Of a DNA stretch of 64,000 nt, positions 1 to 64,000 are shown piece by piece; the first letter of the stretch is position 1; each line of letters begins with the position of its first letter. Origin of the DNA: Blastococcus haudaquaticus. GTDB taxonomy: Bacteria > Actinomycetota > Actinomycetes > Mycobacteriales > Geodermatophilaceae. The position numbers were made by a program, and so were the translations under genes. The stretch covers positions 124,001 to 188,000 of the forward strand of contig NZ_OCNK01000005.1 of the NCBI RefSeq assembly GCF_900230285.1, written 5' to 3'. The notes under the pieces were generated by a model. That model was given only the letters and a program-made list of their open reading frames with translations. It did no database searches and was not told where the DNA came from.

Positions 1-1631
<1,631 letters not shown>

Positions 1632-2657
1632 TCAGCCGAAGAAGACCTCTGCTTCCGCGTACCGCTCGGCAGGCACCAGCTTGAGCTGCGCCGTCGCGGC
1701 GCTCAGCGGCACGCGCACGATGTCGGTCCCCCGCAGCGCGACCATCACCCCCGACTGTCCGTCGTGGACGGCGTCGACGGCGGCGAGGCCGAACCGCGTC
1801 GCGAGCACCCGGTCGAACGGCGAGGGAGTGCCGCCGCGCTGGATGTGCCCGAGGACGACGGCCCGCGCCTCGCGCCCGGTGCGCTCCTCGATCAGCGACG
1901 CCAGGGCCTGACCGATGCCGCCGAGCCGCACGTGCCCGAACGCGTCCTTCTCGCCGGTGGAGGTGCTCAGGTCGCCGTCCTTGGGCTTCGCGCCCTCGGA
2001 GACGACGACGATCGGCGAGTAGCCCGACTCGAACCGGTGCCGGCAGTGGGCGACGACGCCGTCGACGTCGAACGGCTTCTCGGGGATGAGGATGACGTTC
2101 GCGCCTCCGGCCATGCCGGCGTGCAGCGCGATCCAGCCGGCGTGCCGGCCCATGACCTCGACGACGAGCGTGCGGTGGTGGCTGTCGCCGGTGGTGTGCA
2201 GCCGGTCGATCGCCTCCATCGCGACGCCCACCGCGGTGTCGAAGCCGAACGTGTAGTCGGTGGAGTCCAGGTCGTTGTCGATCGTCTTGGGCACCCCCAC
2301 CACCCGCACGCCCTGCTCGGCCAGCCGGGTGGCGACCCCGAGGGTGTCCTCACCGCCGATCGGCACGAGCGCCTCGATGCCCAGCCGCTCCAGGGTCTCC
2401 AGCACCCGCTCGGGTCCACCGTCGGCCGCGTAGGGGTTGGTCCGCGACGTGCCGAGGACGGTGCCTCCCCGCGGCAGGATCCCGCGCACCGCGGCGAGGT
2501 CCATGCGCACCGTGTCGCCCTCGAGCACTCCCCGCCAGCCGTCGCGGAACCCGACGATCTCGTCGCCGTGCTCGGCGATGCCCTTGCGGACCACCGCCCG
2601 GATCACGGCGTTGAGCCCGGGGCAGTCACCGCCGCCGGTCAGGATGCCGATCCGCAT
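1632..2657 (-). CDS. pfp: Phosphofructokinase, predicted diphosphate-dependent (PPi-PFK)
   Basis: This 341-residue protein phosphorylates fructose 6-phosphate to fructose 1,6-bisphosphate. The N-terminal nucleotide loop is LTGGGDCPGLNAV and the catalytic motif is VPKTIDNDL. The phosphoryl-donor site reads GGEDTLG, with aspartate at residue 104 and lysine at 124. In this family Asp104 plus Lys124 marks diphosphate-dependent enzymes (such as that of Amycolatopsis methanolica), whereas ATP enzymes have glycine at 104. The ATG at 2657 has a GGAGG ribosome site 7 nt upstream. It lies 27 nt upstream of aroG, but aroG has its own promoter hexamer. The donor preference is inferred from residues, not measured. 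Confidence 0.88.
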   Translation of the reverse strand: MRIGILTGGGDCPGLNAVIRAVVRKGIAEHGDEIVGFRDGWRGVLEGDTVRMDLAAVRGILPRGGTVLGTSRTNPYAADGGPERVLETLERLGIEALVPIGGEDTLGVATRLAEQGVRVVGVPKTIDNDLDSTDYTFGFDTAVGVAMEAIDRLHTTGDSHHRTLVVEVMGRHAGWIALHAGMAGGANVILIPEKPFDVDGVVAHCRHRFESGYSPIVVVSEGAKPKDGDLSTSTGEKDAFGHVRLGGIGQALASLIEERTGREARAVVLGHIQRGGTPSPFDRVLATRFGLAAVDAVHDGQSGVMVALRGTDIVRVPLSAATAQLKLVPAERYAEAEVFFG

Positions 2658-2742
2658 GCTGTGCCTCCGGGAAGGACTGGGGTTCGCGCGAGGTTGTCGG
2701 CGTCATGATGCCGCAGGTCACAGCCGTAGAGGCAGTCTCCGC

Positions 2743-3621
2743 ATGATCGCTCTTACCGGAGTCACCGGGACCCTCGGCGGGCGGGTGGCCGCCCGGCTCG
2801 CCGCGGCGGGCGCCGGTCCGCTCCGGCTGGTGGTCCGCGACGCCGGGCGCGCCCCGGAACTGCCGCATGCCGAGGTCGTCGAGAACCCCGGCGGTTACGC
2901 CGACGCCGCCGGCTTTCAGGCAGCGCTGGCCGGGGCGGACACGCTGTACCTGGTGTCGGCGGCTGAGGCCGAGGACCGCCTCCAGCAGCACCTCAGCGCC
3001 GTCGAGGCCGCAGCGTCCGCGGGCGTGCAGCGGATCGTCTACACGTCGTTCGTCGGCGCCGATCGCGCCGATCCGACGTTCACCCTGGTGCGGCAGCACG
3101 GCGCCACGGAGGACGCGATCCGCGCCTCAGGCCTGCGGCACACCTTCCTGCGGCACAGCATGTACGCCGACTTCGTGCCGTTCTTCGCCGTCCGCGGGGG
3201 CGACCGCTCGGTGATCGCGGCCCCGGCCGGCGACGGCCGCACCGGCTTCGTCTCCCGCGACGACCTGGCCGACGTCGCCACCGCCGTCCTCCTGCGCACG
3301 GACGACGACCTGGACGGCCAGGCGCTCGAGGTGACCGGTCCCGAGGCACTGACGCTGGCCGAGGCTGCGGACGTGCTCGCCGAGATCACCGGACGGCCTG
3401 CGGAGTACCGACCGCAGACGACGGAAGAGGCCTGGGCGACCCGCCGTCCCTCCGGTCATCCCGACTGGGAGATCGAGGGCTGGGTGACCAGCTACCTGGC
3501 CATCGCCGCGGGCGAGCTGTCACAGGTCACCGACGTCGTCCCCCGGCTGACCGAGCACCCCGCCCGCACCGTGGCCGAGCACCTGCGCGCTCACCCGGAG
3601 GACTGGGCGCACCTGCGCTAG
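2743..3621 (+). CDS. NmrA/QorB-like NAD(P)H-binding short-chain dehydrogenase
   Basis: The protein has 292 residues and starts with an atypical extended SDR Rossmann motif, TGVTGTLGGRVAARL. It lacks the classical YxxxK catalytic pair and matches the NmrA / NAD(P)H:quinone oxidoreductase type 2 (QorB) group in length and layout (VYTSFVGADR, LRHSMYADFVPFF). Such proteins sense or use NAD(P)H and may reduce quinones; the substrate cannot be told from sequence. An upstream in-frame extension exists, but the ATG at 2743 begins exactly at the first beta strand of the Rossmann fold. It is divergent from the phosphofructokinase gene. Confidence 0.8.
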   Translation: MIALTGVTGTLGGRVAARLAAAGAGPLRLVVRDAGRAPELPHAEVVENPGGYADAAGFQAALAGADTLYLVSAAEAEDRLQQHLSAVEAAASAGVQRIVYTSFVGADRADPTFTLVRQHGATEDAIRASGLRHTFLRHSMYADFVPFFAVRGGDRSVIAAPAGDGRTGFVSRDDLADVATAVLLRTDDDLDGQALEVTGPEALTLAEAADVLAEITGRPAEYRPQTTEEAWATRRPSGHPDWEIEGWVTSYLAIAAGELSQVTDVVPRLTEHPARTVAEHLRAHPEDWAHLR

Positions 3622-3652
3622 CTCTGCTCTCCGTCTGATTCCGCGCCTCGCG

Positions 3653-3711
3653 GAAGGACCACGCTGCCCCCCACCGCTCGCAAGCTCGCGGCGGGACCCT
3701 GCAGCGCGGCC
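3653..3711 (+). repeat. Dispersed structured intergenic repeat, copy A
   Basis: This copy starts GAAGGACC and ends GCGGCC. An outer stem pairs CGCTGC (3662-3667) with GCAGCG (3701-3706), enclosing a CCGC..GCGG inner part. It aligns base by base with the copies at 27601 and 46864. It lies in the convergent gap after the NmrA-like gene, 31 nt past the stop. Confidence 0.7.
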
Positions 3712-3753
3712 ATTGATCGATCGTTCCTCGCTGCGATGCTCCCGAGGCTGTCA

Positions 3754-4260
3754 TCAGACGCCGACCACGCCGTCGATGCCCTCGCGGAGCAGGTCGGCGT
3801 GCCCGTTGTGCCGGGCGTACTCCTGGATCACGTGCAGCATCACCAGGCGCAGCGAGTACGCCGTCCCGGAGCGCCGGTCCGTCCCCGTCACGTCCAGCGA
3901 CGGGGCCGCCGCCTCGATCCGGCGGGCGTGGGCGATCTCGGCCTCCCAGGCCGCGAACGCCTCCGTCCGGTCGGCGCCCGTCGCGTCGTAGGCCGCCTGG
4001 AAGTCCCGGTCCGGCGACCACACCAGCGGGACGTCCTCGTCGGCGATCACCCGGCGGAACCACGACCGCTCGACCTCGGCCATGTGCCGCACCAGACCCA
4101 GCAGCGACAGGGCCGACGGTGGCATCGGGCGACGGCGCAGGTCCTCGTCGGACAGCCCCGCGCACTTGAGCGCCAGCGTCGCCCGGTGCCAGTCGAGGTA
4201 GACCCGCAGCGTCTCCCGTTCGCCGCCGGTGAGCGGCGGCTCGATCCGTTCGTCGTCCAC
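3754..4260 (-). CDS. DinB-superfamily protein (DUF664 type)
   Basis: This is a 168-residue four-helix-bundle protein of the DinB/DUF664 family, a large actinobacterial group related to mycothiol-dependent metal-binding enzymes. LGLVRHMAEVERSWFRR and the late MLHVIQEYARHNGHADLLRE supply the three histidines expected of the family metal site. The function within the family is unknown, and thiol-dependent detoxification is only a family-level guess. I chose the GTG at 4260 because the frame upstream reads into low-quality sequence. The gene is convergent with the NmrA-like gene. Confidence 0.8.
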   Translation of the reverse strand: MDDERIEPPLTGGERETLRVYLDWHRATLALKCAGLSDEDLRRRPMPPSALSLLGLVRHMAEVERSWFRRVIADEDVPLVWSPDRDFQAAYDATGADRTEAFAAWEAEIAHARRIEAAAPSLDVTGTDRRSGTAYSLRLVMLHVIQEYARHNGHADLLREGIDGVVGV

Positions 4261-4390
4261 GTCACCATTCTCGCCTGCGGCGATGACGGTCCGGTCACGA
4301 TCGGCCGGTCCTGTTCCGAACCGCCTACGCACTGCCGAGAAACGGATCGACAGCAGTACGTGGCCGCTGCGGACGAGACGAAGGACAGAC

Positions 4391-6541
4391 ATGCGCAGGA
4401 CGTCGATCCCCGATTGGGTGTCCCCCACCGCCTGGGGCATCAGGACCAAGGTGGTCGCACTGGCCGTGACCAGCGTCGCCGTGACCGGCGTGGCGATGGG
4501 CGGGGTGAGCGCCTGGCAGAGCGGCGCCTTCGCCGACGACGCCGAACGGGACGTCAGGCAGCTGGTCGAGCAGACCATCTCCCGGACGGCCGCCGGGGTG
4601 CACGACGTCGTCGCCACGCAGGGGGCCTCCACCTCGGCGAAGGTGGACTCCGACCTCGCCGCGGCGCAGTACGTCCTCCAGCAGGCGGGCGGGTTCGCCA
4701 TCGACGACTCCGGCGAGGACCTCGTCACCTGGGATGCCAAGAACCAGCTGACCAACGAGGTCACCCCGGTCACCCTGCCCCGCGTCCTCGTCGGCGGGGA
4801 GTGGCTGGGCAAGAACAGCGACGTCGCCGTCCCCACCCCGGTGGTGGACACGATCAAGTCCATGGTCGGTGCGACCGTGACGATCTTCCAGAAGACGCCC
4901 GAGGGCAACTTCCTGCGCGTGGCGACCAACGTCCAGGCCGCCTCCGGCGCACGGGCAATCGGCACCTTCATCCCCAAGACCAACCCCGACGGCTCGCCCA
5001 ACGCGGTCAACGCCGCGGTGAGCGGCGGCCAGACCTACCGCGGCAACGCCTTCGTCGTCGACTCGTGGCTGGTGTCGGCCTACGCCCCGCTGCTGGGTCC
5101 GGCGGGCGACGTCGTCGGCGTCCTCTACGTGGGCGTCAAGCAGGAGAACCTGCCCGCCCTCCGGGAGAGCCTCAACGCGACCACCGTCGGGGAGACGGGG
5201 CACATCGAGGTCTACGGGGGCACCGGCGACCGCGCCGGCACCGTCCTGATCAGCCCCGAGGGCGTCCGGGACGGCGAGAACATGCTCGCGGCCACGGACG
5301 CCGAGGGCGCTCCGTACGTGCAGCAGATGGTCGAGACGGCCGTCGGGCTGCAGGCCGGCGAGCAGGCCACCGTCCGGTACCTCGACCCCGACGCCGGCCC
5401 CACCACCGTGCGCCTGACCTACTACGCCCCCTGGGACTGGGTGATCGCCACCGTCGCCCGGGACGCCGACTTCTCCGGCCCGGTGGAGATGATGGACGAG
5501 GGCCGCTCCTCGATGATGACGGCCCTGCTCGTCGCCGGCGTGCTCATCGCCCTGGCCGGCGGCGCGATCGCCTACGTGATCGGCCGCCGCCTGACCGGCC
5601 CGCTGCACCAGCTGCGCGACCGGATGGCCGAGATCGCCGACGGCGAGGGCGACCTCACCCAGCGGATGGACGAGTCCCGGGACGACGAGGTCGGCCAGCT
5701 GTCGGCCGCGTTCAACCGGTTCGTCGACAAGGTCGCCGGCACCGTCCGCGAGATCGGGCGCTGCGCCCAGGAGGTCGCCTCCTCGGCGGCCGGCGTCTCC
5801 TCCGTCGCCGACGGGCTGGCCGGCCGCGCCGCCCGCAACCGCGACCAGGCGCAGAGCGCCCACGCCTCGGCGGCCGAGATCAGCACGAGCGTCTCCTCGG
5901 CCGCCGCCGGCGCGCAGGAGATGGGTGCCTCGATCACCGAGATCGCCCGCAGCGCCGCCGAGGCCGCGGAGGTGGGCCGGCAGGCCGCCGAGCTCGCGGA
6001 GCGGACCGAGGCCACGATCGCCTCCCTGGGCGCCAGCTCGGCCGAGATCGGCGACGTGGTCAAGGTGATCTCCGGTGTGGCCGAGCAGACGAACCTGCTC
6101 GCGCTCAACGCCACGATCGAGGCGGCCCGCGCCGGCGACGCGGGCAAGGGCTTCGCGGTCGTCGCCAACGAGGTCAAGGAGCTGGCGCAGGAGGCGGGCA
6201 AGGCGAGCGAGGAGATCGCGCAGCGGGTGCAGGGGATCCAGTCGGAGACCTCCGCGGCCGTGCGCGCCATCGCCCAGATCGCCGAGGTGGTCCGCACGAT
6301 CAACGACCACCAGACGACGATCGCCAGCGCCGTCGAGGAGCAGACCGCCACGACCGGCGAGCTCACCCGCAGCGTCGCATCGGCGGCCGACGGGGCCGGG
6401 TTCGTCACGACGACCCTGACCGGCGTCAGCCGGGACGCCGACGACAGCGCCGCCGACGTGGAGCGGGCCCGCACCGCGGCCCGTGAGCTGGACGGGCTCT
6501 CCCGCGAGCTCAACCGCCTGCTGGGTGTCTTCACCGTCTAG
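4391..6541 (+). CDS. Methyl-accepting chemotaxis protein with periplasmic Cache-type sensor
   Basis: This 716-residue chemoreceptor has a first membrane helix at about residues 20-42, an extracellular sensor of about 330 residues (Cache 3/Cache 2 fusion-like, with LLGPAGDVVGVLYVGVKQE and LTYYAPWDWVIATVARD), a second helix near 375-397, a HAMP linker, and the cytoplasmic signalling coiled coil. The hairpin tip LLALNATIEAARAG lies near residue 569 and is followed by GKGFAVVANEVKELAQ. The ATG at 4391 has AAGGA just upstream. No che or flagellar genes lie nearby, so it must signal to components encoded elsewhere. Its ligand is unknown. Confidence 0.93.
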   Translation: MRRTSIPDWVSPTAWGIRTKVVALAVTSVAVTGVAMGGVSAWQSGAFADDAERDVRQLVEQTISRTAAGVHDVVATQGASTSAKVDSDLAAAQYVLQQAGGFAIDDSGEDLVTWDAKNQLTNEVTPVTLPRVLVGGEWLGKNSDVAVPTPVVDTIKSMVGATVTIFQKTPEGNFLRVATNVQAASGARAIGTFIPKTNPDGSPNAVNAAVSGGQTYRGNAFVVDSWLVSAYAPLLGPAGDVVGVLYVGVKQENLPALRESLNATTVGETGHIEVYGGTGDRAGTVLISPEGVRDGENMLAATDAEGAPYVQQMVETAVGLQAGEQATVRYLDPDAGPTTVRLTYYAPWDWVIATVARDADFSGPVEMMDEGRSSMMTALLVAGVLIALAGGAIAYVIGRRLTGPLHQLRDRMAEIADGEGDLTQRMDESRDDEVGQLSAAFNRFVDKVAGTVREIGRCAQEVASSAAGVSSVADGLAGRAARNRDQAQSAHASAAEISTSVSSAAAGAQEMGASITEIARSAAEAAEVGRQAAELAERTEATIASLGASSAEIGDVVKVISGVAEQTNLLALNATIEAARAGDAGKGFAVVANEVKELAQEAGKASEEIAQRVQGIQSETSAAVRAIAQIAEVVRTINDHQTTIASAVEEQTATTGELTRSVASAADGAGFVTTTLTGVSRDADDSAADVERARTAARELDGLSRELNRLLGVFTV

Positions 6542-6558
6542 TCGATCACGTGCACGGA

Positions 6559-6591
6559 GAAGGACCTGTCCCGCGCCGGGACAGGTCCTTC
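6559..6591 (+). terminator. Rho-independent terminator of the chemoreceptor gene
   Basis: A perfect 15-bp stem (6559-6573 with 6577-6591) closes a 3-nt loop and runs into TTC, 17 nt after the chemoreceptor stop. Confidence 0.85.
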
Positions 6592-6617
6592 TTCGCGCAA
6601 CCGGCCAGGATGGGGCG

Positions 6618-6758
6618 ATGACCGAGCCCGCCGATCTGCTCGCCGCCACGCGGACTCCGGGGGACGCGGTGTGCGTCCTCCTCGACCTCCCCGCCGGAGC
6701 ACACACCTCGACGGTGGCGTCCTCCACAGCGCTGATGCGGGCGGTCCTGAAGGGCTGA
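6618..6758 (+). CDS. Small hypothetical ORF (46 aa)
   Basis: An ATG-started 46-codon frame (MTEPADLLAATRTPGDAVC...) lies in the gap between the chemoreceptor terminator and the GNAT gene. Its opening resembles an ordinary actinobacterial N-terminus, but I recognise no family. It could be a short gene, a remnant of a longer one, or chance. No clear ribosome site is visible. Confidence 0.25.
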   Translation: MTEPADLLAATRTPGDAVCVLLDLPAGAHTSTVASSTALMRAVLKG

Positions 6759-6780
6759 TCCCCCGCCGGGCGCAGCCGCC

Positions 6781-7365
6781 TCAGCCGGTGGCCATCGCCC
6801 AGACCGTGGGCCCGTCGGCGCCCAGCGGGAACTCGTGGCGGACCGACAGCCCGTGCGCCTCGTAGTAGGGCACGTTCGCCGGGTTCGTGGTGTCCAGGCA
6901 GGCGACCAGACCGGCCGAGCGGGCATCCGCGATCCCCCGGTCGAGCAGCCGGCCGCCGAATCCCCGGCCGCGCGCGCCGGGATGGACGCCGAGCTGGTGC
7001 AGGTACGCGTGCGGTTCGGCCGGGCGCAGGTCCTCCATCCCCTTCATCGTGGCGCCGACCTCCCGGGCCCGGCCGGCGCCCATGAACGCCGTCATGAGGC
7101 CCCCGATCGTCGGCAGCTCGTCGGACCGGGCCGCCGTCCCGCCCTGCTCCGAGGGCCACTGCCACATCGCCACCGCGACGGGTTCCGGGCAACGGACGAC
7201 GTCGACCCGGCCGTCGGCCAGGTAGTGCTCGGCGAACACGCCGAACATCGCGGCACACGCGTGCGGCCGCGCGTCGTCGTCCGGGAAGAACCACACCATG
7301 AGCGGGTCGTGGACGAAGGCGCGGGCGAGGAGGGTGCGCGCCTCGACGGCGCTGATCTCTGCCAC
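6781..7365 (-). CDS. GNAT-family N-acetyltransferase
   Basis: The product is a 194-residue acetyl-CoA-dependent acyltransferase. The C-terminal half holds the acetyl-CoA loop region LHQLGVHPGARGRGFGGRLL (family pattern V-x-P-x-x-R-G-x-G-x-G/A) and a late LDTTNPANVPYYEAHGL, the usual beta5-alpha4 segment. The N-terminal half (FVHDPLMVWFFPDD) is typical of the GNAT subgroup seen across actinobacteria. The substrate is not predictable. The start is GTG at 7365. Confidence 0.85.
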   Translation of the reverse strand: MAEISAVEARTLLARAFVHDPLMVWFFPDDDARPHACAAMFGVFAEHYLADGRVDVVRCPEPVAVAMWQWPSEQGGTAARSDELPTIGGLMTAFMGAGRAREVGATMKGMEDLRPAEPHAYLHQLGVHPGARGRGFGGRLLDRGIADARSAGLVACLDTTNPANVPYYEAHGLSVRHEFPLGADGPTVWAMATG

Positions 7366-7416
7366 GTCTGCAGCGTGGCCCAGCTCCCCCGGCGCGCCAA
7401 GGGTCCCGGTCGCGGT

Positions 7417-7902
7417 TCAGGGCCGGGCGGCCTCCATCGCGTTCCAGCGCTCGAGGTTGTAGCGGGCGTCGACCAGCGCGTCGTGGGTGCCCGCCGGCTT
7501 CGGCGGCAGGGCGGGCTGTCCCCGGTCGTCCCACCGCTGGCGCAGTTCACGGGTGAACCGCGGGATGGGCCGTGGCAGGGCCGGCATCGCGCCCCACAAC
7601 TGGCAGAGCGCCACGTGGTCGTAGGCGCCGAACCACGCCCAGAGCTCGATCTCCTGGCCCGGCCCGGTGAGGAAGGCGAGCAGGTCCTCGCGGATCCGTT
7701 CCCGGCTGCGCCAGGCCTTGTCGGCCGGCGGCGGGAGCTGGTCCAGCACGTTCCGGCGCACCCAGGGGATCGCCCTGTCCGGGTCGAACTGGGTGCTGAC
7801 GGCGTAGAACTCGCGCCCGGTCTCGTCGACGACGCCGATCGAGACCAGGTCGATGGTGGTGCCGTCCTCGATGAACTCGGTGTCGTAGAAGAAGCGCCGC
7901 AC
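7417..7902 (-). CDS. DEDDh 3'-5' exoribonuclease, Rv2179c type
   Basis: This 161-residue RNase-T-fold enzyme closely resembles M. tuberculosis Rv2179c, a structurally characterised 3'-5' exoribonuclease (also annotated polyadenylate-specific exoribonuclease AS). The motifs YDTEFIEDG (DxE), AWFGAYDHVALCQLWG and HDALVDARYN (final H and D) provide the two-metal site. Three GTG codons lie in a row. I chose 7902 because it matches the Rv2179c N-terminus and because TACCGT sits exactly 7 nt before it. As in mycobacteria, the gene lies close to aroG. Confidence 0.9.
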   Translation of the reverse strand: MRRFFYDTEFIEDGTTIDLVSIGVVDETGREFYAVSTQFDPDRAIPWVRRNVLDQLPPPADKAWRSRERIREDLLAFLTGPGQEIELWAWFGAYDHVALCQLWGAMPALPRPIPRFTRELRQRWDDRGQPALPPKPAGTHDALVDARYNLERWNAMEAARP

Positions 7903-7909
7903 GCGCACC

Positions 7910-7915
7910 ACGGTA
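7910..7915 (-). promoter_or_regulatory. -10 hexamer of the DEDDh exoribonuclease gene
   Basis: TACCGT (minus strand) lies 7 nt before the GTG at 7902. It argues against the two upstream GTG codons as starts. Confidence 0.5.
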
Positions 7916-8004
7916 GGTGCCGCTCTGCCTCCGGCCCGACGGCGCGGTCGCTCCGCTCCTCGCCGGGTGGCGCTCGCTGCGATGCTCACTCCCTGTCGGC
8001 GGGC

Positions 8005-8010
8005 TACGTT
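8005..8010 (+). promoter_or_regulatory. -10 hexamer of glpK
   Basis: TACGTT ends 7 nt before the glpK ATG, and there is no ribosome site between them, consistent with a leaderless mRNA. Confidence 0.5.
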
Positions 8011-8017
8011 GCCCCTC

Positions 8018-9487
8018 ATGCCGGTTCTCGCCATCGACGCAGGTACGACCGGGGTGACCGCGCTGGTCGTGGGCGAGGACGGCGACGTCCTGGCCCGCGG
8101 TTACCGCGAGTTCGCGCAGCTCTTCCCGCGCCCGGGCTGGGTGGAGCACGAGCCCGACGACATCTGGACGGCGACGGTCGCCGCGTGCCGCGAGGCACTG
8201 GCGGGGACCGATGCGGAGCCGACGTGCGTCGGTATCACCGACCAGCGGGAGACCGCCGTCGTCTGGGACCGCCGCACCCTGCACTCACCCCGGCCGGCGA
8301 TCGTCTGGCAGGACCGCCGCACCACCGGCATCTGCGACCGGCTGCGCGACGACGAGGAACGTGTCTCCCGGCTGACCGGGCTCCGCCTGGACCCGTACTT
8401 CACCGGCACCAAGTTCGCCTGGCTCGCCGAGCACGAGCCGCGGATGTGGTCCGGCGTCCGCGACGGCAGGCTCGCCCTGGGCACCGTCGACTCCTACGTC
8501 ATCGCCCGGCTCACCGGCGGCGCCGCGCACGTCACCGATCCCAGCAACGCCAGCCGGACGCTGCTCTACGACCTGCAGAAGGGCGCCTGGTCCGACGAGC
8601 TGTGCGACCTGTTCGACGTCCCGCGGAACGCCCTGCCCGAGCTGGTCCCGAACTCCGGCGTCGTGGGCACCACCGATCCGGACGCGTTCCTCGGTCTCTC
8701 CCTCCCCATCGCCGGGATCGCCGGGGACCAGCAGTCCGCCCTCTTCGGTCAGGCCTGCTTCACCCCCGGGATGAGCAAGTGCACCTACGGGACCGGATCG
8801 TTCGTGCTCACCAACACCGGGTCGGAGGTCGTCCGTTCCGACGCCGGGCTGCTGACCACCGTCGCCTGGGATCTCGGCGACGGGCTGGTCTACGCGCTCG
8901 AGGGCGCGATCTTCGTGACCGGCTCTGCGGTCCAGTGGCTGCGCGACGGGCTCGGGATGATCGACTCCGCCAACGAGATCGAGGGGCTCGCCCGCACGGT
9001 GCCCGACTCCGGCGACGTCGTGTTCGTGCCGGCGCTGACCGGCATGGGAGCCCCGCACTGGGATCCGCACGCCCGCGGCGCGATCCTCGGCATCACCCGC
9101 GGCACGACCCGCGCCCACCTGGCCCGGGCCACCCTCGAGGCGATCGCCTTCGAGGTGCGCGACGTCGTCGACGTGATGGTCGACGAGGCCGGGCTGGAGG
9201 TGCCGGAGCTGTCCGCGGACGGCGGCGCGAGCGCCAACGACCTGCTGCTGCAGCTGCAGGCCGACCAGCTCGGCGTGCCGGTCCGCCGCCCCAAGGTCAC
9301 CGAGACGACGGCGCTGGGCGCGGCGTTCCTCGCGGGGCTGGGCACCGGCGTCTGGAGCAGCACCGACGAGCTGGCACAGACCTGGGCGCTGGACCGCCGG
9401 TTCGAGCCCGAGGAGGGACGACGGGACGACGGCCGGCACGAGCGCTGGCGCGCCGCCCTCCCCCGCGCCGGCGGCTGGACGCGCTGA
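8018..9487 (+). CDS. glpK: Glycerol kinase
   Basis: This 489-residue FGGY-family kinase converts glycerol and ATP to sn-glycerol 3-phosphate in the cytoplasm. It shows the N-terminal phosphate loop IDAGTTGVTAL, WVEHEPDDIW, the glycerol-site motif DQRETAVVWDR and WQDRRT, TYGTGSFVLTNTG, and the FGGY signature region FVPALTGMGAPHWDP. The length is close to E. coli GlpK (502). No glpF or glpD is adjacent. A different FGGY sugar kinase cannot be fully excluded, but QRET followed by WQDRRT is glycerol-kinase-like. Confidence 0.88.
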   Translation: MPVLAIDAGTTGVTALVVGEDGDVLARGYREFAQLFPRPGWVEHEPDDIWTATVAACREALAGTDAEPTCVGITDQRETAVVWDRRTLHSPRPAIVWQDRRTTGICDRLRDDEERVSRLTGLRLDPYFTGTKFAWLAEHEPRMWSGVRDGRLALGTVDSYVIARLTGGAAHVTDPSNASRTLLYDLQKGAWSDELCDLFDVPRNALPELVPNSGVVGTTDPDAFLGLSLPIAGIAGDQQSALFGQACFTPGMSKCTYGTGSFVLTNTGSEVVRSDAGLLTTVAWDLGDGLVYALEGAIFVTGSAVQWLRDGLGMIDSANEIEGLARTVPDSGDVVFVPALTGMGAPHWDPHARGAILGITRGTTRAHLARATLEAIAFEVRDVVDVMVDEAGLEVPELSADGGASANDLLLQLQADQLGVPVRRPKVTETTALGAAFLAGLGTGVWSSTDELAQTWALDRRFEPEEGRRDDGRHERWRAALPRAGGWTR

Positions 9488-9498
9488 CCTCGGTCGCC

Positions 9499-9930
9499 TC
9501 AGGGGCAGTTCTCCTCCTCGAACGCGAGGATCCTCTCCTCGGCCGCGGAGGACGCCTCCTGGTTCGGGTCCTCGCCCGTGGTCGCACGGGCGCGGATGCC
9601 GTCGAGCAGGATCGGCACGTCGTCCGCTATCGCGTCCGGCGCTACCTCGATCAGCTCGTCGAAGCTCGGCGACACCTCCGCGAGCAGTTGCTGCTCGGCC
9701 CGCTGGACCTCGTCCGCGGGGGCGTCCTGCGGCAGGTCGGCGAACACAGCCTCGCCCTTGTCGTCGAGCTCGGCGGTCAAGTCGCAGTAGCGGGCGACGT
9801 CGCCGCCCCCCGCCTCGGCAGCGGAGGTCGCTGCGGACGCGGCCACCGAGGGTTCGTCGTCGCCACAGGCGGACAGGGCGAGTGCGACGGTCGCGCCGAT
9901 CGCCAGCGGGGTGAGACGGCTCGGGTTCAT
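9499..9930 (-). CDS. Putative secreted lipoprotein, unknown function
   Basis: This 143-residue protein has a lipoprotein signal peptide: positively charged start, hydrophobic stretch and lipobox LSAC at about residues 19-22, so the mature protein should begin at Cys22 on the outer membrane face. The rest is acidic and largely helical, with CDL near residue 51 and a C-terminal EEENCP; the two non-lipidated cysteines could form a disulfide. I recognise no family. The ATG at 9930 begins the signal peptide. Confidence 0.75.
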   Translation of the reverse strand: MNPSRLTPLAIGATVALALSACGDDEPSVAASAATSAAEAGGGDVARYCDLTAELDDKGEAVFADLPQDAPADEVQRAEQQLLAEVSPSFDELIEVAPDAIADDVPILLDGIRARATTGEDPNQEASSAAEERILAFEEENCP

Positions 9931-10075
9931 GGTGTCCTCCGGGAGTCTGGGTGGGGACTCCGAGCGTGGGCCGCCGGCTCGTAGCAGTCGTCGGCCCCGG
10001 GACCGTTTCCGAGGTCGTTCCCGAGGAGGACGGGCACCGGCCCGCAGGAGGATGTGCCCGGTGCCCGGACGTCGG

Positions 10076-10081
10076 TACGTT
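10076..10081 (+). promoter_or_regulatory. -10 hexamer of the sensor kinase gene
   Basis: TACGTT ends 6 nt before the ATG at 10088. Confidence 0.45.
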
Positions 10082-10087
10082 CCGGCC

Positions 10088-11221
10088 ATGGCAGGCCCGG
10101 ACGAGCGCTGGCCCCGCTGGGCCGACCCGGCGATCGCCGCTGCGGTGGCGGTCGTCGCGCTCGTCGATCTGACCGCCATGCACCCGACCCCGCCGGCCTG
10201 GCAGTACGCCGCCGCCCTGGTGATGGCCTGCGCACTCGCCTGGCGACGGCGGGCACCCGTGCTCGTCCTGGTGGCGGTGCTGGGCGGGATTCTCGTGCAC
10301 GACGTGCACGGAGCGCTGCTCAACAACTTCTACACGCCGCTGACCCTCTACCCGGCCTTCTACGCCGTCGGTGCTCATCAGCCGCTGCGCCACGGCGCCG
10401 TGGCTGCCGCCGGCGGACTGGCCCTCCTGCTGGTGAGCACCACGATCGAGGGCGCGCCGCTCGGTGACTACCTCTTCGTGGGTCTGGTGTGCCTGGCGTG
10501 CTGGGGCGCGGGAGCGGGCATCCGGACCCGCATCGCGACGGCCGTCGAGGCGCAGAGCCGCGCCCGCCTCGCCGAGGAGCGCCAGGCGCGCACGGCCGCG
10601 GTGGCGGTCGCCGAGGAGCGCGCCCGCATCGCACGCGAACTGCACGACGTCGTCGCCCACTCGGTCAGCGTCATGGTGATGCAGGCCGGCGCGCTGCGGC
10701 GGATGCTGCCCCCCGACCAGACCAGGGCGGTGGGGGTCGCCGAGACGGTGGAGCGGACCGGCCGGGAGGCCCTGGTCGAACTCCGCCGCATGCTCGGTCT
10801 CCTCCGGGACGACGCCGAGCGCGTCCCGCTCGCGCCGCAGCCGGGGCTGGCCCGCATCCCCGAGCTCGTCGAGAGCACCGAGGCAGCGGGCGTGGCGGTG
10901 ACGCTGACGATGGACGAGCCGCCGGCCGGGGTGAGCCCCGGTGTCGACCTGTGTGCCTTCCGGATCGTCCAGGAGTCGCTGACCAACGTGATCAAGCACG
11001 CCGGCCCGGCGTCGGTCCGTGTCTCCGTCGGGTTCCCGCCGGGATCGGTGACCCTGGAGGTCGTGGACGACGGGCGCGGCGGGACGCCGGCCGCGGAGGG
11101 AGGCCACGGCCTCGTGGGGATGCGCGAGAGAGTCGCCGTGTTCGGCGGCCGGCTGTCGGTCGGGCCGGAAGCCACCGGAGGCTTCGCCGTCCGCGCCACG
11201 CTGCCTCTGGAGTCGCGGTGA
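10088..11221 (+). CDS. Sensor histidine kinase, NarL-type (HisKA_3)
   Basis: A 377-residue kinase with about four to five N-terminal membrane helices (residues about 10-145), a short coiled linker, the HisKA_3 box ARIARELHDVVAHSVS with the phospho-accepting His186, and a C-terminal ATPase domain containing ESLTNVIKHAG (N box), DDGRGG (G1) and GHGLVGMRERV (G2). It has no large extracellular domain, so it probably senses an intramembrane or envelope signal. Its stop overlaps the regulator start (GTGA), so the two form one operon. Confidence 0.93.
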   Translation: MAGPDERWPRWADPAIAAAVAVVALVDLTAMHPTPPAWQYAAALVMACALAWRRRAPVLVLVAVLGGILVHDVHGALLNNFYTPLTLYPAFYAVGAHQPLRHGAVAAAGGLALLLVSTTIEGAPLGDYLFVGLVCLACWGAGAGIRTRIATAVEAQSRARLAEERQARTAAVAVAEERARIARELHDVVAHSVSVMVMQAGALRRMLPPDQTRAVGVAETVERTGREALVELRRMLGLLRDDAERVPLAPQPGLARIPELVESTEAAGVAVTLTMDEPPAGVSPGVDLCAFRIVQESLTNVIKHAGPASVRVSVGFPPGSVTLEVVDDGRGGTPAAEGGHGLVGMRERVAVFGGRLSVGPEATGGFAVRATLPLESR

Positions 11222-11886
11222 GCACCCGGGTCCTCCTGGCCGACGACCAGGCGGTCATCCGCTACGGCCTGCGGCTGATCCTCGAGAGCGAACCGGATCT
11301 GGAGGTCGCCGGGGAGGCCGCGGACGGCGAGGCCGCCGTCGCGTCGGTGAACAGGCTGAGCCCGGACGTCGTCCTCATGGACATCCGGATGCCCCGGCTG
11401 GACGGTATCGCCGCCATCCGCCGGATCGTCGCCTCCGGTGCCTCGACCCGCGCCCTGATGCTCACCACCTTCGACCTCGACGACTACGTCTTCGACGCCC
11501 TCCGGGCCGGGGCGAGCGGCTTCCTGCTGAAGGACGCGCCGCCGGAGGAGCTCGTGTCCGCCGTCCGTCTCGTCGCCGCCGGCGAGGCGCTGCTCGCCCC
11601 CTCGGTGACGCGTCGGGTGATCCAGGAATTCGCCCGCCACCCCGCTCCGGCGCGGGGCGGCGGCACCCACGGGAGTCTCACCGCGCGCGAGCTCGAGGTC
11701 CTGCTGCTGGTGGCCCGCGGGCTGAGCAACGACGAGATCGCCGCCGAACTCTTCCTGGGCCGGACGACCGTCAAGACGCACGTCGCCCGTGTACTGGCCA
11801 AGCTGGGGCTCCGCGACCGGGTCCAGGCGGTGGTGCACGCCTACGAGCACGGCCTGGTGCCCGGCGACCCGGGCCGCGCGCTCTAG
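11218..11886 (+). CDS. NarL/FixJ-family response regulator
   Basis: This 222-residue regulator has a receiver domain with the acidic pair ADDQ at residues 8-11, phospho-acceptor Asp55 in VVLMDIRMP and lysine in FLLKDAP. It is followed by a LuxR-type helix-turn-helix (LTARELEVLLLVARGLSNDE, TTVKTHVARVLAKLGL). It is the partner of the overlapping kinase gene. The nearest non-coupled gene (the SDR) is convergent, so its targets are unknown. Confidence 0.95.
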   Translation: MSTRVLLADDQAVIRYGLRLILESEPDLEVAGEAADGEAAVASVNRLSPDVVLMDIRMPRLDGIAAIRRIVASGASTRALMLTTFDLDDYVFDALRAGASGFLLKDAPPEELVSAVRLVAAGEALLAPSVTRRVIQEFARHPAPARGGGTHGSLTARELEVLLLVARGLSNDEIAAELFLGRTTVKTHVARVLAKLGLRDRVQAVVHAYEHGLVPGDPGRAL

Positions 11887-11891
11887 CCAGC

Positions 11892-12812
11892 TCAGGCCGC
11901 GGGCTTGTCCTTGCGCTGGGCGCCGATGGAGTTCCGGCCGAACTCCTGACCGTTCAATGCTGCGATGTCGCGCTCCAGCTGCGGCACGCGCTTCGCCGAC
12001 ACCTTCATGGCGACCTTCTCCGCGACCACTCCGGTCACCAGCTGGCGCAGGGCGGAGACGACGCCGACCGACCCCGGGACGAATACCCGCCGTCCCCGGG
12101 TCTCCAGGTTCTCGACGAGGGCGTCGGCACAGGCCTCGACGGAGGTGAAGGCACCCAGGGGACCGGGCAGCTGCCGGCGGGTGGCCTTGAACGTCGGGAG
12201 CGACTCCTCGGTGTCGCGGACCATGTCGGTGTCGATCCAGGTCGGGTGGGCGCTGGCCACGGTCACCCCGCGGTAGGCGACCTCGAGCCGCAGCGCGTCA
12301 CCGAAGCGCTCGACCCCGGCCTTCGACGCGCAGTACGCGCTCATGCCGGGCAGCACCGTGAACGCGGCAGCGGAGCTGATCAGCAGCACGTGCCCCTTGC
12401 GCTTCGCGATCTCGGGCAGCGCGGCGTGCGCGGTGAGCATCGTGCCGATCAGGTTGACCTCGATGGTGCGCGCGAGCGCGTGCGCCGACGACGTCATCAC
12501 CGTGGTCAGCGGGGCGATCCCGGCATTGGCGACGACGATGTCCAGCCCGCCGAAGGTGTCGACGGTCCGCTGGACGGCGGCCTCCAGCGCCTCCGGGTCG
12601 GTGACGTCGGCCTCCACCCACAGGTGCTCCGGTCCGAGCTCGTCCGCGACTGCGGCGAGTTGCTCCGGCTCGAGCCCCACCAGGGCGACGCGGGCACCCC
12701 GCGCCGCGGCACGACGGGCCAGCTCCGCCCCGATGCCCCGGGCAGCTCCGGTGATCAGGACCGTCTGGCCGGCCAGGGGCGTACGGGGCCGCTGCCTGCG
12801 GAAAGCCGCCAT
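11892..12812 (-). CDS. Short-chain dehydrogenase/reductase
   Basis: A 306-residue classical SDR with cofactor motif TGAARGIGAELAR, NAGIAPL, the catalytic serine in LLISSAAAF and YCASK as the Tyr-Lys pair. It carries a C-terminal extension of about 60 residues ending in basic sequence. It faces the flavin monooxygenase across an operator-rich promoter region, so the two are probably co-regulated. The arrangement recalls the M. tuberculosis mymA locus (monooxygenase, LipR-type hydrolase, SDR). A role in oxidising or reducing a lipid or ketone substrate is an inference. Confidence 0.88.
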   Translation of the reverse strand: MAAFRRQRPRTPLAGQTVLITGAARGIGAELARRAAARGARVALVGLEPEQLAAVADELGPEHLWVEADVTDPEALEAAVQRTVDTFGGLDIVVANAGIAPLTTVMTSSAHALARTIEVNLIGTMLTAHAALPEIAKRKGHVLLISSAAAFTVLPGMSAYCASKAGVERFGDALRLEVAYRGVTVASAHPTWIDTDMVRDTEESLPTFKATRRQLPGPLGAFTSVEACADALVENLETRGRRVFVPGSVGVVSALRQLVTGVVAEKVAMKVSAKRVPQLERDIAALNGQEFGRNSIGAQRKDKPAA

Positions 12813-12846
12813 GGGGGTGCTCCTCGGGGTCGGTTCGGCGCTCGAA

Positions 12847-12861
12847 TTGAGCACTGCTCGA
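12847..12861. promoter_or_regulatory. Palindromic operator-like site 1
   Basis: TTGAGC-ACT-GCTCGA is an inverted repeat (5 of 6 positions symmetric) centred at 12854, between the divergent SDR and monooxygenase genes. It shares the TTGAGC-N3-GCTC core with site 2, whose centre lies 31 bp away. Confidence 0.55.
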
Positions 12862-12872
12862 CAGTCGTTGTA

Positions 12873-12897
12873 GCTTGTTGAGCGTTGCTCAGCAAGC
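12873..12897. promoter_or_regulatory. Palindromic operator-like site 2
   Basis: GCTTGTTGAGC and GCTCAGCAAGC flank a GTT centre, with 10 of 11 positions symmetric. The site lies 38 nt upstream of the monooxygenase GTG. Size and symmetry suit a TetR-family dimer, and the TetR gene at 15441 closes the same gene cluster. Confidence 0.65.
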
Positions 12898-12935
12898 CGG
12901 GAGCAGCGATCCCGCATCCGCGAAGGAGCCGATCG

Positions 12936-14477
12936 GTGACCAGCACGCTCGAGAACCAACCCGCCCCGTCTGCCGGCCCGGGAAGGGCGGTCCGCGAGGT
13001 GGGCATCGCGATCATCGGCTCCGGTTTCGCCGGCCTCGGCATGGCGATCACGCTCAAGCGCCGCGGGGAGACGGACTTCGTCCTGCTCGAGCGGGCCGGC
13101 GACGTGGGTGGCACGTGGCGGGACAACACCTACCCGGGCGCCGCGTGCGACGTGCAGTCCAACCTCTACTCGTTCTCCTTCGCGCAGAACCCCGACTGGG
13201 GGCGCTCCTACTCCGAGCAGCCGGAGATCCAGGCGTACCTGCAGCGGACGGCCGACCGGTTCGACGTCCGCCGGCACTGCGTGTTCGGTGCCGACGTCAG
13301 CTCGGCGCGGTGGGACGACGACGCCCGGCGGTGGCTCGTGTCCACCGCGGCCGGCGACTTCCGGGCGCGGGTCCTCGTGTCGGCCGCCGGCGCGCTGGCC
13401 GACCCGACCTATCCCGACATCCCGGGGCTGGACACCTTCGCCGGGACGGTCATGCACTCGGCCCGCTGGGACGCCGCCCACGACCTCTCGGGCGAGAAGG
13501 TCGCCGTCATCGGCACGGGCGCCTCGGCCATCCAGGTCGTGCCCGCGATCCAGCCCGTCGTCGGCACCATCGCGGTCTACCAGCGCACGCCCGCCTGGGT
13601 GGTCCCCCGCACCGACCACCCGGTGAAGCCGTGGATGCGTCGGCTCTACCGGTTCGTGCCCGGGTTCCAGAACCTGGTCCGCGCCGCCCTCTACCTGTTC
13701 CGCGAGTTCCTCGTCATCGGCATGGCCAAGAACCGCCGCTTCCTCAAGCCCGTCGGGAAGCTCGCCCAGGCCCACCTCCACCGCCAGGTGCGCGACCCGA
13801 AGCTCCGCCGCGCCCTCACGCCGGACTACACGATCGGCTGCAAGCGGATCCTGATCAGCAACGACTACTTCCCGGCCGTGGCGGCACCCAACGCGGAGCT
13901 GGTCACCGCCGGGATCGCGGAGGTCCGGCCGCACTCGATCGTCACCACCGACGGCGTCGAGCGCCCGACCGACACGATCGTGCTGGCCACCGGCTTCCAC
14001 GTCACCGATCTGCCGATCGCGGAGAAGATCTGCGGCCGCGACGGACGCTCCCTGGCCGAGGTCTGGGAGGACGGGATGGTGAGCAACCGGAGTGCGACCG
14101 TCGCGGGCTTCCCGAACATGTTCCTGCTGGTCGGCCCCAACGTCGGCGTCGGGCACACGTCGATGGTCTACATGATCGAGTCGCAGGTTGCCTACGTCGA
14201 CGACGCCCTGCAGACCATGGACGCCGAGGGCCTGGCCGTGCTGGAGACCACGCGCGAGGCGCAGGAGGCCTACCGCGAGCTGATCGCGGAGAAGTCGAAG
14301 GGCACCGTCTGGCTCGGCGGAGGCTGCGCGAGCTGGTACCTGGACAAGCACGGGCACAACTCGACCCTCTGGCCGGACTTCACCTTCCGGTTCCGGAAGC
14401 TCACGAAGAAGCTCGACCGGGAGAACTACGTCGGCACCCCCGCCGTCCCGGCGCAGCGCCCGGAGGTGGCGGCGTGA
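12936..14477 (+). CDS. Flavin-containing Baeyer-Villiger-type monooxygenase
   Basis: A 513-residue FAD- and NADPH-dependent monooxygenase. The FAD site is IIGSGFAGLGMAI, followed by GGTWRDNTYPGAACDV. The Baeyer-Villiger fingerprint FAGTVMHSARWD (FxGxxxHxxxWD) starts near residue 168, and the NADPH site is IGTGASAIQ. Predicted activity is oxygen insertion next to a ketone, giving an ester that the next gene's hydrolase could split. I chose the GTG at 12936 because AAGGAG lies 8 nt upstream. A TTG at 12885 would fall inside operator 2. Confidence 0.9.
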   Translation: MTSTLENQPAPSAGPGRAVREVGIAIIGSGFAGLGMAITLKRRGETDFVLLERAGDVGGTWRDNTYPGAACDVQSNLYSFSFAQNPDWGRSYSEQPEIQAYLQRTADRFDVRRHCVFGADVSSARWDDDARRWLVSTAAGDFRARVLVSAAGALADPTYPDIPGLDTFAGTVMHSARWDAAHDLSGEKVAVIGTGASAIQVVPAIQPVVGTIAVYQRTPAWVVPRTDHPVKPWMRRLYRFVPGFQNLVRAALYLFREFLVIGMAKNRRFLKPVGKLAQAHLHRQVRDPKLRRALTPDYTIGCKRILISNDYFPAVAAPNAELVTAGIAEVRPHSIVTTDGVERPTDTIVLATGFHVTDLPIAEKICGRDGRSLAEVWEDGMVSNRSATVAGFPNMFLLVGPNVGVGHTSMVYMIESQVAYVDDALQTMDAEGLAVLETTREAQEAYRELIAEKSKGTVWLGGGCASWYLDKHGHNSTLWPDFTFRFRKLTKKLDRENYVGTPAVPAQRPEVAA

Positions 14478-15424
14478 GCGCCGGCACGGTCCTCCGCCGC
14501 ATCGCTGCCGTCCCGACCCCGGACGGCGCGGTGCTGCACGCCGTCGTCGACGGGTCCGACGACGCCCCCGTCACGATCGTGCTCGCCCACGGCTGGACGC
14601 TCGCCCAGGCTGCCTGGGACGACGTCGCCGACCTGCTCGCACCGCGGGTGGCAGCCGGCGAGCTGCGGCTGGTCCGGTACGACCAGCGCGGGCACGGCCG
14701 GTCCACGTGGGGCCGCTACGCCGACGACGTCGCCGAGCTGTCCATCGACCAGCTGGGCGAGGACCTCGGCACGCTGATCGACGAGCTGGCGCCGTCCGGC
14801 CCGGTCGTCCTCGGCGGCCACTCGATGGGCGGCATGACGATCATGTGCCTGGCCGCCGCCCGCCCGGAGCTGTTCGGCGACCGCGTGCGCGGCGTGGCCC
14901 TCGTGTCGACGTCGGCCGGAGACCTGGCTCCCGCCGGCCGCACCCTGGCGGAGAAGCTGCAGCTGAAGCTGGCACCCGGCATGGTCACCGTCGCGATCGG
15001 CGGCGCCCGCGCCTTCGAGCGGATCCGCCAGCTGCTGCCGCCGACGAACCCGCGCCACCGGAAGATCGTCCGCGAGCTGCTCTACGGGGCCGACGCGACC
15101 GAGGACATGGTGGTCGAGGGGGCGGAGATCATGCACGCGACGACGGTGCGGGCGTTCGCCGCCTTCTACCCGGCGCTGGGCGAGCACGACAAGCGCCAGG
15201 AGCTCCGGGCCCTGGCGCACGTGCCCGTCGAGGTCCTCGTGGGCGACAGCGACAAGCTCACGCCGAAGCGGCACAGCCACCAGCTCGCCGAGGTGCTGCC
15301 GGACGCGCAGCTGCACCTGGCGGACCGAACGGGCCACATGCTCCCGCAGGAGCGGCCCGAGCTCGTCGTGGACGCGCTCGGCCGGCTGCTCGCCGCTGCG
15401 ACGGCCGCGCAGGCTGTCGCGTGA
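14474..15424 (+). CDS. Alpha/beta hydrolase (esterase-like)
   Basis: A 316-residue hydrolase with oxyanion motif LAHGWT, YDQRGHGRS, nucleophile elbow GGHSMGGM, an acid in VLVGDSDKLTP and the histidine in DRTGHMLPQE, so the catalytic triad is complete. Its GTG overlaps the monooxygenase stop (GTGA), indicating translational coupling. The pair would be suited to ketone-to-ester-to-alcohol-plus-acid degradation, though the substrate is not known. Confidence 0.88.
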   Translation: MSAGTVLRRIAAVPTPDGAVLHAVVDGSDDAPVTIVLAHGWTLAQAAWDDVADLLAPRVAAGELRLVRYDQRGHGRSTWGRYADDVAELSIDQLGEDLGTLIDELAPSGPVVLGGHSMGGMTIMCLAAARPELFGDRVRGVALVSTSAGDLAPAGRTLAEKLQLKLAPGMVTVAIGGARAFERIRQLLPPTNPRHRKIVRELLYGADATEDMVVEGAEIMHATTVRAFAAFYPALGEHDKRQELRALAHVPVEVLVGDSDKLTPKRHSHQLAEVLPDAQLHLADRTGHMLPQERPELVVDALGRLLAAATAAQAVA

Positions 15425-15440
15425 GGGCCCGCCCCAGCCG

Positions 15441-16043
15441 ATGACGGGCTCGTCCCGACCCGGCCACCCCCGGCTGCGGCGCACGGCGGGCGACCGCCGC
15501 GCGCAGCTGGTGCAGATCGGGCTGGAGCTGCTGCCCACCACGCCGGTGCAGGAGCTGACGATCGACGAGGTGGCCCGGCGGGCCGGCATCAGCCGGAGCC
15601 TGCTGTTCCACTACTTCTCGACCAAGCGGGAGTACTACACCGCAGTCACCCGGGCGGCCGCCGACCTGCTCCTCGAGCACCTGCTCCCCGCGCCCGGTAC
15701 TCCTGCGGAGCAGCAGGTTCCCGGGATGCTGGACCGCTACGTCGGCTGGGTGGAGACGTTCCCGGAGAGCCACCTGGCGTTCGTGCGCGGCGCCGGGGGC
15801 GGTGACCCCTGGGTGTCGGAGGTCTACGAGGAGACCCGCGGCCGGCTGGTCGAGGTCGCGCTGACGACGCTGGACCTGCCCGACGACACCCTGCGGCGGC
15901 AGCTCGTGCTGGCCTGGTTCGCCTTCACCGAGGACCTCGTCGGTTCCTGGGTGCAGGAGCCCACCATGACCCGCGAGGAGTTGCTGGCGCTGCTGCGCGA
16001 CGTGCTGGACCGCCTCACGACCGATGACGGCCGAGGTCGCTAA
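15441..16043 (+). CDS. TetR-family transcriptional regulator
   Basis: A 200-residue regulator with an N-terminal helix-turn-helix (LTIDEVARRAGISRSLLFHY, residues about 36-55) followed by FSTKREYY and an all-helical ligand domain. It is the last gene of the monooxygenase-hydrolase operon, 16 nt after the hydrolase, and is the obvious candidate to bind the two palindromes at 12847-12897 and repress both divergent units. The inducer is probably the pathway substrate (inference). Its stop overlaps the stop of the facing acyltransferase gene. Confidence 0.92.
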   Translation: MTGSSRPGHPRLRRTAGDRRAQLVQIGLELLPTTPVQELTIDEVARRAGISRSLLFHYFSTKREYYTAVTRAAADLLLEHLLPAPGTPAEQQVPGMLDRYVGWVETFPESHLAFVRGAGGGDPWVSEVYEETRGRLVEVALTTLDLPDDTLRRQLVLAWFAFTEDLVGSWVQEPTMTREELLALLRDVLDRLTTDDGRGR

Positions 16044-16849
16044 CCCGCGAGGGAGGTGGGGGCGCGGTCGGACGCCTCGTCCGGCGGGGGCTGCAGGCGG
16101 GCGACGATCTCCGGGGCGCTGGCGCCGGTGGCGTCCATCGACTTCTTCACCGTCGCGCCGTAGACGTCGACGTACTCCTGGCCCGACAGCATCATGATCT
16201 CGTAGAGGATCTCGTCGGTGATGGACCGCTCGACGAAGCGGTCGCCCGACATGCCCTCGTACCGGGAGAAGTCCAGCGGCTTGCCGAAGCGCACGGTCAC
16301 GCGGGTGATCTTCTTGCCGAACGGCAGCTTCTTCTTGCGGTAGACCATCGCGACCGGGATGACCGGGGCGCCGGTCTCCAGTGCCATGCGGGCCACGCCG
16401 GTCTTGCCGCGGAAGAGGCGGCCGTCCGGGGACCGGGTGCCCTCCGGGTAAATGCCGAGGATCTTGCCCTCGTGCAGCGTGCGGATGCCGGTCAGGATCG
16501 CGTTCTCAGCGGCCGATGCGCTGGAGCGGTCGATCGGCACCTGACCGGCGGCGGAGAAGAAGGCGCGCTGCGCGGCACCCTTGATGCCCGTGCCGGTGAA
16601 GTACTCGGCCTTGGCGAGGAAGGTGACCCGCCGCTTCAGCGACATGGGCATGAAGATCCAGTCGGCGGCGGACAGGTGGTTGCTCGCGAGGATCGCCGCA
16701 CCCGTCGCCGGCACGTTCTCAGTGCCTTCGGCACGCGGCCGGAAGACGGCACGGACCGCGGGGCCGATCGCGACGAACTTGAGGAACCAGTAGAACAACA
16801 CGCCTCCACTCGTGAGCTGCCAGACTAAGGAGCCTGACGGCTGAATCAC
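16040..16849 (-). CDS. 1-acyl-sn-glycerol-3-phosphate acyltransferase (PlsC type)
   Basis: A membrane-associated acyltransferase of up to 269 residues for phospholipid or phosphatidylinositol-mannoside acylation. The PlsC motifs are present: NHLSAADW (NHx4D), YPEGTRSPDG and TGAPVIPVAMV. It corresponds in position and type to M. tuberculosis Rv2182c. The start is uncertain. The GTG at 16849 opens the frame, but a TTGTGA / TAGTCT promoter-like pair (18-nt spacer) covers it, so the real start may be the GTG at 16801 or TTG at 16798, just before the hydrophobic FYWFLKFVAIG. Confidence 0.88.
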   Translation of the reverse strand: MIQPSGSLVWQLTSGGVLFYWFLKFVAIGPAVRAVFRPRAEGTENVPATGAAILASNHLSAADWIFMPMSLKRRVTFLAKAEYFTGTGIKGAAQRAFFSAAGQVPIDRSSASAAENAILTGIRTLHEGKILGIYPEGTRSPDGRLFRGKTGVARMALETGAPVIPVAMVYRKKKLPFGKKITRVTVRFGKPLDFSRYEGMSGDRFVERSITDEILYEIMMLSGQEYVDVYGATVKKSMDATGASAPEIVARLQPPPDEASDRAPTSLAG

Positions 16850-16926
16850 AATCGGCCGCAGATGTGACCTGTTCGTCGAGCACGCACGCCGGTCGGTACC
16901 GCCGCCGGACGCCGAGGAGGACCCCC

Positions 16927-17754
16927 GTGTCTGGACCGACCGCTCCCCATGACGTCATGCCCGGCGCCGAGCCGTTCGCGTTCGCCGGCGGTGACGGTTC
17001 CCACGGCCGGACCGGCGTCCTGCTGGTGCACGGTTTCACCGGCACCCCCATGAGCATGCGGCCGTGGGGCGAGCACCTGGCAGCCGAGGGCTTCGCCGTC
17101 CGGTGCCCGCTGCTGCCCGGGCACGGCACCCACTGGCAGGACTGCAACGCCAGCCGCCACGACCAGTGGACGACGGCCGTCGAGACCGCCTTCGACGAGT
17201 TGTCCGCCGAGTGCGACCGGGTCTTCGTCGCCGGCCTGTCCATGGGCGGCACGCTGGCCACCCGCCTGGCCGAGGTCCGCCCCGACGACGTCGCCGGTCT
17301 GCTGCTGGTCAACCCGGCGCTGCTCACCCAGCGGCTCGACGCCAAGCTGCTCCCGGTGATCGCGAAGCTCACCGGCAGCTGGGCGCCGATCGCCAGCGAC
17401 ATCAAGAAGCCAGGCGTGACCGAGCTGGCCTACGACAAGCTCCCCACCCGCGCGATGATGCAGCTCCGGCAGCTCTGGGCGGCCACCCGGGCCGACCTCG
17501 CCCGCGTGACGACCCCGACCATCGTGTTCCACAGCGCCGAGGACCACGTGGTCGAGCCCGTCAACAGCCAGGTGCTGCTCGACGGCATCTCCAGCACCGA
17601 CACGACGGAGGTCGTGCTGCGCGACAGCTACCACGTCGCGACGCTGGACAACGACGCCCCGGCGATCTTCGCGGGCTCGGTCGACTGGATCCGGGCACAC
17701 GTGACGGTCGACGAGAACCCGGGCACGGGGAGTCCCGCGGCGGAGACGCGGTGA
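16927..17754 (+). CDS. Alpha/beta hydrolase, carboxylesterase/monoacylglycerol-lipase type
   Basis: A 275-residue hydrolase with LLVHGFTGTP (oxyanion), PLLPGHGTH, nucleophile elbow AGLSMGGTLA, aspartate in FHSAEDHVV and histidine in DSYHVATLD. The layout matches Est30-type carboxylesterases and bacterial monoacylglycerol lipases. The GTG at 16927 has GAGGAGG about 6 nt upstream, so the longer reading from 16864 is rejected. Its stop overlaps the GTG of the next gene. Confidence 0.88.
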   Translation: MSGPTAPHDVMPGAEPFAFAGGDGSHGRTGVLLVHGFTGTPMSMRPWGEHLAAEGFAVRCPLLPGHGTHWQDCNASRHDQWTTAVETAFDELSAECDRVFVAGLSMGGTLATRLAEVRPDDVAGLLLVNPALLTQRLDAKLLPVIAKLTGSWAPIASDIKKPGVTELAYDKLPTRAMMQLRQLWAATRADLARVTTPTIVFHSAEDHVVEPVNSQVLLDGISSTDTTEVVLRDSYHVATLDNDAPAIFAGSVDWIRAHVTVDENPGTGSPAAETR

Positions 17755-18443
17755 ACCCCCGCCGCGGACGCGGGCGGCGGGACAACGGTCTGGACGCCGC
17801 CCTCTGGAGCCCGCTGCGCGACGTCGACCCCCGCATCGGCGAGCACCTGCTCGACCTGCTCGAGGCCGCCGGCATCGCCGCGTACCTGGAGCCCTCGGCC
17901 GACGTGGAGCCCTACACGCGCACGGTGAGCCTGCCGAGCCCGCCGTCGGACCGGCTGTTCGTGGACCGGGCCCGCCGTGCCGAGGCCCGCGTCGTCGTCG
18001 ACGAGCACGGCCCCTCCCCCGTCGACGTGCAGCCGGCGGCGCCCGAGCCGGCCGCCGTCCGGCCCCCGATCGACGAGGACGCCGAGTGGGCCCGGATCGT
18101 GTCGGCGTTCGAGGCCGAGCACGGCCGCGCCGTCGTCCAGGAGGAAGCGGCCGACGCGCCGCCCCCGCCCCCGCCGCACGAGCTGCCGGTGCTCGACCGC
18201 CCGGACGAGCACTACGAGCCGCCGCCGCCTCCCCCGATCCCCGCGCCGGCGCCCGCGTCGCTGTACGCGGTGCTCCTGGTCGTCGCCGGGGTGCTGCTGA
18301 TCGGCGCCCCCGGCATCCTGAACCTCTCCGCCGACGTGGGCCTCGTCCTGGGGGTCACCGGCATCGCCGGCGGCGTCGCGATGCTGGTCTCGCGCATGCG
18401 CGACCGGTCCGACGACGACGGTGACGACGGCGCCGTGGTCTGA
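17751..18443 (+). CDS. Proline-rich membrane protein, conserved hypothetical
   Basis: A 230-residue protein. A globular N-terminal part (residues 1-90, DVDPRIGEHLLDLLEAAGIA) is followed by an acidic proline-rich linker with two polyproline runs (about 140-170) and two C-terminal membrane helices (LYAVLLVVAGVLLIG; VGLVLGVTGIAGGVAML), ending in an acidic tail. The N-terminal part resembles domains found in actinobacterial proteins beside this esterase, but the function is unknown. GTG overlap with the esterase indicates an operon. Confidence 0.7.
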   Translation: MNPRRGRGRRDNGLDAALWSPLRDVDPRIGEHLLDLLEAAGIAAYLEPSADVEPYTRTVSLPSPPSDRLFVDRARRAEARVVVDEHGPSPVDVQPAAPEPAAVRPPIDEDAEWARIVSAFEAEHGRAVVQEEAADAPPPPPPHELPVLDRPDEHYEPPPPPPIPAPAPASLYAVLLVVAGVLLIGAPGILNLSADVGLVLGVTGIAGGVAMLVSRMRDRSDDDGDDGAVV

Positions 18444-18447
18444 CCAC

Positions 18448-18453
18448 TACCGT
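18448..18453 (+). promoter_or_regulatory. -10 hexamer of the ornithine cyclodeaminase-like gene
   Basis: TACCGT ends 7 nt before the GTG at 18461, in the 17-nt gap after the membrane protein gene. Confidence 0.5.
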
Positions 18454-18460
18454 CCGGCGG

Positions 18461-19702
18461 GTGAGCTCCCACGCGCATTCCGCGACCGTCACCGTCACCG
18501 GCCACCTGATGGACACCGGGATCCTCGCGCGGATCCTCGACGACGTCCTGGAGTACGGCGGCGACTACCGGATCGAGAACCTGGACCTGGGCCGGCAGCA
18601 CGAGGACGCCTCGCGCGCCCTGGTCGAGGTCAGTGCCGAGGACGCGGAGCTGCTCGACCGCATCCTCATGCGCGTGCAGATCCACGGGGCGAACCCGGTG
18701 GACCCGGGCACCGCCCTCACCCGGCCCGCACCGTCCGACGGGGTCTTCCCCGACGACTTCTACTCGACGACCAACCTGGAGACCCTCGTCCGGCTCGACC
18801 GGGAGTGGCTGCGGGTGCGGCAGCCGGAGATGGACTGCGGCCTCGTCGTCTCGGACGAGGACGGGCAGGTCGTCGTCGCGACGGTGCCGGTCAGCGACGT
18901 GCGGGCCGGCGACGCGGTGGTCTGCGGCGCCCACGGCGTCCGCGTGGAGCTGCCCCCGCAGGCGCCGCGCGGCGAGGAGGACGACTTCGGCTTCATGTCG
19001 TCGGCGGTGTCCAGCGAGAAGCCGCAGGCGCTGCTGGTCCGCCAGATCGCCGAGCGGATGCGCGAGGTGAAGGCCGAGGGCAAGCGGATCCTGTGGGTGG
19101 GCGGCCCGGCGGTCGTGCACACCGGCGCCTCGCCCGCCATGGTGCGGCTGGTGCGCGCCGGCTTCGTCGACGTCCTCTTCGCCGGCAACGCGCTGGCCAC
19201 GCACGACATCGAGTCGGCGCTGTTCGGCACGTCCCTCGGCGTCGACCTCGCCAAGGGCTCCGGCGTGCCGCACGGCCACGAGCACCACATCCGGGCGATC
19301 AACACGATCCGCGCGGCGGGCTCCATCCAGGCGGCCGTCGACTCCGGCGTCCTGACCGGTGGCGTCATGCACGCGATGGTGGAGGCGGGCAAGCCGTTCG
19401 TGCTGGTCGGCTCGGTGCGCGACGACGGCCCGCTGCCCGACGTGTACACCGACGTGATCGAAGGTCAGCGGGCGATGCGCGCCCAGCTCCCCGACGTCGG
19501 CTTCGCGATCATGGTCGCCACGATGCTGCACTCCATCGCGACCGGGAACCTGCTGCCGGCGTCCATCCCGCTGGTGAGCGTCGACATCAACCCGGCGACG
19601 GTCACCAAGCTGGCCGACCGCGGCAGCGCCCAGGCGATGGGCATCATCACCGACATCGGTCTGTTCCTCGAGCAGCTGGCCCGCGAGCTCGCCCCGGAGT
19701 GA
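18461..19702 (+). CDS. TIGR00300/LOR-SDH family protein, predicted ornithine cyclodeaminase
   Basis: A 413-residue protein of the LOR/SDH conserved-region family. The N-terminal GHLMDTGILARILDDV and DLGRQHEDASRALVEV segments and the NAD-binding core (WVGGPAVVHTGASPAMVRL, GNALATHDIESALFGTSLG, VSVDINPATVTKLADRG) fit TIGR00300. An archaeal member (Methanococcus maripaludis) and the C-terminal half of cyanobacterial AgrE/ArgZ convert ornithine to proline and ammonia. The arginine-dihydrolase domain of AgrE is absent here. Family assignment is firm, while the reaction in this organism is inferred. Confidence 0.8.
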   Translation: MSSHAHSATVTVTGHLMDTGILARILDDVLEYGGDYRIENLDLGRQHEDASRALVEVSAEDAELLDRILMRVQIHGANPVDPGTALTRPAPSDGVFPDDFYSTTNLETLVRLDREWLRVRQPEMDCGLVVSDEDGQVVVATVPVSDVRAGDAVVCGAHGVRVELPPQAPRGEEDDFGFMSSAVSSEKPQALLVRQIAERMREVKAEGKRILWVGGPAVVHTGASPAMVRLVRAGFVDVLFAGNALATHDIESALFGTSLGVDLAKGSGVPHGHEHHIRAINTIRAAGSIQAAVDSGVLTGGVMHAMVEAGKPFVLVGSVRDDGPLPDVYTDVIEGQRAMRAQLPDVGFAIMVATMLHSIATGNLLPASIPLVSVDINPATVTKLADRGSAQAMGIITDIGLFLEQLARELAPE

Positions 19703-19709
19703 GGGGCGG

Positions 19710-20288
19710 CTACCAGCTCCGGAGCACGCTGCCCTTGGGCCCGGCCACCAGGGTCGCCGCCGGTACGTCGTCAGCCACGACGGCACCGGCCGCGACGACG
19801 GCGTCGCGGCCGATGCTGACGCCGGGCAGGATCGTCGCACCGGCACCGATCCACACGTTCTCCGCCACGTCGATGGGTGCACCGGTGAGGAACCGGCGCC
19901 TCTCGGCCGGGTCCACCGGGTGGCCCATCGTGATGAACGTGGCCTTCGGACCGACCATCACCCCTTCGCCCAGCCGGATGCCAGCGTAGTCCAGGAACGT
20001 GCAGCCCTGGTTGACGAAGACACGCTCCGCCAGGTCCAGGCGGAGGCCGTGGTCGGTGTAGAAGGGCGGGTAGATCGTGACGCCCGCCGGGACGGGCCCA
20101 CCCAGGATCTGCTCGAGCAGTGCCGTCCGGCCGGCCTCGTCGTCGAACGGGAGGACGTTGAGGCGAGAGGTCAGCTCCGTGACCCGGAGCACCCGCTCGT
20201 GCATCGCTCGGAACCCGGCTCCCAGGACTCGCTCGCCGCGCGCCAGGAGCTCCTGGTCGTGGATCGGCAGGAAGCGCTCGTCGGTCAT
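19710..20288 (-). CDS. Sugar O-acetyltransferase (maltose/galactoside acetyltransferase type)
   Basis: A 192-residue left-handed beta-helix acetyltransferase. An N-terminal helical cap (residues 1-60) precedes hexapeptide repeats such as GVMVGPKATF and NVWIGAGATILPGVSIGRDA. The catalytic histidine is in TMGHPVDPAERR, and the end is the usual VAGPKGSVLR. It acetylates a sugar hydroxyl from acetyl-CoA. It lies 15 nt downstream of the glucokinase gene on the same strand, so a sugar link is likely, but the acceptor is unknown. Confidence 0.88.
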   Translation of the reverse strand: MTDERFLPIHDQELLARGERVLGAGFRAMHERVLRVTELTSRLNVLPFDDEAGRTALLEQILGGPVPAGVTIYPPFYTDHGLRLDLAERVFVNQGCTFLDYAGIRLGEGVMVGPKATFITMGHPVDPAERRRFLTGAPIDVAENVWIGAGATILPGVSIGRDAVVAAGAVVADDVPAATLVAGPKGSVLRSW

Positions 20289-20303
20289 CGGAGATGATCC
20301 GGC

Positions 20304-21290
20304 CTACGCCTCGCCCTCGCGGACGGCCTGACGGACGAGGTCCGCCGCACCGACGATCCCGGCCTGCGGGCCGAGCTCGGCGACCACCACCCGAGGGCCC
20401 GGGCGGAAACCACGGCCGGGCAGCGCGCGCTCGAGCCGGCTCCGGGCGGGCGCGAGCACCATCTCGCCGAGCTTGCTCACCCCGCCGCCGATGACGACCA
20501 CCTCGGGGTCGAGGACGGCGGCGAGGTCCGCGATGCCCTGCCCCAGCCAGACGCCGACCTCGGTGACGAGCTCGAGCGCCAGCGGGTCGCCGTCGGCGGC
20601 TGCCCGGGCCACGTCCTCGCCGGTGAGCCGGTCCGGCTCGCACTCCACCCGCTCCAGCAGGCGCGCGGCGGCCGCCGGGGAGGTGCGGGCCACCTCGCGC
20701 GCGGTCTGGCCGAGCGCCGTCCCGCTGGCGTACTGCTCCCAGCAGCCCCTGTTGCCGCAGGCGCACAGCCGGCCGTCGGGGACGACGCGCATGTGGCCCC
20801 ACTCCCCCGCGACACCGTGCGAGCCGCGGCGCAGCCGCCCGTCGAGCACGATGCCGCCGCCGATACCGGTGCCCAGCGTGATCATGAGGGCGAGGTCGGC
20901 CCCCCGCGCTGCGCCGTACCGGTACTCGGCCCAGGCGGCGGCGTCGGCGTCGTTGCCGACCCAGAGCGGCCGCTGCAGGCGGGCGGCGAGGTCCTTGCGC
21001 AGCGTGGAGTTGCGCCAGGCCAGGTGCGGGCTGAACAGCACGGTGTCGCCGGTGCGGTCGAACCAGCCGGCGGCGCCGACGCCGACGCCGACCAGGTCGC
21101 CGTCGTGCCCGTCGGCGAGCTCCTCGACCACGGCGGCGATGGCGTCCTCGGTGTCGGAGACCGACGCCCCCGGCGTCGCACGCCGGGCGGTGGCCACGAT
21201 CGTGCCGTCGGCGGTGACGACGCCTCCGGCGACCTTCGTGCCGCCGATGTCGATGCCGAGAGCGGCCGGCCCGGCCGTCGGGTCCGTCAC
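20304..21290 (-). CDS. glk: ROK-family glucokinase
   Basis: A 328-residue ROK kinase with phosphate loop GIDIGGTKVAGGV, the sugar-site VGNDADAAAWAEYRYG, ITLGTGIGGGIVLDG, and the ROK zinc motif GHMRVVPDGRLCACGNRGC followed by WEQYASG. Actinobacterial homologues (Streptomyces GlkA) use ATP and take part in glucose repression. The GTG at 21290 overlaps the stop of the 109-aa gene, so the four minus-strand genes 22765-20304 read as one coupled operon. Confidence 0.92.
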   Translation of the reverse strand: MTDPTAGPAALGIDIGGTKVAGGVVTADGTIVATARRATPGASVSDTEDAIAAVVEELADGHDGDLVGVGVGAAGWFDRTGDTVLFSPHLAWRNSTLRKDLAARLQRPLWVGNDADAAAWAEYRYGAARGADLALMITLGTGIGGGIVLDGRLRRGSHGVAGEWGHMRVVPDGRLCACGNRGCWEQYASGTALGQTAREVARTSPAAAARLLERVECEPDRLTGEDVARAAADGDPLALELVTEVGVWLGQGIADLAAVLDPEVVVIGGGVSKLGEMVLAPARSRLERALPGRGFRPGPRVVVAELGPQAGIVGAADLVRQAVREGEA

Positions 21291-21616
21291 GCGATGTCGA
21301 TCCGCTGGACCGGCGCGGGTGGCTCGTTCTCCTGCCCGGCCTCCGGCGCGGGTGGCGCGGCCTGCCCCGCCTCGGCCACCGTGCGCAGGGCCGTGGCGGC
21401 CGTGGTGAGCAGGTCGGCCAGGGCCGCGGACACCTCCGGCCGCTCGCCGCGGACGACCGCCGCGACCTGGCAGACCGGGCACCACCGGCAGTCGCCGGAG
21501 TGCGCGGACGCGTCGGCTCCCGTTGCCTCGCCAGGAGGGGCGGCAGCGGCGAGATTGGTGCGCAGGGTCTCGACGAGGCGCTGCGCCTGGTCGATCCAGT
21601 CGGTTCCGGGAGTCAT
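21287..21616 (-). CDS. Small Cys-motif protein between ArsA-like gene and glucokinase
   Basis: A 109-residue protein. A helical N-terminus (WIDQAQRLVETLRTNL) precedes the motif GDCRWCPVCQVAAVVRGERP near residues 42-61. Its CxxCxxC cluster could bind zinc or be redox-active. An alanine-rich helix and a proline-rich tail follow. A small gene occupies the same position upstream of glkA in Streptomyces (SCO2127, linked to glucose repression), but homology is not shown here. ATG and stop both overlap their neighbours by 4 nt. Confidence 0.7.
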   Translation of the reverse strand: MTPGTDWIDQAQRLVETLRTNLAAAAPPGEATGADASAHSGDCRWCPVCQVAAVVRGERPEVSAALADLLTTAATALRTVAEAGQAAPPAPEAGQENEPPAPVQRIDIA

Positions 21617-22758
21617 GAGGTCCTTTCCTCGGCGCTGAGGAGGTCGGTGGGCCAGAGCTGGGGATCGGGACGGAAGCCGACCTCGAGGCAGGCGTCGGCC
21701 GTGCCGGGATCGGCGAGCCGTCCGCCGGTCACCTCGCAGCGGCGCAGCAGGGGGTCCAGCCGCAGCGAGCGGCGGACGCCCTGCACGGTCAGCACGAGGT
21801 CGTCGACCCAGCGGGTCAGCGTCACCGTGCCGTGCTCGGCGAAGGGCAGCGGCACGCGGAGCCGCCACGCCCCCTCGTGCCGCTCGGGTGCCGGCGGAGG
21901 GAAGCCGGTTCCCGCAGGCAGCTCCTCGGCCAGGAGGGCCGCGAGCGCGTCGGCCCCGTCCGGGGCGACGGCGAGCTCGTCCACCCGGCGCACCGGGGCG
22001 ATGTCGGCCAGTGCGCCCAGCGCCGCCTCCTGCTCCCCGGCGCGACGGGTGGTCCAGTCGTCCTCCCCCGGGAGCGGGAGCACCCGGCTGAGCACCGACG
22101 CGGCCCGAAGGCCGTGCAGGCCCAGCACGGTGGCCGCGGCGCGGAGAGCAGCCGCGGACCCCGGGCGGGGTGCCGCCACCAGGTGCACCCCGGTGCCGGT
22201 GGGGTCGGCGAGCCGGTCGGCAGCCAGCAGCGCCTCGACGACCGGTACGAGGGACAGCGCGGCGTCCACCGGCCCGCGGCGGACCGCACCCGAGGCGACG
22301 GCGGCCGTGCGGACGGCGCCCAGCGCGCGCATGCCCGGGGGCATCAACTGGTCCAGCCACCACCGCAGGGTGGCGGGAAGCCCCACGAGCGCCAGGGCGG
22401 AGTCGATCGGTCCGGCGTCGACGACCACGAGGTCCGCCTCGGCCCGCGCCAGCTCGGCTAAGAGCGCGAGGTCGGCGGCACCCGGCAGCGGGACGACGGA
22501 GGACGCGGGCGGCAGCGCGACCTGCGGCAGGACCGCGCCCACGGCGTCGGCGGCACCCGCCCAGACACCTTCGACGGCGCCCTGCGGATCGACGGTGGTC
22601 ACGGTGAGGCCCGGCTCGGCGGCGAGCGCGGTAACCGGCGGGGCCTGCCGGGAGAGCAGCAGCGTCCGGCGCCCGCTGCGGGCGACGCGGACGGCGGCCG
22701 CGGCGGCCAGGGTCGTGGTCCCGGCCCCGCCAGGACCGGTGACGAGAAGCGTGCGCAA
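21613..22758 (-). CDS. ArsA-family ATPase-like protein with substituted P-loop
   Basis: A 381-residue protein of the ArsA/GET3 family, corresponding by position to M. tuberculosis Rv2184c. The N-terminal loop reads TGPGGAGTTTLA, so the family pattern GKGGVGKTT has lost both its signature lysine (Pro9) and its Walker A lysine (Thr14). Asp in LVVVDAGPIDSAL and the C-terminal ArsA HSP20-like domain (WRLRVPLPFAEHGTVTL to the end) remain. ATP hydrolysis is therefore doubtful, and a scaffold or binding role is possible. It lies 6 nt after the SRPBCC gene. Confidence 0.82.
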   Translation of the reverse strand: MRTLLVTGPGGAGTTTLAAAAAVRVARSGRRTLLLSRQAPPVTALAAEPGLTVTTVDPQGAVEGVWAGAADAVGAVLPQVALPPASSVVPLPGAADLALLAELARAEADLVVVDAGPIDSALALVGLPATLRWWLDQLMPPGMRALGAVRTAAVASGAVRRGPVDAALSLVPVVEALLAADRLADPTGTGVHLVAAPRPGSAAALRAAATVLGLHGLRAASVLSRVLPLPGEDDWTTRRAGEQEAALGALADIAPVRRVDELAVAPDGADALAALLAEELPAGTGFPPPAPERHEGAWRLRVPLPFAEHGTVTLTRWVDDLVLTVQGVRRSLRLDPLLRRCEVTGGRLADPGTADACLEVGFRPDPQLWPTDLLSAEERTS

Positions 22759-22764
22759 CGCGGG

Positions 22765-23196
22765 TCAGCCCTCGACGCGCTTCTTGAGCTCCTTGAGAGC
22801 CGTGTCCAGGATGACCTTCTCGGCCTTGCGCTTGATCATCCCGAGCATGGGGATCGAGAGGTCGATGGTGATCGCGTAGGTGACCTCGGTGGCGCCGTCC
22901 CGCTCGGTGAGCGTGTAGGAGCCCTCCTGCCGCTTCTGCATCTGACCCTTGACCAGGGTCCAGGACACCTTCTGGTCCCCGTTCCAGGTGTAGTCGAGGA
23001 CGTAGTCGTCCTTCACCGCACCGGCGTCGAGGACGAAGTGCACGCGCTGCGCCCGGCCGTCGGGTCCGGTCTCGAGGACCTCGACCTTCTTCGCGGAGGC
23101 CACCCACTGCGGGTAGGCGCCGAAGTCGGCGATGACCGCCATGACGTCGGCCGCGGGCGCATCGACGACGATCGACTGGGTGGACTGGTCGGCCAT
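22765..23196 (-). CDS. SRPBCC (START-like) lipid/cyclase-fold protein
   Basis: A 143-residue SRPBCC-superfamily protein: SIVVDAPAADVMAVIADFGAYPQWV at the start is the hallmark of the polyketide-cyclase/dehydrase and CoQ-binding Coq10-like group, and a long C-terminal helix (LDTALKELKKRVEG) closes the hydrophobic cavity. It corresponds by position to Rv2185c and is the first gene of the SRPBCC-ArsA-like-small protein-glk operon, divergent from the acyl-CoA synthetase. It probably binds a lipid; the ligand is unknown. Confidence 0.85.
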   Translation of the reverse strand: MADQSTQSIVVDAPAADVMAVIADFGAYPQWVASAKKVEVLETGPDGRAQRVHFVLDAGAVKDDYVLDYTWNGDQKVSWTLVKGQMQKRQEGSYTLTERDGATEVTYAITIDLSIPMLGMIKRKAEKVILDTALKELKKRVEG

Positions 23197-23351
23197 GAGC
23201 AGCAGGCTAGCCGTTTCCCGACGTCCAGCGAGCCGGCGGTCCGGCTCTCTGCTACTCACGGGTAGGGATTACCACTAGATTCTGTTGCGACGTCCCTGAC
23301 CGGGGCCGGAGGCGACGGTGCCCCCGGACGGCGGGGAGGAGAGGACCAGGC

Positions 23352-25145
23352 GTGCGCGAGTTCAGCGTTCCCGCGACCACCGAGGTGGGTCCGGACGAGG
23401 CCATCCCCGACATGCTGACGGCCAACGTCGCCGAGCACGGCGACGAGGTGGGTCTGCGCCGTCGGGTGGACGGGCAGTGGCGCGACGTCACGTGGAAGCA
23501 GTTCGGCGAGGAGGTCCGCGGGGTCGCCAAGGGGCTGATCGCCGCAGGCGTCTCCGCCGGTGACCGCGTGGCCCTGCAGGCCAAGACCCGCTACGAGTGG
23601 ACGGTCTTCGACTTCGCCATCTGGACGGCCGGCGCCGTCGTCGTCCCGATCTACGAGACCTCCAGCGCCGATCAGGTGGCCTGGATCCTCTCCGACTCCG
23701 GTGCCACCGCCGTGGTCGTCGAGCGCGACGACCACGCGGCGGACGTCGAGTCCGTCCGCGACCAGGCACCCGACCTCCGGTCGGTGCACGTCATCGACGA
23801 CGGCGCCGTGGACCAGCTCGTCCAGGCGGGCAAGGACGTGCCCGACAGCGAGCTCGACGCGCGTCGCGGGACCCTCACGGCCGACAGCCTGGCCACCCTG
23901 ATCTACACCAGTGGCACCACCGGCCGGCCCAAGGGCTGCGAGCTCACCCACGGCAACTTCCTGTTCGAGATCGGCAACGGCATCACCCTGCTCGACCGCT
24001 TCATGGGCGTGCAGGGTTCGCTGCTGCTCTTCATCCCGCTGGCCCACGTGCTGGCCCGCGTCCTGCAGGTCGGGGCGGTCAAGAACCGCACCGTCATCGG
24101 CCACACGCCGGACGTCTCGAACCTCGTCCAGGACCTCGGCGAGTTCAAGCCGACCTTCGTCCTCGCCGTCCCGCGCGTGTTCGAGAAGGTCTTCAACAGC
24201 GCGAAGGCCAAGGCGGAGGGCGACGGCAAGGGCAAGATCTTCGACAAGGCCGCCCAGGTGGCCATCGACTGGTCCCGCGCGCAGGACACCGGCGGGCCGG
24301 GGCTCGGGCTCCGGGCCCAGCACGCCCTGTTCGACAAGCTCGTCTACGGCAAGCTGCGGGCGGCCCTCGGTGGTCGCTGCCTCGGCGCCATCTCCGGCGG
24401 GGCTCCCCTGGGCGAGCGCCTGGGCCACTTCTTCCGCGGCATCGGGGTCACCGTCTTCGAGGGCTACGGCCTCACCGAGACCACGGCCGCCGCGTCGGTC
24501 AACCACGACGAGGCCCTGCGCATCGGCACCGTCGGGCGCCCGCTGCCCGGCGTCGAGTTCCGGATCGCCGACGACGGCGAGGTGCTGATCCGCGGCGGCA
24601 TCGTCATGCGCGGCTACTGGAAGAACGACGACGCCACCAAGGAGGCCATCGACGCCGACGGCTTCTTCCACACCGGTGACATCGGTGAGCTCGACACCGA
24701 CGGCTTCCTCAAGATCACCGGGCGCAAGAAGGAGATCCTGGTGACCGCCGGCGGCAAGAACGTCGCCCCGGCCGTCCTCGAGGACCGGCTGCGCTCGCAC
24801 CGCCTGGTCAGCCAGTGCATCGTCGTCGGCGACCAGCGTCCCTTCATCGGCGCGCTGATCACCCTCGACGAGGAGGCCCTCCCCCAGTGGCTGGAGTCCA
24901 AGGGCAAGCCGGCCGACCAGTCGATCGAGCAGCTGCGTGAGGACCCGGAGCTCAAGGCGGAGATCGACGCGGCGGTAAAGGACGCCAACAAGGCGGTGTC
25001 CCAGGCCGAGGCGATCAAGAAGTTCACGATCCTCAGCACCGACTTCACCGAGGACAACGGGATGCTGACGCCGAGCCTGAAGCTCAAGCGTTCCGTCGTC
25101 ATGAAGGAGTTCGGCAACGAGGTCGAGAGCCTCTACACCCGGTAG
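23352..25145 (+). CDS. fadD15: Long-chain fatty-acid--CoA ligase (FadD15 type)
   Basis: A 597-residue AMP-forming acyl-CoA synthetase. It shows the ATP loop YTSGTTGRPKGCELTH, FEGYGLTETTAA, the TGD motif HTGDIGELD, the hinge ITGRKKEILVTAGGKNVAP, and a C-terminal lysine-rich region ending in ESLYTR. Length and the PimB neighbour match M. tuberculosis FadD15 (Rv2187). The GTG at 23352 follows GGGGAGGAGAGGA. It activates fatty acids for membrane lipid synthesis or degradation. Confidence 0.92.
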   Translation: MREFSVPATTEVGPDEAIPDMLTANVAEHGDEVGLRRRVDGQWRDVTWKQFGEEVRGVAKGLIAAGVSAGDRVALQAKTRYEWTVFDFAIWTAGAVVVPIYETSSADQVAWILSDSGATAVVVERDDHAADVESVRDQAPDLRSVHVIDDGAVDQLVQAGKDVPDSELDARRGTLTADSLATLIYTSGTTGRPKGCELTHGNFLFEIGNGITLLDRFMGVQGSLLLFIPLAHVLARVLQVGAVKNRTVIGHTPDVSNLVQDLGEFKPTFVLAVPRVFEKVFNSAKAKAEGDGKGKIFDKAAQVAIDWSRAQDTGGPGLGLRAQHALFDKLVYGKLRAALGGRCLGAISGGAPLGERLGHFFRGIGVTVFEGYGLTETTAAASVNHDEALRIGTVGRPLPGVEFRIADDGEVLIRGGIVMRGYWKNDDATKEAIDADGFFHTGDIGELDTDGFLKITGRKKEILVTAGGKNVAPAVLEDRLRSHRLVSQCIVVGDQRPFIGALITLDEEALPQWLESKGKPADQSIEQLREDPELKAEIDAAVKDANKAVSQAEAIKKFTILSTDFTEDNGMLTPSLKLKRSVVMKEFGNEVESLYTR

Positions 25146-25156
25146 GCCCTTCCACC

Positions 25157-25190
25157 GAGCCCTGTCCCGCGCATGCGCGGGACAGGGCTC
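25157..25190. terminator. Bidirectional terminator between fadD15 and pimB
   Basis: A perfect 16-bp inverted repeat (25157-25172 with 25175-25190) surrounds AT. It separates convergent genes, and its right arm contains the stop codon of the mannosyltransferase gene. Confidence 0.85.
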
Positions 25191-26325
25191 AGTGCTGTTC
25201 GGGGGCGAGCAGCCCTGCGAAGGTGGCCGCGATCCGGGTCCAGGACCAGCGCTCCTCCACCCACACGCGGCCGGCGGCGCCCATGGCGCGGGCGCCTTCG
25301 GGATCGTCGAGCAGCCTCACGACGGTGTCCGCGACGGCGGCGGGTGAGCGCGGGTCGACGACGTGGCCGGTGACGCCGTCCTGGACCGCCTCCGGGGCAC
25401 CGCCCGACGTGCCGGCGACGACGGGCCGCCCGCAGGCGGCCGCCTCGAGGAAGACCATCCCGAGGCCCTCGACGTCGAGGCCGGCCCGGCGGGTGCGGCA
25501 CGGCATGGCGAAGACGTCCCCGGCGGCGTAGTGCGCGGGCAGCTCGGCCGGGTCGACCGGGCCGGTGAAGACGACGGAGTCCGTCAGCCCCCGGGCCGAC
25601 ACCGCGCGTCGCAGCGAGGCCTCCAGCGGGCCACCTCCGACCAGGAGCAGCCGGGCGCCGGGATGCCGGGCCAGCACGCGCGGCCAACCGGCCACCAGGA
25701 CGTCCTGCCCCTTGCGCGCGACCAGCCGGGACACGCACACCACCACCGGCGCCTCCCCCAGTCCGTACCGCGCCCGCACGCCGGATCCGTCGGCGTCCGG
25801 CGTGAAGCGGTCGACGTCCACGCCCGGGGAGAGCTGGGCGAGGCGGGTCCGCCGGTCCAGGGCCGGGGCCAGCCGGCCGCGCGTGTAGTCGCTGATGTAG
25901 GTGACGACGTCGAGTTCCGAGGCGATGCGCTGCATGACCTGCCGGCTGCCCGGGAGCGCCACCCAGCCGGTCTCGTGACCGTGCGTCGCGCCCACCAGGT
26001 GGCCGACCCCGGCGTCCCGGAGGGCCGGGGCGATGAGGCCCAGCGGGGCGGCCGCGCCGAAGAAGGCGCTGCCGCACCCGTGCGCGCGGGCGAGCTCCGC
26101 CGCCGTCCGGGCGACCGCGCGGGTGGGCAGCAGCATCGTCGTCGGGTACCGGACGACGGGATACGGCAGCGCGGCGTCGTGGTCCTCCCAGCCCGGGGAT
26201 CGGGAGGCCAGCACCACGAGGGACTCCGGTGGCCGCCGGGCGAGCAGCGCGGCGACGAACGTCTGGATGCCGCCCTGGCGCGGCGGGAAGTCGTTGGTGA
26301 CGACGAGCGTCCGCGTCCCGCTCAC
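25189..26325 (-). CDS. pimB: GT4 glycosyltransferase, PimB-type mannosyltransferase
   Basis: A 378-residue GT-B enzyme. TNDFPPRQGGIQTFV at the start, GATHGHETGW, LSPGVDVDRFTPD, VSRLVARKGQDVLV and the EX7E motif in EGLGMVFLEAAACG match PimB (Rv2188c, 385 residues), which transfers the second mannose from GDP-mannose in phosphatidylinositol mannoside synthesis. The convergent acyl-CoA synthetase neighbour is the same as in mycobacteria. The GTG at 26325 overlaps the stop of the M48 protease gene. Confidence 0.88.
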   Translation of the reverse strand: MSGTRTLVVTNDFPPRQGGIQTFVAALLARRPPESLVVLASRSPGWEDHDAALPYPVVRYPTTMLLPTRAVARTAAELARAHGCGSAFFGAAAPLGLIAPALRDAGVGHLVGATHGHETGWVALPGSRQVMQRIASELDVVTYISDYTRGRLAPALDRRTRLAQLSPGVDVDRFTPDADGSGVRARYGLGEAPVVVCVSRLVARKGQDVLVAGWPRVLARHPGARLLLVGGGPLEASLRRAVSARGLTDSVVFTGPVDPAELPAHYAAGDVFAMPCRTRRAGLDVEGLGMVFLEAAACGRPVVAGTSGGAPEAVQDGVTGHVVDPRSPAAVADTVVRLLDDPEGARAMGAAGRVWVEERWSWTRIAATFAGLLAPEQH

Positions 26326-27587
26326 GGACGGTCCAGCCGCGCCCAGTCGGCGGCCATCGCCAGACGCTGGGCAGCCGTCGGGTGGGAGCCGAAGAACCAC
26401 TGCCACGCGGCCGGCGGATCGGGGTCGCTGAGGTTGGACCCGGCGAGGTCCTGCTGCATGGCCGCGAAGGCGTCCGGATCACGCGTGAGATCGAGGGCGT
26501 GCACGTCCGCGCGGGCCTCGACGTGTCGCGAGACGGCGTTCTGGACCGGCGTGGACACCAGCGTGCCGACCGTCATCAGGAACAGCAGCAACGGGATCAC
26601 CCGGGGGTCGCCGGCCGAGTCGGCCCCGGCACGGCGGAGCAGCCGGGGCGACGACAGCAGCCAGCCGAGCGCCGCCACCCCGGCACCGGCCCCCAGGGCG
26701 CCCATGAGCGTCCCGGTCAGGACGTCGTCCGTGGCCACGTGCCCGAGCTCGTGGGCGACGATCGACTCGATCTGGTCGTCGGGCAGCCGGTCCAGCACGG
26801 TGTCGTAGAGGACCACCCGACGGGTCGAACCGAATCCCGACACGTACGCGTTGAGCGCCGTCGTGCGGCGTGAGGCATCGGACACCAGGACGTCCTGGAC
26901 CGGGGTGCCGTTCTCCTCGGCCAGCTGGAGCAGGTCGGCGCGCAACTGGCCGGCCGCCAACGGCTCGAAGCGGTTGAAGGCGGGCTCGACCAGGACCGGC
27001 CAGAGGAACGAGCCGGCGACCACCAGGGCAGCTGCCCCGGCGCCCGCCCAGGCCCACCAGGTCCGCGGCGCGCGACGGGCGAGCCAGACCAGGACCAGCA
27101 GGCTCAGTGCCGTCAGGGCGGCGTCGATGGCCACCGACACCCAGACGTCGCGCAGCCACAGCCCCCAGCTGCGCGTGGAGAGCCCGTAGCGGTGGCGGAC
27201 GACCTCGCCGTAGGCCGACAGCGGCAGGGTGACCAGGCGCCCGAGCACCGCGAGCGCGACCACGCCCAGCAGGACCTGCCACACCCAGCCGCCCCCGAGC
27301 GGCGCCGCGGCCGCACGGACGATGCGGGCGCCGGCCCGGGTCAGCCCCAGGAGCGCGGAGACGGCCAGTCCCAGCAGCAGGGACACCAGCGAGGCGGGAC
27401 GCAGCGCGGCCGCGAAGGCCTCCGCCCTGGCCACCCGATCCGCGGACAGCCCGGCCGTCGGGTCGACGGCGGTGTGCCCACCGGCCGGCTCGGGCAGGGG
27501 CACCCACGGCGTGCGGACGGCGATGACGACGGCGAGCGCGATGCCGAGGACCACCGCGGCGACCAGCGCAACGCGGCGGGCAGTCAC
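26322..27587 (-). CDS. M48-family membrane zinc metalloprotease (Ste24/CAAX protease type)
   Basis: A 421-residue integral membrane protease with about five to seven helices, including residues 8-28 and pairs around 70-200. The zinc site is VAHELGHVATDD (HExxH) plus the third ligand in VSRHVEARADVHAL (ExxxD). YGLSTRSWGLW and DASRRTTALNAYVSGFG are typical of the Ste24 group. It may clear damaged membrane proteins; the substrate is unknown. TAGGAT 7 nt upstream supports the GTG at 27587. It is coupled to pimB by a 4-nt overlap. Confidence 0.9.
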   Translation of the reverse strand: MTARRVALVAAVVLGIALAVVIAVRTPWVPLPEPAGGHTAVDPTAGLSADRVARAEAFAAALRPASLVSLLLGLAVSALLGLTRAGARIVRAAAAPLGGGWVWQVLLGVVALAVLGRLVTLPLSAYGEVVRHRYGLSTRSWGLWLRDVWVSVAIDAALTALSLLVLVWLARRAPRTWWAWAGAGAAALVVAGSFLWPVLVEPAFNRFEPLAAGQLRADLLQLAEENGTPVQDVLVSDASRRTTALNAYVSGFGSTRRVVLYDTVLDRLPDDQIESIVAHELGHVATDDVLTGTLMGALGAGAGVAALGWLLSSPRLLRRAGADSAGDPRVIPLLLFLMTVGTLVSTPVQNAVSRHVEARADVHALDLTRDPDAFAAMQQDLAGSNLSDPDPPAAWQWFFGSHPTAAQRLAMAADWARLDRP

Positions 27588-27594
27588 TCGACCG

Positions 27595-27600
27595 ATCCTA
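27595..27600 (-). promoter_or_regulatory. -10 hexamer of the M48 protease gene
   Basis: TAGGAT (minus strand) ends 7 nt before the GTG at 27587. Repeat copy B lies immediately upstream of it. Confidence 0.5.
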
Positions 27601-27662
27601 GAAGGACCCAGCTGCCCCCCACTGCTCGCAGGCTCGCAGCGGGACCCTGCAGCGGGGCCGAC
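27601..27662 (+). repeat. Dispersed structured intergenic repeat, copy B
   Basis: The sequence GAAGGACCC..GGGGCCGAC aligns with copy A over its whole length, with substitutions. Its outer stem is GCTGC (27611-27615) with GCAGC (27649-27653). Unlike the other copies it lies in a gene's upstream region (the M48 protease) rather than after a stop codon in the same orientation. Confidence 0.65.
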
Positions 27663-27668
27663 GAGCAA

Positions 27669-27698
27669 GGCCGGTGACCCCGTGTGGGGTCACCGGCC
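27669..27698 (-). terminator. Terminator of the RipC-like hydrolase gene
   Basis: A perfect 13-bp stem (27669-27681 with 27686-27698) has a 4-nt loop. It lies 27 nt past the stop of the hydrolase gene on the minus strand, isolating it from the M48-pimB unit. Confidence 0.8.
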
Positions 27699-27724
27699 CT
27701 GGTCGCTGTGGTGCTGGTCCTCGC

Positions 27725-28804
27725 TCAGCCGGCGATGCGGCGGGCGTGCGTGAAGCCGCTCATCGAGCCGAAGCTGGCCACCATGACCGGCTTGCTCGAC
27801 GTCGACGCGTGCACCATCTGCCCGTTGCCGATGTACATGGCCACGTGGCTGGTGGGGCTGTAGTAGAAGAGCAGGTCGCCCGGCTGCAGGTCGCTGACGG
27901 CCACCGGAGCGCCCATCTGCGACTGGCTGCGGCTCGAGTGCGGCAGGCTCACGCCGGCCGCGGAGTAGGCGTACTGGGTCAGCCCCGAGCAGTCGAACGC
28001 GTCCGGGCCGCCCGCCCCCCAGACGTAGGCGTCGCCGACCTGGGCGAGCGCCGTGTCGACCGCCACCTGCGCGGCCGCACTGGGAGCGATGACACCACTC
28101 GGGACCGCGGCGACCGGCTCGCCACCGTGGGCCCGGGCGACCTGCGCCTGCTGGGGCGCGGACAGGGCGTCGTACTGCCGCTGGTAGTCGGCGATCCTGC
28201 CCTCGAGCTCGTCCTGCTGAGCGGCGATCTCGTCGACGGCCCGCTGTGCCTCGGCCTCGGCCGCGTCGGCTGCCTCCTGGGCGCTCTCCGCGGCGTCCGA
28301 TGCCTCGGCGACCTCGAGGAGCTGCTCGCTCGTGTGGCCGGCGATGGCGTCGAGGGTGCCCAGCTGGTCGACGAGGTCCTCGGCCGAGTCGCTGGTGAGC
28401 AGGACGTTCAACCGCGAGAAGTTCTCGCCGGTGTAGGCGGAGCGGGCCAGCTGCCGGACCTGGCCGTCGAGCGAGTCGAGCTCCGCCTGCGCGTCGGCTG
28501 CGGCCTGCTCGGCACTCGCGACGGCGGCGTGCTGCTGCTCGAGCTGGACCTTCGCCTCGTTGAGCTGCTCGGTGACCACCTCGAGCTCGTGCTCGGCCTC
28601 GGCGACGAGCTGCGCCGCCTGCGCTGCGTCGGCGATGTCGCCCGGATCGGCAGCGGCGGTGCCCGGGAGGACGGTGAAGGTGAGGGCCGCGGTCACTCCG
28701 AGGAGCAGACCGGAGCGGAGCCAGCCGACGTGCCCGGGAGCGGACGGACGAGGACCGGCGGACTGTTCGAGGGCGTGCGGCAGTACGGCGTGTGGGGTCG
28801 CCAC
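27725..28804 (-). CDS. ripC: NlpC/P60 peptidoglycan endopeptidase (RipC-like)
   Basis: A 359-residue secreted cell-wall hydrolase. A signal peptide (LRSGLLLGVTAALTFTVLPGTAAADP) is followed by a long coiled coil (residues about 55-215) and a C-terminal NlpC/P60 domain with the catalytic Cys272 in FDCSGLTQY, histidine in SHVAMYIGN and second histidine in MVHAST. It cleaves the peptide stem of peptidoglycan, and the coiled coil probably keeps it inactive until bound to a partner such as FtsEX. It corresponds by position to Rv2190c. The GTG at 28804 lies 31 nt after the c-di-AMP riboswitch. Confidence 0.92.
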   Translation of the reverse strand: MATPHAVLPHALEQSAGPRPSAPGHVGWLRSGLLLGVTAALTFTVLPGTAAADPGDIADAAQAAQLVAEAEHELEVVTEQLNEAKVQLEQQHAAVASAEQAAADAQAELDSLDGQVRQLARSAYTGENFSRLNVLLTSDSAEDLVDQLGTLDAIAGHTSEQLLEVAEASDAAESAQEAADAAEAEAQRAVDEIAAQQDELEGRIADYQRQYDALSAPQQAQVARAHGGEPVAAVPSGVIAPSAAAQVAVDTALAQVGDAYVWGAGGPDAFDCSGLTQYAYSAAGVSLPHSSRSQSQMGAPVAVSDLQPGDLLFYYSPTSHVAMYIGNGQMVHASTSSKPVMVASFGSMSGFTHARRIAG

Positions 28805-28835
28805 GAGCGGCGGCTCTCCGTTTCTTCCTCTACGA

Positions 28836-28992
28836 CCGCCTACCGAGTTAGCTGACGGGTTCGGGCGGGGAAGATCGGCCCTATCTCCTGCGCACCGGCG
28901 AACCGGCCCGGCAGGAGAACTCACCCCAGGACTGCGGTGGGTCCCCGGCTCGCCGTCCGACACCTGTGCGGCGCCGTCGGGCGATTAGGCGG
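28836..28992 (-). promoter_or_regulatory. c-di-AMP (ydaO/yuaA) riboswitch
   Basis: Read on the minus strand, the 5' half has GAGCCGGGGACCCACC and CTGGGGTGA, and the 3' half has the highly conserved CCGAACCCGTCAGCTAAC. The closing stem P1 pairs CCGCCTA with TAGGCGG (28986-28992 with 28836-28842). These are the signature elements of ydaO aptamers, which in actinobacteria commonly control cell-wall hydrolase genes and lower expression when c-di-AMP is high. It sits in the leader of the RipC-like gene. Confidence 0.93.
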
Positions 28993-29004
28993 TGCCCGTC
29001 CGAG

Positions 29005-29024
29005 GTCACCCCTCTGCGGGTGAC
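29005..29024 (-). other. Hairpin between promoter and riboswitch
   Basis: GTCACCC and GGGTGAC form a 7-bp stem in the first bases of the predicted RipC-like transcript, upstream of the aptamer. It may protect the 5' end; no function is shown. Confidence 0.35.
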
Positions 29025-29046
29025 GACCACTCGGTCGGACCGGCTG

Positions 29047-29075
29047 ACCCTACGACCGTGGTGCTGCCGTGACAA
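29047..29075 (-). promoter_or_regulatory. Promoter of the riboswitch-RipC transcript
   Basis: On the minus strand TTGTCA (29070-29075) is followed after exactly 17 nt by TAGGGT (29047-29052), a good housekeeping sigma pair. Transcription would start near 29040 and give a leader of about 235 nt carrying the riboswitch. The remainder of the gap up to 29188 shows nothing further that I can support. Confidence 0.7.
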
Positions 29076-29188
29076 ACGGAGGGCCCTGGGACACCTGTGA
29101 CGAGAGTCGCGATCGGAACGTTCGCCCTGGTCATCGCGCCACGGTTCGCGGGTGTGACGTGAGGCGGACCGCTCCGTCCGCAGCCTGC

Positions 29189-29512
29189 TCAGCCCGTCCG
29201 ACGTCCCCCCTCGGACGCGCCCCCGGAGCCGTCCCGGTGCCGCAGCGGCGGGACGAGACCCACGTCCGCCAGGGCGCGGACGGCACGGCGCTCGACGTCG
29301 TCGAACTCCACCACCACGCCGGTCGGCGGGACGACGACGTCCTCGGCCGACAGCCCATCGCTCCCGGCGATGGTGGCCCGGGCGCGGTCGGTCAGCGGCA
29401 CGACCACCGGGTCGGCGCTCTGCCAGCCCGGCGGTGCCCCCAGCAGGACGGTGACGACGCAGTCGGCGCAGCCCGTCGGGCGTGCGGTGCAGGTGTCGCA
29501 GTCGATCAGCAT
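29189..29512 (-). CDS. Small Cys4 protein, conserved hypothetical
   Basis: A 107-residue protein starting MLIDCDTCTARPTGCADCVV. The four cysteines (residues 5, 8, 15, 18; CxxC-x6-CxxC) could bind zinc. It continues with LLGAPPGWQ and a GVVVEFDDVERRAVRALADVGLVPPL segment. Similar short proteins occur beside cell-wall hydrolase genes in actinobacteria, but the function is unknown. It lies 79 nt downstream of the NlpC-VanY gene on the same strand and upstream of the riboswitch promoter. Confidence 0.7.
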   Translation of the reverse strand: MLIDCDTCTARPTGCADCVVTVLLGAPPGWQSADPVVVPLTDRARATIAGSDGLSAEDVVVPPTGVVVEFDDVERRAVRALADVGLVPPLRHRDGSGGASEGGRRTG

Positions 29513-29591
29513 GGCTTTCTCCTCCGTGAGTCATCCGCACGGTAGGAACAGCCACCGACAATTCCGCTCCGGCGTCGCCCCGGCCACGGCC

Positions 29592-31331
29592 TCAGGTGCC
29601 GGCGTACTCCCAGTGCCAGGGCTCCTCGCGACCGTTGCCCGGTTCGGCCCAGTCGGGATGGAGGTAGCCGAACCGTCCCGCGTTGGCCTTCATCCAGGCG
29701 TACTGCGGGGTGCCGAACCTCTCGACACCGCCGCAGAGGTCCACCGCCAGCCCCCAGCCGTGGTTGCTGGTGCCGGGGACGGCGGCGAGCGCGGGCTTCT
29801 GGCCGTAGAGCCGCACCTGGCTCTCGTAGGTGCGGTAGGAGTCGGTGATGCAGAGGGGCGTCCCGAAGGCCCCCGCGAACGCTGCCGACATCGCCCGGTA
29901 GGCCGCCGCTGCATCGCAACGCAGGGAGTGCGCGCCCGCGCCGATCGGGCACATCGCGCTGGGCGGGATGAGCCCGTTGGGATAGCCGCCCCACGAGCGC
30001 GCGCCGTCGAAGCTGGGCGGGTAGACGGTGTTCCCGCACTCGACCCGCAGCGCGCCGCCGGCCGGACCCGGCGCCGGGACCGGTGCTCGCTGACCGAGGC
30101 TCGGCCGGCCGATCCCCATCACCTGGTCCGCCGGCAGAGTCCGCACCACCACCGCACCGGCCCGCGCGTCGGCGGCCAGCATCGTCTTCGGGTCGAGGGC
30201 GATCCCGACGTGCCCCAGGCCCGACTCGGGCGTACCGAGGAAGACGAGGTCACCGGGCAGCACGTCGGCCGGCGCGACGGGCGCCGTGACGGCGGAGAGG
30301 TCGGCCTGCGTCCCGGGCAGAGGGATCCCGGCCGCCCCGTACACCGACTGGACCAGCGAGCCGCAGTCCCACGAGTCCGGGCCCGCGGTCCCCGGCGCGT
30401 AGGGCCGGCCCAGGGCCTCCATCGCGGCGCTGACGGCGCTGAGGGTCTCGGCGGGGAGGACGAGCAGGGACGAGGGCTGACGCGGCAGCTGCGCAACCCC
30501 GGCCTGAGCCCCGCCACCGGCCGACCCCACCGGCACCAGTCCCGCCGGCAAGCCCGCGGGCGGGTTCTGCAGCGCGGACGCCGGCGGGGGCGTGACGCCG
30601 GCCGCCGCCAGCTCCGCGACGTAGGCCCGCCAGTTCGCCGCCGTCCGTTCGTTGACGTCCAGCTGCTCCTGCTGCAGCTGGGCCAGCTGGCGGTCGACGG
30701 CGCCCAGGGCCTCGCCCAGTTCGTCGGTGACCGCGGAGGCGGCTGCCTCGAGCTCGGCCACCGTGGCCGCCACCTCGTCGGCCCGCGCCCTCGCCTGGGT
30801 CAGCGCCGCCGTCGCCCGCTGCTGCTCGTCCAGCGCCGCCTGCCGGAGCTCCTCCGCGGCGCCGATCACGCGGGCGGCATGGGAGTCCACGACGTCCAGG
30901 AAGCCCATGGCCGCCACGACGTCGCCGGGATCACCGCCGGACAGCAGGAGCGTCAGCGGGCTGAGCGCCCCGCCGTCCCGGTACACCGCCGACGCGTACT
31001 CCGCGACCGCCTCCTGGTGGACGGCGAGCTCTCCCTCCGCGTCGGCGACGACCGCCTCGGCCTCGGCGACCGCCTGCTCGATGCGCGCCAGCTCCTCGCG
31101 AGCCGCGGCGACCTCCGCCTGCTGCTCCTGCAACCCCGTCTGCACCTCGGCGGCCCGCTGCTGCAACTGGTCCAGCGCCCGACTGTCCAGCACTGCAGTG
31201 GTGCCGCCGGGCTGGTCACTGGGCGCCGCCGCGGCGGGTCCCGAGCCGAGCAGGACGATCGCCAGCGCGGCGGATGCGGCGAGCGCACGCGTCGCCGGGC
31301 CTCGGGTGCGCCACGGAGAGCGCGGGAGCAT
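29592..31331 (-). CDS. Secreted NlpC/P60 - VanY fusion peptidoglycan hydrolase
   Basis: A 579-residue secreted protein. A signal peptide (ALAASAALAIVLLGSGPAAAA) precedes a long coiled coil (about residues 45-240) and an NlpC/P60 domain with Cys323 (WDCGSLVQ) and His374 (GLGHVGIAL). The usual third residue, histidine in the h-H-A motif, is replaced (MLAADARAG). The C-terminal 150 residues form an M15 D-Ala-D-Ala carboxypeptidase (VanY) domain: DSYRTYESQ, SNHGWGLAVDLCGG and EPWHWEY supply the zinc ligands and catalytic glutamate. It is thus a two-domain wall hydrolase, the first domain possibly weakened. Confidence 0.88.
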   Translation of the reverse strand: MLPRSPWRTRGPATRALAASAALAIVLLGSGPAAAAPSDQPGGTTAVLDSRALDQLQQRAAEVQTGLQEQQAEVAAAREELARIEQAVAEAEAVVADAEGELAVHQEAVAEYASAVYRDGGALSPLTLLLSGGDPGDVVAAMGFLDVVDSHAARVIGAAEELRQAALDEQQRATAALTQARARADEVAATVAELEAAASAVTDELGEALGAVDRQLAQLQQEQLDVNERTAANWRAYVAELAAAGVTPPPASALQNPPAGLPAGLVPVGSAGGGAQAGVAQLPRQPSSLLVLPAETLSAVSAAMEALGRPYAPGTAGPDSWDCGSLVQSVYGAAGIPLPGTQADLSAVTAPVAPADVLPGDLVFLGTPESGLGHVGIALDPKTMLAADARAGAVVVRTLPADQVMGIGRPSLGQRAPVPAPGPAGGALRVECGNTVYPPSFDGARSWGGYPNGLIPPSAMCPIGAGAHSLRCDAAAAYRAMSAAFAGAFGTPLCITDSYRTYESQVRLYGQKPALAAVPGTSNHGWGLAVDLCGGVERFGTPQYAWMKANAGRFGYLHPDWAEPGNGREEPWHWEYAGT

Positions 31332-31511
31332 CGGACCACCTCTGCGTTCGGGGCGCCTTCGCCCACCGGAGCAGATGGTGTCCCGTCCGGGGCGGGAACG
31401 CCAGGTGAGCAGCACCGTTCCCCCCGCCCGGGCGACGGCGAGGGCGACGCTCGCGGCTCGCGGAGCGGTCCTGCGCGGCGCGGCAATCACAAGAGTGTCA
31501 TTAGGCCGACC

Positions 31512-31517
31512 TACCGT
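31512..31517 (+). promoter_or_regulatory. -10 hexamer of the DEDDh/GIY-YIG nuclease gene
   Basis: TACCGT ends 7 nt before the GTG at 31525, and no ribosome site is present. This and the divergent hydrolase start leave a 193-nt gap (31332-31524) with no other feature I can support. Confidence 0.5.
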
Positions 31518-31524
31518 CCCGGTC

Positions 31525-33357
31525 GTGCCGTCCTCCCCCGCAGTTCCGCGCCCCACGACCCAGCGGTACGAGCAGGTGACCATCGAGGAAGTGGGCACCC
31601 CGCTGGCCGACGTCACGTTCGTCGTCGTGGACCTGGAGACGACCGGCGGGTCTCCCAAGGACAGCGCGATCACCGAGATCGGCGCCGTGAAGGTTCGCGG
31701 TGGCGTCATCCTGGGCGAGTTCCAGACCCTCGTCGACCCCGGCTGCGCCATCCCGCCGTACATCAGCGTCCTGACCGGGATCACCTCGATGATGGTGGCG
31801 GCCGCCCCGAGGATCGGAGCCGTCCTTCCCGGGTTCCTCGAGTTCGCCCGCGGCGCGGTGCTGGTCGCGCACAACGCGCCCTTCGACATCGGGTTCCTGA
31901 AGGCGGCGTGCGCGGAGAACGGCATCGCCTGGCCGGCCGCGGCGTCGGTCGACACCGCGGTCCTCGCCCGCCGGCTGCTGACCCGCGACGAGGTGCCCAA
32001 CTGCAAGCTCGCCACCCTCGCCCCCTACTTCTCGGCCAGCACCTCCCCCACCCACCGGGCGCTGGACGACGCCCGGGCGACCGTCGACGTCCTCCACGGC
32101 CTGTTCGAACGCCTCGGCCCGCTCGGCATCACCTCGCTGGAGGAGCTCACCGGGCTCACCCGCCAGGTGGACCCGGAGCGGCGGCGCAAGCGGCACCTGG
32201 CCGACGGCGTGCCGCACGGTCCGGGCGTCTACCTCTTCCGCGGGCCGCGTGACGAGCCGCTGTACGTCGGGACGTCGAACGACCTGCGCAGCCGCGTGCG
32301 CAGCTACTTCACCTCCGGCGAGCAGCGCAGCCGGATCACCGAGATGGTGGCCCTGTCCCAGCGCGTCGACGCCATCCCCTGCGCGCACGACCTCGAGGCC
32401 GCCGTCCGGGAGCTCCGGCTGATCGCCGAGCACAAGCCCCGGTACAACCGGCGCTCGCGCTTCCCCGAGCGTGCGCTGTGGATCCGGCTCACCGAGGAGC
32501 CGTTCCCCCGGCTCTCCGTCGTCCGTCGGGTGCGCCCCGGAGCGGGGGTCTTCCTCGGACCCTTCCCCGACCGGCGGGCTGCCGACGCAGCCGTGGCCGC
32601 CGTGCACGAGGCCCTGCCGTTGCGGCAGTGCACGACCCGCCTCTCGCCCCGGGTGCCGACGGCGGCCTGCGCGCTGTTCGACATGGGCCGGTGCGGCGGC
32701 CCCTGCATCGGCGCTCAGTCGGTGGCGGACTACGCCTCGATCGCCTCCGTCTTCCGCGCCGCGGTCGACCACGACCCGCGCGAGCTCGTCGCCCCGCTGC
32801 TGGGTCGCGTCGACCGGCTGGGGGCCGCGGAGCGCTACGAGGATGCCGCGGTCCTGCGTGACCGGGTCGCCGTCCTCGTGCGTGCCGTGCGCCGCCGTCA
32901 GCGGCTGGAGTCCCTGGCCGCCGTCCCGGAGCTGGTGCTCGCCCGGTCCGACGGCTCCGGCGGCTGGCACCTCTCCGTCGTGCGTCGTGGGCGGCTGGTG
33001 GCAGCGGGCGGCGCCCCGCGGGGCACCTCCGTGCGCGGCACGCTGCCCGGGCTCATGTCCACCGCGGAGACCCCGGTCGGCCCCGACGACGAGCTCGCCG
33101 CCACCGTCGACGAGACGGAGCTGATCCTGCGCTGGATGGAGAAGCCGGGGACCCGCCTCGTCGAGCTCACCGGGACCCTGGCGTGCGCCGCCCCGGGGAC
33201 GGGCTCCTTCAGCGGCTTCCTGAGCAGGGTGGAGGCCGGTCGGACCGACCGGAACCCCTTCTCCGACGACCGTTCCCTGGGCACCCGGGCGCGGCCGGAG
33301 CGGGTGTCTGCTGGCGCGGGCGTCCCGGTGCCCTCCCGGCTAGGCTCCTCGGCGTGA
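31525..33357 (+). CDS. DEDDh exonuclease fused to UvrC/Cho-like GIY-YIG nuclease
   Basis: A 610-residue two-nuclease fusion. Residues about 25-200 form a DnaQ-like 3'-5' exonuclease (VVDLETTGGSP, VAHNAPFDIGF, HRALDDARATVDVL). Residues about 230-320 form a GIY-YIG nuclease (GVYLFRGPRDEPLYVGTSND, with glutamate in AAVRELRLIAEHKPRYN), then UvrC-like Cys motifs (DMGRCGGPCIG) and a UVR-type helix pair (AERYEDAAVLRDRVAVL). It corresponds to M. tuberculosis Rv2191 and probably acts in DNA repair. The start at GTG 31525 rests on the promoter hexamer. Confidence 0.9.
   Translation: MPSSPAVPRPTTQRYEQVTIEEVGTPLADVTFVVVDLETTGGSPKDSAITEIGAVKVRGGVILGEFQTLVDPGCAIPPYISVLTGITSMMVAAAPRIGAVLPGFLEFARGAVLVAHNAPFDIGFLKAACAENGIAWPAAASVDTAVLARRLLTRDEVPNCKLATLAPYFSASTSPTHRALDDARATVDVLHGLFERLGPLGITSLEELTGLTRQVDPERRRKRHLADGVPHGPGVYLFRGPRDEPLYVGTSNDLRSRVRSYFTSGEQRSRITEMVALSQRVDAIPCAHDLEAAVRELRLIAEHKPRYNRRSRFPERALWIRLTEEPFPRLSVVRRVRPGAGVFLGPFPDRRAADAAVAAVHEALPLRQCTTRLSPRVPTAACALFDMGRCGGPCIGAQSVADYASIASVFRAAVDHDPRELVAPLLGRVDRLGAAERYEDAAVLRDRVAVLVRAVRRRQRLESLAAVPELVLARSDGSGGWHLSVVRRGRLVAAGGAPRGTSVRGTLPGLMSTAETPVGPDDELAATVDETELILRWMEKPGTRLVELTGTLACAAPGTGSFSGFLSRVEAGRTDRNPFSDDRSLGTRARPERVSAGAGVPVPSRLGSSA
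33341..33346 (+). promoter_or_regulatory. -10 hexamer inside the nuclease gene, for the Lrp-type gene
   Basis: TAGGCT ends 7 nt before the GTG at 33354, so the small downstream gene may also have its own start inside the nuclease 3' end. Confidence 0.4.
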
Positions 33358-33641
33358 TCACCGCCATCGTGATGATCGATGCAGCCACCGACGCGATCCC
33401 CGAGGTGGCGGCGGCCATCGCGGACCTCGACGGGGTGAGCGAGGTCTACTCCACCGCCGGCGAGGTCGACCTGATCGCCATCGTGCGCGTGCGCGAGTTC
33501 GAGCAGATCGCGGAGGTCATCGCCGGACGGATCAACAAGGTGCCCGGCGTGCTGGAGACCGAGACGCACATCGCGTTCCGCGCCTACTCGCGGCACGACC
33601 TCGACGCCGCCTTCTCGATCGGCTTCGAGTCCGGCAACTGA
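33354..33641 (+). CDS. Stand-alone Lrp/AsnC ligand-binding (RAM) domain protein
   Basis: A 95-residue protein made only of the Lrp/AsnC effector domain (ITAIVMIDAATDAIPEVAAA, VSEVYSTAGEVDLIAIVRV, VLETETHIAFRAY) with no helix-turn-helix. Such proteins form oligomers that bind amino acids and can modulate full-length Lrp partners. GTG overlap with the nuclease stop suggests coupling. It lies tail to tail with trpD, 11 nt away, so a link to tryptophan sensing is tempting but unproved. Confidence 0.85.
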   Translation: MITAIVMIDAATDAIPEVAAAIADLDGVSEVYSTAGEVDLIAIVRVREFEQIAEVIAGRINKVPGVLETETHIAFRAYSRHDLDAAFSIGFESGN

Positions 33642-33652
33642 GGACGGGGCCG

Positions 33653-34711
33653 TCAACCGCCCGCGGCTGTCCGGCTGACGGTCACCCAGCGCTCGAGTTG
33701 TGCCGTCGCGCGACCGTCGTCGATCGCGGCCGCCGCCCGCTCCATCCCGGCCGCGACGGCGTCGTGCAGCCGGGCGGACCTCGGGTCGAAGGCCGCGAGC
33801 GCGGCACCGGCGTTCAGCACCACCGCGTCGCGAACCGCCCCCGGCTCGCCCTCGAGGACCCGCCGGAAGACGTCGGCGTTGAACGCCGGAGGTCCGCCGC
33901 GGAGCGCGTCCGGCCCCGAGGGCGCGATGCCGAGCGCCGCGGGGTCGAGGCGGTCGGGCTCCACCTCGCCGTCCCGCACCACCCAGACCGACGACGTGGT
34001 GGCGGTGGTCAGCTCGTCGAGCCCGTCGTCGCCGCGGAACACCAGCGCACGACCGCCGCGGGCGGCGAGCACGTCGGCCATCACCGGCGCCATCCGTCGA
34101 TCGGCACATCCGATCGCGGCGGCCACGGGACGGGCGGGGTTGGTCAGCGGGCCGAGGAAGTTGAACACCGTGCCGATGCCCATCTCCCTGCGGGCCGGGC
34201 CGGCGTGACGCATGCCCGGGTGGAAGACCGGCGCGAAGAAGAAGCCGATGCCCGCCTCGGCGACGCAGCGGGCGACCCCCTGTGCCGGCAGGTCGATGAC
34301 GACCCCGAGCTCCTCGAGCACGTCGGCGGCGCCGGACGAGGACGACGCCGCGCGGCCGCCGTGCTTGGCGACCGGCGCTCCCGCCGCGGCGGTGACGACC
34401 GCCGCCATCGTCGAGATGTTCACCGTGTGGGCGCCGTCGCCGCCCGTGCCGACGATGTCGACGCACTCGGAGGACAGCTGCACCGGGGTGGCCTGCGCGA
34501 GCATCTCCGCGGCGAGCCCGGCCACCTCCTGGGCCGACTCCCCCTTCGCCCGGAGGGCCACGGCGAAGGCCGCCACCTGCACCGGCGTCGCCTCACCGGT
34601 CATGATCTCGCGCATCGCCCAGGACGTGTCCGCCGCCGACAGGTCCTGTCGGGCCAGCAACCGGGTGAACAGCGCCGGCCAGGTCGGCCCGCCCGCCTTC
34701 GGGGCGCTCAC
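33653..34711 (-). CDS. trpD: Anthranilate phosphoribosyltransferase
   Basis: A 352-residue enzyme of tryptophan synthesis that transfers phosphoribosyl from PRPP to anthranilate. PRPP and anthranilate motifs are [37 protein letters not shown] and [21 protein letters not shown] use the GTG at 34711, which leaves a 7-nt gap after the receiver-like gene. An ATG at 34747 would add 12 residues and overlap that gene by 29 nt. No other trp genes are adjacent. The neighbourhood (trpD beside ctaE) is conserved in actinobacteria. Confidence 0.92.
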
Positions 34712-34718
34712 CGGCGGC

Positions 34719-35159
34719 TCACCGGCGGACGACGGGGCGCTGCGCATGGGCGCGCAGCAGGTCCGCCACCACGCCCGGGGCGGTGAGCGGGTCGATCGGG
34801 AGCGGGAGGGTTCCCTCTGCGCGCGACCAGTGCGCCAGCCAGCGGTCGGGCTGCCGGGCGATCAGCACGCAGACCGCCGGGCGGTCGGCGACCTCCTGGT
34901 CGAGCTGCCGGGCCACGGCCAGTCCGCCGGTGGGCTGGGCCTCGCCGTCGAGGATGCAGAGGTCGACGCCACCGGCGTCCACCGTCGCCACGACCTCCTC
35001 GCCGGTCTCGCACTCGAGCCACGTGATCGGTCCCACGTCGGCAGCGGGCCGGCGCCCGACGGCGGTGCGGACGGCGTCCCGGATCTCGGCCCGGTGGCTG
35101 TAGACCACCACGGCGGCCGGAAGCGACGGGGCACGGGAGGAGTCGGAGGCAGCGCTCAC
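34719..35159 (-). CDS. Atypical response-regulator receiver-domain protein
   Basis: A 146-residue receiver-like protein ([58 protein letters not shown]). The phospho-acceptor aspartate is kept (LCILDGE), but the acidic pair after strand 1 is replaced by SHR, and the switch lysine position reads PLPIDPL. Phosphorylation is therefore doubtful. There is no output domain. It is divergent from ctaE and 7 nt upstream of trpD. Start at GTG 35159 is supported by TAGGCT 7 nt upstream. Confidence 0.75.
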
Positions 35160-35166
35160 AGCCCCG

Positions 35167-35172
35167 AGCCTA
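35167..35172 (-). promoter_or_regulatory. -10 hexamer of the receiver-like gene
   Basis: TAGGCT (minus strand) ends 7 nt before the GTG at 35159, in the 133-nt gap shared with ctaE. Confidence 0.5.
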
Positions 35173-35292
35173 GTGCCAGACCTGGACATTTCCCGGGCAG
35201 GCCGCGGTAACGGTCAAGAGCTGATCACATTGCCGCCACGCCCATCGCACCCGCGGTCGTGACGGCCCCCTGCCGATGCCATGATGGCGCTT

Positions 35293-35907
35293 GTGACAAC
35301 GGCCCCCGTCGCGAGCAGCACCTTCGACACATCGCGGGTGCACTCCCTGACCCGACCGAACATGGTCAGCGTCGGCACGATCATCTGGCTCTCCAGCGAG
35401 CTGATGTTCTTCGCCGGACTGTTCGCCATGTACTTCACCGCGCGAGCCCGGGCCACCGACGGGTGGCCGCCGGAGCCGACCGAGCTGAACCTGCCGTACG
35501 CCACGGTCTTCACCGTCATCCTGGTGCTCTCCTCGGTGACCTGCCAGTTCGGCGTCTTCGCGGCGGAGAACGGCAACGTCTACGGCCTCCGGCGCTGGTT
35601 CACCATCACGTTCGTGATGGGCCTGGTCTTCGTGCTCGCCCAGGCGAACGAGTACCGGGTCCTGGTGACCGAGCACGGGACGACGATCGCGTCCTCGACG
35701 TACGGATCGGTCTTCTACATCACGACCGGGTTCCACGCACTGCACGTCATCGGCGGTCTCGTCGCCTTCGTCTATCTCCTCATCCGGTCCACCATGGGCC
35801 GGTTCACGCCTGCACAGGCGACCGCCGCGATCGTGGTCTCCTACTACTGGCACTTCGTCGACGTCGTGTGGGTCGGGCTCTTCGCCACGATCTACCTGAT
35901 CCGCTAG
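35293..35907 (+). CDS. ctaE: Cytochrome c oxidase subunit III
   Basis: A 204-residue membrane subunit of the aa3-type oxidase with five helices ([59 protein letters not shown], and two later ones ending [18 protein letters not shown]). In actinobacteria it forms a supercomplex with the bcc reductase encoded directly downstream. ATGs at 35281 and 35284 are possible, but the GTG at 35293 gives the same N-terminal spacing to SRVHSL as the mycobacterial protein. It leads the ctaE-qcrCAB operon. Confidence 0.92.
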
Positions 35908-35914
35908 GGAACCG

Positions 35915-36766
35915 GTGTCCACCACGAACCCGCAGTCCGAGGCCCTTCCCGCTGAGAGCGGTCCCGGCGAGGGCAACCCCGCCGGCCGGGCCCGCGCCCG
36001 GCGCCGCTCCAAGCACCGCCGCCGCCTGGCCAACGTCGCCGGACTCATGACCGCCCTGGTGCTGACGGGTGCCCTGTACTCGGTCTTCACCCCGGCACAG
36101 GCCGCCGACGAGACCACCGAGTCGGCCGCCGAGGCAGCCGGTCGCGAGCTCTACGAGCGCAGCTGCATCACCTGCCACGGCGAGAACCTCGAGGGCGTGC
36201 CGAACCGCGGACCGTCGCTCATCGGGGTCGGCGAGGCCGCCGTCTACTTCCAGGTGCACACCGGCCGCATGCCGCTGGTCCGCCAGGAGGCTCAGGCGCC
36301 GGACAAGCCGAACGTCTTCTCCGAGGAGGAGATCGACCAGCTCATGGCCTACGTCCAGGCCAACGGCGGTGGGCCGACGCTCCCGTCGGGCGACCTGCGT
36401 GACGGCGACCTGGCCGAGGGCGGTGAGCTGTTCCGACTCAACTGCGCCTCCTGCCACAACTTCGTGGGTGAGGGTGGCGCCCTGAGCTCGGGCAAGCACG
36501 CGCCGAGTCTGGACGACTCCACCGACCTCGAGATCTACACGGCGCTGCTCACCGGGCCGGAGAACATGCCGGTCTTCGGGGACAACCAGCTGACGCCCGA
36601 GGAGAAGCGCTCGATCATCAACTACATCCAGACCGTCAACTCGCAGGCCGACCCCGGTGGCGCCGGCATCGGCCGCATCGGCCCGGTGGGCGAGGGTCTG
36701 GTCATCTGGGTCGTCGGCATGGGCGCCCTGCTGTTCGGGATCTTCTGGATGGGGAGCAAGGCGTGA
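35915..36766 (+). CDS. qcrC: Menaquinol-cytochrome c reductase diheme cytochrome c subunit
   Basis: A 283-residue diheme cytochrome c. An N-terminal basic segment and signal-anchor helix (LANVAGLMTALVLTGALYSVF, residues about 38-58) precede two heme c domains, with C84ITCH88 and C177ASCH181, and a C-terminal membrane anchor (GLVIWVVGMGALLFGIFWMG). It passes electrons from the Rieske centre directly to the oxidase, replacing a soluble cytochrome c. It lies 7 nt after ctaE and overlaps qcrA by 4 nt. Confidence 0.95.
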   Translation: MSTTNPQSEALPAESGPGEGNPAGRARARRRSKHRRRLANVAGLMTALVLTGALYSVFTPAQAADETTESAAEAAGRELYERSCITCHGENLEGVPNRGPSLIGVGEAAVYFQVHTGRMPLVRQEAQAPDKPNVFSEEEIDQLMAYVQANGGGPTLPSGDLRDGDLAEGGELFRLNCASCHNFVGEGGALSSGKHAPSLDDSTDLEIYTALLTGPENMPVFGDNQLTPEEKRSIINYIQTVNSQADPGGAGIGRIGPVGEGLVIWVVGMGALLFGIFWMGSKA

Positions 36767-37875
36767 GCACCCGCGAGGCCCGCCCCGGTTCCACCGGTGG
36801 CGAGGACACCCCCGGACCGCTGTACGGCGGTCCGGACGACGACTACACCCCCGAGCAGCTGGCGGCCATGAGCCGCATCGAGCTCGACCGGCTCGGTGCC
36901 CGGTACGACGGGGTCGAGATCCTGCACGTCGACCCGGGTCCGGAGCCCGGCTCGGTGATGGAGAAGCGGGCCATCCGCCAGGTGGGCCTGATCTGGAGCC
37001 TCGCGGGGCTCTTCGCCTTCCTCTTCATCGTCGTCTACGTCGGCTCGGGGTGGTTCCTGCCCGACTGGCAGTGGAGCATCACCGAGGGCGGCTGGAGCGC
37101 ACTCTTCACCCCCCTCCTGGGGCTCTTCATGGGGCTGTCGCTGACCCTGGTCGGCGTGGGACTGGTGCTCTTCACCAAGAAGCTCCTGCCGCACGAGACG
37201 GCCGTCCAGGACAAGCACGACGGCTCGCACTTCGACCGCGTCACTGCCGGTGCCACCCTGGTCGGCGGGTACCACAACAGCGGGCTGGGCCGGCGCAAGC
37301 TGATCACGCGCTCGCTCGCCCTCATGGGCGGTGGCGTCGGTCTCATGCTGATCATGCCGCTGGGCGGCCTGCTCAAGAACCCCAACAAGGGCGACCCTCT
37401 CGGCACCACCGCGTGGGCCGACGGCGTCCGGCTCGTCCGCAACGACGGCACCCCGATCCGGCCCGGCGACCAGGAGCCCGGCTCCCTGGAGACGGTCTTC
37501 CCGGCCGTGCCCGGCGGGAACCGGCAGGCCGACGCGGCCACCATGCTCATCCGGCTGCGCCCGGCGCAGCTGGCGACGCTCCAGCCGCGCGAGGGCCACG
37601 GCGACTTCGCCTACGGCGAGTACGTGGCCTACTCCAAGATCTGCACCCACGCGGGCTGCCCCGTGTCGCTGTACGAGCAGGAGACCAGCCGGATCCTCTG
37701 CCCCTGCCACCAGTCGCAGTTCGACGTCACGCAAGGCGCCAAGCCGGTCTTCGGCCCGGCTGCGCGGGCACTCCCGCAGCTGCCCCTCGGCGTCGACGAC
37801 GAAGGCTTCTTCATCGCGCGCAGCGACTACATTGAGGCCGTAGGCCCCACGTACTGGAACCGGGAGCGCATCTGA
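36763..37875 (+). CDS. qcrA: Menaquinol-cytochrome c reductase Rieske iron-sulfur subunit
   Basis: A 370-residue Rieske protein with an acidic N-terminus, three membrane helices (about residues 72-92, 105-140 and 180-200) as in the actinobacterial form, and a C-terminal 2Fe-2S domain. The cluster motifs are C294THAGC299 and C313PCH316QS. It oxidises menaquinol at the bcc complex. The start overlaps qcrC and the stop overlaps the ATG of qcrB by 1 nt. Confidence 0.95.
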
Positions 37876-39557
37876 TGGCTCGTACCGCCACCGCACCGGG
37901 TGCGCCCACGACCAAGCTGGGCAAGGCCGCCCTCGAGGTCGACGACCGGATGATCATCGCTCCGTGGGTGCGGCGGACGATGAACAAGGTCTACCCCGAC
38001 CACTGGTCGTTCCTCCTGGGTGAGATCGCGCTCTACTCGTTCCTCATCCTGCTGCTCTCGGGTACGTACCTGACCTTCTTCTTCGACGCGTCCATGCGTG
38101 AGGTCGTCTACGAGGGCTCCTACGCGCCTCTCCGGGGCGTGGAGATGTCCGCCGCCTACGACTCGGCGCTGGCGCTGTCCTTCGACGTCCGCGGTGGCCT
38201 CTTCATGCGGCAGCTGCACCACTGGGCGGCGCTGCTGTTCGTCGCCTCGATCGTGGTCCACCTGCTGCGCATCTTCTTCACCGGCGCGTTCCGCCGGCCG
38301 CGCGAGACGAACTGGCTGCTCGGTGTGGTCATGCTGGTGCTCGCCCTGCTCATGGGCGTCACGGGCTACACCCTCCCCGACGACCTGCTGTCGGGCACCG
38401 GCCTCCGCATCATCAGCGCGATCCTGCTGTCAGTGCCGGTCATCGGGACCTGGGCGCACTTCGCCGTGTTCAACGGCGACTTCGTGGGCGAGCAGATCAT
38501 CGGCCGCTTCTACATCGTGCACGTACTGATCATCCCGGCCATCCTCCTGGCGCTCATCGCGCTGCACCTGCTGATCCTGGTCAAGCAGAAGCACACCCAG
38601 TTCCCCGGTGCTGGACGGACCGAGCACAACGTCGTCGGCAACCGGCTGTTCCCGACCTTCGCGGCCAAGGCGACCGGCCTGATCTTCGTGGTCTTCGGTG
38701 TCTGCGCCGCCCTCGGTGGTCTGGTCCAGATCAACCCGATCTGGCTGTGGGGCCCGTACAACCCGGCGCAGGTGTCGGCGGCGTCCCAGCCCGACTGGTA
38801 CATCGGGTTCCTGGACGGCTCGACGCGCATCTTCCCGCCGTGGGACATGGAGCTGCCCGGCGACTACAACATCCCGGCGCTCTTCTGGCCCACGGTCGTG
38901 GTCGCCGGCCTGATGTTCACCGTCCTGGCGCTCTACCCCATGCTCGAACGCAAGATGACCGGTGACACCGCGTCGCACCACCTCCTGCAGCGCCCGCGCG
39001 ACGTCCCGGTGCGGACGGCGCTCGGCGCCATGGGCCTGACCTTCTACCTCTGGCTCATGGTCGCCGGCGGCAACGACGTCATCGCCGACAAGTTCAACAT
39101 CAGCCTGAACGCGATGACGTGGATCGGCCGGATCGGCGTGATCATCCTCCCGCCGATCGCCTACGCGATCACCTACCGCATCTGCCTCGGTCTGCAGCAG
39201 CACGACCGTGAGGTGCTCGAGCACGGCATCGAGACCGGTGTCATCCGTCGGCTGCCCAGCGGCGAGTTCATCGAGGTCCACCAGCCCCTGGGTCCGGTGG
39301 ACGAGCACGGCCACGGCCAGCTCGCCTACGGCGGCGCTCCCGTGCCGAAGCGGATGAACCACGTCGGCGGCGCCCGCCGGGCCATCCGAGGATTCTTCTC
39401 GCCGGTCGAGGAGCCCACGCAGGTGGAGCTCGAGCAGCGGGGCGAGGGCCGCGGTCTCGCTGTCGGCGAGAGCGACCGCGAGCTCACGTCGTCCGGTCGC
39501 CCGTCCGACGGTGGTCGCCCCTCCGAGGGTGGCCGCCCGCAGGAGCCGCGCGACTGA
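37875..39557 (+). CDS. qcrB: Menaquinol-cytochrome c reductase cytochrome b subunit
   Basis: A 560-residue cytochrome b with at least eight helices. Heme b ligands sit in [19 protein letters not shown] and in the helix [21 protein letters not shown]; the quinol-site segments [14 protein letters not shown] and [16 protein letters not shown] are visible (PEWY-like position reading PDWY). The C-terminal extension of about 110 residues is hydrophilic and acidic, as in actinobacteria. In mycobacteria this subunit is the target of telacebec. It is the last gene before a strong terminator. Confidence 0.95.
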
Positions 39558-39570
39558 GCAGGCATCATCC

Positions 39571-39605
39571 AGAAGGGCCCCGGTGGATTCCACCGGGGCC
39601 CTTCT
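39571..39605 (+). terminator. Terminator of the ctaE-qcrCAB operon
   Basis: A perfect 17-bp stem (39571-39587 with 39589-39605) has a single central T and lies 14 nt after the qcrB stop. The following 157 nt (39606-39762) show no further feature. Confidence 0.9.
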
Positions 39606-39762
39606 GCGTGGTGGACCCGGCGGTGCCGGCGCGGGCAAGGCTCGGGCGGGCGGGTGCGCGCCGTCGTCGACCGCGAGCCGGCCGACGGGTCGCCGGCCGC
39701 GCCGGTGCCCGCCCGGTGGACCGCTCCGGATCCGCCGAACGGGGACGGCGGGGACGAGGCGC

Positions 39763-41097
39763 TCACGTGGCGCCTGGGCGGCCCGGCGGGATGTTCTGGT
39801 TGAGGTGGAAGACGTTGTCCGGGTCGACAGCGCTCTTGAGGGCGGTGAGCCGGGCGAGCGTGGCCGGTGGGTAGGCCCGTCGCACACCCGCCGCGCCGTC
39901 GTCGCCGAGCGCGTTGACGTACGCGCCGCTGGCGAACGGCTCCAGCCGCGCGGCGCTCGCCCGGGCGGCGGCGATCCGGTCCCCGTCCTCGGCCGGATCG
40001 GTCCATCGTGCGGCACCGACGTACTCGAGGGCCGTCCGGCGCTGACTGAAGGCGGACGCGTCCTCCGGCACCTCCGCGATCGCGCCGCCATAGGCCTGCA
40101 GGCTCGCCGCGACGGCGGGATCGTGCGAGAGCAGTGCGTCGATCCCCGCATCGGGCAGCTCTCGGACGTAGTGGCCCTTCCAGTACCGCCGCACCAGGTG
40201 CTCCTGAAGCGTGTCCTCCCGTCGCTGGAGGTCGAGATAGGACAGCACCTCCACGCGTCGGGCGACGGGCGGGCCGAGGGAGGTGACCACCTCTGCGTAC
40301 GTGCGACCCTCGTCCGGATCGCCGACCCAGACGAACCCCAGGGTCGCGACGCCGCCGAGGACCGTCGCGGCGTACGTCGCCTGACGGGGCGCCTCCGCAC
40401 TCAGGTCCCGCCAGCGAGCCATCGCCGGCCCGGCGCCAGCCACGGGGAAGTCGAGCTCGACGCTCACCGCCCGGCCCGCGACGGGGTGCAGCCGGAACTC
40501 GAACTCCGTCACGATCCCGAAGTTGCCACCGCCGCCACGCAGGCCCCAGAACAGTTCGGCGTTCTCCTCGGCGGACGCGCGGACGACGTCGCCATCGGCC
40601 GTCACCAGCTGGCAGGACACCAGGTTGTCGCAGGTGAGGCCGTACTGGCGGGCCAGCCAGCCCATGCCCCCGCCGAGGGTGAGGCCGCCGACCCCGGTGT
40701 GCGAGACGTTGCCGGCCGTCGTGGCCAGCCCGTGCTCCTGGGCGGCGAGGTCGAGTGCGCCGAGGAGAGCGCCGCCCTGGACCCGTGCCCTGCGCTGCTC
40801 CGGGTCGATGCGGACGCCGCCCATGGGGGTCAGGTCGATCATCAGTCCCCCGTGGGGCACCGCCAGCCCGACCACGCTGTGCCCGCCGCACCGGACCCCG
40901 ATCTCCAGACCCTCCCGCCGGGCCAGGCCGATCGCGGTGACGACGTCGGAGACCTCGCGGCAGCGGGCGATCAGGGCGGGCCGGTGGTCCACCATGGCGT
41001 TCCACACCCGACGCGCGCGGTCGTAGCCCGGATCCTCCGGCCGCAGGAGCTCGACGGTCGGGCCGGCGGCCATCTGCGCGCGCGACGAGTGGACCAT
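39763..41097 (-). CDS. FAD-linked oxidase, berberine-bridge-enzyme (BBE) type
   Basis: A 444-residue flavoprotein with an FAD-binding PCMH domain and a C-terminal BBE motif (YPPATLARLTALKSAVDPDN, FHLNQNIPP). The histidine of GVRCGGHSVVG is positioned for 8-alpha covalent FAD linkage. The second, cysteinyl attachment site of bicovalent members is absent, as the segment reads GNVSHTGVGGLTLGGG. It is predicted to oxidise sugars, alcohols or a secondary metabolite. AGGAGG lies 7 nt before the ATG. Its position between qcrB and ctaF looks like an insertion into the respiratory block. Confidence 0.88.
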   Translation of the reverse strand: MVHSSRAQMAAGPTVELLRPEDPGYDRARRVWNAMVDHRPALIARCREVSDVVTAIGLARREGLEIGVRCGGHSVVGLAVPHGGLMIDLTPMGGVRIDPEQRRARVQGGALLGALDLAAQEHGLATTAGNVSHTGVGGLTLGGGMGWLARQYGLTCDNLVSCQLVTADGDVVRASAEENAELFWGLRGGGGNFGIVTEFEFRLHPVAGRAVSVELDFPVAGAGPAMARWRDLSAEAPRQATYAATVLGGVATLGFVWVGDPDEGRTYAEVVTSLGPPVARRVEVLSYLDLQRREDTLQEHLVRRYWKGHYVRELPDAGIDALLSHDPAVAASLQAYGGAIAEVPEDASAFSQRRTALEYVGAARWTDPAEDGDRIAAARASAARLEPFASGAYVNALGDDGAAGVRRAYPPATLARLTALKSAVDPDNVFHLNQNIPPGRPGAT

Positions 41098-41183
41098 CGG
41101 TTGCCTCCTCGGGCTGGCGTCGTCCTGACCGGTGGACCGGCCGCCCCGGCAGAACTCATCGCCGGGACCGACCCCGGGAACGC

Positions 41184-41220
41184 GAAGGGCCCCTCCCGCG
41201 GTGTGCGGGAAGGGCCCTCG
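41184..41220 (-). terminator. Terminator of ctaC-ctaF
   Basis: AGGGCCCCTCCCGC and GCGGGAAGGGCCCT form a 14-bp stem with one mismatch and a 5-nt loop, about 16 nt past the ctaF stop on the minus strand. Confidence 0.75.
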
Positions 41221-41235
41221 GTGAAGCGTGCCGGG

Positions 41236-41640
41236 TCAGCTCTGCGTGGCGTTCTGCCCCACGTAGAACTCGAAGAGCAGGCCGCCGATGGTGATGAGCA
41301 GCGCCGCGAGGGCGATGAGGATCAGCCACGAGTACCAGAAGGCCAGCGCGAGGCCCATCAGCGCGGCGGAGAGCGCCAGGGCGAACGGCCAGTAGCTGGC
41401 CGGCGGGAAGAAGCCGAGCTCGCCGGCCCCTTCGGCGATGTCGGCGTCCTTGCGGTCCTCGGGGCGGGCGTCGATGCGGCGGGACACGAACCAGAAGAAC
41501 CCGCCGATGAGACCGGTCAGGCCACCGGAGAGAGCCAGCGCCGTCGTCCCGATCGGCTCCCGCGACCACACGCCGTAGACCACGGCCGCGGCGACGCAGA
41601 AGACCGCGATGATGTTGAAGATGAGCGACTCGACCTTCAC
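41236..41640 (-). CDS. ctaF: Cytochrome c oxidase subunit IV (actinobacterial type)
   Basis: A 134-residue membrane protein with four helices in two pairs: IFNIIAVFCVAAAVVYGVW and LSGGLTGLIGGFFWFVSRR at the start, then ALALSAALMGLALAFWYSW and LILIALAALLITIGGLLFEF. A cytoplasmic loop contains RPEDRKDADI. It is the small actinobacterial oxidase subunit (Rv2199c type). The GTG at 41640 follows GAGGAGG by 8 nt. It is the second gene after ctaC, 51 nt apart. Confidence 0.92.
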   Translation of the reverse strand: MKVESLIFNIIAVFCVAAAVVYGVWSREPIGTTALALSGGLTGLIGGFFWFVSRRIDARPEDRKDADIAEGAGELGFFPPASYWPFALALSAALMGLALAFWYSWLILIALAALLITIGGLLFEFYVGQNATQS

Positions 41641-41691
41641 GGTCGCGCCTCCTCGGTGCTCGGAACGATCAGGGGCTGGCAGGCGGGCGGC

Positions 41692-42576
41692 TCAGCCACC
41701 GGCGTTCTGCTGGTCGACGTTCTTGTTCTGGAGCGACTCGAACGGTGTCGTGGACGAGGAGACCCCCGGCTGCCCGATCTCCTCGAGAGCCTCGAACGTG
41801 TCCAGCCCGGACTCCCGGGCCTCCAGGTAGGCGTCGTAGTCGTCGCCCGACACCGCGCGGACCTCGAAGTTCATGTACGCGTGGTACGTCCCGCAGAGCT
41901 CGGCGCAGCGTCCGACGTAGGCGCCCTCCTCCTGGACGGTCACCTCGAAGACGTTGTCTCGGCCGTTCTCGTTGCCGGGGATGACGTCGAGCTTGAAGAG
42001 GAACTCGGGGACCCAGAACGAGTGGATGACGTCCGCGGAGGCCAGCTCGAAGCGGATCGTGCGGTCGGTCGGGAGCACCAGGATCGGGATCTCGGAGCTG
42101 GACCCGACCGTGTCGACCGGTTCACCGTCGTCACCCGCGGTCTCCGGGTACACGAACTGCCAGTTCCACTTGAACGCGTTGACCGCGATCGTCTCGTCCG
42201 GTTCGTCGCTGCGCTCCATCACGCGGTTCTGCACGACGACCGTGTAGAAGAACAGCCCGGCGATGATCAGGAACGGCAGGATCGTGTAGACGATCTCCAG
42301 CGGCAGGTTGTACGCCGTCTGCTTGGGCAGCTCGTCCCCGCGCTTGCGGTGCATGACGACCGACCAGCCGATCAGACCCCACACGGCGAAGCCGACGATG
42401 AGCGCCGCGATGACCGAACCGGTCCACAGCTCACGCATGTCCTGTGACCGGTCGGTGATGCCCTCCGGCCAGCCGAACCGCCAGAACTCGTTGTTCGGCA
42501 TCTCGCATCCGGTGAGGGTCACGACCCCCAGGAGACCGAGCGCGGCCAGCCGCGCGAGCCTGTTGCCTCGAGCCAC
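41692..42576 (-). CDS. ctaC: Cytochrome c oxidase subunit II, lipoprotein
   Basis: A 294-residue subunit II. A lipoprotein signal with lipobox LTGC (cysteine near residue 23) precedes two membrane helices (GSVIAALIVGFAVWGLIGWS and LEIVYTILPFLIIAGLFFYT) and an extracytoplasmic cupredoxin domain. The CuA ligands are in HSFWVPEF and GRCAELCGTYHAYM. It receives electrons from the QcrC heme. The GTG at 42576 has AGGAGG 9 nt upstream; the longer upstream frame lacks any signal. It is transcribed with ctaF, away from the 42828 gene. Confidence 0.95.
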   Translation of the reverse strand: MARGNRLARLAALGLLGVVTLTGCEMPNNEFWRFGWPEGITDRSQDMRELWTGSVIAALIVGFAVWGLIGWSVVMHRKRGDELPKQTAYNLPLEIVYTILPFLIIAGLFFYTVVVQNRVMERSDEPDETIAVNAFKWNWQFVYPETAGDDGEPVDTVGSSSEIPILVLPTDRTIRFELASADVIHSFWVPEFLFKLDVIPGNENGRDNVFEVTVQEEGAYVGRCAELCGTYHAYMNFEVRAVSGDDYDAYLEARESGLDTFEALEEIGQPGVSSSTTPFESLQNKNVDQQNAGG

Positions 42577-42597
42577 TGCTCGCTGCCTCCTCGTCCT

Positions 42598-42617
42598 CCG
42601 TCCGGGTGCCCGGACGG
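42598..42617 (-). other. Hairpin in the ctaC 5' region
   Basis: CCGTCCGGG-TG-CCCGGACGG is a perfect 9-bp inverted repeat 22 nt upstream of the ctaC start, close to its ribosome site. The rest of the 251-nt divergent gap shows a possible TAGTCT hexamer for ctaC (42683-42688) and nothing else clear. Confidence 0.4.
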
Positions 42618-42814
42618 TCCTCCCAGCGGGTCGTCCGCCGGGTTCCGACGGACGGCGTCCACGCCGATCACAGTGTGGGCCGAGACTAGCCGACTCCGCT
42701 CGGCGGCCGACCACCGGAGACGCCGCACCGGCGGGTCGTGGGCGCGCATGCCCGACCTGCGGTGTTCCTGCCCACCGTCGAGCCGGGAGCCGCCGCTCGT
42801 GGAGGGCCGACGGT

Positions 42815-42820
42815 TAGAGT
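42815..42820 (+). promoter_or_regulatory. -10 hexamer of the 42828 membrane gene
   Basis: TAGAGT ends 7 nt before the GTG at 42828. Confidence 0.5.
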
Positions 42821-42827
42821 CGAGAGC

Positions 42828-43196
42828 GTGTATTCCCGGCTGCTGACCCCCAAGTGGCTGCTGCTGCACCTGTTGGTGGCGGTGCTGTTCGTGGCCACCT
42901 TCTTCCTGGGCTACTGGCAGCTGTCCAAAGCGGAGTCCGGCGGCGGCGCGGTGAACTGGAGCTACGCCCTGCAGTGGCCGCTCTACGGCTTCATGGGTCT
43001 GTGGTTCTACCTGCGCATGGTCAAGGTGGAGCTGACCCGCGACCCGGACGAGGACGCCCCGGGGGCCGCCGTCGTCCTCTACCAGCGCCCCCGCATCGAC
43101 ACCTCGGGGGACCCGGAACTGGCCGCGTACAACGCCTACCTCGCGGAGCTCAACGAGCGGGCCCTGGGCCAGCGGAGCACGGGTCATGGCCGCTGA
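42828..43196 (+). CDS. Small membrane protein with SURF1-like first helix
   Basis: A 122-residue protein. Residues about 7-30 (PKWLLLHLLVAVLFVATFFL then GYWQLSKAE) resemble the first membrane helix and GxWQ motif of the oxidase-assembly factor SURF1. A second helix follows (LQWPLYGFMGLWFYLRM) and the protein ends in a hydrophilic tail instead of the SURF1 periplasmic domain. Its place next to ctaC fits a role in oxidase assembly, which is inference. It overlaps the next gene by 11 nt. Confidence 0.65.
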   Translation: MYSRLLTPKWLLLHLLVAVLFVATFFLGYWQLSKAESGGGAVNWSYALQWPLYGFMGLWFYLRMVKVELTRDPDEDAPGAAVVLYQRPRIDTSGDPELAAYNAYLAELNERALGQRSTGHGR

Positions 43197-43536
43197 CCGG
43201 ACCGCGCCCGCCCGCGATTCCGAGCAGGCGATCGCCGCCGCGCTGCAGCGCTACCGCGTGATGGCGACCGTCGTCGGCGTCCTGCTCGTCCTGCTTTTCG
43301 TCGTCGCGATGCCGCTGAAGTACTTCGCCGACATCCCGGAGCCGGTGACGGTCCTGGGGACGGCGCACGGCTGGCTCTACGCCCTCTTCTTCCTCTCGGC
43401 CGTCGACCTGGCGCTGCGGTCGAAGTGGACCCTGAAGGGGGCGATCATCACGCTGGTGTGCGGCACCATCCCCTTCCTCTCCTTCGTGGCCGAGCGGACC
43501 GTCACGCGGAAGATGCGCGCCGGCGAGCGCGTGTGA
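43186..43536 (+). CDS. DUF3817 membrane protein
   Basis: A 116-residue membrane protein with three helices (MATVVGVLLVLLFVVAMPLK, GWLYALFFLSAVDLAL, LKGAIITLVCGTIPFLSFVA) and the typical VLGTAHGWLYALF segment and C-terminal ERTVTRKMR of the DUF3817 family. The family is common beside actinobacterial oxidase and guaA genes; its function is unknown. It overlaps the preceding SURF1-like gene and precedes asnB by 85 nt. Confidence 0.85.
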   Translation: MAADRTAPARDSEQAIAAALQRYRVMATVVGVLLVLLFVVAMPLKYFADIPEPVTVLGTAHGWLYALFFLSAVDLALRSKWTLKGAIITLVCGTIPFLSFVAERTVTRKMRAGERV

Positions 43537-43621
43537 CCTCCGCGCAGCAGCGCCTCTCCCCCGCGCCGCAGCTCCCCTCCCTTCCGCCCGACATCTCCCC
43601 GACCCCGAGGACCTGCGCCTG

Positions 43622-45553
43622 ATGTGTGGCCTGCTCGCCTACTTCTCCACCGACGCCGACCGGGTCGACGACGGCACGGTCGACGCGGTGCGCGCGGCGC
43701 AGCACTGCCTGCGTCACCGCGGGCCGGACGAGAACGAGGCCTGGTGGGACGGCCGGGCGGTGTTCGGGTTCAACCGGCTGTCCTTCATCGACATCGAGAA
43801 CAGCCACCAGCCGATGCCGTACGCCGACGGCCGGTACCGGATCGTCTTCAACGGCGAGATCTACAACTACCTCGAGCTGCGCGCCGAGCTGGCCGAGGCC
43901 GGCGCCACGTTCGCCACGGAGGGCGACACCGAGGCGATCGTCGCCGGTTACCACCTGTGGGGCGAGGCGGTCCTGCCGAAGCTGCGCGGGATGTTCGCCT
44001 TCATCATCTGGGACAGCGAGACCGGAACCGTCTTCGGCGCCCGCGACCCGTTCGGCATCAAGCCGCTGTTCACCGCCCGGCTGGCCGACGGCGGGATCGT
44101 CTTCAGCTCGGAGAAGAAGGCGCTGCTCGAGCTCCTCGGCGGCAGCGACGCCGCCGGCGGGGTCGACGGCGCCTCGCTGCAGCACTACCTGACGCTGCAG
44201 TACGTGCCGGAACCCGCGACCCTGCACACGGCGATCCGCCGGATCGAGAGCGGCACGAGCTTCACCGTCGCCGACGGCGAGCTGCGCACGAAGCGCTACT
44301 TCCACCCGACCTTCCCTATCCGGCCGGTCGCGAAGGACGAGGAGCAGGCCCTCTACGACCGCATCGCCGACGTCCTCGACGACTCGGTGCGCATGCACAT
44401 GCGGGCCGACGTCACGGTCGGCTCGTTCCTGTCCGGCGGCATCGACTCCACGGCCATCGCCGCGCTGGCGAAGCGCTACAACCCGAAGCTGCTGACGTTC
44501 ACCACCGGGTTCGAGCGGCAGGGCTTCTCCGAGATCGACGTCGCCGCCGAGTCCGCCGCGGCGATCGGCGTCGAGCACATCACCAAGGTGGTCACTCCCG
44601 AGGAGTTCGCCGCCGAGATCCCGCTGGTCGTCTGGTACCTCGACGACCCGGTCGCCGACCCGGCGCTCGTGCCGCTGTACTTCATCGCCCGCGAGGCCCG
44701 CAAGCACGTCAAGGTCGTGCTTTCCGGCGAGGGTGCCGACGAGCTGTTCGGCGGCTACAACATCTACCGCGAGCCGCTGTCGCTGGCCGCGTTCGAGAGG
44801 CTGCCGGCCGGCATCCTGCGGGCGCTCGGGAAGCTCTCCACCCGGCTGCCCGACGGCATGCGTGGCAAGGATCTCCTGCGCCGCGGGTCGATCCCGCTGG
44901 AGCAGCGCTACTACGGCAACGCTCGCATCTTCCGGGACGACGAGCTGGGATTCCTGGAGCGCCGGGACCCCGACCTCTCCCACGTCGCCGTCACCGCCGA
45001 GCTCTACGAACGCACCCGGGCCGCCGGCTACGACGACGTCACCGCCATGCAGTACGTCGACCTCTTCACCTGGCTCCGCGGCGACATCCTCGTCAAGGCC
45101 GACAAGATGACGATGGCGAACTCGCTCGAGCTGCGGGTGCCCTTCCTCGACCCCGAGGTCTTCGCCGTCGCCGGCACGCTGCCGGTCGACCAGCGGGTCA
45201 CGAAGGAGACGACGAAGTACGCCCTCCGGCGGGCGCTCGAGCAGATCGTGCCGCCGCACGTCCTCAACCGCCGCAAGCTCGGCTTCCCGGTCCCCACGCG
45301 TCACTGGCTCGCGGAGCAGCTGCACGACTGGGCACGCCAGATCGTCGAGGACAGCCAGACCGACGAGTGGCTGGACAGGAAGCAGGTGCTGGCCATGCTG
45401 GCCGCGCACCGGGAGAACCAGCGCAACGGCTCGCCGGTCGACTACTCCCGCAAGCTCTGGACGCTGCTGGTCTTCATGGTCTGGCACGGGATCTTCGTCG
45501 AGGGCCGGATCACGCCGGTGATCCCCGAGACGGTCTACCCCGTCCGCCTCTGA
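43622..45553 (+). CDS. asnB: Asparagine synthase, glutamine-hydrolysing
   Basis: A 643-residue enzyme that makes asparagine from aspartate, ATP and glutamine amide nitrogen. Cys2 in MCGLLAYF is the glutaminase nucleophile, with LSFIDIENSHQPM, FNGEIYNYLELR and EGDTEAIV in the Ntn domain. The synthetase half has the PP-loop GSFLSGGIDSTAIAA, SGEGADELFGGYNIY and RVPFLDPEVFAVAG. It corresponds to Rv2201 beside ctaC, the same neighbourhood as in mycobacteria. Confidence 0.95.
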   Translation: MCGLLAYFSTDADRVDDGTVDAVRAAQHCLRHRGPDENEAWWDGRAVFGFNRLSFIDIENSHQPMPYADGRYRIVFNGEIYNYLELRAELAEAGATFATEGDTEAIVAGYHLWGEAVLPKLRGMFAFIIWDSETGTVFGARDPFGIKPLFTARLADGGIVFSSEKKALLELLGGSDAAGGVDGASLQHYLTLQYVPEPATLHTAIRRIESGTSFTVADGELRTKRYFHPTFPIRPVAKDEEQALYDRIADVLDDSVRMHMRADVTVGSFLSGGIDSTAIAALAKRYNPKLLTFTTGFERQGFSEIDVAAESAAAIGVEHITKVVTPEEFAAEIPLVVWYLDDPVADPALVPLYFIAREARKHVKVVLSGEGADELFGGYNIYREPLSLAAFERLPAGILRALGKLSTRLPDGMRGKDLLRRGSIPLEQRYYGNARIFRDDELGFLERRDPDLSHVAVTAELYERTRAAGYDDVTAMQYVDLFTWLRGDILVKADKMTMANSLELRVPFLDPEVFAVAGTLPVDQRVTKETTKYALRRALEQIVPPHVLNRRKLGFPVPTRHWLAEQLHDWARQIVEDSQTDEWLDRKQVLAMLAAHRENQRNGSPVDYSRKLWTLLVFMVWHGIFVEGRITPVIPETVYPVRL

Positions 45554-45578
45554 CCGCCGGGGGCGGCGACTGTGCGCT

Positions 45579-45611
45579 GGTCCACCTCATCGAGCCTCCA
45601 TGAGGTGGACC
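45579..45611. repeat. 12-bp inverted repeat after asnB
   Basis: GGTCCACCTCAT and ATGAGGTGGACC form a perfect 12-bp inverted repeat around a 9-nt loop, 25 nt past the asnB stop. It lacks a T-run and is separate from the G+C terminator that follows. Confidence 0.6.
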
Positions 45612-45663
45612 GGCGAACACCGGGCGAGGGTGACGTCGCCCCATGGACCGGCCGCGAATGCGA

Positions 45664-45699
45664 CAGCGCCCGGTCCCCCTCACGGGGAACCGGGCGCTG
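45664..45699. terminator. Bidirectional terminator between asnB and the Fe-S carrier gene
   Basis: CAGCGCCCGGT plus CCCC pairs with GGGG plus ACCGGGCGCTG (11 bp, one bulged A, then 4 bp) between the two convergent genes. Confidence 0.8.
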
Positions 45700-45719
45700 G
45701 GTCGTTCAGGCGCGGGTGA

Positions 45720-46091
45720 TCAGCTGAACGAGTCCCCGCAGGCGCAGGAGCTGCCGGCGTTCGGGTTGTCGATCGTGAAGCCCTGCTTCTCGATGCTGTC
45801 GACGAAGTCGATCGTCGCGCCACCGAGGTACGGCCCGCTCATGCGGTCGACGATGACCTCGACCCCACCGAACTCGTAGGTCTGGTCGCCGTCGAGGAAC
45901 CGCTCGTCGAAGAACAGCTGGTAACGCAGACCGGAGCACCCGCCCGGCTGGACGGCGATGCGCAGTCGCAGGTCGTCGCGACCTTCCTGGTCCAGCAGCG
46001 CCTTCACCTTCGAGGCCGCGGGGTCGCTGAGCACGACGCCGGTGACGCCGGGCGCCCCACCGTCGAGGGTCGTGGTGTCCTGCACCGACAT
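45720..46091 (-). CDS. erpA: A-type iron-sulfur cluster carrier (ErpA/IscA family)
   Basis: A 123-residue HesB/IscA-like protein that delivers Fe-S clusters. The three conserved cysteines are in PGGCSGLRYQLFF and SSCACGDSF at the C-terminus. It corresponds to M. tuberculosis Rv2204c and, next to the respiratory genes, may serve the Rieske protein among others. The ATG at 46091 follows GGGAGG by 8 nt. Confidence 0.92.
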   Translation of the reverse strand: MSVQDTTTLDGGAPGVTGVVLSDPAASKVKALLDQEGRDDLRLRIAVQPGGCSGLRYQLFFDERFLDGDQTYEFGGVEVIVDRMSGPYLGGATIDFVDSIEKQGFTIDNPNAGSSCACGDSFS

Positions 46092-46118
46092 GTTGTGTCC
46101 TCCCAGATACGAGGTGCC

Positions 46119-46162
46119 CGCTGCGGCACTTCCTGCAGCGGACCAACACCGCCGTGGCGGTG
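46119..46162 (-). other. Two hairpins in the erpA 5' region
   Basis: CCGCTGC/GCAGCGG (46119-46141) and CACCGCC-GT-GGCGGTG (46147-46162) are perfect 7-bp stems between the erpA start and a possible TACAGT hexamer further upstream. They would lie in the untranslated leader. Confidence 0.35.
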
Positions 46163-46231
46163 GCTCTTCCCCTGCTGGCCACCACTGTACGGCGCGGATT
46201 GCGCTTTCCCGGGTCTCCTTCCCCACACACG

Positions 46232-46237
46232 TAGACT
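46232..46237 (+). promoter_or_regulatory. -10 hexamer of the DUF3043 gene
   Basis: TAGACT ends 8 nt before the GTG at 46246. Confidence 0.45.
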
Positions 46238-46245
46238 TCGAGCCC

Positions 46246-46863
46246 GTGAAGCTCCGCCTGCCCGGCCGCCGCGACCGCGTCGAGACGACCGACACCCCCG
46301 CCGAGTCCGACCTCACCGAGCAGCTGGTGAGGGCCTCCGGCAAGGGCCGGCCCACTCCCAAGCGCGCCGAGGCGCAGGGACGTCGTCCCGGGCCCCCGCC
46401 GCCGCCTCCCACCACGCGGAAGGAGGCCTACAAGCGCATGCGGGAGCAGCAGGCCACCCGGCGGGCCGAGACCCGCCAGGGCGCGGCCCGTGGCGACGAC
46501 GCCTACCTGCCCGCCCGCGACCGCGGTCCGGTGCGCAAGCTGGTGCGGGACGTCGTGGACTCCCGGCGCAACATCGGCAGCTTCTTCCTCGCCATCGCCG
46601 GCGTCGCCCTGATCGGCACCGTCGTCCCGAGCCTCGTGGTGCGCAACTACGCGAGCTTCCTGCTGTTCGGCTTCTTCCTGCTGCTCATCGTCGACTCGGT
46701 GATCCTGAGCCGGAAGATCAAGAAGAAGCTCGTCGAGCGGTTCCCCGACGACCCGCAGGCGAAGAAGACCCGCGGCCTGGTCTGGTACGGCATCAGCCGG
46801 GCCACCATGATCCGCCGGTGGCGCTTCCCCAAGCCCGACGTCGCCCTGGGCGCCGACGTCTGA
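46246..46863 (+). CDS. DUF3043 membrane protein
   Basis: A 205-residue protein. A charged N-terminal half carries ASGKGRPTPKRAEAQGRR, a polyproline run and the helix TTRKEAYKRMREQQATRR. Two membrane helices follow (NIGSFFLAIAGVALIGTVVP and YASFLLFGFFLLLIVDSVIL) and a basic tail has RGLVWYGISRATMIRRWR. GRPTPKR and the two-helix layout define DUF3043, an actinobacterial family of unknown function. Its stop abuts repeat copy C directly. Confidence 0.88.
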   Translation: MKLRLPGRRDRVETTDTPAESDLTEQLVRASGKGRPTPKRAEAQGRRPGPPPPPPTTRKEAYKRMREQQATRRAETRQGAARGDDAYLPARDRGPVRKLVRDVVDSRRNIGSFFLAIAGVALIGTVVPSLVVRNYASFLLFGFFLLLIVDSVILSRKIKKKLVERFPDDPQAKKTRGLVWYGISRATMIRRWRFPKPDVALGADV

Positions 46864-46924
46864 GAAAGGACCCCGTCCTCCCCACCCCTCGCACGCTCGG
46901 GGCGGTGCCCTGGACGGGGCCGAC
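46864..46924 (+). repeat. Dispersed structured intergenic repeat, copy C
   Basis: The copy begins at the base after the DUF3043 stop. The outer stem CCCCGTCC (46871-46878) with GGACGGGG (46912-46919) is perfect, and the inside holds CCCCTCGCACGCTCGGGG. It ends GGCCGAC exactly where sequence homologous to the metallo-beta-lactamase pseudogene begins. Confidence 0.75.
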
Positions 46925-46929
46925 GCCGG

Positions 46930-47503
46930 TAGGCCTGCGCGTCGTGCACCGACGCCCGCCGGCGCGGTGAGCACCGGCAGCCGACGTCCGCCCTCGTCGA
47001 CGACGTCCTGCTGCTCGACCTCGCGCCGGGCCTGCCACCGCGCGGGATCTCGCCGGCGAGCGTGCACACGGTGCTGGTCACCCACGCCCACCCCGACCAC
47101 TGCTCGCCCTTCTCCCTGCTGTGGCGGCACTGGGCGGGGCTGCCGGGGCCGCTGACCGTGGTCGGGCCCGCGTCGGTGTTCGACGAATGCCGGCCCTGGC
47201 TGGCCCCCGACGTCCGGGTGCGTCTCACCGAGGTCTCCCCCGGTGACGCGCTGCGCTGCGGCGACCACGTCGGGCGGGACGTCGCACCTGGACCTCGTGT
47301 CGTTCCCCGGCCAGCTCGATCGCCTGCGCGCGGTCGGCGCCGTCACCCCGGACACCGATGTCGTCGCCGTCCACCTGAGCCACCACAACCCGCCGGCCGC
47401 CGAGCTGGCGCTGCGCCTGGCCGCCCCCGGCGCCCGCTCGGTGTTCGACGGAGCGACAGTCGCCGTCGGGGCCCGACGCGCGGAGCTCCGGTACGGCGCC
47501 TAA
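46930..47503 (+). pseudogene. Broken metallo-beta-lactamase-fold hydrolase gene
   Basis: Frame 1 from an in-frame TAG at 46930 encodes CASCTDARRRG, SALVDDVLLLDLAPGLP, the metal motif VTHAHPDHCSPF and VVGPASVFDECRPWLAPD, then stops making sense near 47270. The family pattern resumes in frame 2 with GGTSHLDLVSFPGQLDRL and VVAVHLSHHNPPAAELAL to the TAA at 47503. It thus lacks its N-terminus (cut at repeat copy C) and a central segment including metal ligands, and it is frameshifted. Intact relatives are often linked or fused to the cobinamide kinase CobU in actinobacteria. No functional product is expected. Confidence 0.8.
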
Positions 47504-47506
47504 CGT
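47501..47506 (+). promoter_or_regulatory. -10 hexamer of the aldo/keto reductase gene
   Basis: TAACGT, overlapping the pseudogene's terminal TAA, ends 8 nt before the GTG at 47515. Confidence 0.4.
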
Positions 47507-47514
47507 CGCCGTAC

Positions 47515-48498
47515 GTGGAATTCCGACGCCTCGGCCGCTCCGGCCTGAACATCTCCGAGATCGCCTACGGCAACTGGCTCACCCACGGTGGCCAGGTCGA
47601 GGAGGACGCCGCCTTCGCCTGCGTGCGGGCCGCCCTCGACGCCGGCATCACCACCTTCGACACCGCCGACGTCTACGCCGGCACCCGCGCCGAGACCGTC
47701 CTCGGTCGGGCCCTGGAGGGACAGCGCCGCTCGTCCTACGAGCTGTTCACCAAGGTCTACTGGCCCACCGGGAAGGGCCGCAACGATCGCGGCCTGTCCC
47801 GCAAGCACATCGTCGAGAGCTGCCACGCCTCGTTGAAGCGGCTGCAGACCGACTACGTCGACCTCTACCAGGCCCATCGCTACGACCCGACGGTGCCGCT
47901 CGAGGAGACGATGACCGCGTTCGCCGACCTCGTGCGCGCCGGCAAGGTGCTCTACATCGGCGTCTCGGAGTGGAACGCCGAGCAGATCGCCGCCGGCGCT
48001 GCCCTGGCCCGCGAGCTGAACGTGCAGCTGATCAGCAACCAGCCCCAGTACTCGATGCTCTGGCGGGTCATCGAGCCCGAGGTCGTGCCGACGTCGGAGA
48101 AGGAGGGTCTCTCCCAGATCGTCTGGTCGCCGCTGGCGCAGGGCGTGCTCACCGGCAAGTACCTGCCGGGTCAGCAGCCACCCGCCGACAGCCGCGGTGG
48201 GCACGCGGAGGCCGGCAACTCGATGCGTGGGTTCCTGCGCGACGACATCCTGACCGCCGTCCAGGGGCTGCGTCCGATCGCCGACGACCTGGGCCTGTCG
48301 ATGGCGCAGTTGGCCATCGCCTGGGTCCTGCAGAACCCGAACGTGGGTGCGGCGATCATCGGCGCCACCCGCCCGGAGCAGGTGCACGACAACGTCAAGG
48401 CGTCCGGCGTCCGGCTCGAGGACGACGTCCTGCGGCGGATCGACGACGTCCTCGGGGACGTCGTGGAGCGGGACCCCACCAAGACCGCCCGCGGGTGA
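47515..48498 (+). CDS. Aldo/keto reductase, Kv-beta-like (AKR6 type)
   Basis: A 327-residue TIM-barrel NADPH-dependent reductase. It has FRRLGRSGLNISEIAYG at the start, the catalytic aspartate and tyrosine in TFDTADVYAGTRAE, the lysine in ELFTKVYWP, and QAHRYDPTVPLEETM at the histidine position. The NADPH segment is IIGATRPEQVHDNVKA. Relatives include potassium-channel beta subunits and YghZ, which reduce small aldehydes. It stands alone downstream of the pseudogene. Confidence 0.92.
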   Translation: MEFRRLGRSGLNISEIAYGNWLTHGGQVEEDAAFACVRAALDAGITTFDTADVYAGTRAETVLGRALEGQRRSSYELFTKVYWPTGKGRNDRGLSRKHIVESCHASLKRLQTDYVDLYQAHRYDPTVPLEETMTAFADLVRAGKVLYIGVSEWNAEQIAAGAALARELNVQLISNQPQYSMLWRVIEPEVVPTSEKEGLSQIVWSPLAQGVLTGKYLPGQQPPADSRGGHAEAGNSMRGFLRDDILTAVQGLRPIADDLGLSMAQLAIAWVLQNPNVGAAIIGATRPEQVHDNVKASGVRLEDDVLRRIDDVLGDVVERDPTKTARG

Positions 48499-48515
48499 CG
48501 GCTCGCCGCCCCCGC

Positions 48516-48728
48516 TCAGGGGGCGGCGAGGCCCATCGGGCCGTAGACCTCGTCCTCGCCGTCGAGCAGGGTCACCGTCGCGACGCCCTTGTCGAGGAGC
48601 TCCCGCCAGTTCTCCCCGAGCCACGACTCGGCGTCGCCCTGGTTGTCCGTGGCCGGGATCTCCACGCCGATCGACGACGGCTCGACGGCCGCTCCGGAGG
48701 GATCCTCGAGACGCCAGTGCCAGGTCAT
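48516..48728 (-). CDS. Small acidic conserved actinobacterial protein (70 aa)
   Basis: A 70-residue acidic protein: MTWHWRLEDPSGAAV, then GDAESWLGENWRELLDKGVA and a C-terminal VTLLDGEDEVYGPMGL. The same start and end pattern is familiar from short actinobacterial proteins of unknown function. TAACCT 7 nt before the ATG at 48728 supports it as a real, leaderless gene. It is convergent with the aldo/keto reductase gene. Confidence 0.75.
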   Translation of the reverse strand: MTWHWRLEDPSGAAVEPSSIGVEIPATDNQGDAESWLGENWRELLDKGVATVTLLDGEDEVYGPMGLAAP

Positions 48729-48735
48729 GCGGTGC

Positions 48736-48741
48736 AGGTTA
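48736..48741 (-). promoter_or_regulatory. -10 hexamer of the 70-aa gene
   Basis: TAACCT (minus strand) ends 7 nt before the ATG at 48728. Confidence 0.5.
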
Positions 48742-48836
48742 GTGAGCCGGTCGTTCCCGTGCTGTGATCGACCGGCCGGTTACGCACGCGGGGCGGCGGG
48801 CATGGGAGTCCATCGACCGCCCCAGCCGGAGGACCG

Positions 48837-49286
48837 ATGACCGCACCCTCGCACGAGCCCGACACGCGCGGAGCCACCCGCGTGCAGGTGACGCCCGACC
48901 CCGCCAACGCCTCCACCGGCGAGCTCATCGGTCAGCTGACCGAGCAGCTCAGCTCGCTGGTCCGCAACGAGGCGCGGCTCGCCCAGGCCGAGGTGACCCA
49001 GAAGGCCAAGAAGCTCGGCGCCGGCGCCGGGCTGTTCGGCGGCGCGGGCCTGACGGCGTTCTTCGGCGTCGCCGTCCTCCTCAGCGCCGCCGTCCTCGGA
49101 CTGGCCGAGCTGATGCCCGGCTGGCTGGCCGCGCTGATCGTGGCCGTCGTCCTGTTCGTCGTCGCCGGCGTGCTGGCCCTCGTGGGCAAGAAGGACGTCG
49201 CCCAGGCCTCTCCCCCGCTGCCCACGCAGGCGATCGCCGGGGTGCAGGCCGACGTCGCCACCGTCAAGCAGGGGCTGTCCCGGTGA
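48837..49286 (+). CDS. DUF1469 (phage-holin-superfamily III) membrane protein
   Basis: A 149-residue membrane protein. The N-terminal amphipathic TGELIGQLTEQLSSLVRNEA and RLAQAEVTQKAKKLG and two helices (GLTAFFGVAVLLSAAVLGL, WLAALIVAVVLFVVAGVLAL) are diagnostic of the family named after holins but common in chromosomal envelope clusters. It is the first of four same-strand genes and overlaps the DUF3618 gene by 4 nt. A phage origin is not implied. Confidence 0.85.
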   Translation: MTAPSHEPDTRGATRVQVTPDPANASTGELIGQLTEQLSSLVRNEARLAQAEVTQKAKKLGAGAGLFGGAGLTAFFGVAVLLSAAVLGLAELMPGWLAALIVAVVLFVVAGVLALVGKKDVAQASPPLPTQAIAGVQADVATVKQGLSR

Positions 49287-49558
49287 CCGCCGCCAACGAC
49301 CCGGAGCAGATCCAGGCGGAGATCGAGGCCACCCGCGCACAGCTGGGCCGGACCGTCGACGAGCTGAGTGCCCGCCTCGACGTCCCGGCCCGCGCGAAGG
49401 AGAAGGCGGCCCGCGCCAAGGACACCGCCGTGGAGACCTACCGGGAGAGCCCGCCCGCCGTGATCGGCGCCGCCGTCGCACTGGCGGGACTGGTGCTCGG
49501 GGTGATCATCTTGCGCCGGAAGCGCGCGTCGTCGCCAGGCCGAGGGAGGAAGCGTTGA
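49283..49558 (+). CDS. DUF3618 protein
   Basis: A 91-residue protein with the DUF3618 start DPEQIQAEIEATRAQLGRTV and DELSARLDVPARAKEKA, a helical linker and one C-terminal membrane helix (VIGAAVALAGLVLGVIILRR) followed by basic residues. The helical part probably faces the cytoplasm. It is coupled on both sides by 4-nt overlaps with the DUF1469 and DUF4235 genes. Confidence 0.88.
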   Translation: MTAANDPEQIQAEIEATRAQLGRTVDELSARLDVPARAKEKAARAKDTAVETYRESPPAVIGAAVALAGLVLGVIILRRKRASSPGRGRKR

Positions 49559-49857
49559 GCAAGCGCAACAAGGGTGAGGCCCGCAAGAACACCGGGGCCA
49601 AGATCGCCTACCGGCCGATCGGCCTGGTGAGCGGGCTGGTGGCCGGCTCGCTGAGCGGGATCGTGTTCAAGCAGGTCTGGAAGGTCGTCGCCAAGGAGGA
49701 GGAGGCCCCCTCGGCGCTGCAGAGCGAGTACCCGATGGGGGTGGTCGTGCTGGCCGCCGCCCTCCAGGGCGCGATCTTCGCCGCGACGAAGGCCGCGGTC
49801 GACCGCGCGGGGGCCCGCGGCTTCAAGCAGCTGACCGGGGCCTGGCCGGGCGACTGA
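49555..49857 (+). CDS. DUF4235 membrane protein
   Basis: A 100-residue protein of the DUF4235 family: IAYRPIGLVSGLVAGSLSGI and VFKQVWKVV, then YPMGVVVLAAALQGAIFAAT and VDRAGARGFKQLTG, two short membrane segments. The start is TTG at 49555, overlapping the previous stop, with GGGAGG 6 nt upstream. Function is unknown, and the family accompanies DUF3618 and holin-like genes across actinobacteria. Confidence 0.88.
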   Translation: MSKRNKGEARKNTGAKIAYRPIGLVSGLVAGSLSGIVFKQVWKVVAKEEEAPSALQSEYPMGVVVLAAALQGAIFAATKAAVDRAGARGFKQLTGAWPGD

Positions 49858-49862
49858 ACGAA

Positions 49863-49882
49863 GGCCCTCTCGCGTGAGGGCC
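49863..49882 (+). terminator. Weak terminator or attenuator before the YihY gene
   Basis: GGCCCTC and GAGGGCC form a 7-bp stem with a 6-nt loop, just after the DUF4235 stop and 38 nt before the next start. There is no T-run. Confidence 0.5.
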
Positions 49883-49920
49883 GGACGTCGTCACCGTCGC
49901 GCCACAGAGGGAGCACGCAC

Positions 49921-51069
49921 GTGAGTGGCACGAGGCAGCGCGAGAGCGCCGTCGACCGGATCCGTGAGCGGGTCGAGGAGAAGGCCGCCCGTCGGGCCGC
50001 GGCCGCGAAGGCCGCCGCCGAGGCGAAGGGTGGGCCGGGACGCCCCCAGGGCGACCCCGACCGCCCGCCACCCGGGTCGCCCTCGCCGAGCGAACTGCCC
50101 GGTATCCACGCGGAGACGCCGACCCAGATCCCCTGGGCGGGGTGGAAGCAGATCGTCAAGCGGGCCTGGGCGGAGAACAGCGCCGACAACATGCCGATCA
50201 TCGCCGGCGGCGTGGCGTTCTTCGGCTTCCTGTCGATCTTCCCCGCCCTCATCGCACTGATCTCGATCTACGGGCTGGTCGCCTCGCCGGAGACCGTGGC
50301 CCAGCAGGTCGGGGACCTCTCGGCCCAGCTGCCCGACGACGCGGCGAGCCTCATCGAGGAGCAGCTGACCGCCATCGTCGCCAACAGCGGCAGCGCGTTG
50401 AGCATCAGCCTGGTCGTGTCCATCCTCGCCGCGCTCTGGAGCGCCTCCGGTGGGGTGGGCAACGTGGTCACGGCGATCAACATCGCCTACGACGAGGTGG
50501 AGGCCCGCGGCTTCGTCAAGCTGAAGCTGACCTCGCTCGCGCTCACCCTCGGGGCGATCGCGTTCGTCCTGGTCGCCTTCGGACTGCTGGCTGTCGTGCC
50601 CGCGGTCATCGAGGCCCTCGGTCTCGGGGTCGTCGGGACGGTCCTGGCGCAGACAGCCCGATGGGTGCTGCTGCTGGCCGCGTTCGCCGGCGGCCTCGCC
50701 GTGCTCTACCGCGTCGCACCGGACCGCGACGCACCCCGGCTCACCTGGGTGAGCCTCGGCTCCGTCGTCGTCACCGTGGTGTGGGCGATCGTGAGCGTGG
50801 GCTTCGCGCTCTACGTCAACAACTTCGGGTCCTACGACAAGACCTACGGCACGATCGCCGGCGTCATCGTGCTGATGCTGTGGCTGTACCTCACCTGCTA
50901 CCTGGTGCTGCTCGGCGCCGAGATCAACTCCGAGGCCGAGCACCAGACGGCGCACGACACCACCACCGGCGAGCCCCAACCCATGGGTGAGCGCGACGCG
51001 AAGATGGCCGACACGCTCCCGGAGAAGCCGGAACCCGAGAAGGGCGACAGCGACCCCACCAAGAAATGA
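49921..51069 (+). CDS. YihY/BrkB-family inner-membrane protein
   Basis: A 382-residue membrane protein with a basic N-terminal coil (RIRERVEEKAARRAAAAKAA), then the family core of six helices starting at AENSADNMPIIAGGVAFFGF and including LWSASGGVGNVVTAINIAYD and YGTIAGVIVLMLWLYLTCYL, and an acidic C-terminal tail. The family was once called ribonuclease BN but has no known nuclease role. It ends the four-gene envelope cluster. AGGGAG precedes the GTG. Repeat copy D starts inside its stop codon. Confidence 0.9.
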   Translation: MSGTRQRESAVDRIRERVEEKAARRAAAAKAAAEAKGGPGRPQGDPDRPPPGSPSPSELPGIHAETPTQIPWAGWKQIVKRAWAENSADNMPIIAGGVAFFGFLSIFPALIALISIYGLVASPETVAQQVGDLSAQLPDDAASLIEEQLTAIVANSGSALSISLVVSILAALWSASGGVGNVVTAINIAYDEVEARGFVKLKLTSLALTLGAIAFVLVAFGLLAVVPAVIEALGLGVVGTVLAQTARWVLLLAAFAGGLAVLYRVAPDRDAPRLTWVSLGSVVVTVVWAIVSVGFALYVNNFGSYDKTYGTIAGVIVLMLWLYLTCYLVLLGAEINSEAEHQTAHDTTTGEPQPMGERDAKMADTLPEKPEPEKGDSDPTKK

Positions 51070-51139
51070 AGGACCCCGTCCCCTCGGCCCCCTCCAGAGG
51101 CTCGGCCCGGACCTGCGAGGGCTGGGGAGGAGGGGGTCC
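51068..51139 (+). repeat. Dispersed structured intergenic repeat, copy D (diverged)
   Basis: The copy starts within the YihY stop codon with GAAGGACCCCGTCC as in copy C, but the interior differs. The ends pair GGACCCC (51071-51077) with GGGGTCC (51133-51139). It fills the convergent gap before gcvT and probably also acts as a two-way terminator. Confidence 0.6.
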
Positions 51140-51144
51140 GTCTA

Positions 51145-52263
51145 CTAACGGACGTGGGACTCCACGAACGGCGGCTTGACGACCTCCACGGCCTGCGAGC
51201 GTCCGCGGACGTCCACCGCGAGCGTGGTGCCCGCGGTCACTGCGGCGGTCGCGTCGACCAGGGCGAGGGCGATCCCGGTCCGCAGCGTCGGGGAGAACGT
51301 GCCGCTGGTGACCTCGCCGACCCGCGTGCCCTCGCCGTCGAGGACCGGCATGCCCGGCCGCGGGATCCCCCGGCCGTCGGCGCGCAGCCCCCAGAGCAGG
51401 CGGGCGGGACCGGCCTCCTTCTCGGCGAGCAGCGCCTCGCGACCCCAGAATGCCGGCTTCTGCCAGCCGACGGCCCAGCCCGAGCGAGCCTGGTTGGGCG
51501 TGATGTCCCGCGACAGCTCGTGGCCGTGCAGCGGGTACCCCATCTCGGTGCGCAGCGTGTCGCGGGCGCCCAGGCCGCACAGCCGGATCCCCTGGTCCTG
51601 GCCCGCCTCGAGCACCGCGTCCCACAGTTCGCCGGCGTGCTCGGCGGCGACCAGCAGCTCGTACCCGTGCTCGCCGGTGTACCCGGTCCGGCAGACGGTG
51701 ACCTCGGCGCCGGACCCACCGGTGCCGGTCACGAAGGACATGTAGGAGAGCTCGCCGGGCAGGCCCAGCAGCTCGAGCACCTGCAGCGCCCGCGGCCCCT
51801 GCAGCGCGAGGACGGCCACCTCGGCGTGCCGATCCGTCACGGTGACGCCCGAGGGTGCGGCGTCGGCCAACCGGGCCAGCACGTCGGCGGCGTTGGCGGC
51901 GTTCGGGACGAGGAGGACGTCGTCCGGGCCGTGCAGGTAGACGATCAGGTCGTCCACGACGCCGCCGGCCTGCGGGTCGCCGTCCGGGAGGCAGCAGAGC
52001 GTGTACTGCGCCTGCCCGGGGCCGATGCGGGAGAGGTCGTTGGTCAGGCACGAGCCGACGAACGCCGCGGCCCCCGGGCCTCGGACCGTCGCCGTGCCCA
52101 GGTGGGACACGTCGAAGAGGCCGACGGCGGTCCGGACCGCCGTGTGCTCGGCGAGGACGCCCCCGCCCGCGTACTCGATGGGCATCGACCAGCCGCTGAA
52201 ATCGGCGAGCTTGGCGCCGGCCGCGACGTGCCGGTCGTGGAGGGGGGAGGTCAGCGGGCTCAC
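51145..52263 (-). CDS. gcvT: Aminomethyltransferase (glycine cleavage T protein)
   Basis: A 372-residue tetrahydrofolate-dependent enzyme of the glycine cleavage system, which releases ammonia and passes the one-carbon unit from the lipoylated H protein. [20 protein letters not shown] at the start, [25 protein letters not shown] with NAANAADVL, and [20 protein letters not shown] are family landmarks. The other gcv genes are absent here, as in mycobacteria (Rv2211c). It is divergent from pepA by 36 nt. Confidence 0.95.
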
Positions 52264-52287
52264 GGGGGGTCACGCTAGTGCGGCCCT

Positions 52288-52293
52288 TAGGAT
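52288..52293 (+). promoter_or_regulatory. -10 hexamer of pepA
   Basis: TAGGAT ends 6 nt before the pepA GTG at 52300, inside the 36-nt gap to gcvT. Confidence 0.5.
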
Positions 52294-52299
52294 CGAGCG

Positions 52300-53814
52300 G
52301 TGCCGCCGACGATCACCGCCACCGACCACCCGCTGGAGAAGCTGACCGGGGACGCCGTCGTCGTCGCCGTGGGCAAGGGACCGGACGGCCCGCTGCCCAC
52401 GCCCGGTGCGGAGGCCGTGGACCGCCTGCTCGGTGGCCGCCTGCTCCCGGCGCTCGCCGACCTGGGCGCCCGAGGCACGGAGGACGAGGTCACCCGGATG
52501 CCGACGTTCGGGCAGGGCCCCTTCCCCGTCGTCGCCGTCGTCGGTCTGGGCGCTCCGGATGCCACCGGCGCCTACCCGGCCGAGGCCGTCCGGCGGGCGT
52601 CCGGCGCCGCCAGTCGCGCGCTCGGCGGCCGGCGATCGGTCGTCAGCCTGCTCGCCGCCGTGGGCGGCGCCCCGGACGCCGGGCGGCTGCACGCCGTCGG
52701 CGAGGGCGCCCTGCTGGGCGCCTACGAGTTCACCGCCTACAAGTCCGACCTGCCCGCCGGCCGGCCCACGCCGCCGAGCGAGTTCACCGTCGTCGTCCCG
52801 GACGCCGGTGTCGCCGAGGACGCGCTCCGGCGGGTCCGGGCCGTGGCCGACGCGGTCGCCCTGGTCCGCGACCTGGTGAACACCCCGCCCAACGACCTCT
52901 TCCCCGCCGAGCTCGCCGCCCGCGGCGCCGCGGCGGGCGAGAAGGTCGGGCTGGCCGCGGAGATCCTCGACGAGGACGCGCTGCTGGCCGGTGGCTACGG
53001 CGGCATCCTCGCCGTCGGGCAGGGATCGACCCGCAAGCCGCGGCTGCTGCGCCTCGCCTACTCCGGGCCCGGCGCGCGCAAGAAGGTCGCGCTGGTCGGC
53101 AAGGGCATCACCTTCGACAGCGGCGGCCTCTCGATCAAGCCCGCGCTGAAGATGGAGGACATGAAGAGCGACATGGCCGGCGCCGCCGCCGTGATCGCCA
53201 CCGTCTGCCTCGTGGCCCAGCTCCGCCTCCCGGTCGACGTCGTCGCGACCGTGCCCATCGCCGAGAACCTCCCCAGCGGCACCGCCTACCGGCCCGCCGA
53301 CGTGGTGACGTTCCGCAACGGCAAGAAGGCCGAGATCACCAACACCGACGCCGAGGGCCGGGTCGTGCTCGCCGACGCCATCGCCCGGGCCGCCGAGGAC
53401 CGGCCGGACGTGCTGCTGGAGACCTCGACGCTCACCGGCGCACAGATGGTCGCGCTGGGTTCGCGCACCGCCGGTGTGATGGGCAGCGACGACCTCCGGG
53501 ACGCCGTCGTGGCCGCGTCGAAGCGCAGCGGCGAGGGCATGTGGCCCATGCCCCTGCCGCCGGAGCTGCGCAAGGGCCTCGACTCCCCCATCGCCGACTT
53601 CGTGAACGCCAACCCCGACCGGATGGGCGGGATGCTGGTGGGCGGCCACTTCCTCAAGGAGTTCGTGCCCGACGGTCTGCCCTGGGCGCACATCGACATC
53701 GCCGGCCCGAGCTACAACACCGGCTCGCCGTGGGGCTACACGCCCAAGGGCGGCACCGGCGTCCCCGTCCGCACCCTCCTCGCCACCATCGAGGGCCTCA
53801 TCGCCGAAGGCTGA
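52300..53814 (+). CDS. pepA: Leucyl aminopeptidase (M17)
   Basis: A 504-residue cytosolic M17 aminopeptidase. The N-terminal macro-like domain (residues 1-170) is followed by the two-zinc catalytic domain with VGKGITFDSGGLSIKP, MKSDMAGAAAVI and the signature NTDAEGRVVLADA. It trims N-terminal residues from peptides and turns over dipeptides, possibly including Cys-Gly from mycothiol-like thiols. It corresponds to Rv2213 (pepB). Repeat copy E follows its stop. Confidence 0.95.
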   Translation: MPPTITATDHPLEKLTGDAVVVAVGKGPDGPLPTPGAEAVDRLLGGRLLPALADLGARGTEDEVTRMPTFGQGPFPVVAVVGLGAPDATGAYPAEAVRRASGAASRALGGRRSVVSLLAAVGGAPDAGRLHAVGEGALLGAYEFTAYKSDLPAGRPTPPSEFTVVVPDAGVAEDALRRVRAVADAVALVRDLVNTPPNDLFPAELAARGAAAGEKVGLAAEILDEDALLAGGYGGILAVGQGSTRKPRLLRLAYSGPGARKKVALVGKGITFDSGGLSIKPALKMEDMKSDMAGAAAVIATVCLVAQLRLPVDVVATVPIAENLPSGTAYRPADVVTFRNGKKAEITNTDAEGRVVLADAIARAAEDRPDVLLETSTLTGAQMVALGSRTAGVMGSDDLRDAVVAASKRSGEGMWPMPLPPELRKGLDSPIADFVNANPDRMGGMLVGGHFLKEFVPDGLPWAHIDIAGPSYNTGSPWGYTPKGGTGVPVRTLLATIEGLIAEG

Positions 53815-53838
53815 CGTGACGGGATGGAACGGCCCCGG

Positions 53839-53898
53839 GTCGGCCCCGTCCCGAGGCTCGCCCCGAGCGTGCGAGGGGTGAGGAGGACGGGGTCCTTC
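53839..53898 (-). repeat. Dispersed structured intergenic repeat, copy E
   Basis: Read on the minus strand it begins GAAGGACCCCGTCC, 2 nt after the stop of the 118-aa gene, and is nearly identical to copy C through CCCCTCGCACGCTCGGGGCG. The outer stem is 53844-53851 with 53885-53892 (CCCCGTCC/GGACGGGG). It separates that gene from convergent pepA. Confidence 0.75.
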
Positions 53899-53900
53899 TC

Positions 53901-54257
53901 CTAGCGAGTGGTGGGGGGCCTGTGGTCCTTGCTCCAGTCACGCATGCGCTGGGGGTAGCCGGTCACCTGGGCGTCGTAGACGGGGATCGACAGGTCGCGG
54001 GAGAGCTTCCGAGCCACGTCGGGGCCGTCGATGCGCCGGCGGGTCCATTCGCCGTCGGCGGCGACCAGCACGATCGTGGTCTCCGTGACGGCCGTCCTGG
54101 GCTCGACGTACCCCTCGACACCGCGGCGGCTGGCCACGAACTGCTCCAGGTGTCTGAGGTCGGTGCGCTGCGATCCGCGGTCCAGCGTGCCCCGGCGTCC
54201 GTCGTCGCGGGCCCGGCCCGGGCGGCTGCGGCCACGCAGCCGGTCGAACAACCCCAT
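53901..54257 (-). CDS. Conserved actinobacterial protein (118 aa), unknown function
   Basis: A 118-residue basic protein. [20 protein letters not shown] begins it, then HLEQFVASRRGVEGYVEPRT, TTIVLVAADGEWTRRRI and LSIPVYDAQVTGYPQRMRDW. The C-terminal half looks like a small alpha/beta domain. Similar proteins are annotated only as hypothetical or oxidoreductase; no catalytic residues are visible. GGGGAGAG precedes the ATG. Confidence 0.75.
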   Translation of the reverse strand: MGLFDRLRGRSRPGRARDDGRRGTLDRGSQRTDLRHLEQFVASRRGVEGYVEPRTAVTETTIVLVAADGEWTRRRIDGPDVARKLSRDLSIPVYDAQVTGYPQRMRDWSKDHRPPTTR

Positions 54258-54418
54258 GGCGCTCTCCCCTCGTCGGGAACCCTTCGTTGCAGCTTCGTGA
54301 TCATCGGCACGTCCGGGTAGGCAACGGCGCTCCGGGCCGGGTCGTTCCCGGAGTGGCAGGATGAGAGCAAGCCCCCGCCCGCACGAGCGGAGGCCGACGA
54401 CTGCATCGAGGAGATCTC

Positions 54419-55798
54419 GTGAGCTCACCCACCTCCCCCGCCGACCTGGTCATCCTCGGTGGTGGCTCCGGTGGCTACGCCGCAGCGTTCCGGGCGTCCG
54501 AGCTGGGCCTGAACGTCGTCCTGATCGAGAAGGACAAGGTCGGCGGAACCTGCCTGCACCGCGGCTGCATCCCGACCAAGGCGCTGCTGCACGCCGGCGA
54601 GGTCGCCGACCTGGCCCGCGAGGGCGAGCAGTTCGGCGTCAAGACGTCGCTGGCCGGCATCGACATGGACGGCGTGAACGCCTACAAGGACGGCGTCATC
54701 GCGAAGCTCTACAAGGGTCTGCAGGGCCTGGTGAAGGCCCGCAAGATCACCTACGTCGAGGGCGAGGGCCGGCTCACCTCCCCCACCACCGTCGAGGTGA
54801 ACGGCCAGACCTACGAGGGCAAGCACATCCTGCTGGCCACCGGCTCCTACGCCCGCTCGCTGCCGGGGCTCGAGGTCGACGGCAAGAAGGTCATCACCAG
54901 CGACCACGCCCTCAACCTCGACCGGGTCCCGGCGTCGGCGATCATCCTCGGCGGCGGCGTCATCGGCTGCGAGTTCGCCAGCGCCTGGAAGTCCTTCGGC
55001 GTCGACGTCACCATCGTCGAGGCCCTCCCCCACCTGGTGCCGCTGGAGGACGAGTCCTCCTCCAAGCTCCTGGAGCGCGCGTTCCGCCGTCGCAAGATCG
55101 CCTTCGAGCTGGGCAGCCGGTTCTCCGGTGTCCAGAACACCGAGAACGGCGTGAAGATCTCGCTGGAGAACGGCAAGGAGATCGAGGCCGAGCTGCTGCT
55201 CGTCGCCGTCGGCCGCGGCCCGGTCAGCCAGGGTCTCGGCTACGAGGAGGCCGGCGTCCAGATGGACCGCGGCTACGTCCTCGTCGACGAGAACTGCCAG
55301 ACGAGCGTGCCGACCATCTCCGCCGTCGGCGACCTCATCCCGACGCTGCAGCTGGCCCACGTCGGCTTCGGCGAGGGCATCCTCGTCGCCGAGCGGGTCG
55401 CCGGGCTCACGCCCGCCCCGATCGACTACGCCGGGGTCCCCCGGATCACGTACTCCGACCCCGAGGTCGCCTCGGTCGGCCTCACCGAGGCCCAGGCCAA
55501 GGAGCGGTACGGCGAGGTCAAGACGCTGACCTACGACCTGGCGGGCAACGGCCGCAGCCAGATCCTGAAGACCACGGGCGCGGTCAAGCTCATCCAGGCC
55601 GAGGACGGCCCGGTCGTCGGCATCCACATGGTGGGCAGCCGGGTAGGCGAGCTCATCGCCGAGGCCCAGCTCATCTACAACTGGGAGGCCGAGGCCGACG
55701 ACGTCGCCAGCCTCATCCACCCGCACCCGACGCAGAGCGAGGCGCTCGGCGAGGCCCACCTCGCCCTCGCCGGCAAGCCGCTCCACGTGCACGGCTGA
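54419..55798 (+). CDS. lpdA: Dihydrolipoyl dehydrogenase (E3)
   Basis: A 459-residue flavoprotein that reoxidises dihydrolipoyl groups with NAD. It shows the FAD site ILGGGSGGYAAAFRA, the redox-active disulfide GGTCLHRGCIPTKAL, the NAD site ILGGGVIGCEFASAW, VDENCQTSVPTISAVGDLI and the C-terminal catalytic HPHPTQSEALGE. It lies 48 nt upstream of the E2 gene and is probably co-transcribed with it, giving a lipoate-enzyme unit. Confidence 0.95.
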   Translation: MSSPTSPADLVILGGGSGGYAAAFRASELGLNVVLIEKDKVGGTCLHRGCIPTKALLHAGEVADLAREGEQFGVKTSLAGIDMDGVNAYKDGVIAKLYKGLQGLVKARKITYVEGEGRLTSPTTVEVNGQTYEGKHILLATGSYARSLPGLEVDGKKVITSDHALNLDRVPASAIILGGGVIGCEFASAWKSFGVDVTIVEALPHLVPLEDESSSKLLERAFRRRKIAFELGSRFSGVQNTENGVKISLENGKEIEAELLLVAVGRGPVSQGLGYEEAGVQMDRGYVLVDENCQTSVPTISAVGDLIPTLQLAHVGFGEGILVAERVAGLTPAPIDYAGVPRITYSDPEVASVGLTEAQAKERYGEVKTLTYDLAGNGRSQILKTTGAVKLIQAEDGPVVGIHMVGSRVGELIAEAQLIYNWEAEADDVASLIHPHPTQSEALGEAHLALAGKPLHVHG

Positions 55799-55846
55799 TC
55801 TCCGCTCCACCCCCACCCACCCAGCGCCAGAAGGAGCACTGCCCCG

Positions 55847-57727
55847 ATGCCGACGTCCGTCACCATGCCCGCCCTGGGCGAGAGCGTCACCGAGGGCACG
55901 GTCACTCGCTGGCTCAAGCAGGAGGGTGAGCAGGTCGAGGCCGACGAGCCCCTCCTCGAGGTCTCGACCGACAAGGTGGACACCGAGATCCCGTCGCCCG
56001 CCGCCGGTGTGCTGACGAAGATCCTCGTCGCCGAGGACGAGACCGTGGACGTCGGCGCCGAGCTGGCCGTCATCGGCGGCGACGGCGGCGGGGACGATCG
56101 TGGGGGCGAGTCCGCCCCGCCGGCGTCCGCAGAGGACGAGGACACCACGCCGCAGTCCCCCGACCAGCAGGTCGAGGACGCCGGCCCGGGGTCGTCGGAG
56201 TCCGAGCAGCCCGCGCAGCAGCAGGAAGAGCCGGCACCCGCCTCGGCCGACACCAGCTCCGACGGTGGCGGCTCGGGCGGCGGCGAGGGCACCCCGGTCA
56301 CCATGCCGGCGCTGGGCGAGAGCGTCACCGAGGGCACCGTGACCCGGTGGCTCAAGGCCGTCGGCGACGAGGTGAGCGCCGACGAGCCGCTGCTCGAGGT
56401 CTCGACGGACAAGGTCGACACCGAGATCCCGTCACCGGTGAGCGGCACGCTCCTGGAGATCACGGTCAACGAGGACGAGACCGTCGACGTCGGCGCACAG
56501 CTCGCCCTCATCGGCAGCGGCTCCGGTGGTGGGTCGTCGGCCCCGGCGCCGGCCCAGGAAGCCCCCCAGCAGGAGGCGCCGAAGCAGGAGGCCCCGAAGC
56601 AGGAGGCCCCCGCCGAGGAGCAGCCCCAGGCCGCGCCGGAGGCCAAGCCGGCCGCCACCGCGACCACCCAGCCCGGTGGCGACTACGGCGCCAGCGGGGC
56701 GCAGCCCGCGCAGTCGCCGACCTCCGCTCCGCCGCCGCAGGTGGCTCCGCAGGCACCCGCCGCGCAGCAGTCGTCCGGCGACGGCGGCGGCGCGTACGTG
56801 ACGCCGCTCGTGCGCCGGCTGGCCGCGGACAAGGGCGTCGACCTCGGTTCCGTGTCCGGCACCGGCGTCGGTGGCCGCATCCGGAAGCAGGACGTGCTCG
56901 CCGCGGCCGAGAAGGCCGCCGCGCCGGCGCCCGCCGCCGCCCCCGCCGCGTCCTCGGGTGGCGCTCGCACCCCGTCGCCGGCGGCCACGCCGGACACCTC
57001 GGTGCGGGGCCGCACCGAGAAGATGTCGCGGCTGCGCACCGTCATCGCGCGGCGCATGGTCGAGTCGCTCCAGGTCAGCGCCCAGCTGACCACGGTCGTC
57101 GAGGCCGACGTCACCCGCATCGCGAACCTGCGCCAGCGGGCGAAGAAGGACTTCGAGGCACGCGAGGGCGTCAAGCTCTCCTTCCTCCCCTTCTTCGCCA
57201 AGGCCTCCATCGAGGCGCTGAAGGCACACCCGTCGGTGAACTCCTCGATCGACCAGGAGGCCGGCACGGTCACCTACCACGACACCGAGAACCTCGGCAT
57301 CGCGGTGGACACCGAGCGCGGGCTGCTCGTCCCGGTCATCCACGACGCCGGTGACCTGAGCCTGGGCGGGATCGCGCGCAAGATCGCGGACCTGGCCGAG
57401 CGCACCCGGACGAACAAGGTCACGCCCGACGAACTGGGCGGCGGCACGTTCACGCTGACCAACACCGGCAGCCGTGGGGCGCTCTTCGACACCCCGATCA
57501 TCAACCAGCCGCAGGTGGCCATCCTCGGCGTCGGCTCGGTGGTCAAGCGCCCCGTCGTCGTCAACGACCCGGAGCTCGGGGAGGTCATCGCCGTCCGGTC
57601 GATGGTCTACCTGGCCCTGACCTACGACCACCGGATCGTCGACGGCGCGGACGCCGCGCGCTTCCTCACCACCGTGCGGGAGCGGCTGGAAGCCGGGCAG
57701 TTCCACGGCGAGCTCGGGCTCGCGTAG
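55847..57727 (+). CDS. dlaT: Dihydrolipoamide acyltransferase (E2) with two lipoyl domains
   Basis: A 626-residue E2 subunit of the pyruvate/2-oxoglutarate dehydrogenase complexes. Two nearly duplicated lipoyl domains (residues about 3-78 and 150-226) each carry [11 protein letters not shown] with the lipoylated lysine. They are separated by acidic Ala/Pro linkers. An E3-binding domain follows ([20 protein letters not shown]), then the catalytic domain with [18 protein letters not shown] and [14 protein letters not shown]. It corresponds to Rv2215 and, as there, sits close to lipB. Confidence 0.95.
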
Positions 57728-57736
57728 TCCTTCCCT

Positions 57737-57770
57737 GATCGGGGCCCCGGCGGACGCCGGGGCCCCGATC
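57737..57770 (+). terminator. Terminator of lpdA-dlaT
   Basis: A perfect 15-bp stem (57737-57751 with 57756-57770) with a GGAC loop runs into GCTTT, 10 nt after the dlaT stop. Confidence 0.9.
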
Positions 57771-57814
57771 GCTTTCCGCACCCGCCGATCCACGTTCGCG
57801 AGAGGACCCCTGCC

Positions 57815-58726
57815 GTGAAGATCGCCGTGTCCGGCGCGTCGGGGCTGATCGGCGGCGCCCTCCTGCCCGCGCTGCGCGCCGACGGGCACGAGGTCATGAC
57901 CCTGGTCCGGCGCACCCCGCGGACGGCGGACGAGCACCGGTGGGATCCGCAGCACCGCCGCATCGACCCGTCGCTGCTGGCCGACGTCGACGCCGTCGTC
58001 AACCTCGGCGGCACGCCGATCCGGCCGAGGCCGTTCACCGCCGGCTACAAGGAGCGGCTCGTCTGCAGTCGGCTCGATGCGACCACGACGATCAGCGAGG
58101 CCCTCGCCGCCGCCGCGGCCGCGGACCCGGGCCGCCCCCGTGTCCTGCTCTCGGCGTCGGCGGTCGGCTACTACGGCGACACCGGCTCCCGGACCGTCAC
58201 CGAGAAGGACCGCGCGGGCTCGGACTTCCTGGCCCAGCTGTGCCTCCAGTGGGAGGCGGCGACCGCACCGGCGGAGGCGGCCGGCGTCCGGGTGGTTCAC
58301 CTGCGCACCGGCCTGGTCCTCGACCGCGGGGCCATGCTGGTTCGGGTGCTGGGCCTGGTCTTCAGGCTCGGGCTGGGCGGCCGGATGGGCAGCGGCCGGC
58401 AGTACTGGCCCTGGATCAGCCTGGACGACCAGATCGGGGCGATGCGCCATCTCCTCACCGCAGACGTCTCCGGCCCGGTCAACCTCACCGGCCCCGCCCC
58501 GGTCACCAACGCCGAGTTCACCCGGGAGTTCGCCCGGCAGCTGCACCGTCCCGCGGTGCTCCCCGTGCCGGCCTTCGCGATCAACCTCGCGCTCGGCGAG
58601 TTCGGCCGGTCCAGCGTGACCGCCGGGCAGCGCGCCATGCCGGTGCGTCTGGAGGAGTCCGGTTACCGGTTCACCCATCCCGACCTGCCCTCGGCGCTCC
58701 GGGCGGCCACCGCCCGTCGACGGTGA
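57815..58726 (+). CDS. TIGR01777-family NAD(P)-binding epimerase-like protein
   Basis: A 303-residue extended-SDR-like protein. It has the N-terminal MKIAVSGASGLIGGALLPAL, LGGTPIRPRPF, VLLSASAVGYYGDTG (family hallmark with Ser-Tyr), WPWISLDDQIGAM and the DUF1731-type C-terminus. It corresponds to Rv2216, and the family lies beside lipB in many actinobacteria. The true substrate is unknown. The GTG at 57815 has GAGAGGA upstream. Confidence 0.9.
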   Translation: MKIAVSGASGLIGGALLPALRADGHEVMTLVRRTPRTADEHRWDPQHRRIDPSLLADVDAVVNLGGTPIRPRPFTAGYKERLVCSRLDATTTISEALAAAAAADPGRPRVLLSASAVGYYGDTGSRTVTEKDRAGSDFLAQLCLQWEAATAPAEAAGVRVVHLRTGLVLDRGAMLVRVLGLVFRLGLGGRMGSGRQYWPWISLDDQIGAMRHLLTADVSGPVNLTGPAPVTNAEFTREFARQLHRPAVLPVPAFAINLALGEFGRSSVTAGQRAMPVRLEESGYRFTHPDLPSALRAATARRR

Positions 58727-58736
58727 CCAGCGCGAC

Positions 58737-60344
58737 TCAGGCGAGCCGCCGCGCGCTCTCGATCCGCCAGCCCGCCTCCGTCCGCAACAGCACCATCCGC
58801 ACGGTCGCCTCCGCTCGCCCCGCCACGGACCTGACCGCCGGCCCGTCCGGATCACCGGCGGCGACGACGTCGTAGGCGGGCCACCGGTCCACCAGATCCA
58901 TCTCGACCCTTCCCCCCTCCTCCGCGGCCGCGGTCACGGCGGCGACGGTCGGGTCGAAGCCGCGCACCACCTCACCGGCGGCGGTGAGCCCACGGACGTG
59001 CTCCTCGTCGGCGATCCGCAGCGGGCTCCCGTCGGTGTAGACGTCGCCCAGGCGCTCGGGTGAGCCGGCCGTGAAGGCAGCCGCCCGACGGTCGTAGAGC
59101 TCGGTCACGAGCGCCCACCATTCCTGGGCCGAGGACGGCGCCTCCTGCCGGTCGGCTGCCGACGCGCCCGGGCCGGGGGCCGGCGGGGCACCGGCCGCCG
59201 CCTCGGGCAGGTCCGAACCCACCGCGGCGGCCACCGTCGGGGCACCGCCGGGGGTTCCGCCGTCCTCCGCCCAGCGCAGCCCGAACCAACCGACCGCGAG
59301 GAGGACGGCCAGGGCCCCCGCCAGCACGCCGGCCCGGGGCGAGACGGTTCGCGCCCCCTCCCGGAGCCGGTCGCGCCACAGCTCTCCCCGCCCGGGCGGT
59401 GCCACGACGACGGGAGCGGGACGGGCGCGCCGTCCGGGCACCTGATGGGTGAGCTCGGTGCGCGGTCCCGCACCCGTCCGGCTGAGCTCGGCGTCCGGCA
59501 CGCCGTCCACGGGGAGCCGGACGGGCTCGGGCCGGCACGCGTGCCGCAGGTCCAGCGCGAAGGCTGCCGCCGAGCCTCGATCATGTGGGTCGGCCGCCAA
59601 GCCGCGGCTGATGACCGTGACGAGCTCGGCAGGTGCGTCCGGAGCCAGCTCGGCGAGGTCAGGGAGGTGGCCGCCGGCCGCGACCGCCAGCGTGTCCGCG
59701 GGAGTCGCGGCGTTCCACGGCGCGATGCCGGTGAGGGCGTGGAAGGCCGCGGCGGCGACGCCGAAGACGTCGGAGGCGGGGCCGGGGGCCCCACCGCGCG
59801 CCACGGTGGGGTCGACGTAGGGCGGCGTCACCTCCGCCGCGGCGGTCTCGCCCAGCACCCGGGCCACGCCCAGGTCGGTGAGCACGGGGCGGCCCTCGGC
59901 GGTGAAGACGATGTTCCCCGGCGACAGGTCGCCGTGGACCACGCCGTTGCCGTGGGCGTGCGCCAGCGCCGCGGCCACCGGCGCGATCGCCGTCACGACC
60001 TCCCCCGGACGCAGCCGGCCGCGTCTGGCCAGGAGCGACGCGAGGCTGCCGCCGGCGAGGAGCTCCAGGACGAGCGCGACCCGTGCCGCACTGCCGCGAC
60101 GCGGCTGGTGCACGACCTCGATGAGGCGGACGAGGTGCGGGTGGTCGAGCGCGCCGAGCAGCGCGGCCTCGCGGGCCTGGCGCTCCGGCTCTCCCGCCAC
60201 GAGCACCTTGACGGCCACGGCGTCCCCGCCGCGTCGTGGGACGGCGCGCCACACCTCCCCCGACCCGCCACGACCGAGGAGCGTCTCCAGGACGTATCCG
60301 GGGACCGCGGGCGGGACGATCGACGCGGGCGGGACGGGAGGCAT
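58737..60344 (-). CDS. Receptor-like Ser/Thr protein kinase with non-canonical catalytic loop
   Basis: A 535-residue membrane kinase. The kinase domain (residues about 17-265) has the Gly loop LLGRGGSGEVWRAV and VAVKVLV lysine. The catalytic loop reads VVHGDLSPGNIVF, not HRDLKxxN, and the Mg loop is TDLGVARV, not DFG. A linker, one membrane helix (AGVLAGALAVLLAVGWFGLRW, about 350-370) and an extracellular domain of about 115 residues follow. That domain (WWALVTELYDRRAAAFTAG through WRIESARRLA) looks NTF2-like and could be the sensor. The ATG has TACCGT 6 nt upstream. Confidence 0.85.
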   Translation of the reverse strand: MPPVPPASIVPPAVPGYVLETLLGRGGSGEVWRAVPRRGGDAVAVKVLVAGEPERQAREAALLGALDHPHLVRLIEVVHQPRRGSAARVALVLELLAGGSLASLLARRGRLRPGEVVTAIAPVAAALAHAHGNGVVHGDLSPGNIVFTAEGRPVLTDLGVARVLGETAAAEVTPPYVDPTVARGGAPGPASDVFGVAAAAFHALTGIAPWNAATPADTLAVAAGGHLPDLAELAPDAPAELVTVISRGLAADPHDRGSAAAFALDLRHACRPEPVRLPVDGVPDAELSRTGAGPRTELTHQVPGRRARPAPVVVAPPGRGELWRDRLREGARTVSPRAGVLAGALAVLLAVGWFGLRWAEDGGTPGGAPTVAAAVGSDLPEAAAGAPPAPGPGASAADRQEAPSSAQEWWALVTELYDRRAAAFTAGSPERLGDVYTDGSPLRIADEEHVRGLTAAGEVVRGFDPTVAAVTAAAEEGGRVEMDLVDRWPAYDVVAAGDPDGPAVRSVAGRAEATVRMVLLRTEAGWRIESARRLA

Positions 60345-60350
60345 GCCGGG

Positions 60351-60356
60351 ACGGTA
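60351..60356 (-). promoter_or_regulatory. -10 hexamer of the Ser/Thr kinase gene
   Basis: TACCGT (minus strand) ends 6 nt before the ATG at 60344. Confidence 0.5.
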
Positions 60357-60455
60357 GGGCGTCCGGAGCCGGATCCGCTCCGCTTGTCCACAGGGCCTCT
60401 TCTCCCGGGCCTCCTCTCGCTCAGGGGCCTCGGCGCGACCGTCCGGTGTCCGGGC

Positions 60456-60461
60456 TACCGT
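60456..60461 (+). promoter_or_regulatory. -10 hexamer of the amine oxidase gene
   Basis: TACCGT ends 6 nt before the ATG at 60468, the mirror image of the divergent kinase promoter. Confidence 0.5.
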
Positions 60462-60467
60462 CGGCCG

Positions 60468-61709
60468 ATGTCGTCGCGGGCCGAGGTCGTGGTGGTCGGA
60501 GCAGGTCTCGCCGGCCTGTCGGCGGCCACCCGGCTGTCCGAGGCCGGGATCGACGTCCGGGTCTTCGAGGCCGGTGGGCATGCCGGCGGACGGCTGGCCA
60601 CCGAGCGCATCGACGGGTTCGTCGTCGACCGTGGCTTCCAGGTGCTCAACACCGGCTACCCCCGGGCGGCCGACCTCGACCTCGACGCCCTGGAGATGGG
60701 CTGGTTCGAGCGGGGCGCGGTGGTCCGGGTCGACGGCACCGCTCACCGGGTCGTCGACCCGCGGCAGCGCCCGACCGGCGTGGTGGGGACGGCGACCGCA
60801 CCGATCGGCTCGCTGCGCGACAAGGCGGCCCTCGCCGGCTTCTCGCTGCGCGCCGGATACTCCCCGGTGGGGCGGTTGCTCGCGGCGCAGGAGCGCACGG
60901 CGGAGCAGGCCCTGCGCCGGGCAGGGATCGGCGAGACCGCCCTGGAGCGGTTCTTCCGGCCCTTCCTGGCCGGCGTGCTCCTGGAGGACGAGCTCGCGAC
61001 GTCCAGCCGCTACCTGGACCTGCTCTGGCGCAGCTTCGTCCGCGGAGGCATCGGCCTCCCCGCCGCCGGCATGCAGGCCGTCGGGGAGCAGCTGGCCGGC
61101 CGGTTGGGAGCCGATCGGGTCCTCCTGCACACCTGCGTGCGTGCGATCGCGCCGGGCACGGTGGTCACCGACTCCGGCCGGTGGGACACGGACGCCGTCG
61201 TCGTCGCGACCGACCCGGACACGGCGGCGCGGCTGCTGCCCGACGTCGAGGCGTCGGCGCCCCGGCGGGTCACGACCCACTTCCACGTGCTGCCCACGTC
61301 ACCGTGGGACGCACCGTTGATCGTCCTCGGGCAACCGGGCGGGAGGCTGGTCAACAGCGTCGTCCTGTCCGACGCCCAGCCGCGGTACAGCCCCGACGGC
61401 CGCGCCCTCGTCGCGAGCTCCACGCTGTCGCCGGCCCGGGAGGACGAGGTCCGCGCCGAGGTCGCGGCCGCGCACGGGGTGGCGCCGTCGGACCTCGACC
61501 ACCTGACCACCGTCACCGTGATCGGCGCGCAGCCGACGGCCGTCCCGCCGCTGCAGCTTCGACGCCCGGTGGACCTGGGCGACGGCGTCTACGTCTGCGG
61601 TGACCACCGCGACACCCCGTCCATCCAGGGCGCCATGGCGAGCGGGGCGCGTACCGCCCGCGCCGTCCTCCGCGCACTGCGCCCGTCCGACGACCGGAGA
61701 GCCTCCTGA
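60468..61709 (+). CDS. FAD-dependent amine oxidase / phytoene-desaturase-like protein
   Basis: A 413-residue flavoprotein. It has VVVVGAGLAGLSAATRLSEA, the GGRLATERIDGFVVDRGFQV segment that places FAD and substrate, and the C-terminal FAD motif GVYVCGDHRDTPSIQGAMASG. Family members oxidise amines or desaturate isoprenoids. The size and missing large insertion resemble the bacterial group linked to carotenoid-type chemistry, but no carotenoid genes are adjacent. It overlaps the next gene by 1 nt (TGATG). Confidence 0.85.
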   Translation: MSSRAEVVVVGAGLAGLSAATRLSEAGIDVRVFEAGGHAGGRLATERIDGFVVDRGFQVLNTGYPRAADLDLDALEMGWFERGAVVRVDGTAHRVVDPRQRPTGVVGTATAPIGSLRDKAALAGFSLRAGYSPVGRLLAAQERTAEQALRRAGIGETALERFFRPFLAGVLLEDELATSSRYLDLLWRSFVRGGIGLPAAGMQAVGEQLAGRLGADRVLLHTCVRAIAPGTVVTDSGRWDTDAVVVATDPDTAARLLPDVEASAPRRVTTHFHVLPTSPWDAPLIVLGQPGGRLVNSVVLSDAQPRYSPDGRALVASSTLSPAREDEVRAEVAAAHGVAPSDLDHLTTVTVIGAQPTAVPPLQLRRPVDLGDGVYVCGDHRDTPSIQGAMASGARTARAVLRALRPSDDRRAS

Positions 61710-62443
61710 TGCCCGCCTCGCAGCCGACCGTCCTCGCGACCAGCATGGGCTTCGCCTCCCGCGGTCGCGGCCCGTACGACTGGCGACCGGGACCGGTGTT
61801 CGACCTGGCCGTGGAGCTGGCCGGCGCCCCCGAGCGGCCGAGGCTCTGCTACCTCGGCACCGCCACCGGCGACGACCCGGTACGCATCGCCGGCGTCTAC
61901 GGCGCGTTCGCCGGCAGCGCCGTCGAGGTCAGCCACCTCAGCCTGTTCACCATGCCGACGGTGCCCGACATGCGGGCCCACCTGCTCGCCCAGGACGTCG
62001 TCTGGGTCGGGGGCGGGAGCGTGGCGAACCTGCTCGCCGTCTGGCGGGTGCACGGCCTGGACGAGATCTTCCGCGAGGTGTGGGAGGCCGGCGTCGTGCT
62101 CGGCGGGGTGTCAGCGGGCTCCCTGTGCTGGCACGTCGGCGGCACCACCGACTCCTACGGGCCGGACCTCCGCCCGGTGACGAACGGCCTGGCGCTGATC
62201 CCGACCTCCAACGGCGTGCACTACGACTCCGAGGAGCAGCGGCGCCCGCTCTACCACCGGCTGGTCGCCGACGGCACGCTCCCCGGCGGCCACGCCACCG
62301 ACGACGGCGTCGGACTGGTCTACCGCGGGACCGAGCTGGTGGAGGCCGTGTCCGACCGTTCCGGAGCGGCCGCCTACCGCGTGGAGCGGGGGCCGGACGG
62401 CGCCGCCGTCGAGACCCGCCTCGAACCGCGGCGTCTCGCCTGA
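61709..62443 (+). CDS. Peptidase E-like S51 family protein
   Basis: A 244-residue S51-type hydrolase: [20 protein letters not shown] at the start, [20 protein letters not shown], the nucleophile serine in [15 protein letters not shown], and [12 protein letters not shown] with a late [12 protein letters not shown]. It should release N-terminal aspartyl residues or cleave a related small substrate. It is cotranscribed with the amine oxidase gene (TGATG). Confidence 0.88.
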
Positions 62444-62452
62444 GCGGCGGCT

Positions 62453-62458
62453 TACGCT
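62453..62458 (+). promoter_or_regulatory. -10 hexamer of lipB
   Basis: TACGCT ends 7 nt before the GTG at 62466 and only 1 nt before the alternative ATG at 62460. It therefore selects the GTG. Confidence 0.5.
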
Positions 62459-62465
62459 GATGGGC

Positions 62466-63122
62466 GTGAGCGAGCTGCGGATCATCCGGGCGGGGACCGT
62501 TCCCTACGAGGACGCGTGGGCGCAGCAGCGCGAGCTGCACGCCCAGCGGGTGGCCGGCGAGGGTCCCGACACCCTCCTGCTGCTGGAGCACCCCCCGGTC
62601 TACACCGCCGGCAAGCGGACCGAGCCGCACGAGCGCCCCTTCGACGGCACGCCGGTCATCGACGTCGACCGCGGCGGCAAGATCACCTGGCACGGCCCCG
62701 GGCAGCTGGTCGGCTATCCGATCGTCGCCCTGACCGACCCCGTCGACGTCGTGGCCCACGTCCGCCGGCTGGAGGAGGCCCTGATCGAGGTGTGCGCCGG
62801 CTTCGGTCTGGCGGCCGGCCGGGTGGCGGGACGCAGCGGCGTCTGGGTGCCGGCCGACGAACCGGGACAGGGCTTCCGGCCGGAGCGGAAGGTGGCCGCG
62901 ATCGGCATCCGCGTGGCCCGGGGCGTCACGATGCACGGCTTCGCGCTCAACTGCGACCCGGACATGACGGCGTTCGGCAACATGATCCCGTGCGGGATCC
63001 CGGACGCCGGTGTGACGTCGCTGTCGGTCGAGCTCGGCCGGGACATCACCACGGCCGAGGCGATCGGCCCGGTCGAGGCGGCGATGACCCGGGTCCTCGC
63101 CGGCACGCCCGCTCCCGCATGA
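62466..63122 (+). CDS. lipB: Lipoyl(octanoyl) transferase
   Basis: A 218-residue enzyme that moves the octanoyl group from acyl carrier protein to lipoyl domains such as those of the nearby dlaT product. It shows the LipB motifs [20 protein letters not shown], the catalytic lysine in [20 protein letters not shown] and the catalytic cysteine in [14 protein letters not shown] use the GTG at 62466 because of promoter spacing. An ATG at 62460 adds two residues. It overlaps the next gene by 4 nt; lipA is not in the window. Confidence 0.93.
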
Positions 63123-63505
63123 CCCCGCTCCCCCGCAGCGAGTACGTCAGCCTCACCACCTTCCGGCGGACCGGTGTGCCCGTGGCGACGCCGGTGTGGG
63201 CCGCGCCGGACGGTGACTCGCTGGTCGTGTGGACCCGCGCCGACTCCGGAAAGGTGAAGCGGCTGCGTCACACCAGCCGGGTGACCGTCGCGCCCAGCGA
63301 CATCCGCGGCCGCGTACAAGGCCCCGCTGTCGACGGCACGGCGGAGCTCCTGCCCACCGCCGCGCACGCGCAGGCGCGGGCTGCCCTCCGTCGCGCCTAC
63401 GGGCTAAAGTTCACGCTCGGCGACACGACCTCGCGGCTGTGGCACCGCGCGCTCCGCCGTCCCGGCCGACGGCACGAGCTGATCCGCATCTCCCCCGCGA
63501 CCTGA
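63119..63505 (+). CDS. PPOX-class F420- or flavin-dependent oxidoreductase
   Basis: A 128-residue split-beta-barrel protein: [40 protein letters not shown] and [20 protein letters not shown] match the actinobacterial pyridoxamine-phosphate-oxidase-like group that mostly binds coenzyme F420. The conserved [13 protein letters not shown] cofactor segment is intact. The substrate is unknown. The ATG overlaps the lipB stop. Confidence 0.88.
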
Positions 63506-63515
63506 ACGGTCGCCG

Positions 63516-64000
63516 TCACCCGAGGACGAAGTTGACCAGACGTCCGGGGACGGCGACGACGCGGCGCACGGTGGCGCCGTCCAGGTAGCCGGCGATCTTG
63601 TCGTCGGCCCGCGCCGCTGCCTCCAGGGCCGCGGCGTCGGCGTCCGCAGGCACGCTGACCTGCGACCGCACCTTGCCGTTCACCTGGACGGCGACCTGCA
63701 CGGTGTCCTCGACCAGCCATCGCTCGTCGGCCACCGGGAAGGCGTGCCAGGCGGACGACCCCTCGTGCCCCAGCCGGGTCCACAGCTCGTCAGCCAGGTG
63801 CGGCGCCAGCGGTGCCACCAGCAGGACCAGCGGCTCGACCACCGACCGCGGAACCGGCGACGAGGCCCCGTAGGCCTGGGTCAGGTGGTTGGTCAGCTCG
63901 GTGATGCGGGCGATCGCGATGTTGAACCGCAGCGTGGAGAACCCGTCGCGCACGCCGGCGATGGTCCGGTGCAGCGCGCGGAGCGTCTCCTCACCCGGCT
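63516..64000 (-). CDS. leuS: Leucyl-tRNA synthetase, C-terminal part (cut by window edge)
   Basis: The minus-strand frame is open from the window edge to the TGA at 63516, about 161 residues. It contains the anticodon-binding helical domain ([40 protein letters not shown]) and the C-terminal domain ([20 protein letters not shown] ... [11 protein letters not shown]) characteristic of bacterial LeuRS. The catalytic core lies beyond the window. It is convergent with the PPOX gene, 10 nt apart. Confidence 0.95.

Follow-up and report, generated by a model that had tools for sequence, protein, structure and literature searches.

A dispersed hairpin family with covarying arms at gene ends of Geodermatophilaceae

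The 64,000-nt stretch of the Blastococcus haudaquaticus genome analysed here (contig NZ_OCNK01000005.1, positions 124,001 to 188,000; hereafter the window) contains exactly five copies of a short palindromic element, all detected at E ≤ 5.4e-11 by a covariance model (R1) built on 47 diverse copies; the next two scores lie at E 0.44 and 0.45. Three copies are on the plus strand, namely copy A (3653..3711; R1 range 3656-3711, 76.3 bits, E 3.1e-14), copy B (27601..27662; 27604-27659, 75.5 bits, E 4.8e-14), and copy C (46864..46924; 46867-46922, 68.5 bits, E 1.5e-12). Copy D (51068..51142; 51140-51085, 61.5 bits, E 5.4e-11) and copy E (53839..53898; 53896-53841, 67.7 bits, E 2.4e-12) are on the minus strand. 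All five gaps to which the first-pass annotation had assigned an element of about 60 nt bear it. Copies D and E, however, have to be read on the minus strand, D carries GGACC at both ends, and C begins with GAAAGGACC. The motif GAAGGACC occurs eight times in the window compared with a mean of 1.8 in shuffles, and none of 100 shuffles reached eight.

Gene boundaries were taken from an in-house codon-usage caller rather than from the annotation. Copy A lies 31 nt past the stop of a gene that Pfam assigns to the NmrA/NAD-binding type (2743-3621, +), and the orthologous place in the same-family genome G009 has no copy. Copy B is flanked by two minus-strand genes, NlpC/P60 (27725-28696) and peptidase M48 (26322-27554), and thus runs in the opposite direction to both; it adjoins a separate conserved hairpin. 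This copy is common to G009 and, in the same orientation, G006, while the same place is empty in G010, G002, G011, and G008. A c-di-AMP riboswitch (RF00379, 66.3 bits) lies at 28821-29001 (-), upstream of the NlpC/P60 gene, which has its 3' end toward copy B.

Copy C is placed 1 nt past the TGA of a DUF3043 gene (46246-46863, +), at whose end a copy is found in three of the 11 same-family orthologues compared (G000, the own genome, G009, and G005). Directly downstream, at 46925-47060, G000 and G009, which have copy C there, lack the start of the following ORF that is seen in G003, G006, G010, and G011. The minus-strand element of copy D is embedded in a 72-nt palindrome that occupies the gap between the convergent BrkB (49921-51069, +) and GcvT-like (51145-52263, -) genes, 2 nt past the TAG on the minus strand and overlapping the plus-strand TGA at its other end; in G009, the core in the same gap has the reversed orientation. 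Analogously, copy E lies 2 nt past the TAG of a small minus-strand gene (53901-54257) that faces a plus-strand gene (52300-53814). By eye, copy E (contig position 177845) is flanked by two halves resembling an older copy.

The element follows the consensus 5'-GAAGGACC NNNNNN(N) CTCCCCAC NN CTCGC NN GCTCG NN GCGGGNCCCTG NNNNNN(N) GGCC-3', is about 56-60 bp long (56 positions in the model), and forms, as a whole, a single imperfect palindrome. In its outer stem of 10 or 11 pairs, the A at model position 3 is unpaired and forms a bulge. Between the outer stem and a short inner stem lies an internal loop (3 x 6) in which letters are conserved. The inner stem is capped by CTCGC-NN-GCTCG with a loop of ten bases and contains an A.C site at model positions 18-37 in 151 of 188 rows. 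The unpaired 5' letters are GAA, and any CGTC falls within the paired arm. With folding energies of -27 to -45 kcal/mol (plus strand as given), the hairpin is stable and GC-rich. In 33 of 199 copies, a tail like GTTCCAGCACGTCACC directly follows GGCC (≤ 3 mismatches); the tail pattern occurs 47 times in 1.09 Mb compared with three times in a reversed control.

The arms of the hairpin covary. In an alignment of 47 sequences, 93.6% of cells are paired (76.4% in shuffles) and 105 carry a double change (28.4 in shuffles), values reached by none of 500 shuffles, and sliding the pairing partners abolishes the signal. We also applied a home-made, R-scape-like tree-aware null, in which substitutions were redealt on the branches of a FastTree tree of 188 distinct rows in 60 replicates. 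Seven column pairs reached E < 0.05, five of which are structure pairs (9-49, 11-47, 8-50, 21-34, and 4-54; E ≤ 0.017), while 1-54, 3-54, and probably in part 4-54 stem from copies of 54 and 56 bases being offset by one column in the alignment. Moreover, vertical orthologues also display paired changes (e.g. G000_254 versus G002_27 and G000_64 versus G009_81). An nhmmer-based alignment in which the 3' end was cut missed the outer-stem covariation. Two correlations at E ~0.3 in the tree-aware null link model columns 16, 39, and 43, which covary as C-G-C or T-A-T although column 43 is part of the internal loop.

The proposal that the outer stem is preserved while its letters change is borne out: the changes named there are real, and the variation is far wider over the 188 distinct copies. 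The further argument that paired change means that the fold matters is likely correct, but falls short of proof: matching arms may also arise when palindromes are corrected by template switching, and arm covariation could be partly mutational.

At least 98 copies are present in the own genome (4.5 Mb, 11 contigs), where 98 of 99 scored candidates fit the model at E ≤ 1e-4; BLAST matches number at least 41, with 40 of 185 candidates scored. The first-pass annotation had staked its dispersed structured family on about ten or more genomic copies and on statistically supported outer-stem covariation, and copy number as well as the tree-aware covariation bear it out. Sixteen copies found by nhmmer on a 333,537-base contig correspond to ~216 per genome by extrapolation from this one contig, and densities across seven stretches of one genus vary between 3.1 and 11.8 copies per 100 kb.

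The element is found in 47 of 57 family genomes, representing nine of 12 genera. A 41-base degenerate pattern searched in 84,980 genomes retrieved 54 stretches, all from Blastococcus, Geodermatophilus, Modestobacter, Klenkia, or Goekera, which we take to belong to Geodermatophilaceae, the window's own family. Further, 18 of 19 same-family genomes match in a smaller panel compared with 0 of 12 genomes from other families. In a further panel, two other-family genomes carry two copies and one copy, respectively, none of them more than 2.7 kb away from the start of a contig, which we read as putative contamination or transfer. No match to the element was detected in viral contigs (pattern search) or in plasmids and phages (blastn). 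Apart from the two other-family genomes, the element was thus found in Geodermatophilaceae only. Unlike its congeners, G015, which belongs to the same genus and is nearly complete, has no copy in the set of 57 or in the smaller panel. Rfam contains no family matching the five window copies at gathering thresholds, in line with the earlier impression that this is not a named class, and the top-ranked results of a literature search held no description of the hairpin family.

Copies are concentrated behind genes. A consensus-enriched set comprised 139 copies; here, the gene on the 5' side is oriented toward the element in 116 of 136 cases, and divergent gaps hold only three copies. Where the initial GGAC is intact (120 copies), the element starts exactly 1 nt past a TGA in 43 cases, and in 42 of these 43 the TGA is part of a CTGA. 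The junction takes the form CTGAN|GAAGGACC or TAGNN|GAAGGACC, and C precedes TGA at 57 of 66 stops with the element compared with 322 of 528 without (p = 3.3e-5). This picture is weaker in a less biased sample of 75 array-merged copies from 1.44 Mb of seven genomes. Here, the flanking genes are oriented same/same in 30 cases, same/opposite in 17, opposite/opposite in 20, and opposite/same in eight, so that 47 copies lie behind a same-strand gene and 28 do not. Of these 47, 20 start at +1 after the stop and seven at +2. Density differs between gap types, with eight copies in 51.1 kb of divergent and 17 in 23.6 kb of convergent gaps.

An exactly spaced copy occurs at 17 of 684 CTGA stops, at 3 of 451 other TGA stops, and at 7 of 202 TAG stops. 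CTGA sites that are not stops but lie within 80 nt downstream carry a copy in only one of 275 cases (p = 0.03 against the CTGA stops), and over all intergenic classes (convergent, divergent, and tandem) one of 844 non-stop CTGAN sites does. For TAG, stop specificity is weaker, as 7 of 1,031 intergenic TAGNN sites carry a copy. Overall, the stop-specific enrichment is modest.

The element looks mobile in comparisons that drew on one genome per species. Between the own contig and G009 (~84% alike), nine of 16 copies were matched at the same place, two were unmatched, and five were unmappable, while G009 has nine distinct sites (with an array counted once) that lack a copy in G000. For 62 gene ends with a copy within 60 nt in seven genomes, ordered orthologue comparisons scored the copy as present 50 times and as absent 189 times, the latter including badly decayed copies (e.g. 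G009_175 and G002_167). Orientation differs among genomes at three convergent gaps. At G002_14, the insert lies between the TGA and the GGGT of the clean-looking empty G011 site (G011_18); at this one clean empty site inspected, no target duplication above about one base was found. At G009_154, an unrelated but conserved hairpin contains a copy within its 3' arm. Another copy (G008_34) is inserted ahead of an intact unrelated hairpin and is thus not needed as a terminator there.

Additionally, copies are nested. Removal of a copy restores an older one across the junction in four of 199 cases (L086, two in L087, and L097) compared with 0 of 1,626 in a clean control; an initial control, in which the pieces might contain a neighbouring copy, had scored 5 of 396. 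By eye, the copy at contig position 69875 looks nested, as does window copy E. Tandem arrays were observed at two loci. Six copies spaced ~54 bases apart form an array at ~257052-257371 of G009:C57 (L149), at a place that has no copy in G000, and L068 contains at 5410-5560 a tandem array, with period 46, of only the element's 3' half plus tail.

Where copies are shared, they are well conserved. Thirteen orthologous pairs are identical at 601 of 693 positions (86.7%), a value that leans upward since diverged copies go undetected and only recognisable ones were counted. The 3' flanks of these pairs are identical at 519 of 715 positions (72.6%) and the preceding gene ends at 86.5%, while 176 control gene-end pairs without the element reach 72.2% over 57 nt.

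The element resembles two types of bacterial repeat. MIRUs are described in PMC2734929 and PMC4213456, in the parts consulted, as actinobacterial repeats of 40-100 bp that are located after one gene's stop and before the start of the next, are found in only some species, and in some cases form tandem arrays. Our element is likewise intergenic, flush with or near stops, and found in tandem arrays (G009, L068). By description only, it differs in being a hairpin with covarying arms, in having far more copies, in occurring in another family, and in being present mostly as one unit per site. MIRU insertion reportedly takes place at DTGA sites.

REPs are short intergenic palindromes of 20-40 bp in which a terminal GTAG or CGTC is left unpaired and which reach high copy numbers and occur as dimers and clusters; CGTC REPs are also found without a known transposase, and actinobacteria are absent from the phyla shown in the parts of that source consulted (PMC3733652). 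The element differs in its greater length, its bulge and internal loop, the lack of an unpaired GTAG/CGTC tag, and the lack of a Y1 transposase in the family. PF01797, the profile of this Y1/RAYT transposase, has no match in the 57 Geodermatophilaceae genomes, including the own, while the control was positive in five of 14 named genomes; the RAYT/REP mechanism was rejected on these grounds. A true REP mobilised by RAYT would fit the short palindromic form, intergenic position, and high copy number, but given the absence of this enzyme, the length of 56-60, and the missing tag, we consider it highly improbable.

Other movers were searched for as well. IS91-type Y2_Tnp gave no match, but as the controls were silent too, this result is uninformative. 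The only reverse transcriptase (RVT_1) match in the own genome is at G000:C10:24328-24999, and its 3.7-kb locus contains no significant element (best E 0.097). A half-pattern scan for an autonomous version (left half, gene, right half) yielded no convincing case; its right-half pattern demanded the tail, so that many would be missed. In these searches, no transposase for the element was identified.

Like high-GC actinobacterial intrinsic terminators, the element is a GC-rich hairpin right after a stop. However, it lacks the U-tract in the sense of the gene: the T fraction past the hairpin is 0.139 (72 copies; genome background 0.13), with at least three T in eight in 10%. According to its title, Czyz 2014 reports that mycobacterial RNA polymerase needs a U-tract. 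Other perfect hairpins at gene ends have a downstream T fraction of 0.205. In seven stretches, 99 of the 1,290 gene ends that lack the element bear such unrelated hairpins (stem ≥ 9, loop ≤ 9), compared with 12 in shuffles; these are probably ordinary terminators. A gene-sense role of the element as intrinsic terminator is doubtful. The reverse reading, which has a mild U-tract, is more terminator-like, with a T fraction of 0.384 in the 8 nt after the hairpin and at least three T in 69% of 70 copies.

Two further hints speak for the reverse strand as the one that folds. A.C mismatches outnumber G.T (83 versus 31, p = 1.2e-6), although by no more than 46 to 30 (p = 0.085) once pair 21-34 is left out, and in the reverse reading the loop becomes CGAG/CGAG, a very stable tandem G.A motif. 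In folding energy, the reverse strand is lower in 182 of 192 copies. This energy difference is mostly a matter of composition, as the mean strand gap with the unpaired letters scrambled is -5.02 compared with -5.72 observed. A test of terminator replacement gave a mixed outcome that speaks against a simple terminator role: hairpins at element-free orthologous ends are stronger in convergent gaps (p = 0.015 and 0.007), but not where the gap is tandem (p = 0.37 and 0.33).

Taken together, we cautiously favour a family-specific MIRU/REP-like mobile hairpin that is retained for its fold as a putative 3'-end boundary. A putative mover enzyme would spread the hairpin through Geodermatophilaceae genomes, where gene ends would be its preferred sites of landing or survival, in very many cases flush against the stop codon. 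Retained copies would be kept for their fold and may act as a transcript or strand boundary, be it terminator-like, as a block at the mRNA 3' end, or as an antisense stop. While this boundary role is inferred, the data show how many copies there are, their restriction to the family, their exact spacing from stop codons, the covarying arms, gain and loss, nested copies and arrays, and the conservation of orthologues that were retained. Of the two natures first proposed, terminator or REP-like, the short mobile palindrome stands in the broad sense of REP, while a standard REP and, in the gene sense, a standard intrinsic terminator are not supported. A plain intrinsic-terminator family, maintained in place by selection and multiplied solely through descent and local duplication, would account for the gene-end bias (116 of 136 copies in the enriched set, 47 of 75 in the other), the scarcity in divergent gaps, and the unrelated hairpins that occupy some orthologous gaps. 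We regard it as unlikely in view of the missing gene-sense U-tract, the nested copies and presence/absence differences, and the loop letters conserved among copies at unrelated genes.

Conversely, the element might be a selfish hairpin without host function, the pairing of which is upheld by its mover or by template-switch correction at gene ends that merely tolerate insertion. High turnover, nesting and arrays, and a strand energy difference that is mostly composition are compatible with this explanation. Yet the conserved bulge and mismatch (A at 3; A.C at 18-37) would vanish under arm correction, retained copies match neighbouring coding ends in conservation, and the spacing is flush with stops, so that we give this explanation, too, a low probability. 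Rather remote is a mobile hairpin addressed to stop codons, which would be inserted flush at TGA/TAG, target real stops and not the motif alone, and have the reverse strand as its working strand. Read in this direction, the A.C sites would become G.U pairs, the loop the tandem CGAG/CGAG G.A motif, and UUCNUCA would follow the hairpin; each copy would then halt transcription entering the gene from behind and act as an antisense shield.

If the favoured reading of a retained mobile hairpin is correct, one such element would have reshaped many gene ends across a bacterial family, paralleling the MIRUs in mycobacteria. With hundreds of copies per lineage, it would represent a natural experiment on transcript ends in high-GC actinobacteria. 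It would further inform how repeats find stop codons and would test whether covarying arms of a repeat mean function or palindrome repair.
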